Positions 1-64,000 of a stretch of DNA of 64,000 nucleotides are shown in pieces (the first letter of the stretch is position 1; each line of letters begins with the position of its first letter). Source of the DNA: Sulfolobus sp. S-194. Its GTDB lineage: Archaea > Thermoproteota > Thermoprotei_A > Sulfolobales > Sulfolobaceae. The notes beneath the pieces are model-generated. The model was not told where the DNA came from. It saw only the letters and a list, made by a program, of their open reading frames with translations, and did no database searches. Where the stretch lies: assembly GCF_012222305.1 (NCBI RefSeq), contig NZ_CP035730.1, positions 248,001-312,000 of the forward strand, read 5' to 3'. A program made the translations under genes and the position numbers.

Positions 1-1750
1 GATGTCTTAACGAAATAGATTTATCTCCAGATATTGTCTTTATTCTTCCGTTTTCAATTTTTAGTTCAGATTTTTGAACTCCTAATATTTCTGAAGCCAT
101 ATCTTTTAGTTTATTCTCTAATTGATCTAATGCATTATTTAATGCTGGTAAAACTATTGGAGTAAATCTACTAGAATAGCTGCCAGATGATATAACCCAT
201 GGCCTATTTGTATCAACACTGTATATCACGTCTACATCTTCTGGGTTTACTCCTAATCTTTTAGATACTATTTCGGAGATTACGGTCTCATGACCTTGCC
301 CCTCATTTGTCCCATTTGCTATTACTTTAACTTTTGAATATGAGTCTATTTGCACAATTACCATATCTTGAGCTGAAGATTTAGGTAAATAATCTTTACT
401 TTCTCTAGCTAAGTCTAAATATCCTATGTTAGTACCGGAGGGTTCTACTATCAGTGAGGTACCTATTGCGACTCTCCTTTCTCTTTTCCTTTCCTCATTA
501 ACTTCTACCCTAAGTTTATCGTACAACTCTTTCATCCTTTTTACTACATTATAGCAGCTAAATCCGTAATATTTACCTCCTGTAACTGTCTCGTACTGTG
601 TAGTTTTTATCACGTTTTTCATTCTAACCTCAATGGGATCAATACCTATTTCCCTTGCAAACGTATCTATTGCACTCTCTAATGCTAAGTACAAGTGTGG
701 TCCTCCATAACCCCTATTTAATCCAGTAGGTACAGTATTAGTTAGGACTGCTCTGTACGTTAATTTTAATGCTTGTATATCATAAGGACCAGTTAAATTT
801 CCGTGGTTTCTAAGTAAATTTCCAGGTTCTGGAGGTCTGGGATATGCCCCTAAGTTATCGGTAAGTTCCATGTCTATAGCATGGATTTTCCCCTCCTTAT
901 CTCCATATATTCTTATAATTGACTCTCTCTCAGCTCCAACGGAACTTGAAGTTAAGTGTTCGCTTCTAGTCTCTACCCATTTTAGCGGTCTATTCACTAA
1001 TCTTGAAGACGCTGCAATTAAAGCCATGTATGGATAAATTGCGCTCTTAATGCCAAATGATCCTCCTATGTCTCTAGGTCCTCTTATAACTACTTTAGAT
1101 TTTAATGCTTTACTTAAGAGATAATGAATGGTAAATGGTCCTTGAAAGTTAGAAAAAATTTCATATTCTTCACCATTATACTTTGCGTAAACTTCATATG
1201 TTTCTAAAGGAGAAGAGGTGTATCTTGGAAATTTTATCCTCTCCTCAACTACTATATCCGATTTCTTAATCTCGTCCGTATATTTTCCGTAAATAAAAGT
1301 TTTATCTAGCACTATATTTGATTTTAGATTAGGATGAATCGGTGGTTTAGAAATTGCGTCAGATATGCTTATAACTGCATCTAATGGTTCGTAATCTACT
1401 TGTAGTAGTTCTTTTGCATCTTCTGCTACGTAATCGTCTTTTGCTACTATTATGGCAACAGGTTCACCATAATAAACTGTTTTATGTCTAGCTATCGGAT
1501 AGTATTCCAAATTTATGTCAAGTGATAATGGAAAGGGATCTAAAATATTTTTTAAATCGCTATATGTTATTACTTTTATCACTCCGCTTAATTTTTCTGC
1601 TTCTTCTTTGTTGATACTTATTATTTTTGCATGAGCATAAGGAGATCTAGCAATAGAAACAGAAAAATAACCTTTTATTTCTTTAGTTAATACGTCATCA
1701 ATATACGAACCTTCTCCCTTTACAAATCGAAACCCCTCTTTAAATACCAT
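1..1750 (-). CDS. Molybdenum hydroxylase large subunit (xanthine/aldehyde/CO dehydrogenase family), partial
   Basis: The frame runs from an ATG at 1750 to the left edge, giving the first 583 residues of a protein that normally has about 700-780. Translation starts MVFKEGFRFVKGEGSYIDDV, the usual N-terminus of the molybdopterin-binding large subunit. It contains RDIGGSFGIKS (molybdopterin dithiolene contact) and GTNEGQGHETVISEIV, both family hallmarks. The C-terminal part with the catalytic glutamate lies outside the window. Its ATG is 2 nt after the stop of the enoyl-CoA hydratase at 1753-2517, so the two are probably co-transcribed. The FAD and 2Fe-2S subunits are not visible here and may lie further left. 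Substrate unknown; an aldehyde or aromatic acyl-CoA would suit the neighbours (inference). Confidence 0.9.
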   Translation of the reverse strand, partial: MVFKEGFRFVKGEGSYIDDVLTKEIKGYFSVSIARSPYAHAKIISINKEEAEKLSGVIKVITYSDLKNILDPFPLSLDINLEYYPIARHKTVYYGEPVAIIVAKDDYVAEDAKELLQVDYEPLDAVISISDAISKPPIHPNLKSNIVLDKTFIYGKYTDEIKKSDIVVEERIKFPRYTSSPLETYEVYAKYNGEEYEIFSNFQGPFTIHYLLSKALKSKVVIRGPRDIGGSFGIKSAIYPYMALIAASSRLVNRPLKWVETRSEHLTSSSVGAERESIIRIYGDKEGKIHAIDMELTDNLGAYPRPPEPGNLLRNHGNLTGPYDIQALKLTYRAVLTNTVPTGLNRGYGGPHLYLALESAIDTFAREIGIDPIEVRMKNVIKTTQYETVTGGKYYGFSCYNVVKRMKELYDKLRVEVNEERKRERRVAIGTSLIVEPSGTNIGYLDLARESKDYLPKSSAQDMVIVQIDSYSKVKVIANGTNEGQGHETVISEIVSKRLGVNPEDVDVIYSVDTNRPWVISSGSYSSRFTPIVLPALNNALDQLENKLKDMASEILGVQKSELKIENGRIKTISGDKSISLRH

Positions 1751-1752
1751 AA

Positions 1753-2517
1753 TTACCTACCGTTAAAATTAGGCTTCCTTTTATTTAAGAAGGACTGTAC
1801 GCCTTCTTTGAAGTCTTCGCTATATCTGAGTAAGCCAAACGTTTTCCTTTCAATATCGAATCCTGCGTAAAACGGCGAATCTGCAACCTCTCTTATTATT
1901 TTCTTTAATGCTTTGAGGGCTAACGAGGATAGGCTAGCTAAATCTTTAGCTATTTCTAATGCTCTCCCTTCTAATTTATCTTCATCAACAATCTCATGTA
2001 TTATTCCCCACTGAAGGGCAGTTTGCGCGTCTATTCTCTTTCCCAACATCAGCATATATGTAGCTCTAGATACACCTAACATCTTTACTATCCTAGTTAC
2101 TCCACCACTTGCCGGGACCATTCCTAATCTTATTTCTGGAAAGCTAAATTCACTTTTAGGTGTTGCTATTCTTATATCACAAGATAATGCTAATTCTAAG
2201 CCTGCCCCAAATGTGTATCCGTTTATAGCAGCTATTACTGGTTTGGTTATTCTTTCACTTGATGATAAATCTTCTCCCCAATCTAGTAAAATTTCTGGAT
2301 TTAATGATAAGAACTCACCTATATCTCCTCCAGAACTAAAAGCTTTTCCTCCTACACCTTCTACAATTATTACTCTTATGCTTGGATCTTTGTCTAATTC
2401 TATTATTTTCTCTCCTATTTCTCTCCTCATCTCAACGGTTATTGCGTTCATTTTTTCTTGTCTATCTATTAATATTTTACCTATTTTGTTTTCGTTGTCT
2501 ACCTCAACCTTGATCAT
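1753..2517 (-). CDS. Enoyl-CoA hydratase/isomerase (crotonase family)
   Basis: A 254-residue crotonase, the usual length. The oxyanion-hole segment KAFSSGGDI is near residue 60. Both catalytic glutamates of the hydratase type are present: one in GAGLELALSCDIR and one in FPEIRLGMVPASGG. The C-terminus EDFKEGVQSFLNKRKPNF is typical. It should hydrate 2-enoyl-CoA esters in beta-oxidation or in ring-cleavage-product breakdown. It is followed 2 nt later by the molybdenum hydroxylase subunit and preceded, 64 nt away, by an acyl-CoA ligase on the same strand, suggesting activation, hydration and oxidation of one acid. Substrate chain length cannot be read from the sequence. Confidence 0.92.
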   Translation of the reverse strand: MIKVEVDNENKIGKILIDRQEKMNAITVEMRREIGEKIIELDKDPSIRVIIVEGVGGKAFSSGGDIGEFLSLNPEILLDWGEDLSSSERITKPVIAAINGYTFGAGLELALSCDIRIATPKSEFSFPEIRLGMVPASGGVTRIVKMLGVSRATYMLMLGKRIDAQTALQWGIIHEIVDEDKLEGRALEIAKDLASLSSLALKALKKIIREVADSPFYAGFDIERKTFGLLRYSEDFKEGVQSFLNKRKPNFNGR

Positions 2518-2581
2518 ACAATATCACACTAATTTTAACCGTACATAATATTTAAGTTTTTCCCTTAACTTATTTATATTT

Positions 2582-4270
2582 TTATCGTTTTTCTAATTTC
2601 TTTACGATTTCTGGATTTTCTAACGTACTTACATCACCAATATTACTACCACTTTCTATGGACCTCAAAACTCTCCTCATTATTTTACCACTTAATGTAT
2701 GAGGTAATTCTTTTACGAACTCTATTTCTCTAGGAACCATGTGTGAAGCTAATTTCTCTTTAACATAATCTTGGATTTGTTGTTTAAGCTCTTCAGTGGG
2801 TTCATATTCCTTTTTAAGTACTATATATGCCTTTATCTTATGACCTCTAACAGGATCTTCTACGCCTATCACACCAACTTCAGCTACAGCTGGATGGGTT
2901 GAGATTATACTCTCTATTTCTATTGGACTTACTCTATATCCAGAAACTTTGATAACGTCGTCTGCTCTACCTAAATACCAGAAATATCCGTCTTCATCCA
3001 TGTACGCTAAATCACCGGTTAAATAATAACCGTTCTTAAAGTTACCCTTCCATCTCTCCTCATCTCCCCATATTCCTTTAGCCATAGCTGGAAAATCTGG
3101 TTTGAAAGCTAATATGCCTCTGGTATTAGGTGGGAGAGGATTTCCGTTCTCATCAACTATCAAAGCTTCAACTCCTGGTAATGGCTTACCCATGGAGCCG
3201 ACTTTTATGGGCATTGAAATAAAGTTCGCTATAACATATGTTGCTGTCTCGGTCTGACCATATCCATCATGAACGGGAACACCGAAGATCTGGAGACCTA
3301 TCTTAACAGTATCTGGATCCACATATTCTCCGCCTGCATGTATAAATCTAACTGATGAAAGATCATATTTCTTACTTAGTTCTAAACCTTCTTTCTTTAA
3401 CAATCTTAAGGCTGTTGGTGCTGTAGAAATTACAGAAACTTTAAATTCTTGAATAATAGAATACCAAGTTTCAGCCTTAAATCTTCCTTCGTATGAGACA
3501 AGAGGAATACTATTAGCCCATGCTGTCCATACACCGGCAAATCCTGCTACCCAAGCCGGATCTCCAGTATGCCAAAATACATCTTGTGGATGCATATCAA
3601 AATGGTATTTTCCGGAAATATAATAGAAAGTTAAAATATCCTGGGCATGCCAAATTCCTTTAGGTTTTCCAGTGGTTCCAGAGGTGTAGAGTATCAAGAA
3701 CGGATCGTTAATGGATCTCTTTTCATAAGAAATCTTACCTACCCTATTACTTTCTCCCTCTATTCCATCATCGGTAGTTTTTAAAACCTTAATCCCTCCT
3801 ATATTCTTAAATTTATCTACTAATCCCTCGTGGACAATAGCTACTTTAGCACCACTATTTTCAACTCTATACCTTATTGCCTCTTCACCAAACGTTGAAA
3901 AGATGGGAACAATTACACCACCTATCATGGCTATTGCAGTAAATGAGAAGTATAATGATGGGGTCCTTTTAGACATTATAACTACTCTATCTCCTCTTTT
4001 TACTCCACTATTTTCTAGCACATCTCTGAACATAGCCCCTTTCTTCTCTAAATCATTAAATGTTAATTTTCTCATACCTCCTTCTTCACTCACCCATAAT
4101 AAGGCAAGTTTATCATTTTTATTATGTATCGCTAACTCACCGGCATTTACTTCACCATAATAATTGAGTTCTTTACGTACTTTGTCCCAATTAAAATTTC
4201 TTCTAACTTCGTCATAGTTAGTCAAATTTGGTTTTACTACTATTTTCTTATCCTTTATTATTTCTACCAT
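2582..4270 (-). CDS. Acyl-CoA ligase, AMP-forming (acetyl-CoA synthetase/ACSM-like)
   Basis: A 562-residue ANL-superfamily ligase that makes an acyl-CoA from an acid, ATP and CoA. It carries the P-loop YTSGTTGKPKG near residue 195, the motif GYGQTETA, the hinge region YLTGDLAYMDEDGYFWYLGR and the C-terminal catalytic lysine motif LPHTLSGKIMRR. It belongs to the same subgroup as the ligase at 29018-30565. In Metallosphaera, relatives of this type act on short acids such as 4-hydroxybutyrate; whether this one does is unknown. A TATA-like element, TTATAAAT on the minus strand, lies near 4303-4311. It leads the hydratase/molybdenum-hydroxylase cluster, probably as one unit. Confidence 0.92.
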   Translation of the reverse strand: MVEIIKDKKIVVKPNLTNYDEVRRNFNWDKVRKELNYYGEVNAGELAIHNKNDKLALLWVSEEGGMRKLTFNDLEKKGAMFRDVLENSGVKRGDRVVIMSKRTPSLYFSFTAIAMIGGVIVPIFSTFGEEAIRYRVENSGAKVAIVHEGLVDKFKNIGGIKVLKTTDDGIEGESNRVGKISYEKRSINDPFLILYTSGTTGKPKGIWHAQDILTFYYISGKYHFDMHPQDVFWHTGDPAWVAGFAGVWTAWANSIPLVSYEGRFKAETWYSIIQEFKVSVISTAPTALRLLKKEGLELSKKYDLSSVRFIHAGGEYVDPDTVKIGLQIFGVPVHDGYGQTETATYVIANFISMPIKVGSMGKPLPGVEALIVDENGNPLPPNTRGILAFKPDFPAMAKGIWGDEERWKGNFKNGYYLTGDLAYMDEDGYFWYLGRADDVIKVSGYRVSPIEIESIISTHPAVAEVGVIGVEDPVRGHKIKAYIVLKKEYEPTEELKQQIQDYVKEKLASHMVPREIEFVKELPHTLSGKIMRRVLRSIESGSNIGDVSTLENPEIVKKLEKR

Positions 4271-4763
4271 AATTATATCATCTATGTTTTATTACGCTTA
4301 TTTATAAGCTTTACGCGTTATTTCAGTTTTAATTGTAGTTAGCATAATATTCAAAAGATTAATGAAAATGAATTTAATACTCTCAAAGGTTAAAGATAGA
4401 ATAGCAAGAGTCGATGTTTTGTCACTCGAATAGATTTTATTAGAAAACTCTGATTTTTAGGCAATGAAAAATGCTTTAACAAATTACTTTATTTCTTAAA
4501 AATAATAAAAGAGAAAATCCGTTATATAATAACAATTATTCATTTATTATGTGCTAAATATTATGATTGTTTAAACAAAGAGTATAATTTTTATACTTTA
4601 ATAGATTAAGTCTTTTTTCTATGTTTTAGAGGAGCGTTATCTTTAAATTATCTAAAAAGCTCATAAGAATCTTCTTTGCTTTCCTTTACTTTTTTTCTAA
4701 AACTTCTTTTATTAAATTGTCAAGATATTTGTCATATCTTAACAATTCCTAAATAATTTATAA
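4271..4763. other. 493-bp divergent intergenic region
   Basis: It separates the ligase on the minus strand from the HTH-10 regulator on the plus strand. It holds the minus-strand TATA near 4303-4311 and, at its right end, the palindrome 4715-4747 and the regulator's TATA at 4757-4764, listed separately. All frames are full of stops. I see no RNA-like or coding structure in the middle. Confidence 0.6.
4715..4747. promoter_or_regulatory. 33-bp near-perfect palindrome, candidate operator
   Basis: The arms AATTGTcAAGATAT and ATATCTTaACAATT flank a 5-nt spacer, TTGTC. Thirteen of fourteen arm positions pair. It ends about 10 bp before the TATA box of the HTH-10 regulator, where an archaeal activator or autoregulator would bind. 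That this protein binds here is an inference. Confidence 0.6.
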
Positions 4764-4764
4764 A
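4757..4764 (+). promoter_or_regulatory. TATA box of the HTH-10 regulator; sets start at 4788
   Basis: The sequence TTTATAAA is centred near 4760, about 27 bp before the ATG at 4788. The upstream in-frame ATG at 4764 overlaps this box and so would not be transcribed. Confidence 0.65.
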
Positions 4765-4787
4765 TGTTGAAGTTACAATATAAATCA

Positions 4788-5447
4788 ATGAGAAACTTTA
4801 ACAATTACCCCATAAAACTCGTAACTCTTCATATAGTGCACGAGAATTGTTGGAGTAGATATTATTTGAATGATGATTTAGTAAAAATATTAGATTTAGT
4901 ACCCTATATGGAGAAGAACCTTTTAAGAGTCTTTGCAATAACTTCCGAAAAGGGATATAAAACCATAGAAAAGTTAAAGTTCGATGGCAAAATAAAAGAA
5001 ATATTTAATGTATATAGAAATGGTAACAGCATATTCATAGATTTAGCTAGGGATTTTGATAGTTCTGTTCTGTCTATTATAAATAAAAATAATGGAATTG
5101 TTTTAAATACTGCTAAGTACGAGGGAATGGAAATATGGAACGTTCTAATTTATGAACATAAAATTAATAGAATGCTCAAGGAGTTAGATGAGATAGCAGA
5201 GATTGAGAAAATTAAAATAAGTGACCATATTCCACTTACTAATACTCTATCTGACAATGAACTAAAAATTCTTTCTATAGCATATGAGAGTGGCTATTTT
5301 GATTATCCAAGGAAAATTAAGTCTGGAGAACTAGCTAATCGCCTAGGCATAAGTCAGTCAACATTAATTTACTATTTAAGAAATGCAGAAAGAAAAATAA
5401 TAGGCCAATTCTTGAGAAAGAGTCGTATGGAGCAAGTAGATGAATAA
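4788..5447 (+). CDS. Transcriptional regulator, HTH-10 (bacterio-opsin activator-like) family
   Basis: The start chosen is the ATG at 4788 (219 residues); an in-frame ATG at 4764 would overlap the TATA box. The N-terminal ~150 residues are an archaeal sensor-like region with no motif I can assign. The C-terminal ~55 residues form an HTH-10 DNA-binding domain: LSDNELKILSIAYESGYFDYP, then SGELANRLGISQSTLIYYLRNAERK as the recognition helix region. It stands alone, converges on the ubiD-type gene and has a strong palindrome just upstream of its promoter, which fits autoregulation. The nearest plausible targets are the MFS-ADH-UbiD operon and the Rieske oxygenase genes (inference from proximity). 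Confidence 0.85.
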   Translation: MRNFNNYPIKLVTLHIVHENCWSRYYLNDDLVKILDLVPYMEKNLLRVFAITSEKGYKTIEKLKFDGKIKEIFNVYRNGNSIFIDLARDFDSSVLSIINKNNGIVLNTAKYEGMEIWNVLIYEHKINRMLKELDEIAEIEKIKISDHIPLTNTLSDNELKILSIAYESGYFDYPRKIKSGELANRLGISQSTLIYYLRNAERKIIGQFLRKSRMEQVDE

Positions 5448-5521
5448 GTATGCAATAAAAAGTCATTTTTATATATTCAAGTACCACGAGTCTTACGGGA
5501 AATAGTTGTTAGAATACTTCT

Positions 5522-6958
5522 TTAATTAGAGAAAATTTCGCTCCATTTCTCCATTACTTTTTTACTTAATTCTTCACTAGGTCTAACCTCCGTAGGGAAT
5601 TCGTTTCTAATTAGCCTACTAAATGGTTTTACTGCGTAGATTATTGCCCTAGATGAGGAATATTCCTTCAAGTTTTCTTTTCTTTCAGCCATTGGATCTA
5701 GTGGGGTACTGGTAACGTTTTTGATAACATCTATTGAAGTTGCAGGATCGGATCTAGTACACATGGCCCATACTACTTGGTTCAAATCCGAAGGATCTAT
5801 GTCATCATCTACTATAATTACATATCTTCCGCCATAAGCACCTAAGGGACTTGTGCTAACTAAATGCCCAATCATAGTTGCGTGTCCAGCAAAAGATTGC
5901 TTTATGGATATTACAATAAATGCTCTTGAAAAGCCGACTTCATGAGCCCAAACTCCTTTTACGTTAGGCACTCCGGTTCTTTCTAAAAAATCCCAAATCA
6001 TAGCAGATCTTATGGGGCATCTAAAATAAGAGTAATCATATGGCGGTATACTGGGTGCAGTACCTAATAATATTGGATCTTGCCTATAATAAACTCTCTT
6101 AACATCAATTACTGGACTTTTCATCCTTCCTCCAGCGTAATACCCCATAAACTCTCCAAAAGGTCCTTCATCAGTTAACTCACCAGTTATATACCCTTCT
6201 ACTGCTATTTCACTGTCAGCGGGAATAGGCAAACCAGTAACTTCACCTCTAAACACTCTGAATCTTTCTCCTATTACTGCTCCACTAAAATTATATTCAG
6301 AAACTCCTAAAGGTACTTCCATACCAGCAAATATTAAAAGAGACAATGGAGGAGCGAAGGAGATTGCTATTGGAGCTTTCTTACCTTTACTTAAATACTT
6401 CTCAATATGTAACCTACCGTGGTGACTAGCCTCTATAAATATTGCCAATTTATTTTTGTCAACTAGCATTACCCTATAAGTTCCTACATTAACCCAATTA
6501 GAGTCAGGGTCACTTGTTATTACTGCATCTGCTGTGCCTATATATCTCCCACCATCCATTTCATGCCATTTAGGTGCAGGAAATTTCAAAAGGTTAATAT
6601 TATCATCCTTATCTACATTTTCTAAAAAAGGTGCGTCAGAAACTTCAATTGGTTCATAGCTTTTGTATTCTTTATAAGCATAATTTAGTCTTTCCCTTAA
6701 CTTTAAGACTAGCTCGAGATTATTTAAGTTAGGAGAAAAACCTAAGGCTAAACTAACCCTCCTGGAATCTAAAAGTGTCCCAGTAAGAACCCTAAATCCT
6801 TTTGGATAACCAACTATCTCATCAAAGAGTAAAGTATATTTATTTTTCTTTGCGTTAAGGTCAGTAATTGCCCCAATTTCTAAATTCCAGTCAGCTCCTT
6901 TAATTTCCCTCAAAAGGTTTAATTTTCTAACCTCTTCAATAAACCTTCTAATATCCAT
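5522..6958 (-). CDS. UbiD-family decarboxylase
   Basis: A 478-residue member of the UbiD family, which uses prenylated FMN to decarboxylate or carboxylate aromatic and unsaturated acids reversibly. Recognisable segments are SNWVNVGTYRVMLVDKNK near residue 155, the GPFGEFMGYYAGG motif, and the C-terminal DIDPSDLNQVVWAMCTR region. Length is normal. The cofactor-making partner UbiX is not in the window. The gene is 16 nt downstream of a zinc alcohol dehydrogenase and completes an MFS-ADH-UbiD operon. An aromatic or vinylogous acid imported by the MFS protein is the simplest substrate guess. UbiD enzymes are often oxygen-sensitive, so the neighbouring Rieske oxygenase need not share its pathway. 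Confidence 0.92.
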   Translation of the reverse strand: MDIRRFIEEVRKLNLLREIKGADWNLEIGAITDLNAKKNKYTLLFDEIVGYPKGFRVLTGTLLDSRRVSLALGFSPNLNNLELVLKLRERLNYAYKEYKSYEPIEVSDAPFLENVDKDDNINLLKFPAPKWHEMDGGRYIGTADAVITSDPDSNWVNVGTYRVMLVDKNKLAIFIEASHHGRLHIEKYLSKGKKAPIAISFAPPLSLLIFAGMEVPLGVSEYNFSGAVIGERFRVFRGEVTGLPIPADSEIAVEGYITGELTDEGPFGEFMGYYAGGRMKSPVIDVKRVYYRQDPILLGTAPSIPPYDYSYFRCPIRSAMIWDFLERTGVPNVKGVWAHEVGFSRAFIVISIKQSFAGHATMIGHLVSTSPLGAYGGRYVIIVDDDIDPSDLNQVVWAMCTRSDPATSIDVIKNVTSTPLDPMAERKENLKEYSSSRAIIYAVKPFSRLIRNEFPTEVRPSEELSKKVMEKWSEIFSN

Positions 6959-6974
6959 GATATATTCTCCACAT

Positions 6975-8009
6975 TTAAGGTATTAATACTTGCCTTCCCG
7001 TTACTTTATTCGATTCTAAATTATCTAAAGCTTTATTAGCTTCTTCTAACGATAATTTAGTTGTAACAATTTTTATCTTTCCACTTTCAGCTAATTTTAT
7101 AATTTCCAGAAAATCTCTCCTATTACCGGTCAGAGTACCAATGAACTCCCAACCCATAGAGTGTAACTTTAACCCAGCTTCTTGTGGCAAACCTCCACCA
7201 AAAGTTCCAACTTTAATATATCTTCCCAATTTTGCTAACATTGTATAATAATTTTTTACAGTACTCTCAGAACCCACAAAATCTAATATAGCATCAACTC
7301 CTCTTCCCTCAGTTATCCTTAATATTTCTTGAAATAGACTTTCGTCTTTACCATTTATGACATAATTAGCCCCTAATTTTGACGCCAATTTTAGCCCTTC
7401 TTCGTTAATATCTATTGCTATTACAGTAGAACCATATAGAGCTTTAACTATTTGAACTCCAAAACTACCTAATCCACCTCCTGCGCCTATAATCATAACA
7501 TATTTAGATGGAGTTAAATTGGCTAATCTAGCGGCTCTATAAGCCGTAACTCCTGCACAAGCTAAAGGTGATGCATCCTCTACTGATAACTTATTTACTT
7601 TATATACGTAATTAAAATTAGAAACTACATATTCAGCATACCCCCCATTAGTACTTATTCCTAACCATGTAGGAAAATCACAATATTGCTCCTCTCCTAT
7701 CTTACAATAGTAACAATTTCCTTCTCCTTGCCAAGGATTTACTATAACCTTGTCTCCTTTTGCAAATCCTATAACCTCATCTCCAATATCTTCTATTATT
7801 CCCGCTATTTCATGTCCTGGAATAAAAGGTAGTTGAGGTGGATTTATAGATACTCTTTTATATATTATACCACTTCTTACTGAGACGTCAGTATGGCATA
7901 CACCCGCACTTTTTACTCTGATGAGAACTTGATTTTGCTTAAGCTTAGGAACACTAACATCTTCTAATTTCAATGATTTTCCAAATTCCTTAATCAACAT
8001 AGCTTTCAT
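6975..8009 (-). CDS. Zinc-dependent alcohol dehydrogenase (medium-chain family)
   Basis: A 344-residue medium-chain dehydrogenase. The catalytic zinc site is in GVCHTDVSVRSG and PGHEIAG. The structural zinc loop is EGNCYYCKIGEEQYC. The NAD(P)-binding motif is GAGGGLGSFGVQIVKA. It resembles the paralogue at 51298-52338 and the S. solfataricus ADH. It overlaps the upstream MFS gene by 4 nt, so the two are translationally coupled, and it is followed 16 nt later by the UbiD-family gene. It could oxidise an alcohol side chain before decarboxylation, or reduce an aldehyde afterwards. Confidence 0.93.
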   Translation of the reverse strand: MKAMLIKEFGKSLKLEDVSVPKLKQNQVLIRVKSAGVCHTDVSVRSGIIYKRVSINPPQLPFIPGHEIAGIIEDIGDEVIGFAKGDKVIVNPWQGEGNCYYCKIGEEQYCDFPTWLGISTNGGYAEYVVSNFNYVYKVNKLSVEDASPLACAGVTAYRAARLANLTPSKYVMIIGAGGGLGSFGVQIVKALYGSTVIAIDINEEGLKLASKLGANYVINGKDESLFQEILRITEGRGVDAILDFVGSESTVKNYYTMLAKLGRYIKVGTFGGGLPQEAGLKLHSMGWEFIGTLTGNRRDFLEIIKLAESGKIKIVTTKLSLEEANKALDNLESNKVTGRQVLIP

Positions 8010-9373
8010 ATAGCTCCCTTTTCAGCTGATTCTATTTCCTTTAAAATATTACCCTTTGTATCTTTACTTATGACTGAGGATATTAATAGGATTACCCCTA
8101 CAATTAACAGAGCATAAAACATAACTAATGGAAACTTAGATGCACCAATAGACGCTAAGACGAGGCTTATAATGGTTGGAGACGCTCCTCCTATAGCAAA
8201 GCCTGAATTCCAGGTAAACGCAACACCGGTTCCTCTAATGTTAGTAGGATAAGCCTCATTTAGATATGTCATTAACATACCTCCTCCGAAATCGCTTAGT
8301 AATGATATTAAAAACGTAACCAAAATTATATTGTTCAGAGAACTTATACTTAAAGATCCTAAATATAAATATAGAGGGGAAATAGCAATTACTATTACTG
8401 CTCCTAATATCGACATTAATTTTCTTCCTATATGCTGAGAAATTTCACCTCCTAATGCCGGTCCTATTATCATACCAATTGAAGCTATTATCATCGTAAT
8501 TCCTATTTCAGCCTTTGTCAAGCCATTAATTTTACTTAGAAATGTTGGAAATAAACCTTGTGTTAAATAGTACATTAATGCCCATCCTATAGTAAGTACT
8601 AAAGCAATACCGAATGTTCTTCTATATTTAGAGAAAAGTTCCCTAACCGGTGATCTTATAGTTTTTCCTCTCTCCTTAACTTTCTGCCAAGCATCTGACT
8701 CAGGAACTAAATAGTTAACGAAACCTAATACTGCCAATGGTAGAAGCCCACCAAAAAACATTACTCTCCAACCCCATACTAAATAGGATGATCCTGGGAA
8801 TAACAGAGCAGTCATATAAAACCACGCTGAAGCGATTAAATATGCCGCTCCAGCAGCAGAGAAACCTATTCCTCCTACCCAACCTCTATGTCTTTCTGGT
8901 ACGGATTCTGGCCCTATAGTATGGCTTCCTGCAGTTACGCCTCCAACAAAGAATCCCTCCGCTAATCTTACTAGGATTATTAATATTGGAGCAAAAATTC
9001 CTACTACTGCATAAGTTGGTAATGCACCTTGAAGACTCGCAGTAATAACCAGTCCTATTATACCGTAGAGTATTGCCTTCTTTCTTCCTAATTTGTCCGA
9101 AATATTATTTCCGAAATACAAAGCTCCTACTGGCCTCATAAGAAATGATGTTAAAAAGGTCGCATAAGTAGCAGCTATTGCAAGAAACACCACCTTTGAT
9201 GGGAAGAACAGTTCTGCTATGTACGGAGTAACAAGTAGGATACTAAAGAGATCGTACAAATCGAAAGTCCACGCTAGAAACGTAGCCAAAATCCATTTAG
9301 CATGTTTACTAGTTAATTTATCATCTGGTTTCATCTTTATATTGACCCCTACATCATAATTTATTATTTTCAC
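8006..9373 (-). CDS. MFS transporter (metabolite:H+ symporter type)
   Basis: About 455 residues with 12 predicted membrane segments. The inter-helix loop between segments 2 and 3 carries GNNISDKLGRKKAILYG, the MFS signature, and EGFFVGGVTAGSHTIGPESVPERHRG is typical of the aromatic-acid/metabolite symporters. The frame opens with GTG at 9373; an in-frame ATG at 9334 is a possible alternative, because two minus-strand TATA-like elements (9372-9379 and 9402-9409) would favour different starts. It heads the MFS-ADH-UbiD operon and faces the Rieske oxygenase genes. It probably imports the organic acid used by this cluster. Confidence 0.9.
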   Translation of the reverse strand: MKIINYDVGVNIKMKPDDKLTSKHAKWILATFLAWTFDLYDLFSILLVTPYIAELFFPSKVVFLAIAATYATFLTSFLMRPVGALYFGNNISDKLGRKKAILYGIIGLVITASLQGALPTYAVVGIFAPILIILVRLAEGFFVGGVTAGSHTIGPESVPERHRGWVGGIGFSAAGAAYLIASAWFYMTALLFPGSSYLVWGWRVMFFGGLLPLAVLGFVNYLVPESDAWQKVKERGKTIRSPVRELFSKYRRTFGIALVLTIGWALMYYLTQGLFPTFLSKINGLTKAEIGITMIIASIGMIIGPALGGEISQHIGRKLMSILGAVIVIAISPLYLYLGSLSISSLNNIILVTFLISLLSDFGGGMLMTYLNEAYPTNIRGTGVAFTWNSGFAIGGASPTIISLVLASIGASKFPLVMFYALLIVGVILLISSVISKDTKGNILKEIESAEKGAI

Positions 9374-9682
9374 TTATAAATGTTACTTGAATAAAACACA
9401 TTATAAAAATAATAAATTTAATCATTAATATTTTTCTAATCAATGCACACATCAAATTGGTTTGAATTCAAGGTAGGTCAAAGCCAGCACATTACTTATA
9501 ATATAACTACTTTTTGAATCAATCCAACTATGAGTTCTCCATTAATTTGCAAATGTAAATCAATCACCTTTTAGCTTAATCACATCACATAGTATCTATA
9601 TCCGAGTACTTAAAGTTCCCTAGCTATATAATAATGTTTTTAGGGAAAAATTTATAAGTTGTCTTAAAAAATTAATTATGTT
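9374..9682. other. 309-bp divergent intergenic region
   Basis: It lies between the MFS-ADH-UbiD operon and the Rieske genes. The plus-strand TATA TTTATA at 9651-9656 is about 29 bp before the oxygenase ATG, and minus-strand TATA-like elements are at 9372-9379 and 9402-9409. Nothing else stands out; no copy of the 4715-4747 palindrome is visible. Confidence 0.6.
9651..9658 (+). promoter_or_regulatory. TATA box of the Rieske oxygenase operon
   Basis: The sequence TTTATAAG is preceded by an A-rich stretch and lies about 29 bp upstream of the ATG at 9683, consistent with a leaderless transcript. Confidence 0.6.
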
Positions 9683-11011
9683 ATGTCATTAAATGTTTTA
9701 TTGCGCAAAGTAAAAGAATCGTTTTCGAGTAACAATTATGAAATACCGTTAAAGTTGATTAATGATTATAACATTTACGAAATGGAACTAGAGAAAGTTT
9801 TCTCTAGAAGCTGGATTTTCCTAGGTTTCACTGAGGAGATACCAAATGAAGGAGATTACATGGTGAGATATATTGGCCCAGATCCCTTTATTGTAATTCG
9901 TGGAGATGATGGAAAAATCAGAGCATTCTTCAATAGTTGCAGGCATAGAGGATCAATTATATGCACAAATGAATACGGGAATACTAATAAATTCACTTGT
10001 CCTTATCACGGCTGGTCTTATGATATTAGGGGGAGATTAATTGGAGTGCCTTTACGTGATAAGATCTATAAAAATTTAGATATGAATAAATGGGGATTGT
10101 TAGAAATATATGTGCAGTTTTATGAAAACCTAATATTTGCAAGTATTAATCCGGAAGTAGAACTATACGACTATCTAGGTGAGGCTAGATACTATTTAGA
10201 TATAATCTTCAAATTAACTGGAGGTATGAAACCAGTTAACGTGCCAATTAGATTTATAGCAGATTTTAACTGGAAGATAGGAGCGGAGAATTTCTCGGAA
10301 GATAGGCTTCATACGCTGACAACACATAAAAGTGTCGTAGATTTTGGATTAGCAAGTCCCATATCTAGATTCGGTTATATATCCCCTGGTAAGGATGAAG
10401 TTTCCATAGCAGACTTGAAAACTGTTTCAGGTAAGTTTATAGGAGCGTTTGGGTTCAGATTTGCCCCTGGAGAGCACATTAGAGGCTATTTTGGTTTTAA
10501 TATTAATTCTTCATCTTTAAAAGATGATCCTAGAATAGATGTTTTGAAAAGAGTATCACACACGGTATTTACAATATTTCCTAATCTTTCTGGTTTTATA
10601 TCAGCAGATTCTACAGATGATCCTACTTCTACTAAGCCTAGATATCCAGTTTCCTTACTTAGATTATGGAATCCAATAGCTCCAGACAAAACTGAGGTGT
10701 GGACGTGGGTAATAGTACCTAGAGAAACTAGTGATGAAATAGCTAAAAGAGTTTATGAAATTACTTTATCGCATTTTGGTCCTAGTGGAGCAGCTGAAGA
10801 GGACGACGTTTCCATATGGCGGGGAATAACTAAGGTGGCTGGTGGTTATTTCTCAAGACATGCAGTTACAAATCTAAAAGCTGGAAGTGAAAAGGACTTA
10901 CCTAGATTAGAAAATTGGAATGGTCCAGGAATAGTTAGACCCACGCAGTTCCATGAGGAATGTCAAAGAACGTTTTGGAAAGCATGGATAGAGCGAATGG
11001 TGGAAGAATAA
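9683..11011 (+). CDS. Aromatic-ring-hydroxylating oxygenase alpha subunit (Rieske non-heme iron)
   Basis: A 442-residue alpha subunit of normal length. The Rieske 2Fe-2S ligands are in CRHRG and CPYHGWSYD, near residues 85-110. The mononuclear iron site is ENFSEDRLHTLTTH, giving the D-x2-H-x4-H pattern near residue 200, with the third (acidic) ligand expected in the C-terminal half. The enzyme should insert oxygen into an aromatic ring or oxidise a side chain, using electrons from a ferredoxin and reductase that are not encoded nearby. The beta subunit follows after 1 nt. Rieske oxygenases of this two-subunit type are unusual in thermoacidophilic archaea. It is transcribed divergently from MFS-ADH-UbiD. 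Confidence 0.93.
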   Translation: MSLNVLLRKVKESFSSNNYEIPLKLINDYNIYEMELEKVFSRSWIFLGFTEEIPNEGDYMVRYIGPDPFIVIRGDDGKIRAFFNSCRHRGSIICTNEYGNTNKFTCPYHGWSYDIRGRLIGVPLRDKIYKNLDMNKWGLLEIYVQFYENLIFASINPEVELYDYLGEARYYLDIIFKLTGGMKPVNVPIRFIADFNWKIGAENFSEDRLHTLTTHKSVVDFGLASPISRFGYISPGKDEVSIADLKTVSGKFIGAFGFRFAPGEHIRGYFGFNINSSSLKDDPRIDVLKRVSHTVFTIFPNLSGFISADSTDDPTSTKPRYPVSLLRLWNPIAPDKTEVWTWVIVPRETSDEIAKRVYEITLSHFGPSGAAEEDDVSIWRGITKVAGGYFSRHAVTNLKAGSEKDLPRLENWNGPGIVRPTQFHEECQRTFWKAWIERMVEE

Positions 11012-11012
11012 C

Positions 11013-11525
11013 ATGAATCCGATTGAACTCTTTTATAAGGCTTATAATTTCGAAATTATGGAGGCCGAGATCCTTGATGAAGAGAATTATGATAGTTGGC
11101 TTAAATTATTAGATGAAGACTTTGAGTATGTTGTAGCTTTAGGAAATTTTATTCAAGGTAAGAAATTGAGTTTTGAGAAAAATTCTCAACTCTTCAAGGC
11201 AGACAAGAATAAGTGGAGGGTATTCATAGATAGGCTAAAATCAGACTATGGATGGGCTTATCAATACTCGCAAACAAGGTTAAGAAGAATAGTAAGCAAT
11301 ATTAGAATAGCTGATTTTAGTGAAGATAAAAAGATAATAAATGTAAATAATAATATCATAGTACTAAGAATAAATGGGGAAGAGCAAGTCCAACAACCAA
11401 TAATAATTTCAGGGAAAAGAGAAGATAGTCTAGCGTTACACAATGACGAAATAAGACTAAAGAAAAGAATAGTATATCTTGATCACTCAAGCTATCCATC
11501 GTATAACCTATACTTCCCACTATGA
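11013..11525 (+). CDS. Aromatic-ring-hydroxylating oxygenase beta subunit (NTF2-like)
   Basis: A 170-residue small subunit that starts 1 nt after the alpha-subunit stop. The N-terminal segment with a helix and then YDSWLKLLDEDFEYVVA matches the start of the NTF2-like beta subunits, and RLRRIVSNIRI corresponds to the conserved TRHxxxN-type strand in bacterial homologues. Beta subunits are structural: they stabilise the alpha3beta3 assembly and carry no cofactor. The assignment rests largely on position and size, with moderate sequence resemblance. Confidence 0.85.
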   Translation: MNPIELFYKAYNFEIMEAEILDEENYDSWLKLLDEDFEYVVALGNFIQGKKLSFEKNSQLFKADKNKWRVFIDRLKSDYGWAYQYSQTRLRRIVSNIRIADFSEDKKIINVNNNIIVLRINGEEQVQQPIIISGKREDSLALHNDEIRLKKRIVYLDHSSYPSYNLYFPL

Positions 11526-12494
11526 AATATATACCTTATTTAAATCCTTTCTACTTAATTATTGTTATTATGAATATGACCAACATTAGTATTGTATGGA
11601 AAATCTTAGTATTAAATAATTTTTAAAAAGCGTAAGTTTTAATTGAAAGTCTTCATAGTATCATCATAATGGTATTTATATTTCTATATTAAAACAATGT
11701 ATACAATAACTTTATCTTAGCGTCATCTCTAGCTAGAGATAAACTCCGCTAATGAATTTATAACATAATGGGGACATTATCAAAGTCTTCACTAAATATT
11801 GTCAAATCTTATTTTATGCCATAAAATATTGAATAAATATTTATGGAATCTTTCATAAGAAGAGTAGCATGCATGATTCTCCTAGGTGCTAAACTATTTA
11901 CAAAAATAATTTCAAAAATAATTCTTTTAATTTAGAATTAGAAAAGAGTTAGGTAAGGAATTAGCACTATCCTAGGAATGGGAAAGATTATAACTACTCC
12001 TTTTCCAACAGCCCTTAACAATCGAGTTAACTCTTCACTGGAAATTTCAATACTCAATAGTTTTTAAAAAATATACTGCAACGACTATAAAATTGCTATC
12101 TTAGATCCATCTAATCTTATCTTTTATCATTAAAATATGAACAAATATTAATTGAATTGCTTATAAGAATAATAAATTTTATAATTCACCAAAAAAGTTC
12201 TAAATAGTTTTACCATCTTCATGTCATAATAACAGTTTTAAGATTAGGAAATTTAGCTTGCATTTTCAGTGAATCTAATTCATGAATTCACATTCTAGGT
12301 AAAAGATTTCACTTTTCAAAAGGAGTATAGCTATGATCTAGAAAAGTCTCTTAATAACGTAACGGCTCATCAGGGTTATTTCCAAAATTCTATTTATATA
12401 ACTGGATATACTATATTTCATTAGTATTGTTTAAACATCATTTGAATTAATTAACTAATTAAAACTTATTAATCTATATAGTATCATTATTTTT
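11526..12494. other. 969-bp intergenic region without an intact gene
   Basis: All frames are broken by stops. It holds a perfect 16-bp palindrome at 11725-11740 (listed separately). On the minus strand, about 11955-12070 reads as a short stretch with coding character, containing LTRLLRAVGKGVVIIFPIP, which may be a gene remnant. A TATA-like TTATTAAT near 12466-12473 precedes the MFS gene by about 26 bp. Confidence 0.5.
11725..11740. repeat. Perfect 16-bp palindrome nested in a second inverted repeat
   Basis: ATCTCTAGCTAGAGAT is self-complementary. It is flanked by TTAGCG (11717-11722) and its complement CGCTAA (11747-11752), so it could form a cruciform or, if transcribed, a hairpin. No gene is within 200 bp on either side. 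Function unknown. Confidence 0.5.
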
Positions 12495-13760
12495 ATGAAA
12501 TCCCTCATAGACCTTTCCAGACCCAAAAGAATCATAAGGATAATCCCAATAGTATTCTTTCTATATTTGATAAATTTTCTAGATAGAGTTAATATCTCAT
12601 ATGCTATTGATGCAAGAATGTTTCAATATTTAGGTGTATCTTCATCTCAAGTTGGAATAGTAGCATCACTTGCATCAGCACTCTTCTTCGTTGGGTATTT
12701 TATTCCCCAAATATTTTCTAACTTAGGAATTAATAGATACGGTGTTAGGAAGATATTTGCAATAGCATTTACTGCATGGGGTATAATAACAATATTGACA
12801 GGTTTTGTAACAGCTGTGGTACAAGTTTATGTGTTGAGATTCCTTTTAGGTATTGCTGAGGGACCCTTTTATGCTGGAGTAATATTTTATTTAAGTATTT
12901 GGTTTCTTAAGCCAGAAAGGGCAACGGCTAATAGTTTGTTTAATGCCGCAATACCTATTTCTGGTATAATCGGTGGCCTAATAGCCGGGTCGATTTTTGC
13001 GGTTTATGGAGATTATCCTGGATGGAGATATTTATTCTGGTATGAGGGTATTTTAGCCTTAATAGGAGCATTAATAGCCTATTTTCTTCTAACTGATTTT
13101 CCTAAGGACGCTAAATGGCTAAGTGAAGAGGAAAGGGAAGCCTTAGAGAGAGCTAAGGCGGAGGAAGAGGTCGAAAAGGTTAAGGTTAGTTGGGTCTCTG
13201 CGTTAGCTCATAGAGATGTAATACTATTGGCAATAGTTTACTTTTTAGGAGTTACAAGCCTTTACGGATACTCTATCTGGTTACCCAGCATCATAAGTGC
13301 TATAGCTAAAGTTAATGCTAGTATAGCGAGCTTTTTATCAGTTATTCCTTATGTTATTGCCTCAATTTCACTAATTATAATAGCCTGGTATGCTGATAAA
13401 CATCAGAATCACAAGATTATTACCTCAATTGTTTTCGTGATAGCTGGATTAGGATTAGCGTTAAGCGCGGCAACAGAGAGTATTTTTATTATCTCATTTA
13501 TACTTTTCGCAATAGCTGCAATTGGAATATACAGTTTTATAGCTACATTTTGGGCAGTTCCTCAGAAGTTTTTACATGGTGATGCAGCTGCAGCAGCAAT
13601 AGGCCTTATAAATGCAGTAGGTAACTTAGGAGGAATTGCTGGACCGATAATTGTTGGCTTTTTGAAATCTTATACTGGGTCTTTCGTAGACGGTGTTTAC
13701 GCTATGGCTTTATTTTCATTCTTAGCGGGCATAGTAATGATTTTGGTTAAAAAAGAATAA
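12495..13760 (+). CDS. MFS transporter (anion:cation symporter type)
   Basis: A 421-residue membrane protein with 12 predicted segments. It has the N-terminal [11 protein letters not shown] motif typical of the anion:cation symporters (hexuronate, phthalate, 4-hydroxyphenylacetate permeases), [14 protein letters not shown] at the fourth and fifth segments, and a charged central loop ([14 protein letters not shown]). It probably imports an organic acid with protons. It stands alone between two long gene-poor stretches; the nearest catabolic genes on the same strand are the Rieske oxygenase subunits 970 bp upstream. A TATA-like element lies about 26 bp before the ATG. Confidence 0.9.
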
Positions 13761-14410
13761 ATTACTCTACGTTTTATCGTAAATATAAATCTTTTTTAAG
13801 ACTATATTAATCTCTTTTATTTTCTTAATTACACTTCCTTAAAGGTTAAGGTCAGCATAAGTCTGCTCATAAGTCATAAGCTTTAGGAAGATAGTTATCT
13901 AATTTCACTTATCCTTACTTAAGAGTAAAAGCGTTGTTTGAAAAAGAAATAACTCAGATTACAAATAAGTTAAGAAAAGACTTTGGTTACCTTATTAGTT
14001 TTATAGATGAAATTTAATAGAGCTACAAATAGAGAGAAAGAGTTCAGCTTTCACCATGACTAGTCATCATTTTTAACCACTATTACTTATTCAGCCTTAT
14101 CATCTTTCTCGTATGTAAGGAAGTATGAAAACATCCCAAATACGTTTATGCGTATTTCTAATTTGTAGTAGAGTGTGTCCAACTATATTGTTAGTTTAAT
14201 ATTTATCATATAAATTAAAGAAAATCCTTTCAATTTAACGTAGGATTTTATAAAAAATTTTGCATTAATAAATAATTTTTTGTTAGAAAAGACACTAACA
14301 AGATGAGACTATCTAGATTTTTTAACTAAATCTGAAACAAATGAAATTGTTGGACACACAGTTGTAGTGAGCACGAAAGCTTTTTTCTTTTATAAACAAA
14401 GTGTGAAATC
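13761..14410. other. 650-bp intergenic region with a MITE-like element
   Basis: It contains the element at 14171-14361 (listed separately). Upstream, about 13889-14018 on the plus strand reads open for about 41 codons with coding-like character (EKEITQITNKLRKDFGYLI) but has no start codon and no recognisable family, so it may be a remnant. A TATA-like TTTTATAAA at 14388-14396 lies unusually close (about 19 bp) to the methyltransferase ATG. Confidence 0.5.
14171..14361. mobile_element. MITE-like non-autonomous element, about 191 bp
   Basis: Terminal inverted repeats contain a perfect 11-bp match, GTGTGTCCAAC (14173-14183) with GTTGGACACAC (14349-14359). The 7-bp direct repeat TTGTAGT occurs at 14163-14169 and 14362-14368, immediately outside the ends, as expected of a target-site duplication. 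There is no coding capacity inside. Its size is similar to that reported for small non-autonomous elements of S. solfataricus such as SM2, but I cannot compare sequences. It ends 50 bp before the methyltransferase gene and may have altered its promoter. Confidence 0.6.
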
Positions 14411-15010
14411 ATGACTGTAGATTTTGGTATTTATCACCATTCTACCAAAGAGGAATCGGAATCACTAAGGAAAGTGATAAGGCAGCTTTTTATTAACGCT
14501 TTTATGAAAATTGGAATACATAAGTATAGAGAGATTAGGGTCTTAGATGTAGGATGTGGATTAGGGTTTCTTAGTTATGTTGTTGCTGACTATTTTCCTA
14601 GGGCTAGGGTCTTAGGGATAGATACGTTTGAAGATTCGAGTCTTCCAGGTTCTAGTATAGAAAAAGCTAAGGAAAATATGTGTAAACTTAAGATTGACAA
14701 TAGGGTAACATTTAAGTCCTTAAGTGTATTAGACATTACACCAGATTTAGGGTATTTTGACTTAGTAGTATCTAACTTGGTTTTGCATAACTTGGGAGAG
14801 AAGAGGTTTGAAGCTTATGAGAAGATTTCAAAAGTCATGGATAATAATTCCTTTTTCATTAACGGAGACTTATTCATGGGAGAATTTGAAAAAATGTTTC
14901 AAATAGATATGAGTAGAATAAATAAAACATTTCAACTGCAATATTACGATAAAATAAAACTATCGTCATCTATTGCTTATTACTTGACTGTGCTTAAATT
15001 AAAAGTGTAA
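14411..15010 (+). CDS. Class I SAM-dependent methyltransferase
   Basis: A 199-residue single-domain protein. Motif I is VLDVGCGLGFLSYV near residues 50-63, the acidic end of the second strand is in VLGIDTFEDS, and motif IV is FDLVVSNLVLHNLGEKR near residue 120. This is the Methyltransf_11/25 type, which acts on small molecules more often than on RNA. Nothing in the sequence indicates the acceptor. It is monocistronic, with the MITE-like element just upstream, and converges on the membrane protein at 15046. Confidence 0.85.
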   Translation: MTVDFGIYHHSTKEESESLRKVIRQLFINAFMKIGIHKYREIRVLDVGCGLGFLSYVVADYFPRARVLGIDTFEDSSLPGSSIEKAKENMCKLKIDNRVTFKSLSVLDITPDLGYFDLVVSNLVLHNLGEKRFEAYEKISKVMDNNSFFINGDLFMGEFEKMFQIDMSRINKTFQLQYYDKIKLSSSIAYYLTVLKLKV

Positions 15011-15045
15011 ATTATAGTTAAGGAAGGCAAGACTTTAATGTTGAG

Positions 15046-15600
15046 CTAGGTTAATATAACTCCTACTAATAAGAAGATTAATATGGGTATTTCAATCGTT
15101 AATTCAATATTATATAAATATAATTTTCTTGGTACTGAGTTTTTACAGAAATAAAATGCTATCTCTCTAGTAATAAAATTTGCTAAAAAGAAGATAATGA
15201 AACCTAAATTAATTAAATAGTTTGCTACAATCATTTCTATCGGCGACATTTCTATAATTGAATTTGCTAGTGACCATTTTATTACATTAGACAACAATGG
15301 TTTCATACTACCACTGTAATGTAAAAAGTTACTACTGCTACACACAATTTTCATCATAATACTTGCTAATATAAGGTTTAGTAGTATTAATTTAGATATA
15401 GGGTCATGAGGTATTATAACTAATAACGATATAATTATGCCTATCAGATAATAACATATCGTGATAACTAGGGGTAACAAGTACGATTCTAATCTCTTAT
15501 TAAACGAATAAAAATAGGAAGAAAAAAGTAATCCCTTATGTGGGTTTATGCCTTCGACAAAGCCAAGGCTAAGGATAGCAATAAGAGTCAGAGGAAGCAT
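15046..15600 (-). CDS. Polytopic membrane protein of unknown function
   Basis: A 184-residue hydrophobic protein with five or six predicted membrane segments. Near the N-terminus it has GFVEGINPHKGLLFSSYF, which recalls the small-residue-plus-NP motif at the start of several transporter families (LysE, DsbD, TauE types), but I cannot place it in one. Its ATG lies inside the SBP56 gene: the two overlap by 32 nt in different frames. It is therefore almost certainly co-transcribed with, and translationally linked to, SBP56. It could export or import a sulfur compound or a metal needed by that enzyme (inference). Confidence 0.7.
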   Translation of the reverse strand: MLPLTLIAILSLGFVEGINPHKGLLFSSYFYSFNKRLESYLLPLVITICYYLIGIIISLLVIIPHDPISKLILLNLILASIMMKIVCSSSNFLHYSGSMKPLLSNVIKWSLANSIIEMSPIEMIVANYLINLGFIIFFLANFITREIAFYFCKNSVPRKLYLYNIELTIEIPILIFLLVGVILT

Positions 15601-16957
15601 CTCCTCCCCTTAACCTAACTTGATGCGACCTAGCCTCTCCAAAATCCACGAAGAACTCCTTATCCACATCTAGACCTCCATCTGGATTAGCATTTAGTTT
15701 AACCATCCATCCCTTTAAGCCCTCTGGATAGAATTGATTATCCCAAGTACTATATAGGGAATTGGTAACGTAAACTCTTTTTCCGTCCCTACTGATTTCA
15801 ATCATCTGAGGAGCTCCGGTTAATTTATACCCAGCAGGATGATTAGCTCTATGGAAGATTCCTCCTAGTTTCACTTTGCTGGTTAATACGGGCTTGAAAG
15901 GATTGCTAATATCGTACTGTCTTACCTCACCTATTCCCCATAAGCTCAAATAGAGGAACTTATCGTCTAAGCTTATGTCAATATCAGTTACTAGAGGAGG
16001 AACCGCCTTGAAAGGCTTTAGTATTTCTGGCAAATCACCCTCTAACGGTTCTGCGGGTATTTCAATTACTTTCTCTGCATTCCATTTACCATCTTCGTAG
16101 TACCATAACCAGATTGAACTGCTCAGATCCTTTAGGCTTACTACCATATTTATGAATCCCATGAGTTTAGTTGGGTCATGTAGGGGTCTAAGCTCTAACG
16201 CCATCCTATTCTCTTCACCTAATGTTAAGCTGTGTAATCTCTTTCTCTTCCTCAAATCCCAGAAGTGGATCCTATTCCCATACTTATCCTTTAGATGTTC
16301 TAGCTTTAGACCGTCTTCAATAGTATTTGGCACTGCCCATTCACTACTCACTAAAACTTCGTTAGGTAAGTTCCACCAAAAGTCGTACGCTAAGTACTGA
16401 TCTCCTCTGTCTATCTCCCACTTGCCTAAAGGTTCAAAACTGTAATGGTCTAACATTAAAATTCCTCCTGGACCCTCACCGTTTTCATTGCCAAAAGCAC
16501 TTATGTAGATACCATCTGGCCCACAATGGACTGTGTGGAGCCTAGAATATCCGCTGACTTTTTTGATTTCCTCTGGTTCTATTACCTTAACTATGCTAGG
16601 TTCTCTGGGATTGGGTTTGGTATCTATAATGTATATTCTTGATGACCTTAAGGTTGGGACTATCAGAAATCTTCTTTCAACGTTAGGTTTGCCATTTGGA
16701 CATAATGCTGAACTGCAAGCGTTCCAGCCAAAGTGGTGTAATTCGTCGTTAATGTATGGTAATTCTATTTTGTGGACTATTTTTGAGTAAGTCTCAGACT
16801 TTGGGTTTACATCAACTACTGCTATGAAATCTGGCCTATTTATTCCAGTTCCAGTGTATAAGCAAGCAACATAAGCTAAGTCCTCTGGAGGTGATTTCAT
16901 GGCCATCTTTGGAGATGGATAAAACGTTGGATCTCTTTTGAACGGAACCGCAGTCAT
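15569..16957 (-). CDS. Selenium-binding protein 56 family (methanethiol-oxidase-like)
   Basis: A 462-residue member of the SBP56 family, close in length to human SELENBP1 (472). Shared segments include ELHHFGWNACSSAL with the conserved cysteine, RLHTVHCGPDG, YDFWWNLPNEVLVSSEWA, TSLYSTWDNQFYP and the C-terminal FFVDFGEARSHQVRLRGGD. Bacterial and human relatives oxidise methanethiol to formaldehyde, sulfide and peroxide, using copper held by histidines. Activity in archaea is not established as far as I know. No selenocysteine is implied. A TATA-like sequence (TTATATAA) lies about 24 bp before the ATG. The downstream membrane protein overlaps its 3' end. Confidence 0.92.
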   Translation of the reverse strand: MTAVPFKRDPTFYPSPKMAMKSPPEDLAYVACLYTGTGINRPDFIAVVDVNPKSETYSKIVHKIELPYINDELHHFGWNACSSALCPNGKPNVERRFLIVPTLRSSRIYIIDTKPNPREPSIVKVIEPEEIKKVSGYSRLHTVHCGPDGIYISAFGNENGEGPGGILMLDHYSFEPLGKWEIDRGDQYLAYDFWWNLPNEVLVSSEWAVPNTIEDGLKLEHLKDKYGNRIHFWDLRKRKRLHSLTLGEENRMALELRPLHDPTKLMGFINMVVSLKDLSSSIWLWYYEDGKWNAEKVIEIPAEPLEGDLPEILKPFKAVPPLVTDIDISLDDKFLYLSLWGIGEVRQYDISNPFKPVLTSKVKLGGIFHRANHPAGYKLTGAPQMIEISRDGKRVYVTNSLYSTWDNQFYPEGLKGWMVKLNANPDGGLDVDKEFFVDFGEARSHQVRLRGGDASSDSYCYP

Positions 16958-17616
16958 TAATTATATTTTGTTATATAATTTATTAAGGTTTATTGTAAGT
17001 GCAACAATATCAACTATTTTACACAATTAACTTTTATATTTCTGTTTAATGACTCTGGGTTCCGATTTTAAGTGAAAAAAGGGTTTTATTTTATGATTAG
17101 AGATTGTATATATATTCTGTTTATATATACGTATAATTTTCTATATCATAAAAACTACAGATCTAAGAAGAGAGTTAATGTTATGTTTTTAGGTCAAAGT
17201 CCTATAAATTTTAATTTTACTTGTTATGAATGTTATAATATCTATATTGATCACGGATTATTATATGGGACGGCTTTCACTCTATATAGAGTAAAAGTAT
17301 AAGGTATAAATACTAGAGGTTTGTAAAGAGACGGTTTATAGGTTGACTCATTAATCATGCGGTGAAGATACTTCCACCGCCCCTAGACTTCTGCTAACCA
17401 AAAGCTTAGAAAACAATATGATAACTACCACAAGAAGAACAAGAAATATCCTCTATAATTACACTCCACCTACTCATACAATATAATTTAGGTTAATGAT
17501 AACAATAGCTAGTAGAATAGTAGGTAGCGATAACGAAAACGCTGATATGGATTTTCCGCAATATTAATCTTGTTACTGTAGTTAGACTTTTTTCCTACAT
17601 AAGTTATTAGAGTTTT
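16958..17616. other. 659-bp divergent intergenic region
   Basis: It holds the SBP56 promoter at its left end, a 14-bp palindrome ACTCTATATAGAGT at 17279-17292, and a GC-rich hairpin region listed separately (17335-17420). A 76-codon open frame at 17072-17302 opens with GTG and has no family resemblance, so it is not called. Confidence 0.5.
17335..17420 (+). ncRNA. Candidate structured RNA or mobile-element end (GC-rich hairpin)
   Basis: A GC-rich island in AT-rich DNA. GCGGTG (17359-17364) pairs with CACCGC (17375-17380) across a 10-nt loop, and CCCCTAGACTTCTGC follows. A good TATA, GTATAAAT (17304-17311), sits about 25-30 bp before the start of the region. A sequence similar to a C box (GTGAAGA) is present but I find no D box, so a C/D guide RNA is not supported. 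On the minus strand it could be the hairpin end of a lost IS200/IS605-type element. Boundaries are approximate. Confidence 0.25.
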
Positions 17617-18027
17617 ATGGATTTACAAAATGTATTGGAAAATAGTGATAGGGTATTCAAGTTTTTAGAAGTTAAGATCTTAGAGATAAAGCCAGGTTAT
17701 TCTAAGATCCAAATTCCTTATAAGGAGGAGTTCTGTAGAAGAGGTAATGTGCTAAACGGTGGGATAATAATGACTGCTATCGATTTTGCAGGAGGTCTAG
17801 CTACTTTATCTGTGAATGATGGGATAGACCAAGTTACTCAAGAGTTAAAGATAAACTTTCTTGAGCCTATGTATAAGGGACCGTTTATTGTCGAAGGTAA
17901 GGTGGTAAGAAAAGGAAGGACTGCTGTTGTGGTGCAAATAGAGTTTAGGGATAGTGAAGGAAAATTGGGTGCTATAGCTTTAGGCACTTGGTATATAATA
18001 AGGGATAGGATAGTTAAAAAGGAATGA
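17617..18027 (+). CDS. PaaI-family hotdog thioesterase
   Basis: A 136-residue single hotdog domain. [24 protein letters not shown] near residues 42-65 is the PaaI motif: the catalytic acidic residue is in AIDFA and a glycine pair replaces the usual H-G-G. Members hydrolyse acyl-CoA esters, often aromatic ones, to recycle CoA when a pathway stalls. It ends 12 nt from the convergent acyl-CoA ligase at 18040-19572, a likely functional partner. A second family member is at 25134-25535. Confidence 0.9.
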
Positions 18028-18039
18028 GAATAATAGAAC

Positions 18040-19572
18040 TTACATGTTTTTAACTAATTCCCTAATCACTTTCTTATCTAATTTCCCAGTACTAGTTTTG
18101 GGTAATTCGTTAATGAAGAGTATCTTATCTGGTATCCACCACTTAGGAAACCTATTTAAGGAGATAAGGTACTCTTTGATCTCGTTTTCTGTAATTTTAC
18201 CCTCATAATCTTTTTTAGGTACAACAAGGGCTACAGGTCTTTCTCCCCATTTTTCATCCTTAATACCTACAACTGCTGCTTCGAAGACCTTATAATAACT
18301 CATTATAGCATTCTCAAGGTCTATGCTAGAAATCCATTCACCGCCACTCTTTATTAAATCTTTAGCCCTATCTACTATTTTTATATTACCATATTTATCA
18401 ATTGTAACTATATCCCCCGTCCTTAACCAAATTCTGTTGCCAATAGTTCTGAACGTTTCTTTGGTTTTCTCCGCTTCTTTATAATACTCCTTTGCAACCC
18501 ATGCGCCGCTAACCCATAGTTCTCCAACGCTGCTACCATCCCATGGAAGTTCTTTTTCTTGGTCTAAATTAATTAGCTTCATCTCAATTCCAGGTAAAGG
18601 AATTCCTTGACTGCTTATTTTTTCTTGGTCTTGATTGACTGTTGTTATTGCTTCTGTCTCTGTCATTCCCCATGCGTGGTATAATCTAATACCCATTTTG
18701 TTAAGTTTCTCTGCTACAATTTTTGGTGGTTCTGCACCACCTGTAACTACGGTCTTTAGTGACGAAATATCATAATTCTCTTTCTCTATAAAATTTAGAA
18801 AATCTATCCATATTGTTGGAGCTCCTACTGCAATGGTAACTTTTTCCTTTTCTATTAATTCTGCCAAATCCTTAGACCTGGGCCTAGGGCCAGGTAATAC
18901 TAGTTTTGCACCTGTCATTAATGCTGAGAATGGTAAATCCCAACCATTTATATGAAACATGGGTACAACTACTAGGATAGAGTCGTTTCTTGATATTCCT
19001 ACTGCATCTTTAGCTAATAGGGTTAATGAGTGAATGTAAATTGATCTGTGAGTATACATTATCCCTTTAGGTTTTCCGGTTGTTCCAGAAGTGTAACATA
19101 TAACTGCTTCATCCTTTTCATCTAGAGGAGGAAAATCCTCAATTGGTTTTTGCATGTTTATTGCTTTATCGAAGTTTTCATCTAGATAAAATATTCCACT
19201 AAGAGACGTTTTTAATTTATCTATTGCGAACTCTGGCGAGACGAAAGCAAATTTATCCCCTGCGTGGTTGATTACGTATTCAATCTCGTTAGGGTGGAAT
19301 CTTACGTTTATTGTATGTAGAACATAACCCATGTTTGTTGTGGCGAAATAGAGTTCCAAATGTCTTCTGGTATTCCATTCAATCGAGGCAACTTTATCCC
19401 CTTTTTCTAGTTTTAAGCTCTTTAAAAAAGAGGATAATTTTCTTACTCTTAAGGAAAAATCCCTATAACTCATTTTTTCAATTTTGTCAGACCTAGAAAC
19501 TATCTCACTTTCTGGGTATAGTTTTTCAACTCTCCAAAAAATGTGTTGGATTGTTAAAGGGAAATCATACAT
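18040..19572 (-). CDS. Acyl-CoA ligase, AMP-forming (AlkK/medium-chain type)
   Basis: A 510-residue ANL ligase. It has the P-loop CYTSGTTGKPKGIMYTHRS near residue 160, VVPMFHINGWDLP (typical of the AlkK-like subgroup), the AWGMTETEA motif, RTGDIVTIDKYG and the C-terminal LPKTSTGKLDKK with the catalytic lysine. It is related to the ligases at 38760 and 56971 (split). A TATA-like ATATTTAAA lies about 28 bp before the ATG. It is 50 nt downstream of the HpaB-family gene and probably shares its transcript, so it may activate the acid processed by that protein. Substrate not determined. Confidence 0.92.
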   Translation of the reverse strand: MYDFPLTIQHIFWRVEKLYPESEIVSRSDKIEKMSYRDFSLRVRKLSSFLKSLKLEKGDKVASIEWNTRRHLELYFATTNMGYVLHTINVRFHPNEIEYVINHAGDKFAFVSPEFAIDKLKTSLSGIFYLDENFDKAINMQKPIEDFPPLDEKDEAVICYTSGTTGKPKGIMYTHRSIYIHSLTLLAKDAVGISRNDSILVVVPMFHINGWDLPFSALMTGAKLVLPGPRPRSKDLAELIEKEKVTIAVGAPTIWIDFLNFIEKENYDISSLKTVVTGGAEPPKIVAEKLNKMGIRLYHAWGMTETEAITTVNQDQEKISSQGIPLPGIEMKLINLDQEKELPWDGSSVGELWVSGAWVAKEYYKEAEKTKETFRTIGNRIWLRTGDIVTIDKYGNIKIVDRAKDLIKSGGEWISSIDLENAIMSYYKVFEAAVVGIKDEKWGERPVALVVPKKDYEGKITENEIKEYLISLNRFPKWWIPDKILFINELPKTSTGKLDKKVIRELVKNM

Positions 19573-19622
19573 ATTAAATACTCTTTCTTCTAAAATTTAA
19601 ATATAACGGGAAAAAATCCCAT

Positions 19623-21020
19623 TTAACTTGAAATTATTTTCTTTACAAGTTCCTTACTTTCATTAAAATCGTAATTTCTAAATAGTTCGATTTTACTTGC
19701 CTCAATTGAACCCTCAGCATGTATCATAGTTGTAAGCCAATACCCTACTAAAGAGCTACTTCCAGCTATCTCCTTAGCAAATTTCAGAATTTCGATCCTT
19801 TCTTTTCCGTCAATCGCACCTCTTAAATACTTACTTATAACCTCTCCTTCACTACTCCTAAGATCTTCTTCTGAGGGTAAGGTTGAAATTATACCACCAG
19901 CTATATCAATTAAATCCTTAACTACTTCATGGAAGTGTGTATTAGTGTATAATTTACCTATATTAGTGAAGATGTAGTTGGGGATTGCAATATCTTCGTC
20001 AATCTCTGGGTAAACAGATGAGGCTATGGCTGACATTCTTAGTATTTCTTTGTAAAGTATCATATCTATTATATCATCTCTTACATGCTTCTCATTAGCT
20101 ATTCCGTTTGCTTCTGCTGAGAGGATTGCTGAACCTAAATAAAGATTTGCCATAGCAGCCCTATAGGAAATTGCAGTAAACCTATGATATGTTGCAAATA
20201 ACCTAGCTAGAGTCCCCGCAAATTCATATTCTCTAAATAGGAATACTCTATCCCATGGTACAAAGACATTGTCAAAGATTGTCAACGTTTCTAACTCATA
20301 ATCTTTTACACTTAAGACTGAGGAGGAATTCCCTTCAATCTCATCTATTGGTCTTACAATCATTTTTAATCCGGGTGTATTTGCAGGAACGGCAAAGGCT
20401 ATAGAGTAATCTTTATCCTCTTCTCCCATAGCCCTAGTTGGTATAACTATAATCTCGTCAGCTACAGCTGCTTGAGTTGTATGAGCTTTTGCACCCCTAA
20501 CTATAATACCGTCATTTCTCACATCAACTACTCTAACATATAGATCTGGGTCTGACTGTTTTGAGGGTCTTTTTGACCTATCACCCTTAACGTCAGTCTG
20601 TGCTGTTGCTAATGTTAAATCGTTTTTTATAACATACTCGTAGTATTTCATAAGTTTGCTGTAATAGTCTTTACCGTATTTTTTATCTAATTTTTTAGTT
20701 GTTATCATTAAGGAAAAGAGAGCATCACTACCAATAGCTTGTGAAATATTAAATATACCATTGCAGAAAATAGTCGTATCATACACCAGCTTATGTCTAT
20801 CCAGTAAGTCTTGAGATGTTCTGGGAATTTTGAAATATTTACTTATTTTACCGTATTGAGGATCGTCATAAAATCTGTTGGGATATTCAAATAATTTTGA
20901 TGCATGGTGTGCGGATATTTTTAACACTGGGTGTTCAGTAATATCTGAAACGTATTTACCTCGATAGATTACTTTCCTTCCATCATTTAGTGACTTTAAG
21001 AAATCTTCCTTAGTTCTCAT
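19623..21020 (-). CDS. HpaB-family flavoprotein, similar to 4-hydroxybutyryl-CoA dehydratase but lacking its Fe-S ligands
   Basis: The start chosen is the ATG at 21020 (465 residues), 26 bp from the minus-strand TATA at 21042-21050; an in-frame ATG at 21035 lies too close to the box. It matches 4-hydroxyphenylacetate 3-hydroxylase and 4-hydroxybutyryl-CoA dehydratase over its full length, for example KGDRSKRPSKQSDPDLYVRV and DGIIVRGAKAHTTQ. Against the Clostridium dehydratase, recalled from memory, the two cysteines before the G-x-D-A motif are replaced (here QAIGSDA) and the third, after the conserved YHR, is also missing; only that histidine remains. So it probably binds FAD but no 4Fe-4S cluster. 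It is most likely a hydroxylase, or a repurposed dehydratase. Confidence 0.85.
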   Translation of the reverse strand: MRTKEDFLKSLNDGRKVIYRGKYVSDITEHPVLKISAHHASKLFEYPNRFYDDPQYGKISKYFKIPRTSQDLLDRHKLVYDTTIFCNGIFNISQAIGSDALFSLMITTKKLDKKYGKDYYSKLMKYYEYVIKNDLTLATAQTDVKGDRSKRPSKQSDPDLYVRVVDVRNDGIIVRGAKAHTTQAAVADEIIVIPTRAMGEEDKDYSIAFAVPANTPGLKMIVRPIDEIEGNSSSVLSVKDYELETLTIFDNVFVPWDRVFLFREYEFAGTLARLFATYHRFTAISYRAAMANLYLGSAILSAEANGIANEKHVRDDIIDMILYKEILRMSAIASSVYPEIDEDIAIPNYIFTNIGKLYTNTHFHEVVKDLIDIAGGIISTLPSEEDLRSSEGEVISKYLRGAIDGKERIEILKFAKEIAGSSSLVGYWLTTMIHAEGSIEASKIELFRNYDFNESKELVKKIISS

Positions 21021-21351
21021 ATTTGATAATTTCATGAGGAGTTATATAAATCTACATAGTTAGGTTATAAATTCCCGTTAAGATGAGCTGTGGATAAGAA
21101 TTGATTATGAATCCTATCAGTTAGGGAGCTTTTTTATCTGGCTAACTAAAATACTAAATACTTTCGAGTATTGCATTTTTACCCATTTTCAATGTTCTTT
21201 CAGTCTTGATATGGATTTTGTAATTTACTTTCTTAAGAATCTTAAGTATCTTTATAAATAAGCAGAATTTATCTCAGTTATTTACTTACTTAAATTAAGA
21301 ACATATTAATTGATAAAAGCTTTTTTAAACCCTATTATAATACTTTTACTT
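21021..21351. promoter_or_regulatory. Divergent promoter region, HpaB-family gene and MaoC gene
   Basis: The minus-strand TATA at 21042-21050 gives a leaderless start at 21020. On the plus strand TTTTTTAAAC (21321-21330) lies about 26 bp before the ATG at 21352, and a stronger TTTATAAAT at 21251-21259 would give a leader of about 70 nt. TTCTTAAGAATCTTAAG at 21230-21246 contains overlapping palindromes and may be a binding site. No coding potential is seen. Confidence 0.5.
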
Positions 21352-21849
21352 ATGTTAGAGAGTTCAGAAGGTCCTTACTTTGAAGATTTTAAGATAGGGC
21401 AAAGGTTTAAAAGTAAGATAGGAAGGACATTAACAGATGTTGATAATATTTGGTTCACTCTCTTAACTAATAACAGTAATCAGATACATTTTAATAAGGA
21501 TTATACTGAGAAATACTTTCAAGGAGAACCCTTTAAGGGAAGGTTAGTAGTAAATGGCTTTTTAACTTTAGCAATAGTTGCAGGAATGCTTGTTGAACAA
21601 ACTAGCCAAAACGGTTTCATGTTAGGGATAGAAAATGTGAAATTTTTGAACCCAGTATTTTCTGGTGACACAATTTACGCTGAGGCTGAGGTCATTAAGG
21701 TTAGGGAATCTAAGAGTAGGCCTGGTTTTGGAATAGTTAAAATAAGGACGTGGGGATATAATCAGAAAGGAGAAAAGGTTGTAGAATTCGATAGAGTATT
21801 CATGGTCAGAAAGAGAGGAGCGAGCTGGACTGGTGAAAAGAAAGAATGA
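21352..21849 (+). CDS. MaoC-type hotdog dehydratase
   Basis: The start chosen is the ATG at 21352 (165 residues); a TTG at 21310 would add a hydrophobic tail that homologues lack. It starts with GPYFEDFKIGQRF, the usual MaoC opening. NSNQIHFNKDYTEK carries the hydratase-2-type motif with the aspartate changed to asparagine (NSNQIH where D-x-N-x-x-H is usual), and FKGRLVVNGFLTLAIVAGM follows. It should act on an acyl- or mesaconyl-type CoA ester, though the loss of the aspartate makes hydratase activity less certain. The CoA-transferase follows 39 nt later on the same strand. Confidence 0.85.
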   Translation: MLESSEGPYFEDFKIGQRFKSKIGRTLTDVDNIWFTLLTNNSNQIHFNKDYTEKYFQGEPFKGRLVVNGFLTLAIVAGMLVEQTSQNGFMLGIENVKFLNPVFSGDTIYAEAEVIKVRESKSRPGFGIVKIRTWGYNQKGEKVVEFDRVFMVRKRGASWTGEKKE

Positions 21850-21888
21850 ATATTTCATCTTCTTTTTCAACAAAACGAGGATGAAAAA

Positions 21889-22998
21889 ATGAATAGGGTC
21901 CTTGAGTTGGGGAGTAATATCTCAGCACCTCTAATTGGTGAAATATTAGCCGATTTAGGATTTGAGGTAATAAAGGTTGAGCCTCCTCCCTATGGTGATG
22001 ATAGGAGGAGAATTAAACCAGAGATTAATGGGGTCAGTGTTTATTTTGCCAGTACGAATAGGGGGAAGAAGAGTGTTACAATTAACCTTAAGACAAGTGA
22101 GGGTTACGAAATTTTCAAAAAGTTGGTAAAATCTGCTAGGATATTAATTACTAATTATAGACCCACAGCTCTTAAAAGGCTAAGAATAGATTACGAGACT
22201 TTAAAAGAGATTAACCACAACTTAATATACTGTTCAATAACAGGTTTTGGACCAGAGGAGGCTGATAAGCCTGCTTATGATGCAACAATATTAGCCTTGA
22301 GCGGCCTAATGGATATGACTGGGGAAGAAAAAGGACCTCCCGCTAAATTTGCAACCTCAATTTCGGATATATTGACTGCCCTAATGGGTACTATACTTAT
22401 CTTATCTGCGTTAAATAGAGGTGAATCAAGCTTCATTAACGTGCCAATGATTTATACTCAATTTTACTTAATGCTCGAAGATGCTTATATGTACTTAAAC
22501 GCCGGAATAATACCTAAGAGGATAGGTTCTGCACATAGGTATTTAGTTCCTTACCAAGCGTTTAAGACAGTTGACGGTTATATTTTCGTGGCAATTTTCA
22601 CTGATGAACAATATAAAAAATTGTGTAAAGCTCTAAGGAGAGAAGATCTAGAGAAATTTGATACTAATCAAAAGAGACTTGAAAACAGAGAGTATATAGT
22701 AAGTGAACTACAAAAGATATTTGGGAATAATACTAGAGAATATTGGGTAAAGGTGTTAAGTGAAGCTGACGTACCGGTAGCACCAATACTTAACTTAGCT
22801 GAAGCATTTCAAAGATATGGCAATAAATTGGTTTATGAGGTAAATGGTATGAAATATATTATGTTTCCTTTTAATAAAAAGGAGACCAAAGCCCCAAGAT
22901 TAGGTGAACATACTAGAGAGATTCTACTTGAATTAGGATATGGTAAAGACGAGATAGATAATTTAATTAAAAAAGGAGTAATAATGGAAACTATATGA
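21889..22998 (+). CDS. CoA-transferase family III (CaiB/BaiF)
   Basis: A 369-residue family III CoA-transferase. It begins with RVLELGSNISAPLIGEILADLGFEVIKVEPP, includes NRGKKSVTINLKT and has the catalytic-aspartate region YDATILALSGLMDMTGEEKGPP near residue 130-150. It moves CoA between two organic acids without ATP. It is 39 nt downstream of the MaoC gene, a pairing often seen in methylaspartate/mesaconate or citramalate-type pathways, where the transferase makes the CoA ester that the MaoC protein hydrates. A 447-bp gap follows. Confidence 0.92.
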   Translation: MNRVLELGSNISAPLIGEILADLGFEVIKVEPPPYGDDRRRIKPEINGVSVYFASTNRGKKSVTINLKTSEGYEIFKKLVKSARILITNYRPTALKRLRIDYETLKEINHNLIYCSITGFGPEEADKPAYDATILALSGLMDMTGEEKGPPAKFATSISDILTALMGTILILSALNRGESSFINVPMIYTQFYLMLEDAYMYLNAGIIPKRIGSAHRYLVPYQAFKTVDGYIFVAIFTDEQYKKLCKALRREDLEKFDTNQKRLENREYIVSELQKIFGNNTREYWVKVLSEADVPVAPILNLAEAFQRYGNKLVYEVNGMKYIMFPFNKKETKAPRLGEHTREILLELGYGKDEIDNLIKKGVIMETI

Positions 22999-23445
22999 GT
23001 AAATAAAGGATACTATCTAATTAGAACTAAAAATTAATGGAACTATTTTCATAGTACCTCCATTAAATTACAAATTTGTAAAATAACTATGACCTATGAA
23101 AAATATATCATTATCAAATGAGAATATTCTTTGATCATCTTAAAAACTAAAAAGGCTTGATTAGGAAAAACCTCCCAGTTTAGCCTTGGGCACCCAGTTT
23201 TTCTGTTTTTATTAAATTAGTTATAGAAAGTTTAGTGTATACAGCTTATATAATTTGTACTGAATTAGCAAAATTGTAGTCTACACTCATTATCATTTTA
23301 AAAATCTTGAATAATATAGCAAAAACATGAAGCCTTTCATACAGCACGTACTACACTTCTAACAAACTTCTTAAAACAAGGCATATGGCATCATTTGCAT
23401 TAACATTTTTGGCATTAATGTTCTCTTTAGGAAAAATTTTCTCGG
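22999..23445. other. 447-bp intergenic region
   Basis: It lies between two convergent genes. T-rich stretches suit termination. Around 23155-23200 there is a short GC-richer patch (CCTTGGGCACCCAG) with no clear pairing. Around 23385-23500 one plus-strand frame reads as a short hydrophobic peptide running into the aldehyde dehydrogenase gene on the other strand; I do not call it. Confidence 0.45.
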
Positions 23446-24852
23446 TTATAATAACGTTATTGCTATTAACTTATTTTCAGTCATTTCAAGCATTGTCTCT
23501 CTAACTCCTTCTCTCCCTATTCCAGTTTTCTTAAATCCTCCAAAAGGTAAGGAATCCCATCTGAGTCTCGTACTATCATTAATTATCGTTGCACCAAACT
23601 TTAACTCCCTAGCTATTTTAAGAGCCCTATTTACATCATTAGTAAATACGGCAGATTGCAACCCGTATTCGGTAGAGTTAGCAATACTAATAGCCTCTTC
23701 ATCGCTCTTTACTGGAACAATAGGTGCTACTGGTCCAAATACCTCAGTCTTCAAAACTAACATGTCTAAATTAGCATTGGTAATCAAAGTTAACGGGAAG
23801 AAATACCCATTTTCGGGTCCTTTATTAAGTACTTCAACATTACCTCCTTTCGTTCTCGCATCTTCTACTACTTTATTTAACTTCTCAGTACTTTCTTGAT
23901 TGATTACTGGACCTATATCGGTACTCTCATCTAGAGGGTCTCCGACCTTAAGAGACTTTACTTTCTCCTTAAAAGCTTTAAGGAATTTTTCAAAAATTTC
24001 CTCTCTGACTATTATTCTCTTTCCAGCGTTACAATTTTGTCCTGCATATTCAAATCTAGCCCTAACAGCTATTGAAGATGCTCTCTCTATATTTGCATCT
24101 TCTAAAACTATTATAGGATCAGATCCTCCTAATTCCATAATAATCCTCTTTCCTAAAGAAACCGCCTTAGAAGCTATTGCCAAACCAGTTTGCGTAGAAC
24201 CCGTTAACGTTATTAATCCAACTAAAGGATGAGTTATTAATTCATCCCCTATCTCATTACTATACCCAGTCACTACCCTAACAGCACTGTCAGGAAGTCC
24301 AGCCTCTACAAGTATCTTTTTCATTTCTATTGCGGACAACGGAGTACTTATACTGGGTTTCACTACTACAGAATTTCCTACTGCTATTGCAGGGGCTACT
24401 TTATGTGCAAATGAATTTATAGGAAAGTTAAATGGTAATATAGCAGTTACTACCCCTATAGGTTCTCTAGTACTAATTACTATTCTATTTTCATTCCCCG
24501 GAGGATATTCATAAGCGTCAACTCTATAGTTTTTACCCTCTAATACTATTGCAGCTTCTTCGGCAGCTTGCCTAAATAGCCTGGAAGCTCTCACTACCTC
24601 AACTCTCGAATCCTTTATTGGTTTTCCGGCTTCCATAGCTAACAATCTAGCTAACCTTTCTTGCTCCCTTTCCAAGATCTCCGAAACTTTCCTTAATATT
24701 GTAGTCCTTTTATATAAGGGCATTTTGGATATAGTTTCAAATCCCTTATAAGCTTCTTCTATTTCACCCCTAACTTCATCTCTAGTCATCCTCTTTACCT
24801 TTCCTATTACTTTCAAATTAGAAGGAGACTTAATTTCCACGACCTCATTCAT
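23446..24852 (-). CDS. NAD(P)-dependent aldehyde dehydrogenase
   Basis: A 468-residue aldehyde dehydrogenase. LPFNFPINSFAHKVAPAIAVGN contains the catalytic asparagine, MELGGSDPIIVLEDA the general-base glutamate near residue 240, and YAGQNCNAGKRIIV the nucleophilic cysteine near residue 275. The C-terminus has LPFGGFKKTGIGREG. The closest remembered groups are the archaeal lactaldehyde/glyceraldehyde/succinate-semialdehyde-type enzymes; substrate cannot be fixed. It stands alone, with the PaaX operon about 280 bp upstream on the same strand. It could remove aldehydes made by the local alcohol dehydrogenases. Confidence 0.93.
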   Translation of the reverse strand: MNEVVEIKSPSNLKVIGKVKRMTRDEVRGEIEEAYKGFETISKMPLYKRTTILRKVSEILEREQERLARLLAMEAGKPIKDSRVEVVRASRLFRQAAEEAAIVLEGKNYRVDAYEYPPGNENRIVISTREPIGVVTAILPFNFPINSFAHKVAPAIAVGNSVVVKPSISTPLSAIEMKKILVEAGLPDSAVRVVTGYSNEIGDELITHPLVGLITLTGSTQTGLAIASKAVSLGKRIIMELGGSDPIIVLEDANIERASSIAVRARFEYAGQNCNAGKRIIVREEIFEKFLKAFKEKVKSLKVGDPLDESTDIGPVINQESTEKLNKVVEDARTKGGNVEVLNKGPENGYFFPLTLITNANLDMLVLKTEVFGPVAPIVPVKSDEEAISIANSTEYGLQSAVFTNDVNRALKIARELKFGATIINDSTRLRWDSLPFGGFKKTGIGREGVRETMLEMTENKLIAITLL

Positions 24853-25133
24853 CGCAAAACCACGAATATTTTTATATTCTAAAAGTTTAAAAGCTTATGC
24901 AGAATGAATATATTTGCCTACTAGAGAAATCAGTGTGGCACTCAGTAATAACTAATTCAGTCAAACTTCAAGCACAATGTTAACTAACAATGCAGCTTGG
25001 GCACTCTCAACCCTATATAGGACATAGTACTATCATTAGTATATAAATTTATTAAACGATTATATCTTTACTGAGAGTATGTATATTAAATAAGGAATTC
25101 TAATACTCAAAACAGTAGAAATATAAAATATAT

Positions 25134-25535
25134 CTAACCCACTTTCATGAAAGTTCCTAAAGCCTTGACACAAAGCTTTCCCTTGTCATTATAAATTTCG
25201 CCTTCTGTAAATATGGTTCTTTTACCTTTCTTTAGAATCTTTCCTATTACTCTAAATTCTTTTCCCTTTAAAGGTTCTAGGAAAGAGAACTTCAACTCTA
25301 ACGTTAAAACTTGAGTATCTGAAACTAATCTAGCAACTGACCAACAAACTGTATCTAAAACATACATAGAAATTCCTCCATGAACCATATCTCCAGGGAT
25401 ACGTATCAATTCTTTAAATGGGAACTTAACTACTACGCGATCCTCTGCTATATCTTCAACTTTTAGTTCTAAGAGTTTAGACATAGGATGGGATTCTATG
25501 TAAGTTATGAGATCTTGATGTGTTACGCTCATCAT
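25134..25535 (-). CDS. PaaI-family hotdog thioesterase
   Basis: A 133-residue hotdog protein. It has FPFKELIRIPGDMVHGGISMYVLDTVC, which includes the H-G-G of the PaaI family and the catalytic acidic residue in VLDTV. It is the last gene of an operon: a PaaX-type regulator, an acyl-CoA ligase, then this gene 8 nt after the ligase stop. Hydrolysis of a CoA ester made by that ligase, releasing CoA when downstream steps stall, is the obvious role. Confidence 0.9.
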   Translation of the reverse strand: MMSVTHQDLITYIESHPMSKLLELKVEDIAEDRVVVKFPFKELIRIPGDMVHGGISMYVLDTVCWSVARLVSDTQVLTLELKFSFLEPLKGKEFRVIGKILKKGKRTIFTEGEIYNDKGKLCVKALGTFMKVG

Positions 25536-25543
25536 AATCTCCC

Positions 25544-26920
25544 TTACGGTAATTTATCTACAATATATACTTTTTTAAGTTTCTTATAAAATGCAACCCT
25601 AGAATTAACAAAATTTAATAATTCTTCTTCTATTCCACTTCTTCTTTCCTTAATTATCACATAAGCTACTGGTTTCTGTCCTAAATTACCCTCATCCTCT
25701 CCTACTACTTTAGCATCTATAACCATTTCATGTGTTTTTAATATGTCTTCAAGGTCTCTAGGGAATATGGGATATCCCTTATACTTTAACATCCTCTTCT
25801 TAATCCCTCTAAAGTAAAGTAAACCTCTCTCATCCATTGTAACTAAATCACCCGTCTTAAGCCAGTTTCCTTCAAATACCTTTTTTGTCTCATTTTGATC
25901 CCTATATCCCAACATGACCCAAGGGGATTTGACCCATAACTCTCCGGTTTCTCCTATTTCAGCTTCCTTTCCATTATCTTTAACGATTCTTATCTCTACA
26001 CTGGGTAAGGGTTTTCCTATCGTTAGTATTCCAGCATATTCCATCGGTTGATATGTGACTCCCAGACATTCAGTGCAGCCGTAAGCTTGTAATATATCCT
26101 TTCCATATTTTTGCTTAAAGGACTTTAAGGTATTGAAAGATAGGGGGGCAGCAGAACTTATGCAAAGTTCTAGGCTGCTTAAATCAGCGTTTTCTGAAAG
26201 TAAAGAATCATAAATCATTGGAACTGTGGATAGATAGTTTATCCTGTACGTCTGTGTGGAGTTAATTAACTCCTTAATGTTAAACTTCTTCATTATATAC
26301 ATTGTTCCACCAGATTTTATGGTTATTCCAAGCACGCTATTACCTAAAACGTGAGCCAAAGGAACCGTTAATACTGATCTTACCTCTTTTATCTGTGATG
26401 TGTTGTAACTCTCCTTAATGTTCTTTATTACTCTTCTAGGACTATGTAATACCTGCATTGTCTTTCCTGCTACTCCAGCATAATAATAGATTAGCCCAGC
26501 CTCATTATCCTTATATTCGTAAGGTTCCCTTATCTTCTCCTTCTTTTGCAATTTAGTAATTACCTTATAGTCCTTTAAAATGTTTTTTTCTCTGTTGTAA
26601 ATTTCATCATCTGTAATTACTACTTCAGGTTTTGCATCGTCTAAAATAAATTTAAGATCTTCTGCTGAGGTTAATGGATCTAACGCTATTATTTTTGATC
26701 CTGCCCAGAATGAAGCTAAATAAGCGAGAATTGAGGGAATTGAATTATACATTAAATGTAATACAGGCTCTCCAGGTGAAAAGTTTGAGGCTATGCTGGA
26801 TATCTCCTCTATTGCGTCATTATATGTTAACATTTTTTCTCCAATTAAGAACGTTTTAGATGGGTTAGTCTTACCTTTTTCATATAATAAGGTAGCTAAA
26901 CTCACATATGTTATTTGCAA
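25544..26920 (-). CDS. Acyl-CoA ligase, AMP-forming, short form
   Basis: At 458 residues it is about 50-100 shorter than the other ligases here. It keeps the hinge region LKTGDLVTMDERGLLYFRG and the core AYGCTECLGV, but the P-loop is altered: YYYAGVAGKTMQVLHSPR replaces YTSGTTGKPKG. The C-terminus ends at KKVYIVDKLP, just before the usual T-x-x-GK catalytic lysine motif, so that lysine is missing. Either it is a specialised or impaired ligase, or the frame has lost its last ~15 codons. It lies 20 nt after the PaaX-type regulator and 8 nt before the thioesterase. Confidence 0.85.
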   Translation of the reverse strand: MQITYVSLATLLYEKGKTNPSKTFLIGEKMLTYNDAIEEISSIASNFSPGEPVLHLMYNSIPSILAYLASFWAGSKIIALDPLTSAEDLKFILDDAKPEVVITDDEIYNREKNILKDYKVITKLQKKEKIREPYEYKDNEAGLIYYYAGVAGKTMQVLHSPRRVIKNIKESYNTSQIKEVRSVLTVPLAHVLGNSVLGITIKSGGTMYIMKKFNIKELINSTQTYRINYLSTVPMIYDSLLSENADLSSLELCISSAAPLSFNTLKSFKQKYGKDILQAYGCTECLGVTYQPMEYAGILTIGKPLPSVEIRIVKDNGKEAEIGETGELWVKSPWVMLGYRDQNETKKVFEGNWLKTGDLVTMDERGLLYFRGIKKRMLKYKGYPIFPRDLEDILKTHEMVIDAKVVGEDEGNLGQKPVAYVIIKERRSGIEEELLNFVNSRVAFYKKLKKVYIVDKLP

Positions 26921-26940
26921 AATGAAATTAATAAACTTAA

Positions 26941-27726
26941 TTATTCTTCATAGACGCTCTCAAAGTATTTGTTAGCTAATGGTGTAAGAGACTCATAGAT
27001 GTCTTTAAATAATTTGTACGCTTCATACCCTATCCAATTATTGGGTAAGAGTTCTTGTGGTAATCCAGGGTCTATGTGAAGGAATTTTCTATACTCATGA
27101 AGTATTGTTATCTTATTTACGAAAGCTTCAGCAGGAGTTAGCTTATCGATTTTATCTAAAAGTTTTACCCACTTACTTATGAACTCATTATACTTTAACT
27201 CTATTTCGCTTAAATTCCAGCACTTCCTTATTATGATCTGCGGGTCTTGTGGGAAATGGGCTATGAATAAGTAAACCTTTCCTCCATCCTTCCAATATTT
27301 CTCTACCATCTCATTTACCACATCTTCTAAAGGATTAGGGGAAACCCATGTTGATGAGGCTAAGGCTCCAAAACCTAACCACTTTAACTCTCTTCTTATT
27401 TTATTCCTTAACGCCTTATTATCCTCGCTGAAATTATACACTACTACCCTCCATTTCCCGTCCCAATGTCCGAACCTCCACTCCTTAACTCTCTTTATTG
27501 CAGTTTCGAACTTTAACAGCGTCTCCTGAGAAAATGTATAACTACCTCTATTTACACTAGTTATTAATCCTTCACGTTTTAATCTATGTAACGCAGTTCT
27601 GATTGCACTATTAGTAAAGCCAAATGGCTCAACTAACCTTACTAGACTTCTAGCTCTTATTGCACCATTCTTCTTACTCAAATTATAGTCTCCCAGAATC
27701 GTAAAAATCAACGTCTTTAATTTCAT
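26941..27726 (-). CDS. PaaX-family transcriptional regulator
   Basis: A 261-residue protein with the full PaaX layout. The N-terminal winged helix is LKTLIFTILGDYNL...LVRLVEPFGFTNSAIRTALHRLKREGLI, followed by WDGKWRVVVYNFSEDNKALRNKIRRELKWLGFG, the PaaX central domain. The C-terminal domain contains FHLHR-like EYRKFLHIDPGLPQELLPNNWIG. In bacteria PaaX represses phenylacetate genes and is released by phenylacetyl-CoA. Here it heads an operon with an acyl-CoA ligase and a thioesterase, so an acyl-CoA made by that ligase is the likely effector (inference). No phenylacetyl-CoA epoxidase genes are in the window. Confidence 0.92.
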   Translation of the reverse strand: MKLKTLIFTILGDYNLSKKNGAIRARSLVRLVEPFGFTNSAIRTALHRLKREGLITSVNRGSYTFSQETLLKFETAIKRVKEWRFGHWDGKWRVVVYNFSEDNKALRNKIRRELKWLGFGALASSTWVSPNPLEDVVNEMVEKYWKDGGKVYLFIAHFPQDPQIIIRKCWNLSEIELKYNEFISKWVKLLDKIDKLTPAEAFVNKITILHEYRKFLHIDPGLPQELLPNNWIGYEAYKLFKDIYESLTPLANKYFESVYEE

Positions 27727-27809
27727 ACTATATCAATGTTATCTTTCTCCTAAAGATTTAAATAATTGTCTTCATTTTATAAAAAATCATATTTAAAATA
27801 TTTAAATCT

Positions 27810-28901
27810 TTAATATCCTCTACATGCTATAAATACTGGAGTAATGAATTCTTCTATGGAAGCACCTATAATTTCGTATCCATTTTTCACTAGCTTTAAA
27901 ACTCTATTTTTAGCCACTTCAAAATCATCACATGTTAACCCTATTAGTTCCTTAACTATATCCTCATCTAAATCCGGAGGGACTAATCCGAAGTCACCCG
28001 TAATCATTACATCTTTAATTCTATTGCTATCTAACGCTAATGAAGCTTGGACAAGCTTTCTGTACTTCTTCTGGGCAAACGTATATTCATAACCTCTGTT
28101 CTTACTCATAAATTTTCCTGTAGATCTTCTAAAGATGAAATCCTCTGATTTTAATATATTTAGATATTTTCTCCAAACTTTCTCCTCTTCATCAGATAAT
28201 TCTTCCGTTTCTACCTTTGCATTAAATTCCTTACTTACGGCCTTTACTAAAGCTTCTCTAAAGTCTCCTAGTTTTGGGGTCAAGTTTCCATCTATTTCTA
28301 TTGCCGCAAAATACTCTTCTGGTTTTTTAATCGCCTTATCTGCGAATTTCTCAGGAGGAATATTAAGGATCTTGAAGGGTAATTCTGGGTCGGGTTTCCA
28401 TAAGTTCGTGAAGCCATTGAAAAATACTACTTCTCTTTTATCGTTTAATATACTAACTCCAGTTCCACACAACTTTTTTCCTTTTACCCTTATATCGTTA
28501 GGACTAACGTACTCAGCGTTTATAACTCCAAGACTTTTTACTACATCAAGAAACACTTTACCCACTAAAATGTCGTAAGCTTCTGCGGAGTTCTTGAAGA
28601 CCTTTTGTGGAAAAATTATAGCCCATCCTCCGGTAATCTTATCCATAAAGATATTACCCATTCCTAGTTTCCATCTTCTAACTAATTCCACGTTATATTT
28701 CATAACGTTATCTAACTTAACCTCTCTGTCCACATCCTGGTAGTAGCCTAAATAAGAGAAAGATCTACTGAATCCTTCCATTACTATCAGTGTAGGAGGC
28801 ATTTCATTTAATTCACCTATAGAATATGCATATGAGAGTATTGAGGCTAGGTTAAAAATTTGGGGGTCTGTCTCCTCGAAGTACAACAATCTAATATTCA
28901 T
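27810..28901 (-). CDS. LplA-like ligase (biotin/lipoate ligase fold) with C-terminal accessory domain
   Basis: A 363-residue protein, leaderless by its TATA (about 29 bp upstream). The N-terminal ~240 residues have the biotinyl/lipoyl ligase fold, with VRVKGKKLCGTGVSI carrying the conserved lysine. The usual RR-x-SGGG-x-VYHD motif is degenerate (RRWKLGMGNIFMDKITGGW). The C-terminal part, with YRKLVQASLALDSNRIKDVMITGDFG, matches the lipoate-ligase accessory domain. A paralogue at 47873-48970 keeps the glycine-rich motif. Substrate is uncertain: this copy may have changed specificity or lost adenylation. No lipoyl-acceptor protein is encoded in the window. Confidence 0.8.
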   Translation of the reverse strand: MNIRLLYFEETDPQIFNLASILSYAYSIGELNEMPPTLIVMEGFSRSFSYLGYYQDVDREVKLDNVMKYNVELVRRWKLGMGNIFMDKITGGWAIIFPQKVFKNSAEAYDILVGKVFLDVVKSLGVINAEYVSPNDIRVKGKKLCGTGVSILNDKREVVFFNGFTNLWKPDPELPFKILNIPPEKFADKAIKKPEEYFAAIEIDGNLTPKLGDFREALVKAVSKEFNAKVETEELSDEEEKVWRKYLNILKSEDFIFRRSTGKFMSKNRGYEYTFAQKKYRKLVQASLALDSNRIKDVMITGDFGLVPPDLDEDIVKELIGLTCDDFEVAKNRVLKLVKNGYEIIGASIEEFITPVFIACRGY

Positions 28902-29017
28902 ATGATTTAATAATTACATTAACTTATATATTTTACGAACAATCTTTAGCAATGTAAATTCTATATTTCACGATATATTAAACTTATAAAAGTCAGCCCT
29001 TAATTAGATATTATGAT

Positions 29018-30565
29018 TTATCCTAATTCTCTAAGCCTATATTTCTGTATTTTACCACTCTCGGTCTTAGGAAGTGAAGTGACGAATTTCACTTCTCTTG
29101 GGTATGCATGTCTTGAGTACTTTTCCCTTACGAAATTAATTATTTCATTTGCTAAGTCATCTGAGGGCTTATAATTTGGTTTTAGAACTACGTAAGCTTT
29201 GATTATCTTCCCCTTAACTGGGTCATCTACTCCTATTACCGCTGCCTCCATAATTGCAGGATGTTGTATTAGAATACTTTCTATTTCAAACGGACTCACT
29301 CTATACCCTGATACCTTTATCACTTCATCTTCTCTCCCTATGAACCAGAAGTACCCATCCTTATCTATTTCTGCAACATCACCAGTTAAATACCAATCCC
29401 CTTTAAATACCTTCTTAGTTCTCTCTTCATCATTTATATAACCTAAGAAATAAAATCCCTCACAATTCTTGTTAACTGCTATTACTCCGTCAATTACAGT
29501 GACTTGATACCCTGGTGCAGGTAATCCCATACTTCCTGGCTTCGCATCAGCTTCATAACCCCAACCGTTATAGACTATCATTCCAGATTCTGTCTGACCA
29601 TAATGGTCCTTAATCATAAAACCTAAATTTTCTTTAAACCATCTTATAACTTCTGGGTTAAGTGGTTCTCCTGCAGAACTGGCTCTAGTTATCCTTAAGT
29701 TAAATTTTTTAGGCTCTTTTATAGTTCCCATTATCATCCTGTAAGCAGTTGGTACGAAAGCGAAATTAGTAATTTTAAAATCTTCAATAAATTTCAGAGT
29801 ATCTTCGGGAGAGAATAACTTATCGAAGAATATTACAGTTTTCCCAGATATTATAGGGGATATTATCCCTACTCCGAGACCATAAGCCCATCCTGGGTCT
29901 GCTGGAGTCCAGAATACGTCAGCTTCTCTTAAACCAATACCGTACTTTATGTAAACATATAGACTATAAAGTGTTCTGAAGTTCTGTAATGCTCCCTTAG
30001 GCCTTCCTGTAGTACCAGAAGTATATTGTAAGCCCGAGGGATCGTCGTATGAGATCTTCTCCCATTCCTCTCTCCTTAACTTATCATAAGATATGGCTTC
30101 GTCAAAGGATACAGAATTTCCTCTCTTCCCTGGAAATGTAATTATATTTTCTAACATATCCTTGATTTTATCATATTGATCATCTTGTGCTAGTAAAACT
30201 TTAGGCTTTTTATCTCTAGTCCTCATCTCTATTGCAGCAGGCCCGAAAGCCGTGAACAAAGGCTCATATATTGCTCCTAATATCCAGCTGGAAACTAAAT
30301 AAACTACTTGTTCAACTTTCTTAGATGCTAGACAAGCTACTACATCACCTTTCTTTACCTTAAATTCATGTCTTAAAAACGCGCTTAACCTCTGAGCTTT
30401 GTCCTTTAATTGAGAGTATGATAGGGACTCCTTATCCCATTTACTATCTACTCTGAATACTGCCGTATCACTACTATCCCTTATTAACTTATCTCTAAAA
30501 TCCTCACCAAAGTAATTTTTTACCTCGTCCCAACTAAAATTTTTAACTAATTCTTCATATTTCAT
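29018..30565 (-). CDS. Acyl-CoA ligase, AMP-forming (acetyl-CoA synthetase/ACSM-like)
   Basis: The start chosen is the ATG at 30565 (515 residues), about 29 bp from the minus-strand TATA at 30590-30597; the longer frame begins with TTG at 30583. It has QYTSGTTGRPKGALQ near residue 185, HYGQTESGM, YLTGDVAEIDKDGYFWFIGREDEVIKVSGYR and LPKTESGKIQKYR with the catalytic lysine. It is similar to the ligase at 2582-4270. Both share the subgroup that includes Metallosphaera 4-hydroxybutyrate and short-acyl ligases. It lies between the LplA-like gene and the SCP2/465-aa pair, with gaps of about 70-120 nt. Confidence 0.92.
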   Translation of the reverse strand: MKYEELVKNFSWDEVKNYFGEDFRDKLIRDSSDTAVFRVDSKWDKESLSYSQLKDKAQRLSAFLRHEFKVKKGDVVACLASKKVEQVVYLVSSWILGAIYEPLFTAFGPAAIEMRTRDKKPKVLLAQDDQYDKIKDMLENIITFPGKRGNSVSFDEAISYDKLRREEWEKISYDDPSGLQYTSGTTGRPKGALQNFRTLYSLYVYIKYGIGLREADVFWTPADPGWAYGLGVGIISPIISGKTVIFFDKLFSPEDTLKFIEDFKITNFAFVPTAYRMIMGTIKEPKKFNLRITRASSAGEPLNPEVIRWFKENLGFMIKDHYGQTESGMIVYNGWGYEADAKPGSMGLPAPGYQVTVIDGVIAVNKNCEGFYFLGYINDEERTKKVFKGDWYLTGDVAEIDKDGYFWFIGREDEVIKVSGYRVSPFEIESILIQHPAIMEAAVIGVDDPVKGKIIKAYVVLKPNYKPSDDLANEIINFVREKYSRHAYPREVKFVTSLPKTESGKIQKYRLRELG

Positions 30566-30611
30566 TAAACTAGTCTTTGACAAAAAAACTTAAAAAGCTT
30601 ATGTTAATATT

Positions 30612-30648
30612 TTTTACATAATTTCCAGAATTTTACATAATTTCCAGA
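30612..30648. repeat. 19-bp tandem duplication across the SCP2 stop codon
   Basis: The sequence TTTTACATAATTTCCAGA occurs at 30612-30629 and again at 30631-30648, one base apart, so the final codons LEIM and the stop of the SCP2-like gene are duplicated downstream. It looks like a recent slippage event; the protein is unaffected. Confidence 0.7.
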
Positions 30649-31025
30649 TCGTTAGTTAACCCCCTAGCCCTTATTATACTTGCTATGTTAACTGCAGCTC
30701 TAATATGTCTTAATAAATTGAGCCTATCCCCCTTAATTAATTTAAGCTTACCATTTAGTAAAGCTACTGCTAAGTCTAATTCATCTAATAATATGGATTT
30801 CCATATTTTATAATCCCCTTCAATTATATAGTCAGCATCTCCGTCTTCTTCAACTCCTAAGCACTTTCCTGCCTTTATCTTTACCTTAAATTTCATATCA
30901 TTATTACTTTTCACATTTCTTAATATAAATAATATGTCCCAGTTCCACGATCTTATCTCTTCTACCTCAATATTATTTATTTCATTACATAATTTCTCAG
31001 CCCATTCGAGACTAGGAAATTTCAT
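30633..31025 (-). CDS. SCP2-like sterol-carrier-domain protein
   Basis: A 130-residue protein with the SCP2 layout. The mixed strand region (MKFKVKIKAGKCLGVEEDGDADYIIEGDYKIWKSIL) ends in a helix that is followed by LAVALLNGKLKLIKGDRLNLLRHIRAA, a recognisable SCP2 C-terminus. Such domains bind hydrophobic acyl chains or CoA esters. It is 13 nt downstream of the 465-aa unknown gene, so probably in one transcript with it. The last codons and stop are part of a 19-bp tandem duplication at 30612-30648. Confidence 0.75.
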   Translation of the reverse strand: MKFPSLEWAEKLCNEINNIEVEEIRSWNWDILFILRNVKSNNDMKFKVKIKAGKCLGVEEDGDADYIIEGDYKIWKSILLDELDLAVALLNGKLKLIKGDRLNLLRHIRAAVNIASIIRARGLTNDLEIM

Positions 31026-31038
31026 TATTTATCGCACC

Positions 31039-32436
31039 TTAATGCCAAACCTCAAAGTGTCTTAATATATTCTCAGTAAGTACTTCTTCCTTGTAGTATT
31101 TTTTGTAGAAATCTATATCTAAATGATGAACTTGTACAGCCATGGGTATCCATATAGGGTCGACTCTAGGAAACATTCCATATTTGGCTACTGAGTAATC
31201 TATAAACGATATTACAGCTTCCTTTATATCTTCTTTAACTTGAATCTTCTCATCTCTTCTAAGCATTTCGTAAATGTCTCTCTTCCATGCCACTAGATTA
31301 GGATCCCTATTAGGGCTCCATATTCCATCATATTCTAAGTTGTTTGGCTCCTTATATTTGCCATATTTTATATTGAGGAATGCCTCTACTAATTCTCTAC
31401 CATTCTTATAGGGGGAATCCTTACAGCCTTCTATTATAGAAAGGCTCATTTTAATGTTCTTTATTCCTACCTTATAAGGCCAAATTCTCTTACTTTTTTC
31501 TGGAGGTTGGCAAACTACAGCTCTTGCTTCTTCTAAGCCCCTAAATTGAGGTGCAAATGCACCCATTATAGTATAATCATAAATTCCACCGAAGATCCAG
31601 CTACCAAGACCCATAGCCTCACTCATTAGTCTAACGTTTTGAACTGAAGTTCCTACGACTACTCCAGCTACTGCCCCTATTGCTCTATCTAATAGATCCA
31701 TTGTCATTGGTATTTGAGAGGATAGAATTCCCTTATCTACTAACTTCTTCATCGCCCCATTTTGATCTGCAAGTTGACCAGTGTTATCGTCAATTATAGG
31801 AACTCTTTCATATTCAAAATAGTGGAACAGGATATTAACTATCACCCTTGAAGCGTCATATATGGGAAGCATTAAAGTACTGCCATTTTCGTTAAAGTTC
31901 TTATTAAATACCATTGCAAAGGGTAATGTACCAGCTAAGTCAGTTCTCCCATTAACTAACTTAATTGAATAATTCCTATACCAATCTACTATTTTTTCTA
32001 GGTCTTCTTCACTTTCGATTTCATATATCCTTGAGGCTTGTGGAGGTCTATAGAAGTAAACTCCATCATCAATTATATAAATTAGATCGAGACCTTGATC
32101 ATTATCTGGACCGGGTATAGTTCTTCCAGTAGCGTAAATGAAGGTTGCAACATTATTACTAACGCCTAAATCTGCTAAGATTAACCCATTAGGACCTGCA
32201 GCAGCCCAAGTAATTAAAGCGTTCTCTACATCAGATAAGGGTATGGGCTTCTTTTGTGATTTAAACTCTAATAATCCCTTAGGATACTCAACTACTAAAT
32301 TCCCTTTTCTAATAGCCTCTCCAGTATCATATCTATACCCTAGCCCAAATCTCCTACTTCTAACGTGAGCTAATTGTTTCATTAAGGATTCGTTCCACAC
32401 TCTTCTCAATAGTTCTCTCTCCTTTTCAGATACCAT
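31039..32436 (-). CDS. Unrecognised 465-residue protein, possibly nitroreductase-fold
   Basis: I do not recognise this family with confidence. It is soluble, with no signal or membrane segment. Distinctive stretches are VRSRRFGLGYRYDTGEAIRKG, LITWAAAGPNGLILADLG, YATGRTIPGPDNDQGLDLIYI, and FPRVDPIWIPMAVQVHHLD at the end. The first half, with its ALITWAAAGPNG helix, vaguely recalls flavin-binding nitroreductase-like proteins. It is followed 13 nt later by an SCP2-like gene and is divergent, with a 95-bp promoter gap, from an acetoacetate-decarboxylase-like gene. A minus-strand TATA lies about 29 bp from the ATG. An oxidoreductase of a hydrophobic acyl or keto substrate is a guess only. Confidence 0.85.
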   Translation of the reverse strand: MVSEKERELLRRVWNESLMKQLAHVRSRRFGLGYRYDTGEAIRKGNLVVEYPKGLLEFKSQKKPIPLSDVENALITWAAAGPNGLILADLGVSNNVATFIYATGRTIPGPDNDQGLDLIYIIDDGVYFYRPPQASRIYEIESEEDLEKIVDWYRNYSIKLVNGRTDLAGTLPFAMVFNKNFNENGSTLMLPIYDASRVIVNILFHYFEYERVPIIDDNTGQLADQNGAMKKLVDKGILSSQIPMTMDLLDRAIGAVAGVVVGTSVQNVRLMSEAMGLGSWIFGGIYDYTIMGAFAPQFRGLEEARAVVCQPPEKSKRIWPYKVGIKNIKMSLSIIEGCKDSPYKNGRELVEAFLNIKYGKYKEPNNLEYDGIWSPNRDPNLVAWKRDIYEMLRRDEKIQVKEDIKEAVISFIDYSVAKYGMFPRVDPIWIPMAVQVHHLDIDFYKKYYKEEVLTENILRHFEVWH

Positions 32437-32531
32437 ATATTTAATTATGCAAACTTCTTTTTAAAACTTTATTCTTCCGAGAATTTATCATTAAAGTTTA
32501 TTAAGTTAAATTAAGAGATATATATGAGAAT
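32437..32531. promoter_or_regulatory. Divergent promoter: 465-aa protein and ADC-like gene
   Basis: In this 95-bp gap the minus-strand TATA-like TTTTAAAA (near 32461-32468) is about 29 bp from the ATG at 32436. The plus-strand GTTTATTAAG (32496-32505) is about 31 bp from the ATG at 32532. The two promoters are back to back with about 30 bp between them, so a single regulator could control both. Confidence 0.55.
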
Positions 32532-33314
32532 ATGAAGGGTAAACTAAATATAAACCAAGTATTTGCCATGCCCGGTAACGCTCCTCTATATTTAAAACCA
32601 CCTGCCTACTATAGGGATTGTCAAATACTGATGGGAATATTTAAGGGAAATCCAGACGGAATTAGTGAAACAATACCGGATAACCTGGATCTGGTAACGT
32701 TAGGAGACAATAAGCCATTATTCCTCTATTTCCAAGCATATTACCCCTTTTCAAGCCTTTATGGATCATATAACGAGGCTGTATTAGCTCCTTTAGTCCT
32801 TTATCAAAATCAGCCCCATCTCTTCGTTTCATACATTTATGTGGATAATGACGCTGCTCTCACTGCCGGTAGGGAAATTTGGGGATTTCCTAAGAAGTTC
32901 GCTAATATGAAATTGGAAATAAAGGGAGAAAATATAGAGGCAGTTTTAGAGAGACCAGCTGGAAGAAAGTTAATAAGTGCTCAAATGAGGATTGAGAGAC
33001 AGGCGAAACTAGAGGAGTTACAATCATCTGGAATTGGCTCGTCTCCAAGTCTTCTTCTTAAAATAATTCCTAATCCAGATGCAGAATCCAAACCTTCCAT
33101 AGAATTAGTTAAAGTTGAAGTTAAAATGATGCCTAGAGTTTCAACGAGTGACAATTCCTTAGAGTTATGGACTGGAAAATTATTATTAAATTTTGTGGAG
33201 GAAAGTTTAACAGATCCATTATTTAAATTCGGTCCCGTAGAATTGGTAAGTGCCTATTTCGGAAGATTTGATATGATACTACCACCTGGAAAAGTTATAT
33301 ATAAATATATTTAA
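32532..33314 (+). CDS. Acetoacetate-decarboxylase-like protein
   Basis: A 260-residue member of the ADC superfamily. The conserved segment REIWGFPKKFANMKLEIKG near residues 117-135 contains the lysine pair, one of which forms the Schiff base in true acetoacetate decarboxylase. The N-terminus has PPAYYRDCQILMGIFKG, and the C-terminal half carries LKIIPNPDAESKPSIELV. Members can decarboxylate acetoacetate to acetone, but many act as aldolases or dehydratases on other keto acids. Given the acetone/acetoacetate genes at 51-64 kb, acetoacetate is attractive but unproven. A T-run at 33323-33329 follows. Confidence 0.85.
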   Translation: MKGKLNINQVFAMPGNAPLYLKPPAYYRDCQILMGIFKGNPDGISETIPDNLDLVTLGDNKPLFLYFQAYYPFSSLYGSYNEAVLAPLVLYQNQPHLFVSYIYVDNDAALTAGREIWGFPKKFANMKLEIKGENIEAVLERPAGRKLISAQMRIERQAKLEELQSSGIGSSPSLLLKIIPNPDAESKPSIELVKVEVKMMPRVSTSDNSLELWTGKLLLNFVEESLTDPLFKFGPVELVSAYFGRFDMILPPGKVIYKYI

Positions 33315-33322
33315 GTGCTTTA

Positions 33323-33329
33323 TTTTTTT
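33323..33329 (+). terminator. Oligo-T terminator after the ADC-like gene
   Basis: A run of seven T follows the stop codon at 33314 by about 9 nt, the usual archaeal termination signal. Confidence 0.4.
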
Positions 33330-33388
33330 ATTCTATTAACATAAAGCTTGATAGTAAACTTTATTTTTTTAAGCTATTATTATTATAA

Positions 33389-35233
33389 ATGGAACTATAT
33401 TCATTATCTAAAATTAGAAAGTTTATAAAGGAAGTTGAAGAAAATCCCCTTAAGTTTTGGTGGGAGACTAGGAAAATGATAAAATGGATTGTAAAACCTA
33501 AGGATATAGCAGAGGGAGATCCGCCTAAAATAAAGTGGTATATAGGAGGAAAATCGAATATATGTTGGAATGCAATAGACGTTAATCTTGATGAAAATAA
33601 AGATAAAGTTGCGTTTTATTATATGAATGAAAACGGATTTACTAAAGCGATAACTTACTGGGATCTATTCTATGAGGTAAACAGAGTAAGTTATCTCTTA
33701 AAGGAGTTAGGCGTTAAAAAGGGAGACACTGTATCCTTATTAATGCCTAACATCCCAGAAGCGTTGTACTTCGCCTTAGCTATATATCGACTAGGAGGGG
33801 TAATAGCAATGCATTATCTTGGCTTGTCGCCACAAACATTTGCTGAGAGGCTAAATGATAGTGGCTCTAAAATTCTAGTAACTGCATCAAAGGGATTTAG
33901 AAATGGGAGTGAAATAAGGATTAAGGACTACATCGACAAAGTATTAAGTGAATATAAAACTCCCGTGGAGAAAGTAATAGTAGTAGGTAGGGGATTTTCG
34001 GATTTTAACTTAGTTCAGAATAGGGATTTATTATACGAGGACATAGTTCCTAAGGGTAAAACTTACGTTAAGCCAGAAGAGATAGAGTCTAACGATCCAG
34101 TAATAATAGCTTATACCTCTGGCACTACTGGAAAGCCTAAGGGAATATATTCCTCTCTAGCATATATAGTAGCTTCAACATGGGCACTTAAGGCAGTTTT
34201 AGGATTCCGTGAAAGAGAAGACGTAATTTGGATTCTCTCAGATTTAGGATGGTTAACTTGGGGAGGTAATATTCACTTTATCCCCCAAAAGAGATTAACT
34301 GGAATAATATTCGAAGGCTTCATAGGGCATAAGAGAGAATTATTCTCAAGGGTCATTGAGAGGTTTAACGTTAATTTAGTCTGGATGCCTACCACGCTAC
34401 TTAACATGCTTAAAAGCTTAGGTGAGGAATCCATAAAGGCAGGAGATGTAAGTTCATTAAGATTAATATTAAATACTGGAGAACCTCTTAATCCTGGAAC
34501 ATGGCAGTGGTTAAGGGAGAACATGCCTGATGTATTTATCGCTGACTCATATTGGATGACCGAATACGGATTTCCCATAGCTGCAACTCCTTTTGGACTA
34601 GGCGAAATTCCCTATAAACCTGGTTCGGCTGGACTGAAATTCTTTGGCGTTAAGGTAGTTGATGACGATGGTAAACCTTTACCACCTAATCAGAAAGGTT
34701 ATATTGTTTTAAGTATGCTTAATCCCGCGATGGGTAGACTGTGGAACGATCCTGATATGGAGAGGTTTATAAAAATCTATACTTCGAGGTTTCCTAACTA
34801 CGTTTATACTGGTGATTACGGATTTTATGATAATGATGGATATCTTTACGTTTTAGGAAGGGTTGATGATATAATATTAGCTGGCGGTAATAGAGTAGGG
34901 ACAATGGAAATTGAAGGGATTTTAGTAAGTAACCCCAATATAGCGGAAGCCGCTGTAGTAGGTTATAACACAAATAATAGTTACAGAATAGCTGCCTTTA
35001 TAGTACCTAAGGCTGGTATTAACATATCAGTAGATAGTATTAGAAATTATCTACAAGACAAGGGATACTCGGTAGATGATATCTTCATAGTCAGAAGATT
35101 ACCTAAAACTAAGAGTGCTAAGATAATGAGAAGATTACTTAGGGCTCTACTTTCCGATGAGCAATTAGGGGACATATCGGCTTTAGATGACATTAACGTA
35201 TTAAATGAGTTAAGGGCGATTATAAATAAATAA
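33389..35233 (+). CDS. Acyl-CoA ligase with ACS-type N-terminal domain
   Basis: A 614-residue ANL ligase with an acetyl-CoA-synthetase-type N-terminal extension (ENPLKFWWETRKMIKWIVKP). It has AYTSGTTGKPKGIYSS near residue 245, DSYWMTEYGFPIAAT, YTGDYGFYDNDGYLYVLGR and the C-terminal LPKTKSAKIMRR, in which alanine replaces the glycine before the catalytic lysine (SAK in place of SGK). Length and domain order suit a short-chain acid or acetoacetate-type substrate. It follows the ADC-like gene by 74 nt on the same strand. The mild motif change may reduce the adenylation half-reaction but the lysine remains. Confidence 0.9.
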   Translation: MELYSLSKIRKFIKEVEENPLKFWWETRKMIKWIVKPKDIAEGDPPKIKWYIGGKSNICWNAIDVNLDENKDKVAFYYMNENGFTKAITYWDLFYEVNRVSYLLKELGVKKGDTVSLLMPNIPEALYFALAIYRLGGVIAMHYLGLSPQTFAERLNDSGSKILVTASKGFRNGSEIRIKDYIDKVLSEYKTPVEKVIVVGRGFSDFNLVQNRDLLYEDIVPKGKTYVKPEEIESNDPVIIAYTSGTTGKPKGIYSSLAYIVASTWALKAVLGFREREDVIWILSDLGWLTWGGNIHFIPQKRLTGIIFEGFIGHKRELFSRVIERFNVNLVWMPTTLLNMLKSLGEESIKAGDVSSLRLILNTGEPLNPGTWQWLRENMPDVFIADSYWMTEYGFPIAATPFGLGEIPYKPGSAGLKFFGVKVVDDDGKPLPPNQKGYIVLSMLNPAMGRLWNDPDMERFIKIYTSRFPNYVYTGDYGFYDNDGYLYVLGRVDDIILAGGNRVGTMEIEGILVSNPNIAEAAVVGYNTNNSYRIAAFIVPKAGINISVDSIRNYLQDKGYSVDDIFIVRRLPKTKSAKIMRRLLRALLSDEQLGDISALDDINVLNELRAIINK

Positions 35234-35401
35234 GTTTCACTTTAAATTGATTCACAAAAAATGCGCAACATTTATTTATGTAAAAATTTTTTAATAGCTA
35301 AGGTAATTTCCTATAAAATTGAAATATTATCGCTTTTATGATATTTATTAGATTTTATCGCTATAAAAATCTTTAAAAACATTTTTGTAGTAATAAGTAG
35401 T

Positions 35402-36265
35402 ATGGGATATGTAGATTCTCATGTGCATATTTGGGTTGAGGAAATTCTATCTGAGGAGATGAAGAGAAGAATAAGTGGCATTGCTAAAATCGCTGAGAAT
35501 AGAACTAACATAAATGACATAATTAAGGAGATGGATGAGGCAAACTTAGACTACATAGTTAATATAGTATACCCATCAAGAGAAATGTGGGGATCTAATG
35601 AAGAAATAGTGATCAGGGCGATCGATTTCTTTAGAAAATATTCCGATAGATTTGCTATAGTTGGAGGGGTTCAAGTAAATCATTTATCCGAAAGAGAGAC
35701 TAAATACTGGATAGAGAAGCAATATGAGGCTGGAGTATCTGGCTTTAAGGTTCATCCTCCCCATATGTGGCTTAAACCTAATGCCTATAGGCAAGAAGAG
35801 GGAGGATTAAAACAGTTAGAAATATTATATGAATTCTCACAAGACCATAAAATGCCCATTATTATTCACACTGGAACTAGTTATTTTCCATTTGCCAGGA
35901 ATAAATATGGGGATCCAGTATTTGCTGACGACATATCGGTAGACTTCCCAAAGCTTTCAATTATATTAGCTCATGCAGGAAGACCTATTTGGGTAAATTC
36001 TGCATTTCAATTAGCTAGAATAAGAAGGAATATTTACTTAGATCTATCAAGCATACCACCAAGGAAAATGTTAGAATATTTACCCAGATTAGAGGAGATT
36101 AAGGAGAAATGCCTTTATGGTAGTGATTACCCAGATATTGGAGTAAAAGGAATTAAAGAAAACTTACTTGAATTTCTACAGATACAAATCTCTAAGGAGG
36201 CTATGGATAAAATAGTTGAAATAAATCCTAAAAATTTCTTCAAACCATTAAGTTATACTAGATAG
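35402..36265 (+). CDS. Amidohydrolase family 2 (ACMSD-like metal hydrolase/decarboxylase)
   Basis: A 287-residue TIM-barrel amidohydrolase. Metal ligands are visible: VDSHVHIW (H-x-H) at the N-terminus, [20 protein letters not shown] and YGSDYPDIG with the catalytic aspartate. Family members include ACMS decarboxylase, gamma-resorcylate decarboxylase and lactonases of sugar acids. It converges with the MFS gene (8-nt overlap). With the nearby enolase-superfamily enzyme it may form a sugar-acid pathway, where it would be the lactonase. An upstream direct repeat (TTATCGCT near 35329 and 35358) precedes the TATA. Confidence 0.88.
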
Positions 36266-37538
36266 TTTTAAGTCCTATTGAGGTCTCTTCTAAGGACTTT
36301 TTCTTAGTTTCTTTAGCCATGAGTAGGGATATTATAAATGCTAAAGTGCAAACAATTCCAAATACTAATAAGGAAGCTGAGAATCCTAATAATTTAGTCA
36401 TTGTAGGGAAGCATGTTACACCTAAAACTGCACCTATTCTGCTAATGGAAGTTGCGAAACCTTGCCCACTAGATCTAACTGAGGTAGGAAAGACCTCAGT
36501 TGGATAGAATAACGTTACTGCACCTGCCCATTGTTCTAAGGCCACAAATGACATGAAATAAGGTACTAAAAGAGTTCCCGTAATCTTAATTAATCCTCCC
36601 AGGATTAGTAGGAGAGCCATAGAACCTAATCCCACTAAAAGGACCACTCTCCTACCTAAGGAATCAATGAAGAATTCTGCAATTATATAACCTATTATAG
36701 CTCCTATACCTATTAACATAGTACCATAAAGTACTTCGTAATTTGAAGGAAAAGCAAATTGCCTTAATATAAATGGGTAATAAAGTCCTATTCCATAAGA
36801 AGCTACATCAAAGAGAAACCATACACTAGAGACAAAGATAGTAACATATAATACTTCTCCCTTAAATAAGTCCATATAGCCCTTAACTCCCTTATTTTCA
36901 TCCTCTTGTCTGGGTAAATTACTGTCCTTTATAATTCCCTTAGAGATTAACCATCTCGGTGATTCGCTGAGACGTATTCTGATCAGAATTATAGGAATAG
37001 ATATTATAGCCCCAACTAAGAATACCCACCTCCAAAAATAAGGTCCTAACGGTAAGAAAAATAGCGTAACTAAGGCTGAGAGAAGAGTTCCTATCCAATA
37101 CATGGATACGCTACCAGTTAGATATCTTCCCCTACTAGTTGAGGGAGAGAACTCAGCCATTAGAGTACTACTAACTGGATAATCACCTCCTATTCCTACT
37201 CCCAAAAGCACTCTTGAAATAAAAAGTTCGATGAAGTTTTGGGATAATACTGAAGTTAATCCAAACACTGCAAAAAAGATTAAATCTATGCCCATTATCC
37301 TGCTCCTTCCCATCTTATCTGATAACCATCCAAATAATATAGCCCCAAATATCATACCTATTAACGACGCTGATGAGACTAGTCCAGTTTGTATTGATGT
37401 TAATTTAAATTCATTTGCGATAAAATAAACAGCGAAAGATATTACGGATAAATCATATCCGTCTAGAAAGAAGCCTGCAGATGAGACAAAGAATGATTTA
37501 GCCTTAATACTAATGGGAACATTATCGAAATATCCCAT
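36258..37538 (-). CDS. MFS transporter (sugar-acid/metabolite type)
   Basis: The start chosen is the ATG at 37538 (426 residues), 27 bp from the minus-strand TATA at 37561-37568; the longer frame opens with GTG at 37577. It has 12 predicted membrane segments, [16 protein letters not shown] in the loop between segments 2 and 3, and [24 protein letters not shown], typical of the sugar/aromatic-acid MFS transporters. It is divergent from the enolase-superfamily gene and converges on the amidohydrolase, which suggests all three handle one substrate. Confidence 0.9.
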
Positions 37539-37646
37539 AATTGTATTAACGATAAATGAAATTAAAAGTTTACTCACTTATAGTTAACTGATATATTAAA
37601 AGATTTATCGAAAAGCTTAATTTTTACGAATGTTAAGAAATTAGTG

Positions 37647-38759
37647 ATGAAAATAAGCGATATTAAAACGTATAATGTTAAAATACCGTTAAGAGAGCCT
37701 ATACAATTCTCATGGGAACCATTTCCTAATACCTACTTTGAATTTATGTTAATAGAAGTTGTAAATAGTAAGGGTACTAAAGGATATTCTGCAACACAGT
37801 TTACAGCTCAGACTAAAGTTGCAATAGAGGGTCTAAAACAGTTATTGAAAGGAGTAGATGTAGAGGACTTCTTAGCTAATGACCGACTTCTGGAATTAGG
37901 TAGCTGGTTTTTCGGAAGGGTGGGTGCTATTGAGGTAGCTCTATGGGACCTCTTAGCTAAGGAAGAGAACTTACCATTATATAAACTATTTAGGGGGAAT
38001 AGAAAAAGAATTAGGATATATGCTAGTACTGGAAGATTAGCTAAAAGCGAAGAAATCATTAATTTAATTAAAAAATATTACGATATGGGCATTGAAGTCG
38101 TTAAAATAAGGTTTCATAGAATTAATATAAATGATGATTTAGACATAGTTAAAGAAATCAGAAAGGAGTTTGGAGAACAAGTCAAAATTGCAGTAGATGC
38201 TAATCAAGCTTGGGGACTAGTTCCCCCGTTCTGGAATAGATACGATGCGTTAAAGGCAGCTAAGGAGTTAGAGAGATATAACATAGAATGGTTAGAGGAA
38301 CCTCTTTTTAAGGACGACATAGAAGGTTATGCATGGTTAAGAAGAAATACTAATATCAAGATAGCTGCTGGAGAACTAGAGCATAACTTCTGGATATTTA
38401 AAAAGTTTATTGAAGAGAACGCTTTGGACATAGTTCAGGCTGACGTAATCTACTCTAATGGAATTGGTGAATGTGTTAAAATAGCCTTAATGGCTCAAGC
38501 TAATGGCTTATTATTCTTGCCCCATGCATGGGATCCAGGGTTAGGATGGTTAGCTAATTTGCATTTAGTCGCAAGCTTACCAGAAAATTTGACCCCTTAT
38601 TTAGAAACACCTTTAGATCCATTATGGTGGTTTATTGATGTAATTCAATTTGCCTTTAAGGAAGGAATAGAAATAGAGAACGGTTATGTAAAAGTACCAG
38701 AAAAAGAGGGACTTGGAATTGAATTAGATATTGAAAAAATTAAAAAATTCATTACATAA
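37647..38759 (+). CDS. Enolase-superfamily enzyme, mandelate-racemase type
   Basis: The start chosen is the ATG at 37647, about 27 bp after a TATA-like CTTAATTTTT; a GTG precedes it by one codon. It has 370 residues. The N-terminal capping domain is followed by a barrel with VVKIRFHR (K-x-R base motif), IAVDANQAW, WLEEPLF and IAAGELEHN for the metal ligands, QADVIYSNGIGE, and LPHAWDPGLGWLANLH with the histidine of the mandelate-racemase group. Many such enzymes dehydrate sugar acids. It abuts the convergent ligase stop. With the divergent MFS gene and amidohydrolase, a sugar-acid or lactone substrate is plausible. Confidence 0.9.
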   Translation: MKISDIKTYNVKIPLREPIQFSWEPFPNTYFEFMLIEVVNSKGTKGYSATQFTAQTKVAIEGLKQLLKGVDVEDFLANDRLLELGSWFFGRVGAIEVALWDLLAKEENLPLYKLFRGNRKRIRIYASTGRLAKSEEIINLIKKYYDMGIEVVKIRFHRININDDLDIVKEIRKEFGEQVKIAVDANQAWGLVPPFWNRYDALKAAKELERYNIEWLEEPLFKDDIEGYAWLRRNTNIKIAAGELEHNFWIFKKFIEENALDIVQADVIYSNGIGECVKIALMAQANGLLFLPHAWDPGLGWLANLHLVASLPENLTPYLETPLDPLWWFIDVIQFAFKEGIEIENGYVKVPEKEGLGIELDIEKIKKFIT

Positions 38760-40442
38760 TTATTTTTGGATTAAAATATTTGAATACTTGTCTCTTAAAA
38801 CTTTCTTATCTGTCTTTCCCGTGCTAGTTTTAGGTAACTCTCCCTCTAAAATTATAACCTTATCTGGGATCCACCATTTAGGAATAACGCCTTGATTCAC
38901 GAATTTATTTAAATGTTGTATTATGCCATTTTCAGTTAATTTTCCCTTATATTCTTGCTTAGGAGTTACAATTGCTACCGGTCTTTCTATCCACTTTTCG
39001 TGCTTAGCGGCTATTACTGCAACTTCGGCTACCCCAGGATGTGTAGATATTAAATCCTCAATCCTAGTACTTGGTATCCACTCTCCTCCACTCTTTATAA
39101 CGTCTTTTACTCTATCTATATAAGCAATATATCCTTCTTCGTCCCAGACGGCTAAATCTCCAGTATGAAGCCAACCTCCTCTCAAACTCTCTTCTGTCTT
39201 CTTAGGATCTTTATAATACCCTCTACTCATCCATGGTGCTCTAACTATTATTTCACCCATAGTCTTCCCATCTTTAGGAACGTCTTTCATATCTGGGTCT
39301 ACAACTCTAACGAAAACTAATGGAGCCGGTCTTCCTGCTCTATATAAAATATATTCCTCTTTCTTTTCTTCTGGCCAGTTCTCCATTTTAGGTTTAAAAG
39401 TTAAACCTCCCATTAAAGGAGCAGTTTCCGTCATTCCCATTCCCTGGGATATTAATATCCCTTTCTTCTTAGCCTCCTCATATAGACCCTTAGGAATTGC
39501 TTGGCCAGCTACAATAAATTTAAATCCTCTAAGATCGTAATTAGCCAATTCTGGACTGTTAATAATTAAATAAAGCATAGTTGGGACTCCTGCAGTGTAT
39601 GTTACCCCTTCCTCTTTAATTATTCTTATAATGTGGTTCCAGTCATATCTCCCTGGATATACAGATTTCATCCCTAGTAATAAAGAAGAATAAGGAGATC
39701 CCCATCCATGAGCATGAAACAGAGGTGGTATCTGTAACCAGACATCCTTATGAGTTAAGTTTAAGGGTGGTGCATTCCACACCCCTGCATTTACTACAAT
39801 ACTGTGTAACACTATGTCCCTATGTCTGAAATACGTTCCCTTAGGTAAACTGGTGGTTCCAGAGGTAAACACTAAGGTGGCAATCGTGTTTTCGTCAAGC
39901 TCTAGAGGAGTATAGTTTGGATCTCCTTCTCTACTTAATTTCTCATATTCGTATACTTCAACATTTGGTAGCTTCACATCAATATCTTCATTCTTATCAC
40001 TCATCACTATAACCTTCTTTACCGTAGGCAACTTAGGAAGTAAGGAAGATAATAGAGGAAGGAAATCTTCGTTAGTAAATATTATCTCGTCCTCAGCTAC
40101 ATTTATAGTGTATGCCATTTCTTCTGGGGATAATCTCACATTAACTGTATGCATTACTGCTCCAGTCATAGGTATTGCATAATATAATTCTAAAAATCTA
40201 CTTGTATTCCAATCCATAACACCTATTCTAGAACTCAAATTTTCCTTATCACCTTGCTTTATCTTAAACTGGCTTAACACGCTTGCCATTCTCCTCACTC
40301 TTTCATGAAGTTTAGAATAAGTTAGTCTAACTTTAGGAGCCTTAGGCGGAGCGTAAACAATTTCTTGATCAGGATAGGCGTAAGCGGCCCATTCTATTAT
40401 CTTATCTATAGTTAATTGGTAGTCATAGATAGGACTTGCCAT
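38760..40442 (-). CDS. Acyl-CoA ligase, AMP-forming (AlkK/medium-chain type)
   Basis: A 560-residue ANL ligase. It has FTSGTTSLPKGTYFRHRD, in which serine replaces the last glycine of the P-loop, then IPPLFHAHGWGSPYS, GMGMTETAPLM, LHTGDLAVWDEEGYIAYIDR and the C-terminal LPKTSTGKTDKK with the catalytic lysine. It closely resembles the IS-disrupted ligase at 56971-59737 and the one at 18040. It is the last gene of a thiolase/DUF35/MaoC/ligase operon, which looks like a complete short beta-oxidation-type unit. Its stop is directly adjacent to that of the convergent enolase-superfamily gene. Confidence 0.92.
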   Translation of the reverse strand: MASPIYDYQLTIDKIIEWAAYAYPDQEIVYAPPKAPKVRLTYSKLHERVRRMASVLSQFKIKQGDKENLSSRIGVMDWNTSRFLELYYAIPMTGAVMHTVNVRLSPEEMAYTINVAEDEIIFTNEDFLPLLSSLLPKLPTVKKVIVMSDKNEDIDVKLPNVEVYEYEKLSREGDPNYTPLELDENTIATLVFTSGTTSLPKGTYFRHRDIVLHSIVVNAGVWNAPPLNLTHKDVWLQIPPLFHAHGWGSPYSSLLLGMKSVYPGRYDWNHIIRIIKEEGVTYTAGVPTMLYLIINSPELANYDLRGFKFIVAGQAIPKGLYEEAKKKGILISQGMGMTETAPLMGGLTFKPKMENWPEEKKEEYILYRAGRPAPLVFVRVVDPDMKDVPKDGKTMGEIIVRAPWMSRGYYKDPKKTEESLRGGWLHTGDLAVWDEEGYIAYIDRVKDVIKSGGEWIPSTRIEDLISTHPGVAEVAVIAAKHEKWIERPVAIVTPKQEYKGKLTENGIIQHLNKFVNQGVIPKWWIPDKVIILEGELPKTSTGKTDKKVLRDKYSNILIQK

Positions 40443-40511
40443 ATTGTCTCAAAAAAATATTTGATTTAACTTATTTAAAAAGTTTATTAGACATAGAATC
40501 GATATTTTTAT

Positions 40512-40970
40512 TTAATATATTCTTACCCTTGAAACTAAAAGTTTAGACTCAGATTCTACTACAATTTCGTTATTTTGGTTTTTTATAAGGGATCTTATTG
40601 TTACTACACCACCATTGTACTTTTCGACTGGTTTTTTATCTATTACCTCAGCCTCTCCATAAATTGTATCACCAACCCTAACAGGTTTTAGGAATTTAGT
40701 ATGCATTTCTAGAAATGCTATTGCTGTGCCAGCAACTAACATACCCATATGTCCAGAAAGCAAAGTTATAGTTAATAATCCATGAGCTATTCTACTTCCA
40801 AACACAGTTTTCTTAGCGAAGACATCATCTACATGTAAAGGATTAAAATCACCACTTAATCCTGCAAAAAGAACTATATGAGCATCTGTTACTGTTATCC
40901 TAGGAGATACGAATTTCATCCCTATTTCGAAATCGTCGAAAGTTAGAGGTAGTGTTTTATTTGAGGACAT
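40512..40970 (-). CDS. MaoC-type hotdog dehydratase
   Basis: A 152-residue MaoC-like hydratase. It has LTFDDFEIGMKFVSPRITVTDAHIVLFAGLSGDFNPLHVDD with the D-x-N-x-x-H hydratase motif intact (GDFNPLH), and IAHGLLTITLLSGHMG. It should hydrate 2-enoyl-CoA to (R)-3-hydroxyacyl-CoA. It sits between the DUF35 protein (80 nt upstream) and the acyl-CoA ligase (69 nt downstream) on the same strand. Unlike the MaoC protein at 21352, it keeps the catalytic aspartate. Confidence 0.92.
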   Translation of the reverse strand: MSSNKTLPLTFDDFEIGMKFVSPRITVTDAHIVLFAGLSGDFNPLHVDDVFAKKTVFGSRIAHGLLTITLLSGHMGMLVAGTAIAFLEMHTKFLKPVRVGDTIYGEAEVIDKKPVEKYNGGVVTIRSLIKNQNNEIVVESESKLLVSRVRIY

Positions 40971-41050
40971 ATTTATAAAATATAAAAATCGTTTAATAAA
41001 CTTTTCTATTGTAACTGGATTTTCAAAAAATAATATATAAATTAAAAAAC

Positions 41051-41605
41051 TTACTGGATTTTTCTTAACTCATATGTGAAATAACCCTCGGGTTCTCTCT
41101 TCGTTATATTTACCTTTACCTTCATTCCAACTTTTACGTCTTCAGGTTTTTCATTAACCCACGCTAAAATATTTATTCCCTCTTTCAGCCTTGCTATACC
41201 AACTATGTAGTCTTGATAGTGCATGAAACTAACTGGTTTCACAGTTATGATCGTGTAAGTTAATAGTTCACCTTCCCCAGAGAGCTCTATAACATCAAGA
41301 CCAGATACTTTACACTTAGTACAGTCATCTTGAGGAGGGAAGTATATTGAACCGCATTTAGGACATTTAGTTCCTATAATTTTTCCCTTAGATAACTGGT
41401 CAAAAAACTTATATATTCTCCCTATAGGAATCATAAATCTCTGTGTTAACTCTCTAACGTCTACCCAAAGAAGATTGTTAGTCTTTAAATCTCTCATTAT
41501 AGGCATTCCACTGTTCTTAATTAGTAGATCTATCTGTTCTAAAGCCTTTTTATCGATTTCATTAAATTGTCTCTCTTTAATCTCAGTAACGCCCATTACT
41601 ATCAC
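41051..41605 (-). CDS. DUF35 OB-fold zinc-ribbon protein, thiolase partner
   Basis: A 184-residue protein. An N-terminal helical extension of about 80 residues is followed by a zinc ribbon (CPKCGSIYFPPQDDCTKC) and an OB fold ending KEGINILAWVNEKPEDVKVGMKVKV. In archaea, DUF35 proteins bind thiolases and HMG-CoA synthase and are thought to channel CoA esters. The frame opens with GTG at 41605, overlapping the thiolase stop by 4 nt; an ATG at 41596 is an alternative. The overlap implies translational coupling with the thiolase. Confidence 0.92.
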   Translation of the reverse strand: MIVMGVTEIKERQFNEIDKKALEQIDLLIKNSGMPIMRDLKTNNLLWVDVRELTQRFMIPIGRIYKFFDQLSKGKIIGTKCPKCGSIYFPPQDDCTKCKVSGLDVIELSGEGELLTYTIITVKPVSFMHYQDYIVGIARLKEGINILAWVNEKPEDVKVGMKVKVNITKREPEGYFTYELRKIQ

Positions 41606-42789
41606 GCTGAAGGCTTCTTTAAGGAGAATATTGTTACGTATGCATAGTGTCCAGTTCCTCCTACATTATGTGTTATTCCCATACCGTTCTTCACCTCAAC
41701 TTGTGTTCCTTTGTGTGCTCTGTATAGTAGTTGCCTAGCTATTGATACTGCCATGCTTACCCCAGTTGCCCCTATTGGGTGTCCCTTTGCTTTCAACCCT
41801 CCATCAACGTTTACTGGTATTTTCCCTCCTATGTATGTTTGTTCTTCTCTAGCTAGTAAATGTCCTTCTCCCCTTTTTGCAAATCCCAAGTCCTCATATG
41901 CCATTATTTCAGCAATAGTAAAACAATCGTGAACCTCTGCAACGTCGAAATACCTCCAGCTATTTTCGAAATCAATCTTAGCCTTCTTATAAGCTTCTTC
42001 AGTAGCTAATCTTGCAGCATCTATTGATATGAAATCGTCTCTCTTAGATAAATTAGCTGTTCCAGATTTAAATCCTTGTGAGGCTACCCATACTGGAGAG
42101 TCTGTTATTTTTTTAGCCACTTCTTCTGATGCTAATATTACAGCTGCAGCTCCATCAGTTATTGGACAAGCATCATATACCTTTAATGGATAAGCTACAA
42201 CTCTGGACTTCATATATTCGTCCATTTTTATTTGTTTTTGAAACATAGCATAAGGATTAAAGCTACCGTAATAGTGATTTTTAATAGCTATTTCTCCTAA
42301 ATCCTCTTCCTTCATCCCGAATTTAGCCATACGACGTGTTGCATAGAGAGCATAATACCCAGGGAAGGTTAAACCGAAATTCTCAAATTCCCAGAAATAA
42401 TTCCCAGCTCTTCCCATCATTTCCACGGCAACTAGATTAGGTGATTGGTGCATTTGTTCTGCTCCAATTACCATTGCTATTTTGGCATCTCCTGCTTTAA
42501 TTGCTTGATAAGCTATTCTTAAGGCAGCACTTCCAGTAGCGCATGCAGCTTCGACTCTCATAGTCCCTTTAGGTGCTAAATTACAGTACTCTCCTATTAC
42601 TATTGCAGAAAGTGATTCTGAACTCCATCCACCTGCATTGCCTACCACGAACATATCTATATCCTTTTGATCTAAATTAGACTCCTCTAAGGCTTGTTTT
42701 ACTGCTTCCCATGCCAGTTCTTGGAGATTAACATCTGTTCTATTCCCAAATTTACTATGACCAGTACCTACTATTGCAACATCTACCAT
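41602..42789 (-). CDS. Thiolase (SCP-x/acetyl-CoA acetyltransferase type)
   Basis: A 395-residue thiolase with its catalytic set: the nucleophilic cysteine at position 83 in VEAACATGSAAL, HDCFTIAE, and GGLKAKGHPIGATG with the catalytic histidine. It should cleave 3-ketoacyl-CoA or condense acetyl-CoA units. It leads an operon with DUF35, MaoC and an acyl-CoA ligase on the minus strand and is divergent from a second thiolase-fold gene at 42943, which lacks these residues. The 153-bp gap holds both promoters. Confidence 0.94.
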   Translation of the reverse strand: MVDVAIVGTGHSKFGNRTDVNLQELAWEAVKQALEESNLDQKDIDMFVVGNAGGWSSESLSAIVIGEYCNLAPKGTMRVEAACATGSAALRIAYQAIKAGDAKIAMVIGAEQMHQSPNLVAVEMMGRAGNYFWEFENFGLTFPGYYALYATRRMAKFGMKEEDLGEIAIKNHYYGSFNPYAMFQKQIKMDEYMKSRVVAYPLKVYDACPITDGAAAVILASEEVAKKITDSPVWVASQGFKSGTANLSKRDDFISIDAARLATEEAYKKAKIDFENSWRYFDVAEVHDCFTIAEIMAYEDLGFAKRGEGHLLAREEQTYIGGKIPVNVDGGLKAKGHPIGATGVSMAVSIARQLLYRAHKGTQVEVKNGMGITHNVGGTGHYAYVTIFSLKKPSA

Positions 42790-42942
42790 GATTATATATT
42801 TGTGTTAACTTCCTAATTAACTTTTCGTTGTTTCATAATATAAATTTTATTTTAAGTTAATTTTATGAAGATATATCCTAAAACCATAAATATCCTAAAA
42901 GTTTTTTAAGCTATTAATTATACACTCTAATAGTGGTATCAG

Positions 42943-44112
42943 ATGTTATTGGGTTTTTCGAGTAGATATGAAAAAGTATATCAAGGTTCAGTACTTGACT
43001 TAATAGCAGAAACTGTAAAGGAAGCTTTAGATATGGCTAAACTAGAACCTAAGGATATAGATGGAATCATAACTAGCTGGTTACCATGGATTTTCGATAG
43101 TACTTTAGCAATAGGCTTCCCGGAGAATTATATTAGTGAGTATATAGGAATAAGGCCAAAATTTACAGATTTAGTTCAATATGGAGGAGCTTCTGCTGTG
43201 GAAATGTTTTATAGAGCATATAAGGCAGTAAAAAGCGGTGAGGCAGATAGAGTTTTATGTATAATAGGAGGTAAGGGGACTTTAATGAAAAAACAATTGA
43301 GAGAAGGAGGATTAGAGAGACTTTCAGAAGTTGAGCTACTAAATATATTAAGAAATAATCCCTTCGACGAATTCATAAGAGTATACCAAGATATGGATCC
43401 TATATCTTTTTACGCAATGGTTGCTGCTAGACACTCGAAATTATATGGAACTACTGATGAACAAAGAGCCCTATTAGCCGTTCAGCAGAGATACAATGCA
43501 AACTCTAATGAGAGGGCTTTATTTAGGGGTCCTCTTACAGTTAAAGATGTTATAAATTCGCGAGTAGTATCAACTCCTCTTCATCTTCTTGAAATAACTT
43601 ATCCTATAGATGGCGTTTTAGCCTTCATAGTAGGTAAGGGAATTTCACAGCTAAGGTCAATGGATGTAATATCCTATGGAGATGCAGTGTGGCCAGAATT
43701 TTTCGCCGAAAGGGATGTAGACATTGTTTATACTCCTACAATAGAGAGTGCTAAAAAGATAGATTTCAATTTAAATAAAATTGATGCTTTCGAAATATAT
43801 GATGCTTTTACAATAATGGTGTTAACTGAGCTAGAAGATTTGGGCTTAACCGAAAAAGGAAAAATAGGAAAATTCATAGAGGAAAATGATCTGACGATAA
43901 AGGGTAACATACCAGTTAATACTGGAGGTGGGAGTTTAAACATGGGACAGCCTGCATATATGAGCGGGATAATTATACTTGAAGAAGCGTTCTTACAATT
44001 TAATGACATGGCTAAAGGACATCAAGTGAATGGAGCTGATTATATATTAGTTAATGGTTTAGGGGGTTGGAATACACACGCTACTACGTTAGTAATAGGT
44101 GAGAAAAGATGA
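42943..44112 (+). CDS. Thiolase-fold protein lacking catalytic residues
   Basis: A 389-residue protein that aligns with the thiolase on the opposite strand but has lost the active site: the cysteine position is occupied by Gln79 (VQYGGASAVEM in place of the ACATGSAAL context), HDCF has become YDAF, and GHPIGATG is GQPAYMSG. The fold, the dimer helix YKAVKSGEADRV and GKIPVN-like GNIPVNTGGGSLN remain. It may be a regulatory or scaffolding subunit, or have a different reaction: a Cys-to-Gln change turns polyketide ketosynthases into decarboxylases (KSQ), but that is only an analogy. It overlaps its own DUF35 partner by 4 nt. Confidence 0.85.
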   Translation: MLLGFSSRYEKVYQGSVLDLIAETVKEALDMAKLEPKDIDGIITSWLPWIFDSTLAIGFPENYISEYIGIRPKFTDLVQYGGASAVEMFYRAYKAVKSGEADRVLCIIGGKGTLMKKQLREGGLERLSEVELLNILRNNPFDEFIRVYQDMDPISFYAMVAARHSKLYGTTDEQRALLAVQQRYNANSNERALFRGPLTVKDVINSRVVSTPLHLLEITYPIDGVLAFIVGKGISQLRSMDVISYGDAVWPEFFAERDVDIVYTPTIESAKKIDFNLNKIDAFEIYDAFTIMVLTELEDLGLTEKGKIGKFIEENDLTIKGNIPVNTGGGSLNMGQPAYMSGIIILEEAFLQFNDMAKGHQVNGADYILVNGLGGWNTHATTLVIGEKR

Positions 44113-44477
44113 GTTTAAATGAGATAATTCAAACCTATTATGAGTATTTTAATAAGGAGAAACTACCCTATATTAAGTGTACAAATTGCGGGTATGTGTT
44201 TTACTACCCCAGAGCAATATGCCCGAAATGTTTATCTAAGAAGCTATCAATTATGGAGAGTAAAGGAGAAGGCGAAATATACTCTGAGACTAAATTTGTT
44301 AATGAGAAAGGACAAGTTACTATAGTAGGCTTAATAAGACTTGAAGAAGGGTTTATGATTTACGCTAATATATTAACTAATAGGTTAGAAGACGTGAGTA
44401 TAAATAAGAAAGTTAAAGTAGAGTTTAAGGAGGTCATTAAGGGGCAGAAATTCCCGTTCTTTACTACTATAAGTTAA
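44109..44477 (+). CDS. DUF35 OB-fold zinc-ribbon protein, partner of the degenerate thiolase
   Basis: A 122-residue short form. It has the zinc ribbon CTNCGYVFYYPRAICPKC near residues 20-40 and the OB fold with EEGFMIYANILTNRLEDV. It lacks most of the N-terminal extension seen at 41051. It overlaps the degenerate thiolase gene by 4 nt, so the two are translated together. Preservation of this pair argues that the thiolase-fold protein is a working protein and not a decaying gene. It converges with the metallo-hydrolase gene (11-nt overlap). Confidence 0.9.
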   Translation: MSLNEIIQTYYEYFNKEKLPYIKCTNCGYVFYYPRAICPKCLSKKLSIMESKGEGEIYSETKFVNEKGQVTIVGLIRLEEGFMIYANILTNRLEDVSINKKVKVEFKEVIKGQKFPFFTTIS

Positions 44478-45468
44478 TCTTAACGTTTTCTTTTTGTTTA
44501 ACGTACTTAATTACACCGTCACTTATCCTTTTCCTTACAGCGTTTATCTCCTCTAAATACTTCAGATGGGCTAAGGTCTCTCCCATAGCTAAGTACTTCT
44601 GAGAAGGGTCCAATTCCTCCCATCCATTATATTTCAGCTTCCATTTGATCTTAGTCGCAATTTCATAAGCTGTAAATTCTCTATTTCCCATTATTTCCAA
44701 TATTTCGTTTAACCTTTCCTCATGGTGTTTTATTAATTCCCCTATTCTCTCCTCAGTATTCTCTATAATTCTTCCGTGAGCTGGTAGAGATTTCTTTATT
44801 TCTAGCCCAGAAATTCTCTTTAGAGACTTTAGATAGTCATTTAATGGATTAGAATTCTCCTCGTATAAACTTATATTGGGTGTTATGTCAGCTAATAATG
44901 TATCTCCAGATAAGAGCAATTTATTCTCCTCATCGTAAACGCATATATGTCCAATTGTATGTCCAGGAGTGAATAAGAACCTTAAGTTATACAATAGTTG
45001 ATTATCGTTAACTGTTTCGACATTATTAAGCTCCCCTACTTTAGAGTAAATAGTAACCCTAAATCCAGAGGTGAAATTAAATGCTAAGTCTAAAAGCTGT
45101 TGAGAAGCACCATTCAATTTTAGGATTTTGATCATCTCCTCATATCTATATTTAAATCTCTTTATGAAATTATACTCTACATCACCGATTATTATTTTAA
45201 CCTTAGCTAGCTTACTTAAAAGATACGCTAAACCTATGTGATCTATGTGAAAATGCGTTACTATAATTTCATTAATATCGCTAATTTTCATACCTAAATC
45301 TTCCAATTCTTCAACTAGTGATGATATTGACCCATATGAAGGGCTTCCGGTATCGATTAATATATTTTTATCATTAAGAGTTAATAGATAGGCGTTTAAA
45401 CTTTCGATAGACAAATCCGGTAATTTAATCAAAAGTTTGAATAAATTCTTAGTTATTCTTTCTGGCAT
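44467..45468 (-). CDS. Metallo-beta-lactamase-fold hydrolase
   Basis: A 333-residue MBL-fold protein. The metal motif is VTHFHIDHIGLAYLLSK near residues 70-85; the other ligands are FTPGHTIGHICVY and LLSGDTLLADITP, with SLPAHGRIIENTEERI after them. The C-terminal ~90 residues resemble the LACTB2-type winged-helix extension (HHEERLNEILEIMGNREFTAYEIA). Family members hydrolyse thioesters, lactones or RNA; in this neighbourhood an acyl-CoA or lactone is likeliest. A minus-strand TATA (near 45490) gives a leaderless start. Confidence 0.9.
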   Translation of the reverse strand: MPERITKNLFKLLIKLPDLSIESLNAYLLTLNDKNILIDTGSPSYGSISSLVEELEDLGMKISDINEIIVTHFHIDHIGLAYLLSKLAKVKIIIGDVEYNFIKRFKYRYEEMIKILKLNGASQQLLDLAFNFTSGFRVTIYSKVGELNNVETVNDNQLLYNLRFLFTPGHTIGHICVYDEENKLLLSGDTLLADITPNISLYEENSNPLNDYLKSLKRISGLEIKKSLPAHGRIIENTEERIGELIKHHEERLNEILEIMGNREFTAYEIATKIKWKLKYNGWEELDPSQKYLAMGETLAHLKYLEEINAVRKRISDGVIKYVKQKENVKINL

Positions 45469-45549
45469 GAGATAATCTAATTGCTTTATTATAAATAAAT
45501 CTTTTCTTTTAAGATAAATTTATATGCTCTTATTACACCCTAGTTTATT

Positions 45550-46230
45550 ATGAGTCTAAAAAATAAGCTTCACGAACTATTTGAAAGTATAGACGTAAAA
45601 CACATAGAGGATTTACCAAAAAAAGGGTTAAAAATAGGAATAAATTTTGGAAACTATTATATTACTGTAATCTTAGATAAATCTAAGACTAATGTAGTGG
45701 AGAGTAAATTAGATAATTTAGATAATGAAATAGTAACGGACGAGGAAAGTCTAAATCAGCTTCTTGAGGGAAAACTGTCATTAATAGACCTCATTATACA
45801 AGGTAAGTTATACATAAGCGGGAAGTTAAGTAATTTATTAAAGTTAGTTGACGTCTTTAAGGCTAAGTCAATTAACCTAGGATTTGAGGGGTCTAGTTTA
45901 TATAATGTCTTAAAGGCTGTTTTTGAAGGAATATGTAATAAAAATGAGGAGGTTTTAAGGCAGATAAAGAACTTTAATGCCACTTTTCAATTCGGCGATT
46001 TTGAAGGAAGTAGTTGTTGCCTTATAATAAACTCAGGTAAATTCTTCGTTAAAGACGGAAAATGTGAGGGAAAACCTACGGCTTCCATATCAGCAAAAAG
46101 GGAAGTGTGGAATAAAATATTTAACGGTGAGGAAAGTGTAGGTACTATTGCAATGAACGGTGAGGCAAAAATAGAGGGCAACTTAATTCAAGCATTTAAA
46201 TTAAAAACTATAATTGATAAAATATTTTAA
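45550..46230 (+). CDS. Tandem SCP2-domain protein
   Basis: A 226-residue protein that reads as two SCP2-like halves. The first ends with LLEGKLSLIDLIIQGKLYISGKLSNLLKLVDVF and the second ends with IFNGEESVGTIAMNGEAKIEGNLIQAFKLKTIID, each with the strand-and-helix pattern of the lipid-binding domain. No enzymatic motif is seen. It probably carries hydrophobic acyl or CoA ligands for the neighbouring enzymes. It is divergent from the metallo-hydrolase, with a TATA (ATTTATAT, 45517-45524) about 29 bp before the ATG, and converges on the acyl-CoA dehydrogenase 2 nt away. Confidence 0.75.
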   Translation: MSLKNKLHELFESIDVKHIEDLPKKGLKIGINFGNYYITVILDKSKTNVVESKLDNLDNEIVTDEESLNQLLEGKLSLIDLIIQGKLYISGKLSNLLKLVDVFKAKSINLGFEGSSLYNVLKAVFEGICNKNEEVLRQIKNFNATFQFGDFEGSSCCLIINSGKFFVKDGKCEGKPTASISAKREVWNKIFNGEESVGTIAMNGEAKIEGNLIQAFKLKTIIDKIF

Positions 46231-46232
46231 AG

Positions 46233-47780
46233 TTAAAAAATATATTCACTCATCTTTTCCTTAACCCATCTTGGGAAGTACATATAATACTCTCTCGGAT
46301 AAGCCTTCCTTAAACCGTCATATGTAGCCTTAACTAGTCTAACCTTATCCCTATCCCTTAAAACCTTAGCTAACCCCTTAGCTTCTAAGGAATTTATTAT
46401 CTCGACTAACTGTTTCTCATCACACTCTATAAACCTCTTAATATCGTTAAGCTCCATGAAAAGTCCTGGATTTACTAAATAGTCTCTAGCTAAGACTCTC
46501 AATATCTGCATTTCCCCTTCTTCTCCTCCTTGAAGTTTCTCCTTAGTTATCGACTTTTCAGAAACAGTAATGGGTACTTTAAGTTCTGGATGAGGTATTC
46601 TTATCGGCGTTTTCAGATCATCAGCCATAGCAGTTAGTGCATATCTGACTATAAACCTCTTCAAAACCTCACTAGTACCTCCGCCTATGGTTCCTAGTTT
46701 AGCGTTCCTATATATGGCTTCAACTGGATAAAACTTTGTCCATCCATCTCCTCCCATAGCTTGAATAGCATCTCTAGAAGCCTTTTCTACTGCTTCAGTA
46801 GAGAAAACTTTTAGAACATTCGCGTCTATTACTGGATCTACTCCTTGATCCATTAAATAAGCAGTGTAATAGGTTAATAGCCTTGTAATCCTATAAGCTG
46901 TTATAATATCAGCTAATTTATATTGATTAGCTTCATATTCAAACGTAGGCTGATTAAACTGAACTCTTCTTCTAGTATAAAATGCCACATATTTGGCTAA
47001 TTCCCTCAATAAACCAACTTGTTGAGCACCTATGACTAGTCTTTCGAAATTAAGACCAGATACTAAAATCCACCATCCTTGTCCCTCTTCACTTAACCTA
47101 TTTTCTTCTGGAACTTCAACGTGATCTAAGTCTAAATAACCATTTAGTAATCCGTCAAATCCTTGAAGTTCATTTATCTTTTCTATATGAAAACCTTTCA
47201 TTCCCTTCTCCAATACGAAAGCAGAAAGATGAGAATATGACTTCCTCGCCTTAGGACTAGGATCGGTTACTGCGTAAACTACATAAATGTTTGCCATCCC
47301 TGCATTAGTTATAAACCTCTTCTTACCGTTTATAATATACTTATCTCCCTCTTTAATAGCTATAGTTTCAGCACCTGCAGCATCGCTACCAACGTAAGGT
47401 TCAGTTATACATACAGCACCTACAGCCCCCTTAGCGAACTTAGGTAACCATTTAGCTTTTTGCTCTTCGTTTCCGAATCTTAAAATCTGATAAAGTCCTC
47501 CGAAAAGCGTAGTAGCGAAAACTCCTCCTACAGATCCCAGATTACTTATATACTCTGATATTATTGCAATACTTGTGTAATCTCCTCCCATACCTCCATA
47601 TTCCTTGGGTATTACAACACCCCACCAGCCCTTTTCTACTATCTTTTTATGTAAATCCATAGGATATTCGTTCTTCCATAACGCCTCTTCTGCTCTACCT
47701 CTATTTTCCTCTACGAAATTTTCCACCTCTTCTGCTAAATTCTTATGTTCTTCTTTCCACCAGGGTAAAGGTTCCACCAA
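46233..47780 (-). CDS. Acyl-CoA dehydrogenase with C-terminal winged-helix-like extension
   Basis: A 515-residue acyl-CoA dehydrogenase. It has ITEPYVGSDAAGAETIA and FITNAGMANIYVVYA for FAD and substrate binding, and AIQAMGGDGWTKFYPVEAIYRNAKLGTIGGGTSEVLKRF. The position of the MCAD catalytic glutamate (YEGT) is glycine here (GGGT), as in families that place the base elsewhere. About 120 extra C-terminal residues include ILRVLARDYLVN and IINSLEAKGLAKVLRDRDKV, which look like a winged helix. The start is a TTG at 47780, supported by a Shine-Dalgarno GGTGAT 5 nt upstream (47786-47791). Confidence 0.9.
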   Translation of the reverse strand: MVEPLPWWKEEHKNLAEEVENFVEENRGRAEEALWKNEYPMDLHKKIVEKGWWGVVIPKEYGGMGGDYTSIAIISEYISNLGSVGGVFATTLFGGLYQILRFGNEEQKAKWLPKFAKGAVGAVCITEPYVGSDAAGAETIAIKEGDKYIINGKKRFITNAGMANIYVVYAVTDPSPKARKSYSHLSAFVLEKGMKGFHIEKINELQGFDGLLNGYLDLDHVEVPEENRLSEEGQGWWILVSGLNFERLVIGAQQVGLLRELAKYVAFYTRRRVQFNQPTFEYEANQYKLADIITAYRITRLLTYYTAYLMDQGVDPVIDANVLKVFSTEAVEKASRDAIQAMGGDGWTKFYPVEAIYRNAKLGTIGGGTSEVLKRFIVRYALTAMADDLKTPIRIPHPELKVPITVSEKSITKEKLQGGEEGEMQILRVLARDYLVNPGLFMELNDIKRFIECDEKQLVEIINSLEAKGLAKVLRDRDKVRLVKATYDGLRKAYPREYYMYFPRWVKEKMSEYIF

Positions 47781-47785
47781 GATAT

Positions 47786-47791
47786 ATCACC
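47786..47791 (-). promoter_or_regulatory. Shine-Dalgarno site deciding the TTG start of the acyl-CoA dehydrogenase
   Basis: On the minus strand GGTGAT, complementary to the Sulfolobales 16S 3' end, lies 5 nt before the TTG at 47780. A strong site is notable here, since most genes in this window appear leaderless. Confidence 0.6.
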
Positions 47792-47872
47792 ACATAATTA
47801 ATTTAATTGAGAAACATTAATAAACTTATTTTAAGTAGTTTAAATCACTCCTCAAAAATATGAATTAAAAAA

Positions 47873-48970
47873 CTATTTTGATTTAGCGTCTTCTATTGCG
47901 ATTTTTATCACTGTTAAAATGTCCTCTTGAGTTACCATTGGTATTTCCCATCCCTTCCTAGAATATAATTCAGATATTTTTTTACTAATTTCTTCTAAAT
48001 TGTTTATCTCAATTCCCTTTAAGCTATTCTCAAAATCAAATAAGTATTGCGTAGGACTACAGTAAAAATCTCCGCTAATCATAATATCCTTAATAACCTT
48101 TTTATCAGTTAATAAGTGAACAACAAGTAGCTTTCTAGCCTTATATCTTGCGAACCCTAAAACGTGATTTGGTGGCATATTTGCAAACCTCTTACCACTG
48201 GATCTTAAGTATAAATGTTCCTCAGAGGAGGCAATTTTTCTATACTCCTCTCTGATCTTTTCAGCTTCATCTGACAGTTCATGCTCTTCAAAATCTAACC
48301 TTAAGGTCTCTCCGAAGCTACTCACAAAGGCATTGTAAACTTCTTCCATTGATGGCTTATGACCAGTTTCCTCTTCAACTGAGGTTACGTAATCTTGAGG
48401 GCTCATGGTACTCTTATCCTTAAACTTCTCTGGAGGGATTCTCAAAACTTTAACCATCTCTTCCACGTTTAACTTGCCTATTCCTATTATCATATTTAGG
48501 ACTAATGTGTTACCTAGTGTAGTGAATCCGAAGCCAGTTATTTTCTTATAACTTTTAGGAGAACCAACTCTAACATCTCCTATATGGTCATACCAGGCTC
48601 CCTTAACCCCTAATTTATAGTATGCGTGAGCAGCAGCTGAACCTATTTGACAGAATGCTTTGTCCATGTTAGGAAAGAAATCTGAAGGCATTGCCATATA
48701 TAGTGCCATACTTGAATTTTTATCACTATATATTGTACCTCCTCCCACGCCTAATCTCCTTACAACCTGAATATCCCTTCTCTGAGCCTCTTGCAAATTT
48801 ACTTCAGTATCTAAGTCCTGAAAATATCCTAAACTTACACCGTTAACTTTGCTGCCTACAACAGCTATTATAGGAACGTTTAATCTTCTAGACTCCCCAA
48901 CTAATGAAGCTGGAATTGCTACGCTATCTAGGAGATCCCCGTTTTTAATTAATATACTCTTTCCTTTCAT
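47873..48970 (-). CDS. LplA-like lipoate ligase with C-terminal accessory domain
   Basis: The start chosen is the ATG at 48970 (365 residues), about 31 bp from the minus-strand TATA at 48997-49004; a longer frame to 49051 would add 27 basic residues. It has RRLGVGGGTIYSDKN, the conserved lipoate-ligase motif, and SYKKITGFGFTTLGN with the catalytic lysine. The C-terminal KARKLLVVHLLTDKKVIKD followed by IMISGDFYCSP matches the accessory domain (Lip_prot_lig_C). It is the better conserved of two paralogues (other at 27810). It probably lipoylates or otherwise modifies a carrier protein that is not encoded in the window. Confidence 0.82.
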   Translation of the reverse strand: MKGKSILIKNGDLLDSVAIPASLVGESRRLNVPIIAVVGSKVNGVSLGYFQDLDTEVNLQEAQRRDIQVVRRLGVGGGTIYSDKNSSMALYMAMPSDFFPNMDKAFCQIGSAAAHAYYKLGVKGAWYDHIGDVRVGSPKSYKKITGFGFTTLGNTLVLNMIIGIGKLNVEEMVKVLRIPPEKFKDKSTMSPQDYVTSVEEETGHKPSMEEVYNAFVSSFGETLRLDFEEHELSDEAEKIREEYRKIASSEEHLYLRSSGKRFANMPPNHVLGFARYKARKLLVVHLLTDKKVIKDIMISGDFYCSPTQYLFDFENSLKGIEINNLEEISKKISELYSRKGWEIPMVTQEDILTVIKIAIEDAKSK

Positions 48971-49177
48971 ATTAAATAATATCTTGTTAAATTTCCTTAT
49001 AAAAACTTTCTTTAGATACTTTCCTTGAAAAGTAGAGGTTAGACTATACAACCTAAATTAGATAAAATATTAATATATTGGCGATTAAAACCTTTGCTAT
49101 TAAATAAAGTATTCATTATAAAATGTTTCAAATATGAGTGTAATGATTAAAAATGAAATATCATATAAAAAACCTAA

Positions 49178-50257
49178 TTAAACAAATTTGTCTAACTTAC
49201 CCTCTAATTTCAATAAGGCCTCAAATAGGAAGTAATCACCCCATATAAGTTCACTGTTAACCCCTAATTCCCGTTTTTTAAAATAACACCCATTAGTCAA
49301 AGCACCTGGTACTTTCGAGTTAATTAAATAATTCTCTATAAGACTTTCTATTGTATTCTTAGCAAATTCATAATAAGAGAGTTTAAGTAATGATGATGCG
49401 GCTATTGCAGTAGCTGAAGTATCTTTAATTGTTTTATCATAAAAATCCCAATAGGCTACGTAATCCTTAGGAGCATTTTTAATCCACCATTCTGCTGTTA
49501 ACCTTGCAACAGTCAAAAACTCCTTATCATCATAAAAGGAAAATAAAGCATAATTAAGCATAGCCCAAGCTTGACCCCTAGCCCAGATACTACTTTCATT
49601 TAAACCCATATGATTAAACCTCTTAACTACTCTTCCCTCATTATCTAACCTAACGGATTGAGTAACTGAACCATCCTTATTAACGCAAAAAGCAATGTGC
49701 TGTCTTGCATGATTTTCAGCAATTTCCATAAGACTTTCATCTCCAGTGGTCTTTGAAGTGTAAGCTAATAACGTTGATGCAACGACCCCATCTATGTTAG
49801 TTTCAACGAAGTTAACTTCATTAATGCTAATAGAGTTAAGAAAGGCTATTTCCAATTTGTTAAGCGGTATAATTTTCAACTTACTATCGTACTGTTTAGC
49901 TAAGTTCTTACCTCCTTCTACCGCTATCCTTTTAGCTGTATTATGATTAAATAACATATCAGCTATTGCAGCACCATAATAGAATATAAACCCTCTGAAT
50001 ACTGTAGGTAACGTGACCCTATTTCTTAACTTATCTAACCAATTTTCAGCCCATTTCAGAAACTTCTCCTCTCCAGTTCTATAATATGCCAGCCATAATA
50101 ATCCGACCCAAAATCCATCACTCCAATATCCATCTGAGGAAGTATACCACTTTCCAGAATTTACGTCAGCGTATATGGGGAATTCATTTTCTTTAATAGT
50201 CTTGGCTGTGCTTTCTATTCTAATTAGCATTTTATCTACAGCGTCAGTTATTCTCAT
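49178..50257 (-). CDS. GH88-like unsaturated glucuronyl hydrolase
   Basis: A 359-residue (alpha/alpha)6-barrel protein. It has GYWSDGFWVGLLWLAYYRTGEE near residue 45, ESSIWARGQAWAMLNYALF near residue 220, and KDYVAYWDFYDKTIKDTSATAIAASSLLKLS, the hallmark sequence of GH88/unsaturated glucuronyl hydrolases. These enzymes hydrate the double bond of unsaturated uronic residues at oligosaccharide ends. The catalytic aspartates are probably those at SDGF and in the central NVDGVV segment. The gene overlaps the upstream crotonase-like gene by 4 nt, an unexpected pairing for a carbohydrate enzyme. Confidence 0.88.
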   Translation of the reverse strand: MRITDAVDKMLIRIESTAKTIKENEFPIYADVNSGKWYTSSDGYWSDGFWVGLLWLAYYRTGEEKFLKWAENWLDKLRNRVTLPTVFRGFIFYYGAAIADMLFNHNTAKRIAVEGGKNLAKQYDSKLKIIPLNKLEIAFLNSISINEVNFVETNIDGVVASTLLAYTSKTTGDESLMEIAENHARQHIAFCVNKDGSVTQSVRLDNEGRVVKRFNHMGLNESSIWARGQAWAMLNYALFSFYDDKEFLTVARLTAEWWIKNAPKDYVAYWDFYDKTIKDTSATAIAASSLLKLSYYEFAKNTIESLIENYLINSKVPGALTNGCYFKKRELGVNSELIWGDYFLFEALLKLEGKLDKFV

Positions 50258-51063
50258 TTCTTAGCCCTTCTCTCTATAAACTTTTTAACCTCATTCTTAT
50301 GCTCTTCAGATTTAAAAGTGTGCAATTCTAATGCTAGTGACGTATCCAATACTAGATTCACATAATGTTTGACTATTTTATTGATTGATAATTTAGTCCA
50401 TATCACACCATATTTAGACTTACTTATTAATTTCCTCGCTACATTAATCGCTGTATCTAAAACCTTATCATCGTCAACTACCATGTTGACTAAACCCATT
50501 CTATAGGCTTCTTCGGCGCTTATTAACTCTCCCGTCATTAAGTAATACTTAGCCCTATGAATTCCCACTAGCAAAGGCCATATAATAGCACCACCATCAC
50601 CTGCGACTAAACCCACAGAGATATGAGTATCTCCTATTTTTGCACTCTTACCCATTATTACTATATCAGAGTAAAGGGCTAGAGTGGTTCCTAATCCCGT
50701 CGCAAAGCCGTTTACTGCTGCTATTAGGGGAACTTCAAGTTCTAACATGTTATTTATTATCCTTTTACCCTCTCTAATTAATGTTCTAATCCACTCAGTA
50801 TTGTTAGTTCCCTTCTCTATTACCTCAGCCATATAGTAAATATCACCACCAGAACAAAATGCCTTCCCTTCACCAGTCATAATTACTGCATTAACCCTGG
50901 AGTCATTATTAAAATCGTAAAAGACGTTTTCTAATTCCTCATGCATACTTCCTTCACCTAAGTTTATGGCGTTTAACCTCTCTGGCCTATTTAACCTCAA
51001 AATATATATACCATCTCCTATGTCCTCAACCTTAAGATATTTATATCTTGAATAGTCTATCAT
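50254..51063 (-). CDS. Crotonase-family protein without the hydratase glutamates
   Basis: A 269-residue crotonase fold. The oxyanion loop KAFCSGGDIYYM and the NGFATGLGTTLALYSDIVI segment are recognisable. Both glutamates of enoyl-CoA hydratase are replaced: the first by threonine (GLGTTLAL in place of G-x-E-L-A) and the second in GDTHISVGLVAGDGG. Related actinobacterial proteins with DTH-x-x-x-G also exist, so this is a recognised subtype, probably not a hydratase; isomerase, hydrolase or decarboxylase activity is open. Leaderless by its TATA about 29 bp upstream. It is translationally coupled to the GH88-like gene. Confidence 0.88.
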   Translation of the reverse strand: MIDYSRYKYLKVEDIGDGIYILRLNRPERLNAINLGEGSMHEELENVFYDFNNDSRVNAVIMTGEGKAFCSGGDIYYMAEVIEKGTNNTEWIRTLIREGKRIINNMLELEVPLIAAVNGFATGLGTTLALYSDIVIMGKSAKIGDTHISVGLVAGDGGAIIWPLLVGIHRAKYYLMTGELISAEEAYRMGLVNMVVDDDKVLDTAINVARKLISKSKYGVIWTKLSINKIVKHYVNLVLDTSLALELHTFKSEEHKNEVKKFIERRAKK

Positions 51064-51297
51064 TAAATTAAACTCATAGAGGAAATACTTAAACGTTTTG
51101 TCAAATATAAATTGATATTCAAATAAATTAATAAAAATTTATAATGATACTTTGTATATATTTACTATAACTTATTTAGTATATATAATATTCTTATAAA
51201 ATAAATCAATCACTTTATAAATTTTATATTTATATATGTTAATAACGTAAAATATTTAAAGTTTAAATTACATAATGAAAATTGGTGGTTTGTCTAA

Positions 51298-52338
51298 ATG
51301 AGAGCAATGAGACTAGTCGAAGTAAACAAGCCTTTAAAAATGATGGATGTGGAAATTCCGAAAGTAAAGGGTAACGAAGTATTAGTTAAAGTTGAAGCTG
51401 CAGGAGTTTGCCACTCAGACGTTCACATGAGGCAGGGAAGAGTAGGACCTTTAAGAATAGTGGAGGATTTGAGATTAAGATTACCTATAACATTAGGGCA
51501 CGAAATTGCCGGGAGAGTAGTTGAAGTTGGAGAAAACGTAGAAGGATTTAACAAAGGGGATTTAGTAGCAGTAAATCCTTGGGAAGGTGATGGAACGTGT
51601 TACTACTGCAAAGCAGGAGAAGAGCAAATGTGTGATAGACCGTTATGGTTAGGGATAAGCATAGATGGAGGATATGCGGAATATGTTAAGGTAACCCACT
51701 ATAAATACCTTTATAAACTAAAGAATCTCACTGCAGTAGAAGCAGCGCCCTTAACGTGTTCTGGAATAACAACTTATAGGGCAGTAAGAGAGGCTTCTGT
51801 AGATCCATCAAAGACTTTAGTAATTGTAGGGGCTGGAGGAGGATTAGGAACTATGGCAGTGCAAATAGCTAAAGCAATGACTGGAGCCACGGTAATTGGA
51901 GTTGATATAAGAGATGAGGCTTTAGAAGCTGCTAAAAGGGCTGGAGCAGACTACGTCGTGGACGGACGTAAAAACCCAGTTCAAGAAATAAGGACATTAA
52001 CTGGAGGAAAAGGTGCAGATGCAATAATAGATTTAAATAATTCAGAAAAAACCTTATCAGTCTATCCTTATGCATTAGCTAAAAACGGTAGGTATGTAAT
52101 GATAGGGTTATATGGAGGGGAATTAAAGATATTATCACCAATTATTATATTTAACTGGGTAAAATTCGTAGGAAGCCAAGTTGGGAATAATATGGACTTC
52201 TTAGGTGTTTTAACCTTAGCCGAAAGAGGAAAGATAAAGCCTATGGTTACTAAGATGATGAAATTGGAAGAAGCTAATGAAGCGTTAGATAATTTAGAAA
52301 ATGCAAGAGTAACTGGAAGGCAAGTTCTAGTTCCGTAA
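51298..52338 (+). CDS. adh: Zinc-dependent alcohol dehydrogenase, S. solfataricus ADH type
   Basis: A 346-residue medium-chain dehydrogenase closely matching the characterised NAD-dependent ADH of S. solfataricus, from memory. It shares [25 protein letters not shown] (catalytic zinc), [13 protein letters not shown] (structural zinc) and [18 protein letters not shown] (NAD site). The S. solfataricus enzyme oxidises primary and secondary alcohols, including 2-propanol, which would yield acetone for the carboxylase at 61903. A GGTGG Shine-Dalgarno (51284-51288) precedes the ATG by 9 nt. The lipid-kinase-like gene starts 2 nt after its stop. Confidence 0.93.
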
Positions 52339-52340
52339 AG

Positions 52341-53210
52341 ATGAAAGTATTGGCAATAATTAATCCTAAGGCAGGAACTTACGACCAGAAATTAGTAGAA
52401 TTATGCATTAATGTATTGAGGGCTAAATTTACGGTTAATATAGTATATCCTATTAATATTAATGAAGCTAAGAAATTAGCTAGTAGTAGAGATTACGATG
52501 TCTTAATAATAGGAGGAGGAGACAGTACTATAGGTAATTTATCGATTAACGTAAAAGTCCCTATAATTATTCTACCCATGGGCAGAGGAAACACGTTCTA
52601 TTATACAGTTTACGGTAAAATAGACCCCTTAAACTTGTTTACTTCTCTTCTTAAGTGTAATAGGGTAGAATACGTTGATATCGGTTTTATAAGGGAATTA
52701 AATAGGGGATTTGTACTCGGAACATCAATAGGTATATTAGCTGATCTGGTGAAACTCTCAGAATTATATAAGAAGATCGGTAAGGGTATGTGGTCCTATA
52801 CTTTAGCATCTATGGATTTAAGGGTTAGAATGAGAAAAGGTCAAATTAAACCAATAAGGGTTTCGTTAAGGGTTAATAAAGAAAAGGTGTATGAGGACTA
52901 CGCATATTTACTCTCAATAGGAAATACGCCAGTAAGAGGAAGAGGAAGTATGAAATTATTTCCTAAAGCCTCAATTAGTGATGGTACATTAGACGTCATA
53001 GTGTTGCCTAAAGTAAATGAGGAGATAATGGATTCATTAGCTAAAGGGTCATATTCAAATGTATTATATTACAAGGGAAAAAACATTGAAATCACATCTG
53101 ACAGAAGGTTAAGCTTAGAGGTTGATGGAGACTATATCTTATTAGAAGAAAATAAAATTACTGTTGATGTAATTCCCTCTTCACTTCCTCTGTTAAAACC
53201 TTGTACATAA
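52341..53210 (+). CDS. Diacylglycerol-kinase/NAD-kinase-like protein
   Basis: A 289-residue DAGK-catalytic-domain protein. The ATP-binding motif is IIGGGDSTIGN near residues 55-65 (GGGDST replacing the usual GGDGT), with PMGRGNTFYYTVYG as the second motif and a C-terminal domain ending VDVIPSSLPLL. Relatives phosphorylate lipids such as diacylglycerol, sphingoid bases or archaeal lipids. The gene starts 2 nt after the ADH stop, which implies co-transcription, though a shared function is not obvious. Its 3' end overlaps the convergent MmgE/PrpD gene by 53 nt, unusually long. Confidence 0.85.
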   Translation: MKVLAIINPKAGTYDQKLVELCINVLRAKFTVNIVYPININEAKKLASSRDYDVLIIGGGDSTIGNLSINVKVPIIILPMGRGNTFYYTVYGKIDPLNLFTSLLKCNRVEYVDIGFIRELNRGFVLGTSIGILADLVKLSELYKKIGKGMWSYTLASMDLRVRMRKGQIKPIRVSLRVNKEKVYEDYAYLLSIGNTPVRGRGSMKLFPKASISDGTLDVIVLPKVNEEIMDSLAKGSYSNVLYYKGKNIEITSDRRLSLEVDGDYILLEENKITVDVIPSSLPLLKPCT

Positions 53211-54597
53211 ACTTCAATTCATCATTTCCTCTCTTTTCTAGACTATATAAGATATTATAAATATTTTTTAGATCCTCTTCGTTATTATCTTTGATAGCAT
53301 CTAAGAATTTCTTATTAACCACTTCTCTCTTTTTTTCTAAACCAGTACCGTGAAAACCATCAACTATCTCTTTTTCTACGCTTATTTTTCTGCCTTCCTT
53401 AGTTTTCGCATCTATTATTACTCCCATATATTTTCTAGTTTTCTCAAAATTTACCTCATTTAAATCAACCCCTCTTAAATTATATTCGAAATCTCCTAGG
53501 AATTTTTTAATAAAATCTACTCCTATTTCATTTATTGCAACACCAAATGGTAGAGGTTCGTTTAATAGCTTAATTGTAAGATTAACGTCATGAAGTATAT
53601 TTACCTTATATACTAATTTCCAGATTAATGGGTCTTTTATGTGACTTTCATCGTAAGAGGTAACTCCGAATCCCTTATCTTTAATTGTAACAGCTAAAAG
53701 GTAAGGAGAGTAAAATTGAAGTAGGGTAAATGACGGATTGTCCTCCTTGACTATCCTTTCGTGGTTCTTATCCATGAAATAGGTGAGCATGTTCTCCCTC
53801 AATGTAACTTCACTTATCTCATCCAGTTTAACTTCTTTACTTATCTCTAACGCACCTTCTATTAACGTTTGTGCATATGCACATGCTGGATATTTTTTAA
53901 CAGAGAGAGTATTTACGTGCCACCTTTTGTTAAAACCTCCTAAAGGGGCCTTAAGATAATATTCCCCATACTGCTTTAAGAAATCCGTCAAGAAATTCTC
54001 GTTAACGTTCTGATATTTAGCTAATCTGAAAGCCTTATAGCCCATCTCAACTCCTAAAGAGGCCGAATACAATTTGCCCAGACTTCCGAAACCGTGTGAT
54101 GTAGGTTTTATCATATAACTTAAGGATAATCCCATGCTATTTTTTAAATCTTGATTATATAATTTAGAGAGAAATACCGCAGTTGAGAGGGAATGTATTG
54201 ATGTCATTGATTGTCCCCTTGTTCTGCTGACAGATAAGGAAGCTGCGACCCTAGCGGAGATTTCTACAGAGGATACTACAGCTTCCATCAGCTCTTTACC
54301 AGATACATTAACATTAGGAATTGAGAATAATAATGGGGAAACTATTCCGTGACCTAAATGTCCGTAATATAGTAATGTAGAGTCGTAATCATACATTACA
54401 CTAAGTATTGGGAAAAGTTCTTGATAATTTACGTTAAATAAGTCTAATCTCTTAGCCCAATGCGTCCTAGAGGATATTAGAGCTGTGAATATAGTATCCA
54501 TTATCATTAATTTTGCGTTCTCTAAACTGTCATTGGGTACTTTAGATATTGAAATGTTATTAGCCCATTCCTTAGCCTCTTCTAAAAAGGATTCCAT
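53158..54597 (-). CDS. MmgE/PrpD-family protein
   Basis: The start chosen is the ATG at 54597 (479 residues), 26 bp from the minus-strand TATA at 54619-54627; a TTG at 54642 would add 15 residues. The helical domain carries LIMDTIFTALISSRTHW and the C-terminal lid follows NTLSVKKYPACAYAQTLIEGAL, a family signature (KxYPxC). Members include 2-methylcitrate dehydratase and aconitate decarboxylase, whose reactions involve tricarboxylic or 2-methyl acids. It is divergent from the fused beta-oxidation gene and overlaps the lipid-kinase-like gene by 53 nt. Substrate not determined. Confidence 0.88.
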   Translation of the reverse strand: MESFLEEAKEWANNISISKVPNDSLENAKLMIMDTIFTALISSRTHWAKRLDLFNVNYQELFPILSVMYDYDSTLLYYGHLGHGIVSPLLFSIPNVNVSGKELMEAVVSSVEISARVAASLSVSRTRGQSMTSIHSLSTAVFLSKLYNQDLKNSMGLSLSYMIKPTSHGFGSLGKLYSASLGVEMGYKAFRLAKYQNVNENFLTDFLKQYGEYYLKAPLGGFNKRWHVNTLSVKKYPACAYAQTLIEGALEISKEVKLDEISEVTLRENMLTYFMDKNHERIVKEDNPSFTLLQFYSPYLLAVTIKDKGFGVTSYDESHIKDPLIWKLVYKVNILHDVNLTIKLLNEPLPFGVAINEIGVDFIKKFLGDFEYNLRGVDLNEVNFEKTRKYMGVIIDAKTKEGRKISVEKEIVDGFHGTGLEKKREVVNKKFLDAIKDNNEEDLKNIYNILYSLEKRGNDELKFMYKVLTEEVKRELHQQ

Positions 54598-54679
54598 AAA
54601 AACTCTCTTTGCTAGAAAATTAAAAACTTTTCCTATTTTCAAAAATAAAGTTTATTAGCCTTATAGCATAATTTAAGAT
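54598..54679. promoter_or_regulatory. Divergent promoter, MmgE/PrpD and fused beta-oxidation gene
   Basis: The minus-strand TATA-like TTTTTAAT (near 54619-54627) is about 26 bp from the ATG at 54597. The plus-strand TTTATTA (54651-54657) is about 26 bp from the ATG at 54680. Both genes look leaderless and share an 82-bp control region. Confidence 0.55.
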
Positions 54680-56653
54680 ATGTCTATATTCTCAAAAGTG
54701 GGTGTAGTAGGAGCTGGAACGATGGGTCACGGTATAGCAGAAGTTGCAGCAATAGCTGGATATCAAGTATATTTAAGTGATATTTCGCAGGACATATTAA
54801 ATAACGCATTAGAAAAAATTAAATGGAGTTTACAAAAACTGAAAGAAGGTGGGAAGCTTAAGGAAAGCATTGATACTATAATAAGTAGAATAAAACCTAC
54901 AACTAACCTTAACGATTTTGCAGATGCTGATTACATTATAGAGGCTGCAGTAGAAAATTCTGAGGTAAAAAGAAAGATATTTTCAGAATTAGACGGAATA
55001 GTAAAACCAAATGCCATATTCGCCACTAATACTTCTACAATCCCCATTTCCACTCTTGCAGAAGTAACTAAGAGGCAAGATAAATTTATAGGACTCCACT
55101 TCATGAATCCTCCAGTATTAATGCCCTTAGTTGAGATCATAATGGGCAATAAGACTAGCCAACAAACCTTAGAAATTACTATTGAATTTGCTAAAAGTAT
55201 CGGGAAAGATTATGTTATTGTTAAGAAAGACGTACCCGGATTTCTAATAAATAGAATAAACGGAAGGACTTTCGCTGAGGCAATCTTAATGTACGATGAG
55301 GGATACCAAAAAGAGGATATAGATGCTATGACTAGATTTAGACTAGGAATGCCAATGGGTTTCCTAGAACTTTTAGACTTTACTGGGATAGATGTTTCTT
55401 ACAACGCAGCATTAGAAGCTATAAAGAGAGGTGAAAAGGAACCTCCGCATTTTAAGGTTTTAAAGAAGATGGTAGAAGAGGGTAGATTAGGCGTAAAAAG
55501 CGGAAAAGGGTTTTACACATATAAGAGTAAAATTTACGAAAGGCCTAAAATAGTCCCCACTGATGATATGTACTCAGTAAATCCCTTAAGGATAATCGCT
55601 CCTGCAGTAAACGAAGCTGCATGGTTAATTAGAAATAATATAAGTAGTATTGAAGACATAGAAAAAGGAATGATTAAGGGAATGAGTTGGCCTCAAGGAC
55701 CCTTAACGTTTGCCGATAAGTTCGGAATAGATAATATAGTAAACTTCTTAGAACAGAGATACCATGATACTGGTAACGATTATTATAATCCAGATCCATT
55801 ACTTAAAGAAATGATAGAGCAGAAGAAATTAGGAGTTAAATCTGGAGAAGGTTTCTTTAAATGGAACTATGAGAGAGTTGATTTAGGACCGGTAAGATAT
55901 GAAAAACTTCATGATTACGCTAAAATAACCATGAGAAGGGCTGAAAAACTAAACGCATTAAATGAAGCTATGTGGACTGGGTTAACTCAAGCCTTCAATA
56001 AGGCTAAGGAAGATAAAGATGTTAGGGCTGTTATCATTACGGGTGAAGGTAGGGCTTTCTGTGCAGGGGATGATATAGAGATGATGCACTATTGGGAGAA
56101 TACAGCTAGCGTAATTGAGTGGAGTCAAAAAATATCTTCTCCATTGATAGATACCCTAACTAATTACCCCAAGCCAATTATAGCAGAAGTTAACGGATTA
56201 GCATTTGGCGGAGGAATGGAACTCCTAATATTGTTTGATATAGTTATAGCCAGTGAAGATGCTACATTTGCAATACCAGAAGGATTAATAGGTGCTTTAC
56301 CACCCTTAGCGTCATCAATAGGTGTTGGCTTCGTAAGTAGAAAAATAGCTAGATATGCATTAACAGGTGAATGGCTAAGTGCTAAACAAGCTAAGGAATT
56401 AGGATTAGTAGATATTATAGTACCTCCAGAGCAGTTAGAGATAACCGGTGTTGAGATAGTCGAGAAGGTTAAGAGAGTGGCGCCTTTATCTAGTATGTCT
56501 ATTAAGAGAGCTGTAAATTCAATAAGGAACTCATATCTGGACAAATTGCAGATAGCATCACAAGATTTGACAATTCTATCAACTACAGAGGACTTTAAGG
56601 AGGGTATGAAGGCGTTCATTGAGAAAAGACAACCTAGATATAAAGGGAGGTAA
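54680..56653 (+). CDS. Fused 3-hydroxyacyl-CoA dehydrogenase/enoyl-CoA hydratase
   Basis: A 657-residue fusion. Residues 1-~290 hold the NAD domain (VVGAGTMGHGIAEVAAIAGY) and the 3-hydroxyacyl-CoA dehydrogenase C-terminal region; residues ~300-395 add a second such C-terminal repeat. Residues ~400-657 form a crotonase with EGRAFCAGDDIEM, GGGMELLILFDIV and IPEGLIGALPP, keeping both catalytic glutamates. The same layout is known from the Metallosphaera enzyme (Msed_0399) that converts crotonyl-CoA to acetoacetyl-CoA in the 3-hydroxypropionate/4-hydroxybutyrate cycle. Whether this is that copy or a catabolic paralogue cannot be told here. Confidence 0.93.
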   Translation: MSIFSKVGVVGAGTMGHGIAEVAAIAGYQVYLSDISQDILNNALEKIKWSLQKLKEGGKLKESIDTIISRIKPTTNLNDFADADYIIEAAVENSEVKRKIFSELDGIVKPNAIFATNTSTIPISTLAEVTKRQDKFIGLHFMNPPVLMPLVEIIMGNKTSQQTLEITIEFAKSIGKDYVIVKKDVPGFLINRINGRTFAEAILMYDEGYQKEDIDAMTRFRLGMPMGFLELLDFTGIDVSYNAALEAIKRGEKEPPHFKVLKKMVEEGRLGVKSGKGFYTYKSKIYERPKIVPTDDMYSVNPLRIIAPAVNEAAWLIRNNISSIEDIEKGMIKGMSWPQGPLTFADKFGIDNIVNFLEQRYHDTGNDYYNPDPLLKEMIEQKKLGVKSGEGFFKWNYERVDLGPVRYEKLHDYAKITMRRAEKLNALNEAMWTGLTQAFNKAKEDKDVRAVIITGEGRAFCAGDDIEMMHYWENTASVIEWSQKISSPLIDTLTNYPKPIIAEVNGLAFGGGMELLILFDIVIASEDATFAIPEGLIGALPPLASSIGVGFVSRKIARYALTGEWLSAKQAKELGLVDIIVPPEQLEITGVEIVEKVKRVAPLSSMSIKRAVNSIRNSYLDKLQIASQDLTILSTTEDFKEGMKAFIEKRQPRYKGR

Positions 56654-56970
56654 AAATAATTTCAAAAATTAATTGTTTTCCATATTTTATTGAAGAATGA
56701 AATGAAAAGATGGTTTTTTTTCTATTTACATTCATATATTATTCTAATTGATAACACAGAGAAAATATTTTAACATAATAATTATTAAAGAACCAGCCTA
56801 AAATAGAGCTAAAGATAAAGGATAATTTGCTATTTATATTAAAGTTTTCTAAATTTTTATAACTTTAGCATTAGATTATAAAATTTAACGTGCGCCTTTT
56901 ATGCTAAATCGAAAATTATATTAGCATCTTAGCGGAAGAAATATTTAAAATTCTTAAGTTACACAAATAA
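56654..56970. other. 317-bp intergenic region
   Basis: It contains a TATA, ATATTTAAA (56941-56949), about 26 bp before the ligase ATG at 56971. No coding or RNA structure is apparent; T-rich stretches near 56715-56735 suit termination of the preceding gene. Confidence 0.5.
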
Positions 56971-57474
56971 ATGATGGCTAAAGTTTTTATAAAAGGTCTA
57001 CCATCAACAATGATGGATGACTTTCAATTAAATGTAATTAATTTGCTTCAGCATGCTGCAGAAAACTATGGCGAGAGGGAAATAAAGTCGAGAAAGTTAG
57101 ATGGTACATTAGAGGTGTTTAACTATAAGACTATTTATGAAAGGGTAAAAAGATTAGCGAATGCATTAGAGTTCTTAGGAGTCAAACCTACTGAAAGGGT
57201 TGGAGTATTAGGGTTTAATACTCACAGATATTTTGAAGCTTATTTTGGAATAAGTGGTATTGGTGCAGTAATGGTTGAGATGAACTTCAGACTATCACCG
57301 GAAGAATTAACTTATATTGCTAAACACTCTAAGATTAAGGTAGTATTTGCGGATGAGCAATTAATTCCATTAATAGAGAAAGTTAATGATAGGGTGAACT
57401 TTGAGAAGGTCGTAATTATGACCGATAGAGAAAGAACACCAGCGACTAAAATTTCTAAAGTTTACCATTATGAG

Positions 57475-58555
57475 GAGTCTGGGACAAAAACTTTAGATAC
57501 CCTCCATTTTGTATATAATAGCATATGAATAAGAAGTTAACCCAAAAGGCCTTTGATAATTTCAAGGCATCAATAGAAGATTTAATCAAGCTGTATAAGG
57601 AGAGCAAGCTTGACAAGGAGAAAACTGCTGAGATGAGTGAGGAGGAAAGGTTGGCAACGTTAAGGAGATTTGGGCAAGACTTGAAGGAAGACTTGGAGAA
57701 GGCTGCAAAATTCGTGAAAGTTAGGGAAGGACCTGGGAGGAAGAGTAAACTAACCCCACAAGAGAAAGCATACATACTGATAATCAAGGAATATCTAGGC
57801 TTATCCAACAGGGAAACCGCAGAACTAGCATCACTACTCAACTTGACAAGTGTGGAAATAAGTTACAAGACTGTGGAAAGACTATACTCAGACCCAGATG
57901 TTTTCGTTGTACTCTACAACCTACTATCACAAATTGTTGAGGGATTATCAATTGATGCAGCAATGGACGGTACGGGTTATTCAGTGGTGATTACAAGGCA
58001 TTATAGGAGTGAGAGGGAGGAGTCTGGAGAGGAGGTGAAGGAGGGGAAGGGTTTCGTATACTCCTTCTTCATCTTTGACTTAGGTAGTAACCTGATTGTC
58101 GCTTACGGTTATTCGCTTAAGAGTGAGAGGGAGGCTTATGAAAGAGCCCTCAAGGTTCTGAAAGATTTGGGCGTACACGTTGAATTCTTGAGGGCTGACA
58201 AGTATTATGGTAAGTCAACACTGAAGGAATTCCCAAACACGACAGTCTACTTGATACCAAAATCAAACGCGTCAATCAAGGGAGGGAAAAGGTGGAGGGA
58301 GATGATATTGAGGTTCATGAGGAACCCACTGGAGTATTTGGAGGAGTATTTTAAGCGTGAGAGGGCTGAATCATTGATCTCTTGGATTAAGAGGAAAACA
58401 GGTTGGGTTATAAACAAGGTTAGGGAGGAGAGGATACATTTAACAGTACTTGCAAGGGTTGTAATCCATGATCTGTATTGGTCTAAAGCGTTAGATTAAA
58501 AATCTCAAAATACTATATATACTTGGGGATAATAAAACTAATTTGTCCCAGACTC
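57475..58555 (+). mobile_element. Insertion sequence, 1081 bp, with perfect 14-bp terminal inverted repeats
   Basis: The ends are GAGTCTGGGACAAA (57475-57488) and its complement TTTGTCCCAGACTC (58542-58555). The 9-bp target duplication CATTATGAG is present on both sides (57466-57474 and 58556-58564). Because of the base at the junction, 13-bp repeats with an 11-bp duplication fit equally well. It carries one transposase gene in the same orientation as the target gene. Confidence 0.93.
57525..58499 (+). CDS. DDE transposase of the insertion sequence
   Basis: A 324-residue transposase, complete. The N-terminal helical region (residues ~1-120) carries SLEEKAYILIIKEYLGLSN-like DNA-binding sequence. 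The catalytic triad is likely the aspartate in IDAAMDGTGYSV, the one in VEFLRADKYYGKST and the glutamate in KRERAESLISWIKRKTG, giving the DDE pattern of IS4/IS5-type elements. The ISfinder family cannot be fixed by eye. No decay is visible, so it may be active. Its codon usage looks less AT-biased than its neighbours, for example GAG and AGG rich. Confidence 0.92.
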   Translation: MNKKLTQKAFDNFKASIEDLIKLYKESKLDKEKTAEMSEEERLATLRRFGQDLKEDLEKAAKFVKVREGPGRKSKLTPQEKAYILIIKEYLGLSNRETAELASLLNLTSVEISYKTVERLYSDPDVFVVLYNLLSQIVEGLSIDAAMDGTGYSVVITRHYRSEREESGEEVKEGKGFVYSFFIFDLGSNLIVAYGYSLKSEREAYERALKVLKDLGVHVEFLRADKYYGKSTLKEFPNTTVYLIPKSNASIKGGKRWREMILRFMRNPLEYLEEYFKRERAESLISWIKRKTGWVINKVREERIHLTVLARVVIHDLYWSKALD

Positions 58556-59751
58556 CATTATGAGGAATTACTTAAAAGTAATTCACCTGATTACGATTTC
58601 CCTATAATCGATGAGAAATCATCTTGTTTTGCTTGTTACACTTCTGGTACTACTGGAGCGCCTAAAGGAGTTTACTATTCACATAGAGCTATAGTATTAC
58701 ATTCCATGGCAGTAATTCAAGCAGTTCCCGTAAACACTAATGACGTGCTTTTACAGTTAGTTCCTATGTTTCACGCAAACGGCTGGGGATGGCCTTTTAC
58801 CGCTACCATGGTTGGAGCTAAGCAAGTATTTCCTGGGCAATACAGTTTAGATAACCTAAAGCCTATTACTGATCTGCTTATAAACGAAAATATCACAATA
58901 TCTAATGGAGTTCCAACTCTGTGGATAGCTATTCATAATTATTTATCGTCACTAAAAGATAAGCCGAAATTTAATAATTTGAAAGTACTTATAGGCGGAA
59001 GCGAGCCTCCTTTAGCCTTAATAAGAGGCCTTAGGGAGTTCGGAATAGAGGTAATACATGGTTATGGGTCAACTGAAACTACACCTCTATCCAATATAAA
59101 TATAATAAAGTACTATTTAGGATTAAGTCAAGAGGAATATGAGGAATTAAAATCTAAGCAGGGAATTCCAGTATTCCCTATTCAGAGAAAAGTAATCACT
59201 CCAGATGGAAAAGATGTGCCCTGGGATAATAAAACTATTGGAGAACTTTTAGAGAGAGGACCTTGGGTGGTTAAAGAATATTATAACGATCCAAGAACAT
59301 TGGAATCTTTCATAGGAGAGGGTTATGAAATTTGGTGGAAGAGTGGTAATGCTGTAACTGTAGATCAATACGGTTATATAAAAATAGTAGATAGACTTAA
59401 AGATCTTATAAAGAGCGGTGGTGAGTGGATATCAAGCGTAGATATGGAGAACTTCTTGATGGCTCATCCTAAGGTTCTTGAGGCTACAGTAGTTGGTGTT
59501 CCTCATCCTAAATGGCAAGAAAGACCTTTAGCTTTTGTCGTTGTAAAACCAGAATATGAGGGTAAAGTGACTAAGGAGGAGCTTTTAGAATATTTATCGA
59601 AGAGATTCGCAAAGTGGCAATTACCCGAAATAATTTTCACAGATTCAATTCCTAAAACTAGTACTGGTAAGTTCGATAAGAAGATATTAAGGGAACAGTA
59701 TAAGGATTATTTCATAAAAAGAGAAATGATAGACTAAGTTCTTAATAAAAG

Positions 59752-61740
59752 TTACGCTCTTTTTCTTTTAATTTCTTCAATTATTTGCTTAGATAGTTCT
59801 ATAAGTATATAGAGAGCATCAGGATTAGTGATAGAGTCTATTCTCACTGCTTTATTAATATCCCACCCCATTAATATTTTCTTAACTGGAACTTCAAGTT
59901 TCTTAAAGTTTAACGTTAAAGGTATATCTGGAACCTGTATAATGTAGTCTGGTATGAAATAGGGACCCAATTCTTGTCTCATCTTATCTTCAATTTTCTG
60001 TTTAAGAGATTCGTCAAGAGTTAAATTTCCCTTAAGTACCACGTATAATATAAGATTATCATAAGCTTCAATCGCCATACTATTCTGAACTTCTGGAATT
60101 GACTCAACTATCTTGTATATATCTAAAGTACCCATTCTAACTCCTTTCCTTTTTATCGTGGAATCAGATCTACCATAGATTATTGCAGTACCCCTATCTG
60201 TTATCATTATCCAATCTCCGTGCCACCATACATTAGGAAATAAGTTAAAGTAACTCTCCTTATACCACTTATAATTGTCATCTCCCCAAAAATAAATAGG
60301 CATTGAAGGCATAGGCTCAGTTATTACTAATTCCCCCACTTCGTTTATAACCGGTTTCCCCTCACTATCAAATGCTTGTACACTTACACCTAACCATCTA
60401 CATTGCATCTCACCAGACCAAACTGGTAATATGGGACATCCTCCTACAAATGCAGTCATTACATCAGTTCCTCCACTTCCAGGGGTTAGCCATATATCTT
60501 GTTTCACTTTTTTATATACCCACTCAAAACCACTCACACTTAACGGTGCAGCTGTGGATCCTATTGCCTTTAAATTTTTTAGATTATATTGGCTTCCTGG
60601 CTCTAATGCAGATTTAACACAAGAGTGTATGAAAGGCGCGCTGAGCCCTAAAAAGGTTAACTCTTCCTTTTCCGCTATTTCCCATAGAGGAGTTAAATTA
60701 TTATACATAGGATTTCCATCATAAAATACAACAGTTGACCCATATAGTAAGGCATTTACGACCACATTCCACATCATCCATGATGGCGTAGAGTACCATA
60801 GAAATCTATCTTTTCCCTTAAGGTTTAAATGTAATGAAGCCTTTAACGCCTCGATGAGTATTCCCCCGTGGCTGTGAACTATTGGTTTAGGAATTCCAGT
60901 AGTGCCAGAAGTATATATAATCCACAAAGGATAATTAAAATCTACAAATTCAAATTCAATCTTTTCTTTTGTATGTATCTCATCCCATTTAACTACCTTC
61001 TTACCTTCACTATATATGTTGAAATTTTCATCTAATGAGGGTACAATTATTATTAACTCTAATGAGGGTAAATTATTTATAAGTTTCTTTACATCTTCTC
61101 TCTTATCTATCCTCTTCCCATTATATATGTACCCATCAGCTACTATGAGAACTTTAGGTTGTAATTGCTTAAATCTGTCTATTACTGCAGTAACTCCTAA
61201 CTCTAATCCCGCGACTGACCATATAGCTCCAATACTTGCTGAGGCTAAAAGACCTATTACTGCCTCGGGTCTTTGGCTAATATACCCAACTATCCTATCT
61301 CCCTTCTTAACTCCTGATTGCTTTAGAAATGAGGCTAATGAAGAAACTTCATGTACCATTTCATTCCAGCTTATTACTTTCCTTAATCTATCCTCTCTTC
61401 TATAAATTATAGAAGGTTTATCCTTAATATTTCTAAAAATATATTCAACATAGTTTAACGTAGATCCAGAGAACCATTTAACTCCAGGCATTTGCCTAGA
61501 AGACATAACATTTATATAAGGAGTATGAGTAATTATATGAAAATAATCCCAAATAGTTTTCCAGAAGTTTTCCGGTTCTATAACGGACCACTTCCAGAGC
61601 CTATTATAATATTCAATATTTTTCATTGGATCATATGAAATATCAAAATCATACCCGTTATTTTTTAGCCACTCTACGTAATTTGCCATTGTAGATTCCT
61701 TAATGAACTTTTCAGATGGTATCCATAACACTTCTGGCAT
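59752..61740 (-). CDS. Acetoacetyl-CoA synthetase-type ligase
   Basis: The start chosen is the ATG at 61740 (662 residues), 28 bp from the minus-strand TATA at 61765-61772; a longer frame to 61779 also exists. It opens with MPEVLWIPSEKFIKESTM, like acetoacetyl-CoA synthetases, has an ACS-type N-terminal domain (LWKWSVIEPENFWKTIWDYF), IYTSGTTGIPKPIVHSHGG, the core TPGSGGTDVMTAFVGG and the hinge WWHGDWIMITDRG. The final motif is LNFKKLEVPVKKIL, in place of the T-x-x-GK form, as in AACS. It is divergent from the acetone-carboxylase-type alpha subunit, which would supply acetoacetate. Confidence 0.9.
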   Translation of the reverse strand: MPEVLWIPSEKFIKESTMANYVEWLKNNGYDFDISYDPMKNIEYYNRLWKWSVIEPENFWKTIWDYFHIITHTPYINVMSSRQMPGVKWFSGSTLNYVEYIFRNIKDKPSIIYRREDRLRKVISWNEMVHEVSSLASFLKQSGVKKGDRIVGYISQRPEAVIGLLASASIGAIWSVAGLELGVTAVIDRFKQLQPKVLIVADGYIYNGKRIDKREDVKKLINNLPSLELIIIVPSLDENFNIYSEGKKVVKWDEIHTKEKIEFEFVDFNYPLWIIYTSGTTGIPKPIVHSHGGILIEALKASLHLNLKGKDRFLWYSTPSWMMWNVVVNALLYGSTVVFYDGNPMYNNLTPLWEIAEKEELTFLGLSAPFIHSCVKSALEPGSQYNLKNLKAIGSTAAPLSVSGFEWVYKKVKQDIWLTPGSGGTDVMTAFVGGCPILPVWSGEMQCRWLGVSVQAFDSEGKPVINEVGELVITEPMPSMPIYFWGDDNYKWYKESYFNLFPNVWWHGDWIMITDRGTAIIYGRSDSTIKRKGVRMGTLDIYKIVESIPEVQNSMAIEAYDNLILYVVLKGNLTLDESLKQKIEDKMRQELGPYFIPDYIIQVPDIPLTLNFKKLEVPVKKILMGWDINKAVRIDSITNPDALYILIELSKQIIEEIKRKRA

Positions 61741-61902
61741 ATAATATATCTTATCCAAATAGGTTAATAAAAGTTTCATATGGTTAAAAATGATATTAAT
61801 AAATTAAGTGAAATTTCTAATAGAATCTTAATATTCTTATATATATTTTTTATTCTAAATAAAGTAAAATTTATATAGTGCATTATCCTTACTATAAGTT
61901 TA
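61741..61902. promoter_or_regulatory. Divergent promoter, AACS-type ligase and carboxylase alpha subunit
   Basis: The minus-strand TATA is at 61765-61772 and the plus-strand ATTTATATAG at 61869-61878, the latter about 29 bp before the ATG at 61903. Coordinated control of acetone carboxylation and acetoacetate activation from this 162-bp gap is plausible. Confidence 0.55.
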
Positions 61903-64000
61903 ATGAGTATAGGATATGGTGGAAAGACTCTAAGGGAATTATTAGAGTACTCAGAGAAAATCTATCAAGAAACTGGTCATTATTGGGGATTGAAATCACT
62001 ACCGTTATACGAAAAAGATCCATTGATATGGGAGCGTTTAATATATAGACTTAGAGCAATTGTAGTTCTAGCTAGAGAATTGGCATTACACATAGCTGCA
62101 TCTCCTATAGCTAGATATATAGGTGAGACATGTACTGTGCTTTACACGCCAGAGGGTGATGCAATAGTCCACTCTACTGGAATATTAGTCCACGTACATA
62201 CAATGTCTGAGGGAATAAAATGGATGATAAAGATGAATTATGAGGAAAACCCTGGAATAAAAGATGGAGACCATTTCGTAGGTAATGACCCAGTTTTAGG
62301 AAACGTTCATACGACCGACGTTCACACATTAACCCCAATATTTTACAAGGATATGTTAATAGGCTGGGTGGGTACCGTAATTCACCAGGTAGATATTGGT
62401 GGTAATTCTCCTGGACACGATATTATAACAGCCACTCAGAGGTTCGAAGACGGATTTTACGCAGAAGAGGAGTTAGTATACCGTGATGGGAAGATGTTCC
62501 CCCATTATTATGAGAGATCTAGAAGAAGTGTAAGAACTCCTCTATTTTATGACCTAGACGATAAAAGTAGAATAGCGGCGAATGAGATCGTAAAGAGAGA
62601 AGTGCTAAGAATAGTAGAGGAGATTGGCGTAGAAAATTATATGGAATTAATTAGGGAAGCAATTGAAAAATCTAGAAGAGATTTTATATCTAGGGTTAAG
62701 GAAAGACTAGTCCCAGGAAGATATAGAAGTGTAACATGGAATGCATTAAATGTAATTAAAGAAGCCTGGCAACCTTTTGCAAGAGAGGACTATTTACATG
62801 CTGCACCACTAGAAATATTTGTAAATGAAGATGGAACGTTATTTGTAGACTTAAAGGGCAATTCACCCTCTGGCTGGCATTTTTCAAATGCAGGTCTATC
62901 TCCTCTAATGGGTGGTTTTTGGGTTACTATGACTCAACTAATAGGTTATTCAGAACTAATAAATGAGGGATTTGTTAGAGCGGTAAAATTTAAAGTTCCG
63001 CCTAGAAGCTGGGCTGGTGATACAAGTCCAATATTTAGTAGAAGTGTACCATGGTGGTTGTTAATACCTCAGATGGCAGGATTACATAGAATGGTAGCGT
63101 ATGGAGCATTTGCAAGAGGGTATGTAGAGGAGGGATCAGCTGGAAATACTGGAACATGGGATGCTCCACAAGGTGGAGGATTTACAGATGGGAGTACGGG
63201 AGATCCACCTAACATTTATTTCCCCATCTCAACCTTTGAACTCTCTAGTCAAGGTCTTGGAGCTAATGCAGTAAGAGATGGCCTAGATTGGGGACATGCG
63301 ATGTGGAATCCAGAAGCTGATATGGGAGATGTTGAAGAATGGGAAAGAAATCAAAGAGGTTTTATCTACTTAGCTAGGAGAATTAAGAAAAATATTGCAG
63401 GCTACGGGAAATTTAGAGGTGGTGCATCTTTTGAACATGTTGCTGTATTTTATGGAGCTAAGGATGCAACGTTGTTTAATTTCGGTACTTCAAGGGTGTT
63501 CTTAGTTAGTGGAATCAATGGAGGATATCCACCAGCTTCACAATATTCGTTAATGGCATATAACACTAATATTAATGAAATTACTAAAGAGGGAAAGCTT
63601 TATCCTCTTGGTGATGATCCTAATCAGCCAGAGTTTGAGAGATATATAAGCGGAGATATAGAAAGACTAGAATACGATACTATATATCCTAGAGAGTTTA
63701 GGTCTAATGATATAGTTTATCTTAAGCAAGGTGGAGGTCCAGGTTGGGGAGATCCTTTGGATAGGCCATTGGATAAGTGTGAAGACGATTTGAATATGGG
63801 TATATATTCGCCAGAAATTATGGAAAAAGTTTTTGGTGTCATAGCTAAATATGACGAGGAAAAAGGTAAATGGGTAGTTGATGAAGAAGCGTCTAAAAAG
63901 AAAAGAGAAGAGCTCAGAAAAATAAGGATAGAAAAGTCTATAGATTTTGCTCAATTCTATAGAGAGGAAAGAAGCATATTACTTGAAGGTAAATTGGTAA
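61903..64000 (+). CDS. Acetone-carboxylase-type alpha subunit (HyuB/N-methylhydantoinase B family), partial
   Basis: The frame starts at the ATG at 61903 and runs out of the window after 699 codons. Family members have about 770 residues. It contains VHSTGILVHVHTMSEGIKWM, GNDPVLGNVHTTDVHTLTPIF and VDIGGNSPGHDIITATQRF, with histidines and aspartates of the metal site, and GGGPGWGDPLDRP near the end. The segments match the alpha subunit of acetone carboxylase more than bacterial hydantoinase B. The beta and gamma subunits probably follow to the right. In acetone carboxylase the product is acetoacetate, using ATP and CO2. Acetophenone carboxylase-like activity is an alternative. Confidence 0.9.
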   Translation, partial: MSIGYGGKTLRELLEYSEKIYQETGHYWGLKSLPLYEKDPLIWERLIYRLRAIVVLARELALHIAASPIARYIGETCTVLYTPEGDAIVHSTGILVHVHTMSEGIKWMIKMNYEENPGIKDGDHFVGNDPVLGNVHTTDVHTLTPIFYKDMLIGWVGTVIHQVDIGGNSPGHDIITATQRFEDGFYAEEELVYRDGKMFPHYYERSRRSVRTPLFYDLDDKSRIAANEIVKREVLRIVEEIGVENYMELIREAIEKSRRDFISRVKERLVPGRYRSVTWNALNVIKEAWQPFAREDYLHAAPLEIFVNEDGTLFVDLKGNSPSGWHFSNAGLSPLMGGFWVTMTQLIGYSELINEGFVRAVKFKVPPRSWAGDTSPIFSRSVPWWLLIPQMAGLHRMVAYGAFARGYVEEGSAGNTGTWDAPQGGGFTDGSTGDPPNIYFPISTFELSSQGLGANAVRDGLDWGHAMWNPEADMGDVEEWERNQRGFIYLARRIKKNIAGYGKFRGGASFEHVAVFYGAKDATLFNFGTSRVFLVSGINGGYPPASQYSLMAYNTNINEITKEGKLYPLGDDPNQPEFERYISGDIERLEYDTIYPREFRSNDIVYLKQGGGPGWGDPLDRPLDKCEDDLNMGIYSPEIMEKVFGVIAKYDEEKGKWVVDEEASKKKREELRKIRIEKSIDFAQFYREERSILLEGKLV

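Follow-up and report, generated by a model that had tools for sequence, protein, structure and literature searches.

The gene at 19623-21020 of the window (the whole stretch of 64,000 nucleotides analysed here) encodes a protein of the superfamily which contains the HpaB oxygenases and 4-hydroxybutyryl-CoA dehydratase (4HBD), but without the cysteine ligands of the [4Fe-4S] cluster. It belongs to a subfamily, hereafter Cys-less, which is best explained as ancient and as distinct from both the HpaB oxygenases and the true [4Fe-4S] 4HBDs. Our reading, which we hold to be about evenly balanced between right and wrong, is that its product is a cluster-free FAD enzyme, an acyl-CoA oxidoreductase or isomerase yielding an alpha,beta-unsaturated acyl-CoA. 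Its role is best read as one in the degradation of carboxylic acids. The gene and its neighbours are the following:

19623..21020, minus strand: Cys-less putative flavoprotein of the HpaB/4HBD superfamily, 465 aa, with HpaB_N and HpaB domains (Pfam, phmmer, alignment, AlphaFold2 model)
18040..19572, minus strand: AMP-forming acyl-CoA ligase, 50 nt downstream of the Cys-less gene (Pfam, neighbourhoods)
17617..18027, plus strand: 4HBT/PaaI-type thioesterase, conserved beside the ligase in congeners (profiles, neighbourhoods)
21310..21849, plus strand: MaoC-type (R)-enoyl-CoA hydratase, closest in NCBIfam to RipB/Ich, below the cut-off (profiles, co-occurrence)
21889..22998, plus strand: class III (CaiB-type) CoA-transferase (profiles, co-occurrence)

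The host genome (2.79 Mb, a single contig) is that of a member of the Sulfolobales, with relatives in the Sulfolobaceae. The open reading frame is intact and starts at an ATG at 21020. An in-frame ATG is also present upstream at 21035 and would give a 470-aa version; the orthologues start with the same MRTKEDF/MRSKEDY, matching the ATG at 21020, and a TATA-like TTTATATAA starts 30 nt ahead of the latter. A previous sequence-only reading of the window had noticed long segments shared with 4HBD. Both motifs, KGDRSKRPSKQSDPDL and GIIVRGAKAHTTQ, are indeed found in the 465-aa protein and the alignment with 4HBD runs from end to end: with phmmer, residues 3-462 are aligned with 1U8V, the 4HBD of Clostridium (E 6e-73), and 6VJR, the 4HBD of Nitrosopumilus, follows at E 3e-69, the HpaB structures being well behind by sequence.

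We read the ligand positions from a MAFFT alignment against 1U8V. Cys99 of 4HBD faces either I89 or N91 (there is a two-residue indel at this place), Cys103 faces A95 and Cys299 faces Y286, while the ligand and base His292 is kept as H279 and Glu257 is kept as E244. Met149 is replaced by Q141, Tyr296 by A283, Glu455 by T431 and Ala460 by E436; these four we take to be active-site residues of 4HBD. One can notice that the active-site positions change together (Met149 to Gln, Tyr296 to Ala, Cys299 to Tyr and Ala460 to Glu, with Glu455 lost). The principal codons are:

20748..20756, minus strand: I89-N91, opposite Cys99 of 4HBD, no Cys (alignment)
20736..20738, minus strand: A95, opposite Cys103 of 4HBD (alignment)
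20598..20600, minus strand: Q141, opposite Met149 of 4HBD, invariant in the Cys-less family (alignment, scan loci)
20289..20291, minus strand: E244, equivalent to Glu257 of 4HBD, kept (alignment)
20184..20186, minus strand: H279, equivalent to the cluster ligand and base His292, kept (alignment)
20163..20165, minus strand: Y286, opposite Cys299 of 4HBD, an invariant Tyr in the family (alignment, scan loci)
19713..19715, minus strand: E436, opposite Ala460 of 4HBD, the invariant Glu of an HAEGS motif (alignment, scan loci)

Hence the earlier statement that all three cluster cysteines are absent and that only the histidine of a YHR motif is left is borne out, and careful alignment revealed no cysteine at an equivalent position in this protein or in its intact relatives. 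The single cysteine of the protein, C86, lies a few residues off the ligand site. We rejected it as a ligand displaced by a shift of the alignment, because it is not conserved (F, G, S or A elsewhere in the family) and because C103 and C299 are left without counterpart. As there are no cluster ligands, the known radical mechanism of the dehydratase is unavailable and another reaction is likely, which agrees with the previous argument that the dehydratase needs its cluster and that this protein must do something else. E436 could be the new catalytic acid/base.

Scanning 85,000 species genomes yielded 401 relatives, the best 80 of which were kept; two of the 80 are frameshifted and were left out. 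The three cysteines are absent from all 78 intact genes among these best 80 of 401, in archaea and in many bacteria, and the close orthologues likewise lack them. Among the hosts are members of the Sulfolobales, Vulcanisaeta, Pyrobaculum, Thermoplasmata, Nitrososphaeria and Acidilobaceae for archaea, and of Poribacteria, Latescibacterota, Tectomicrobia, Chloroflexota and Acidobacteriota for bacteria. Three Rhodococcus plasmids also carry a Cys-less gene; the plasmid genes of Bradyrhizobium, Cetobacterium and Sphingomonas, which are poorer matches, are ordinary four-ligand 4HBDs, and no relative of the Cys-less gene was found on viral contigs. The pattern is not due to chance, being common to every intact member from independent genomes. 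The family has a signature of its own, HRF[TS]A-x-[SA]-Y with E436 invariant and Gln at the position of Met149, and its new invariant set is H279-R280-A283-Y286 together with E436. The split is clean: C/C/H/C with M149, Y296 and A460 on one side versus x/(A or E)/H/Y with Q141, A283 and E436 on the other. A separate observation concerns a four-ligand 4HBD relative (504-1979 of L057, genome G085), which reads HRFSYAGC, has V at position 455 and G at position 460 and is basal in the Cys-bearing clade; it is possibly an intermediate form.

When the protein is compared with those of three congeners, dN/dS is 0.04-0.06; this means that the gene is in use and under strong purifying selection. Given this ratio, and given that the close orthologues and the 78 intact relatives all lack the cysteines, the gene is not a decayed copy, and we discarded the reading of it as a pseudogene on the grounds of dN/dS and conservation. 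That the protein might be a vestigial or non-catalytic paralogue, a pseudo-enzyme, is suggested by the loss of the known catalytic residues and by the copy of one relative (9386-10800 of L056, genome G010), which is split across two frames and has probably decayed. Against this stand the strong purifying selection, the new set of active-site residues, invariant in archaea as well as in bacteria, and the conservation of the genomic partners, and we consider a pseudo-enzyme highly improbable.

We then turn to the place of the protein within the superfamily. In a tree of 70 rows, HpaB and Cys-bearing 4HBD form separate clades, each with 100/100 support, and the protein joins neither. The AU test rejects its placement with HpaB (p 0.0005) as well as with Cys-bearing 4HBD (p 8e-55). 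A monophyletic Cys-less set agrees with the data (p 0.56, AU), being neither shown nor rejected; the rooting of the tree decides whether the cluster is to be read as gained or as lost. An AlphaFold2 model built from a 43-row alignment has a pLDDT of 94.6 and a pTM of 0.92. When this model is searched with Foldseek, 6VJR and 1U8V come first (TM 0.93), HpaB next (about 0.9) and the acyl-CoA dehydrogenases (ACADs) far behind (about 0.5).

The HpaB matches at a TM of about 0.9, and the superfamily fold which they reflect, lead to a second explanation: the protein would be a reduced-flavin monooxygenase hydroxylating acyl-CoA or aryl-CoA, with FADH2 supplied by a diffusible reductase acting at another place in the cell. 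In HpaB, residues R100, Y104 and H142 matter for substrate binding and for the hydroperoxyflavin (PMC10816480). In our protein they correspond to I96, A100 and T139, and across the Cys-less family to I/V, A/C and V/T/L, the triad being absent from all members; the HpaB paralogue of the host, in contrast, has it complete. The NCBIfam model HpaB-1 scores 194.6 bits, below its cut-off of 480.2. The host genome has a single PF01613 flavin reductase, about 1 kb from this HpaB paralogue at C1:957515, and no flavin reductase was found near the archaeal Cys-less loci checked. In bacteria, a flavin-reductase-like gene is directly behind the Cys-less gene at three loci (L130:3570-4112, L151:9498-9989 and L158:9506-9988), which belong to one clade made of Entotheonella/Tectomicrobia and relatives; on this account the Cys-less enzyme may have an oxygenase role on CoA thioesters. 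The earlier reading proposed to look for a flavin reductase partner elsewhere in the genome; the only such gene of the host is the one beside the HpaB paralogue, and an adjacent reductase occurs in one bacterial sub-clade only. The scan hosts include aerobic lineages, which would suit a monooxygenase, but members also occur in the lineages of Caldisphaera and Vulcanisaeta, which are anaerobic or microaerobic. On the whole we consider a monooxygenase rather unlikely. Membership of the HpaB hydroxylases proper we excluded by the triad, the tree and the placement of the reductase. The earlier suggestion of an HpaB-like flavin-only hydroxylation finds no support on the same three counts, and clustering within characterised HpaB enzymes with a reductase gene, which would have made the protein ordinary, was not found.

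The gene context is that of acyl-CoA metabolism. The 50-nt gap to the ligase and the divergent MaoC and CoA-transferase genes are as the sequence-only reading had described them, and its suggestion of a chemistry on acyl-CoA fits them. Adjacency to the ligase is kept across the genus and in Metallosphaera yellowstonensis, where a stretch of 6 kb brings the Cys-less gene together with a MaoC gene (80% identical) and a canonical 4HBD. Since the window is dense in acyl-CoA genes, however, the ligase is in itself weak evidence: the segment 2582-61779 is a region of acyl-CoA catabolism, with eight AMP-forming ligase genes identified, two thiolases, an acyl-CoA dehydrogenase, a fused crotonase/3-hydroxyacyl-CoA dehydrogenase and MFS transporters. 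Two further observations were made in the window. A protein of the SBP56 family (selenium-binding or methanethiol-oxidase-like, 15569-16957) is conserved beside the cluster in congeners, and two proteins resembling lipoyl ligases (LplA-B_cat), both of unusual length, are encoded at 27810-28901 and 47873-49051, one of their genes adjoining a PaaX-type regulator (26941-27726).

Acyl-CoA enzymes are found within 4.5 kb at 29 of 34 archaeal loci versus 3 of 20 random regions, and still at 15 of 20 archaeal loci when one locus per genus is retained (p 3e-4); with the same seeds, the figure for the bacterial loci is only 9 of 28. Among 20 genomes of the Sulfolobaceae and of sister genera, orthologues of MaoC and CaiB occur in 10 of the 11 which have the gene versus none of the 9 which do not (p 1e-4, a value which ignores shared ancestry). 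In these same 20 genomes, no significant association with the Cys-less gene is seen for the HpaB paralogue (p 0.17). In bacteria, a Rhodococcus opacus plasmid carries in a row ADH, ALDH, the Cys-less gene, CaiB, ligase and biotin carboxylase, and in a Bacillota MAG the Cys-less gene is ahead of a methylmalonyl-CoA mutase and biotin carboxylase pair.

An order of acid activation, flavoenzyme, and hydration (MaoC) or carboxylation agrees with an alpha,beta-unsaturated acyl-CoA as the product of the flavoenzyme. An acyl-CoA supplied by the adjacent ligase or CoA-transferase would be taken up by the Cys-less protein, which would bind FAD; its C2 could be deprotonated, with assistance from the flavin, by H279 or E436, the two candidate bases. 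Then, either a hydride would pass to FAD, in which case the enzyme would be a dehydrogenase, or C4 would be reprotonated, in which case it would perform a delta3-delta2 shift without removal of water. The latter shift is also catalysed by 4HBD and amounts to half of its reaction without the dehydration. Once the cluster is taken away, hydride transfer and this shift are the two parts left of the chemistry known in the superfamily. The alpha,beta-unsaturated acyl-CoA would go on to the MaoC hydratase or, in bacteria, to a biotin carboxylase or crotonase. True acyl-CoA dehydrogenases are often in the same clusters (13 of 34 archaeal loci) and may already take care of plain desaturation. ETF genes were looked for within 4.5 kb of the Cys-less loci and turned up only near L096; they exist in the host genome, unlinked to the Cys-less gene.

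Nitrosocaldus, a genus of autotrophic ammonia oxidisers, deserves separate mention. At locus L120, the Cys-less gene (7995-9437) is preceded, at a distance of about 90 nt, by a canonical four-ligand 4HBD (6378-7904), and at L117, L118, L119 and L121 the Cys-less gene is likewise preceded by a second superfamily member. Such a pairing may point to a connection with 4-hydroxybutyryl/crotonyl-CoA metabolism. A canonical 4HBD adjoins the Cys-less gene in M. yellowstonensis and, it appears, in all the Nitrosocaldus loci seen, and the equivalents of H292 and E257 are kept; both facts would suit a protein which still dehydrates a 4-hydroxyacyl-CoA, or which assists such a dehydratase, using another metal or doing without the cluster altogether. 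But three of the four cluster ligands are gone together with Y296 and E455, and the host has a separate full-ligand 4HBD elsewhere in its genome. A 'type 2' copy in Sulfolobales has reportedly been noted earlier as lacking the cluster ligands. In genome G025, the Cys-less and the canonical genes lie where Msed_1220 and Msed_1321 should, and we presume from gene order that the Cys-less one, at 1,193,660-1,195,030, is most likely Msed_1220 of Metallosphaera sedula. In a review table, both Msed_1220 and Msed_1321 are given as 4HBD candidates of this species; for Msed_1220 the activity is marked as not determined and the expression as not regulated under autotrophy, and the later assignment keeps only Msed_1321 (PMC7078158). 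This again speaks against a dehydratase, which we judge very unlikely. Thus the Cys-less family has been seen before and is uncharacterised in the literature searched.

We put forward more tentatively, at somewhat less than an even chance, the joint proposition that the 4HBD superfamily has a large branch without the cluster, present in hundreds of archaeal and bacterial genomes and so far only mis-filed under 4HBD or HpaB, whose members carry out an acyl-CoA reaction of their own in a remodelled active site (Tyr for a cluster Cys, Glu for Ala460). If this is true, it would show how an enzyme with radical Fe-S/flavin chemistry and one working with flavin alone were converted one into the other on a single scaffold. 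If the Cys-less enzyme does act on acyl-CoA with no cluster, its comparison with 4HBD would show directly which part of the radical reaction needs the cluster. There is also a practical side. The gene of 4HBD, abfD, is a marker of the 3HP/4HB and DC/4HB carbon-fixation cycles. Surveys of Nitrososphaeria and of other archaea use it as a marker of autotrophy (PMC10833072, PMC10640624, PMC10547907). Cys-less genes annotated as 4HBD or HpaB can give false autotrophy calls; checking residues C99/C103/C299 versus Y286/E436 would sort the two kinds of genes.

Finally, we compare the protein with the known systems. With 4HBD (1U8V, 6VJR) it shares full-length homology at 30-36% identity, the best fold match, the TDxKGDR and GAKAHxT segments and the equivalents of His292 and Glu257; it differs in that C99, C103, C299, Y296, E455, M149 and A460 are all replaced, that two residues are inserted at the first Cys motif and that it lies outside the Cys-bearing clade. 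With HpaB (2YYG, 6QYI, 9LFT) it has in common the HpaB_N and HpaB Pfam domains and the overall fold, but identity in fold alignments is 20-25%, the R100/Y104/H142 triad is absent, it lies outside the HpaB clade, no reductase is linked to it in archaea and the host has its own pair of HpaB and reductase. The relation to the ACAD superfamily is a distant one of fold (TM about 0.5), with a weak match to Acyl-CoA_dh_M (25.8 bits, below the Pfam cut-off of 33.3); a Glu base and an acyl-CoA substrate would plausibly be common to both, but by sequence the protein is not an ACAD, its fold is HpaB/4HBD-like over the whole length, and seven true ACADs are encoded separately in the host genome. As for Msed_1220, which the literature groups with 4HBD, it is presumably a Cys-less orthologue of our protein.
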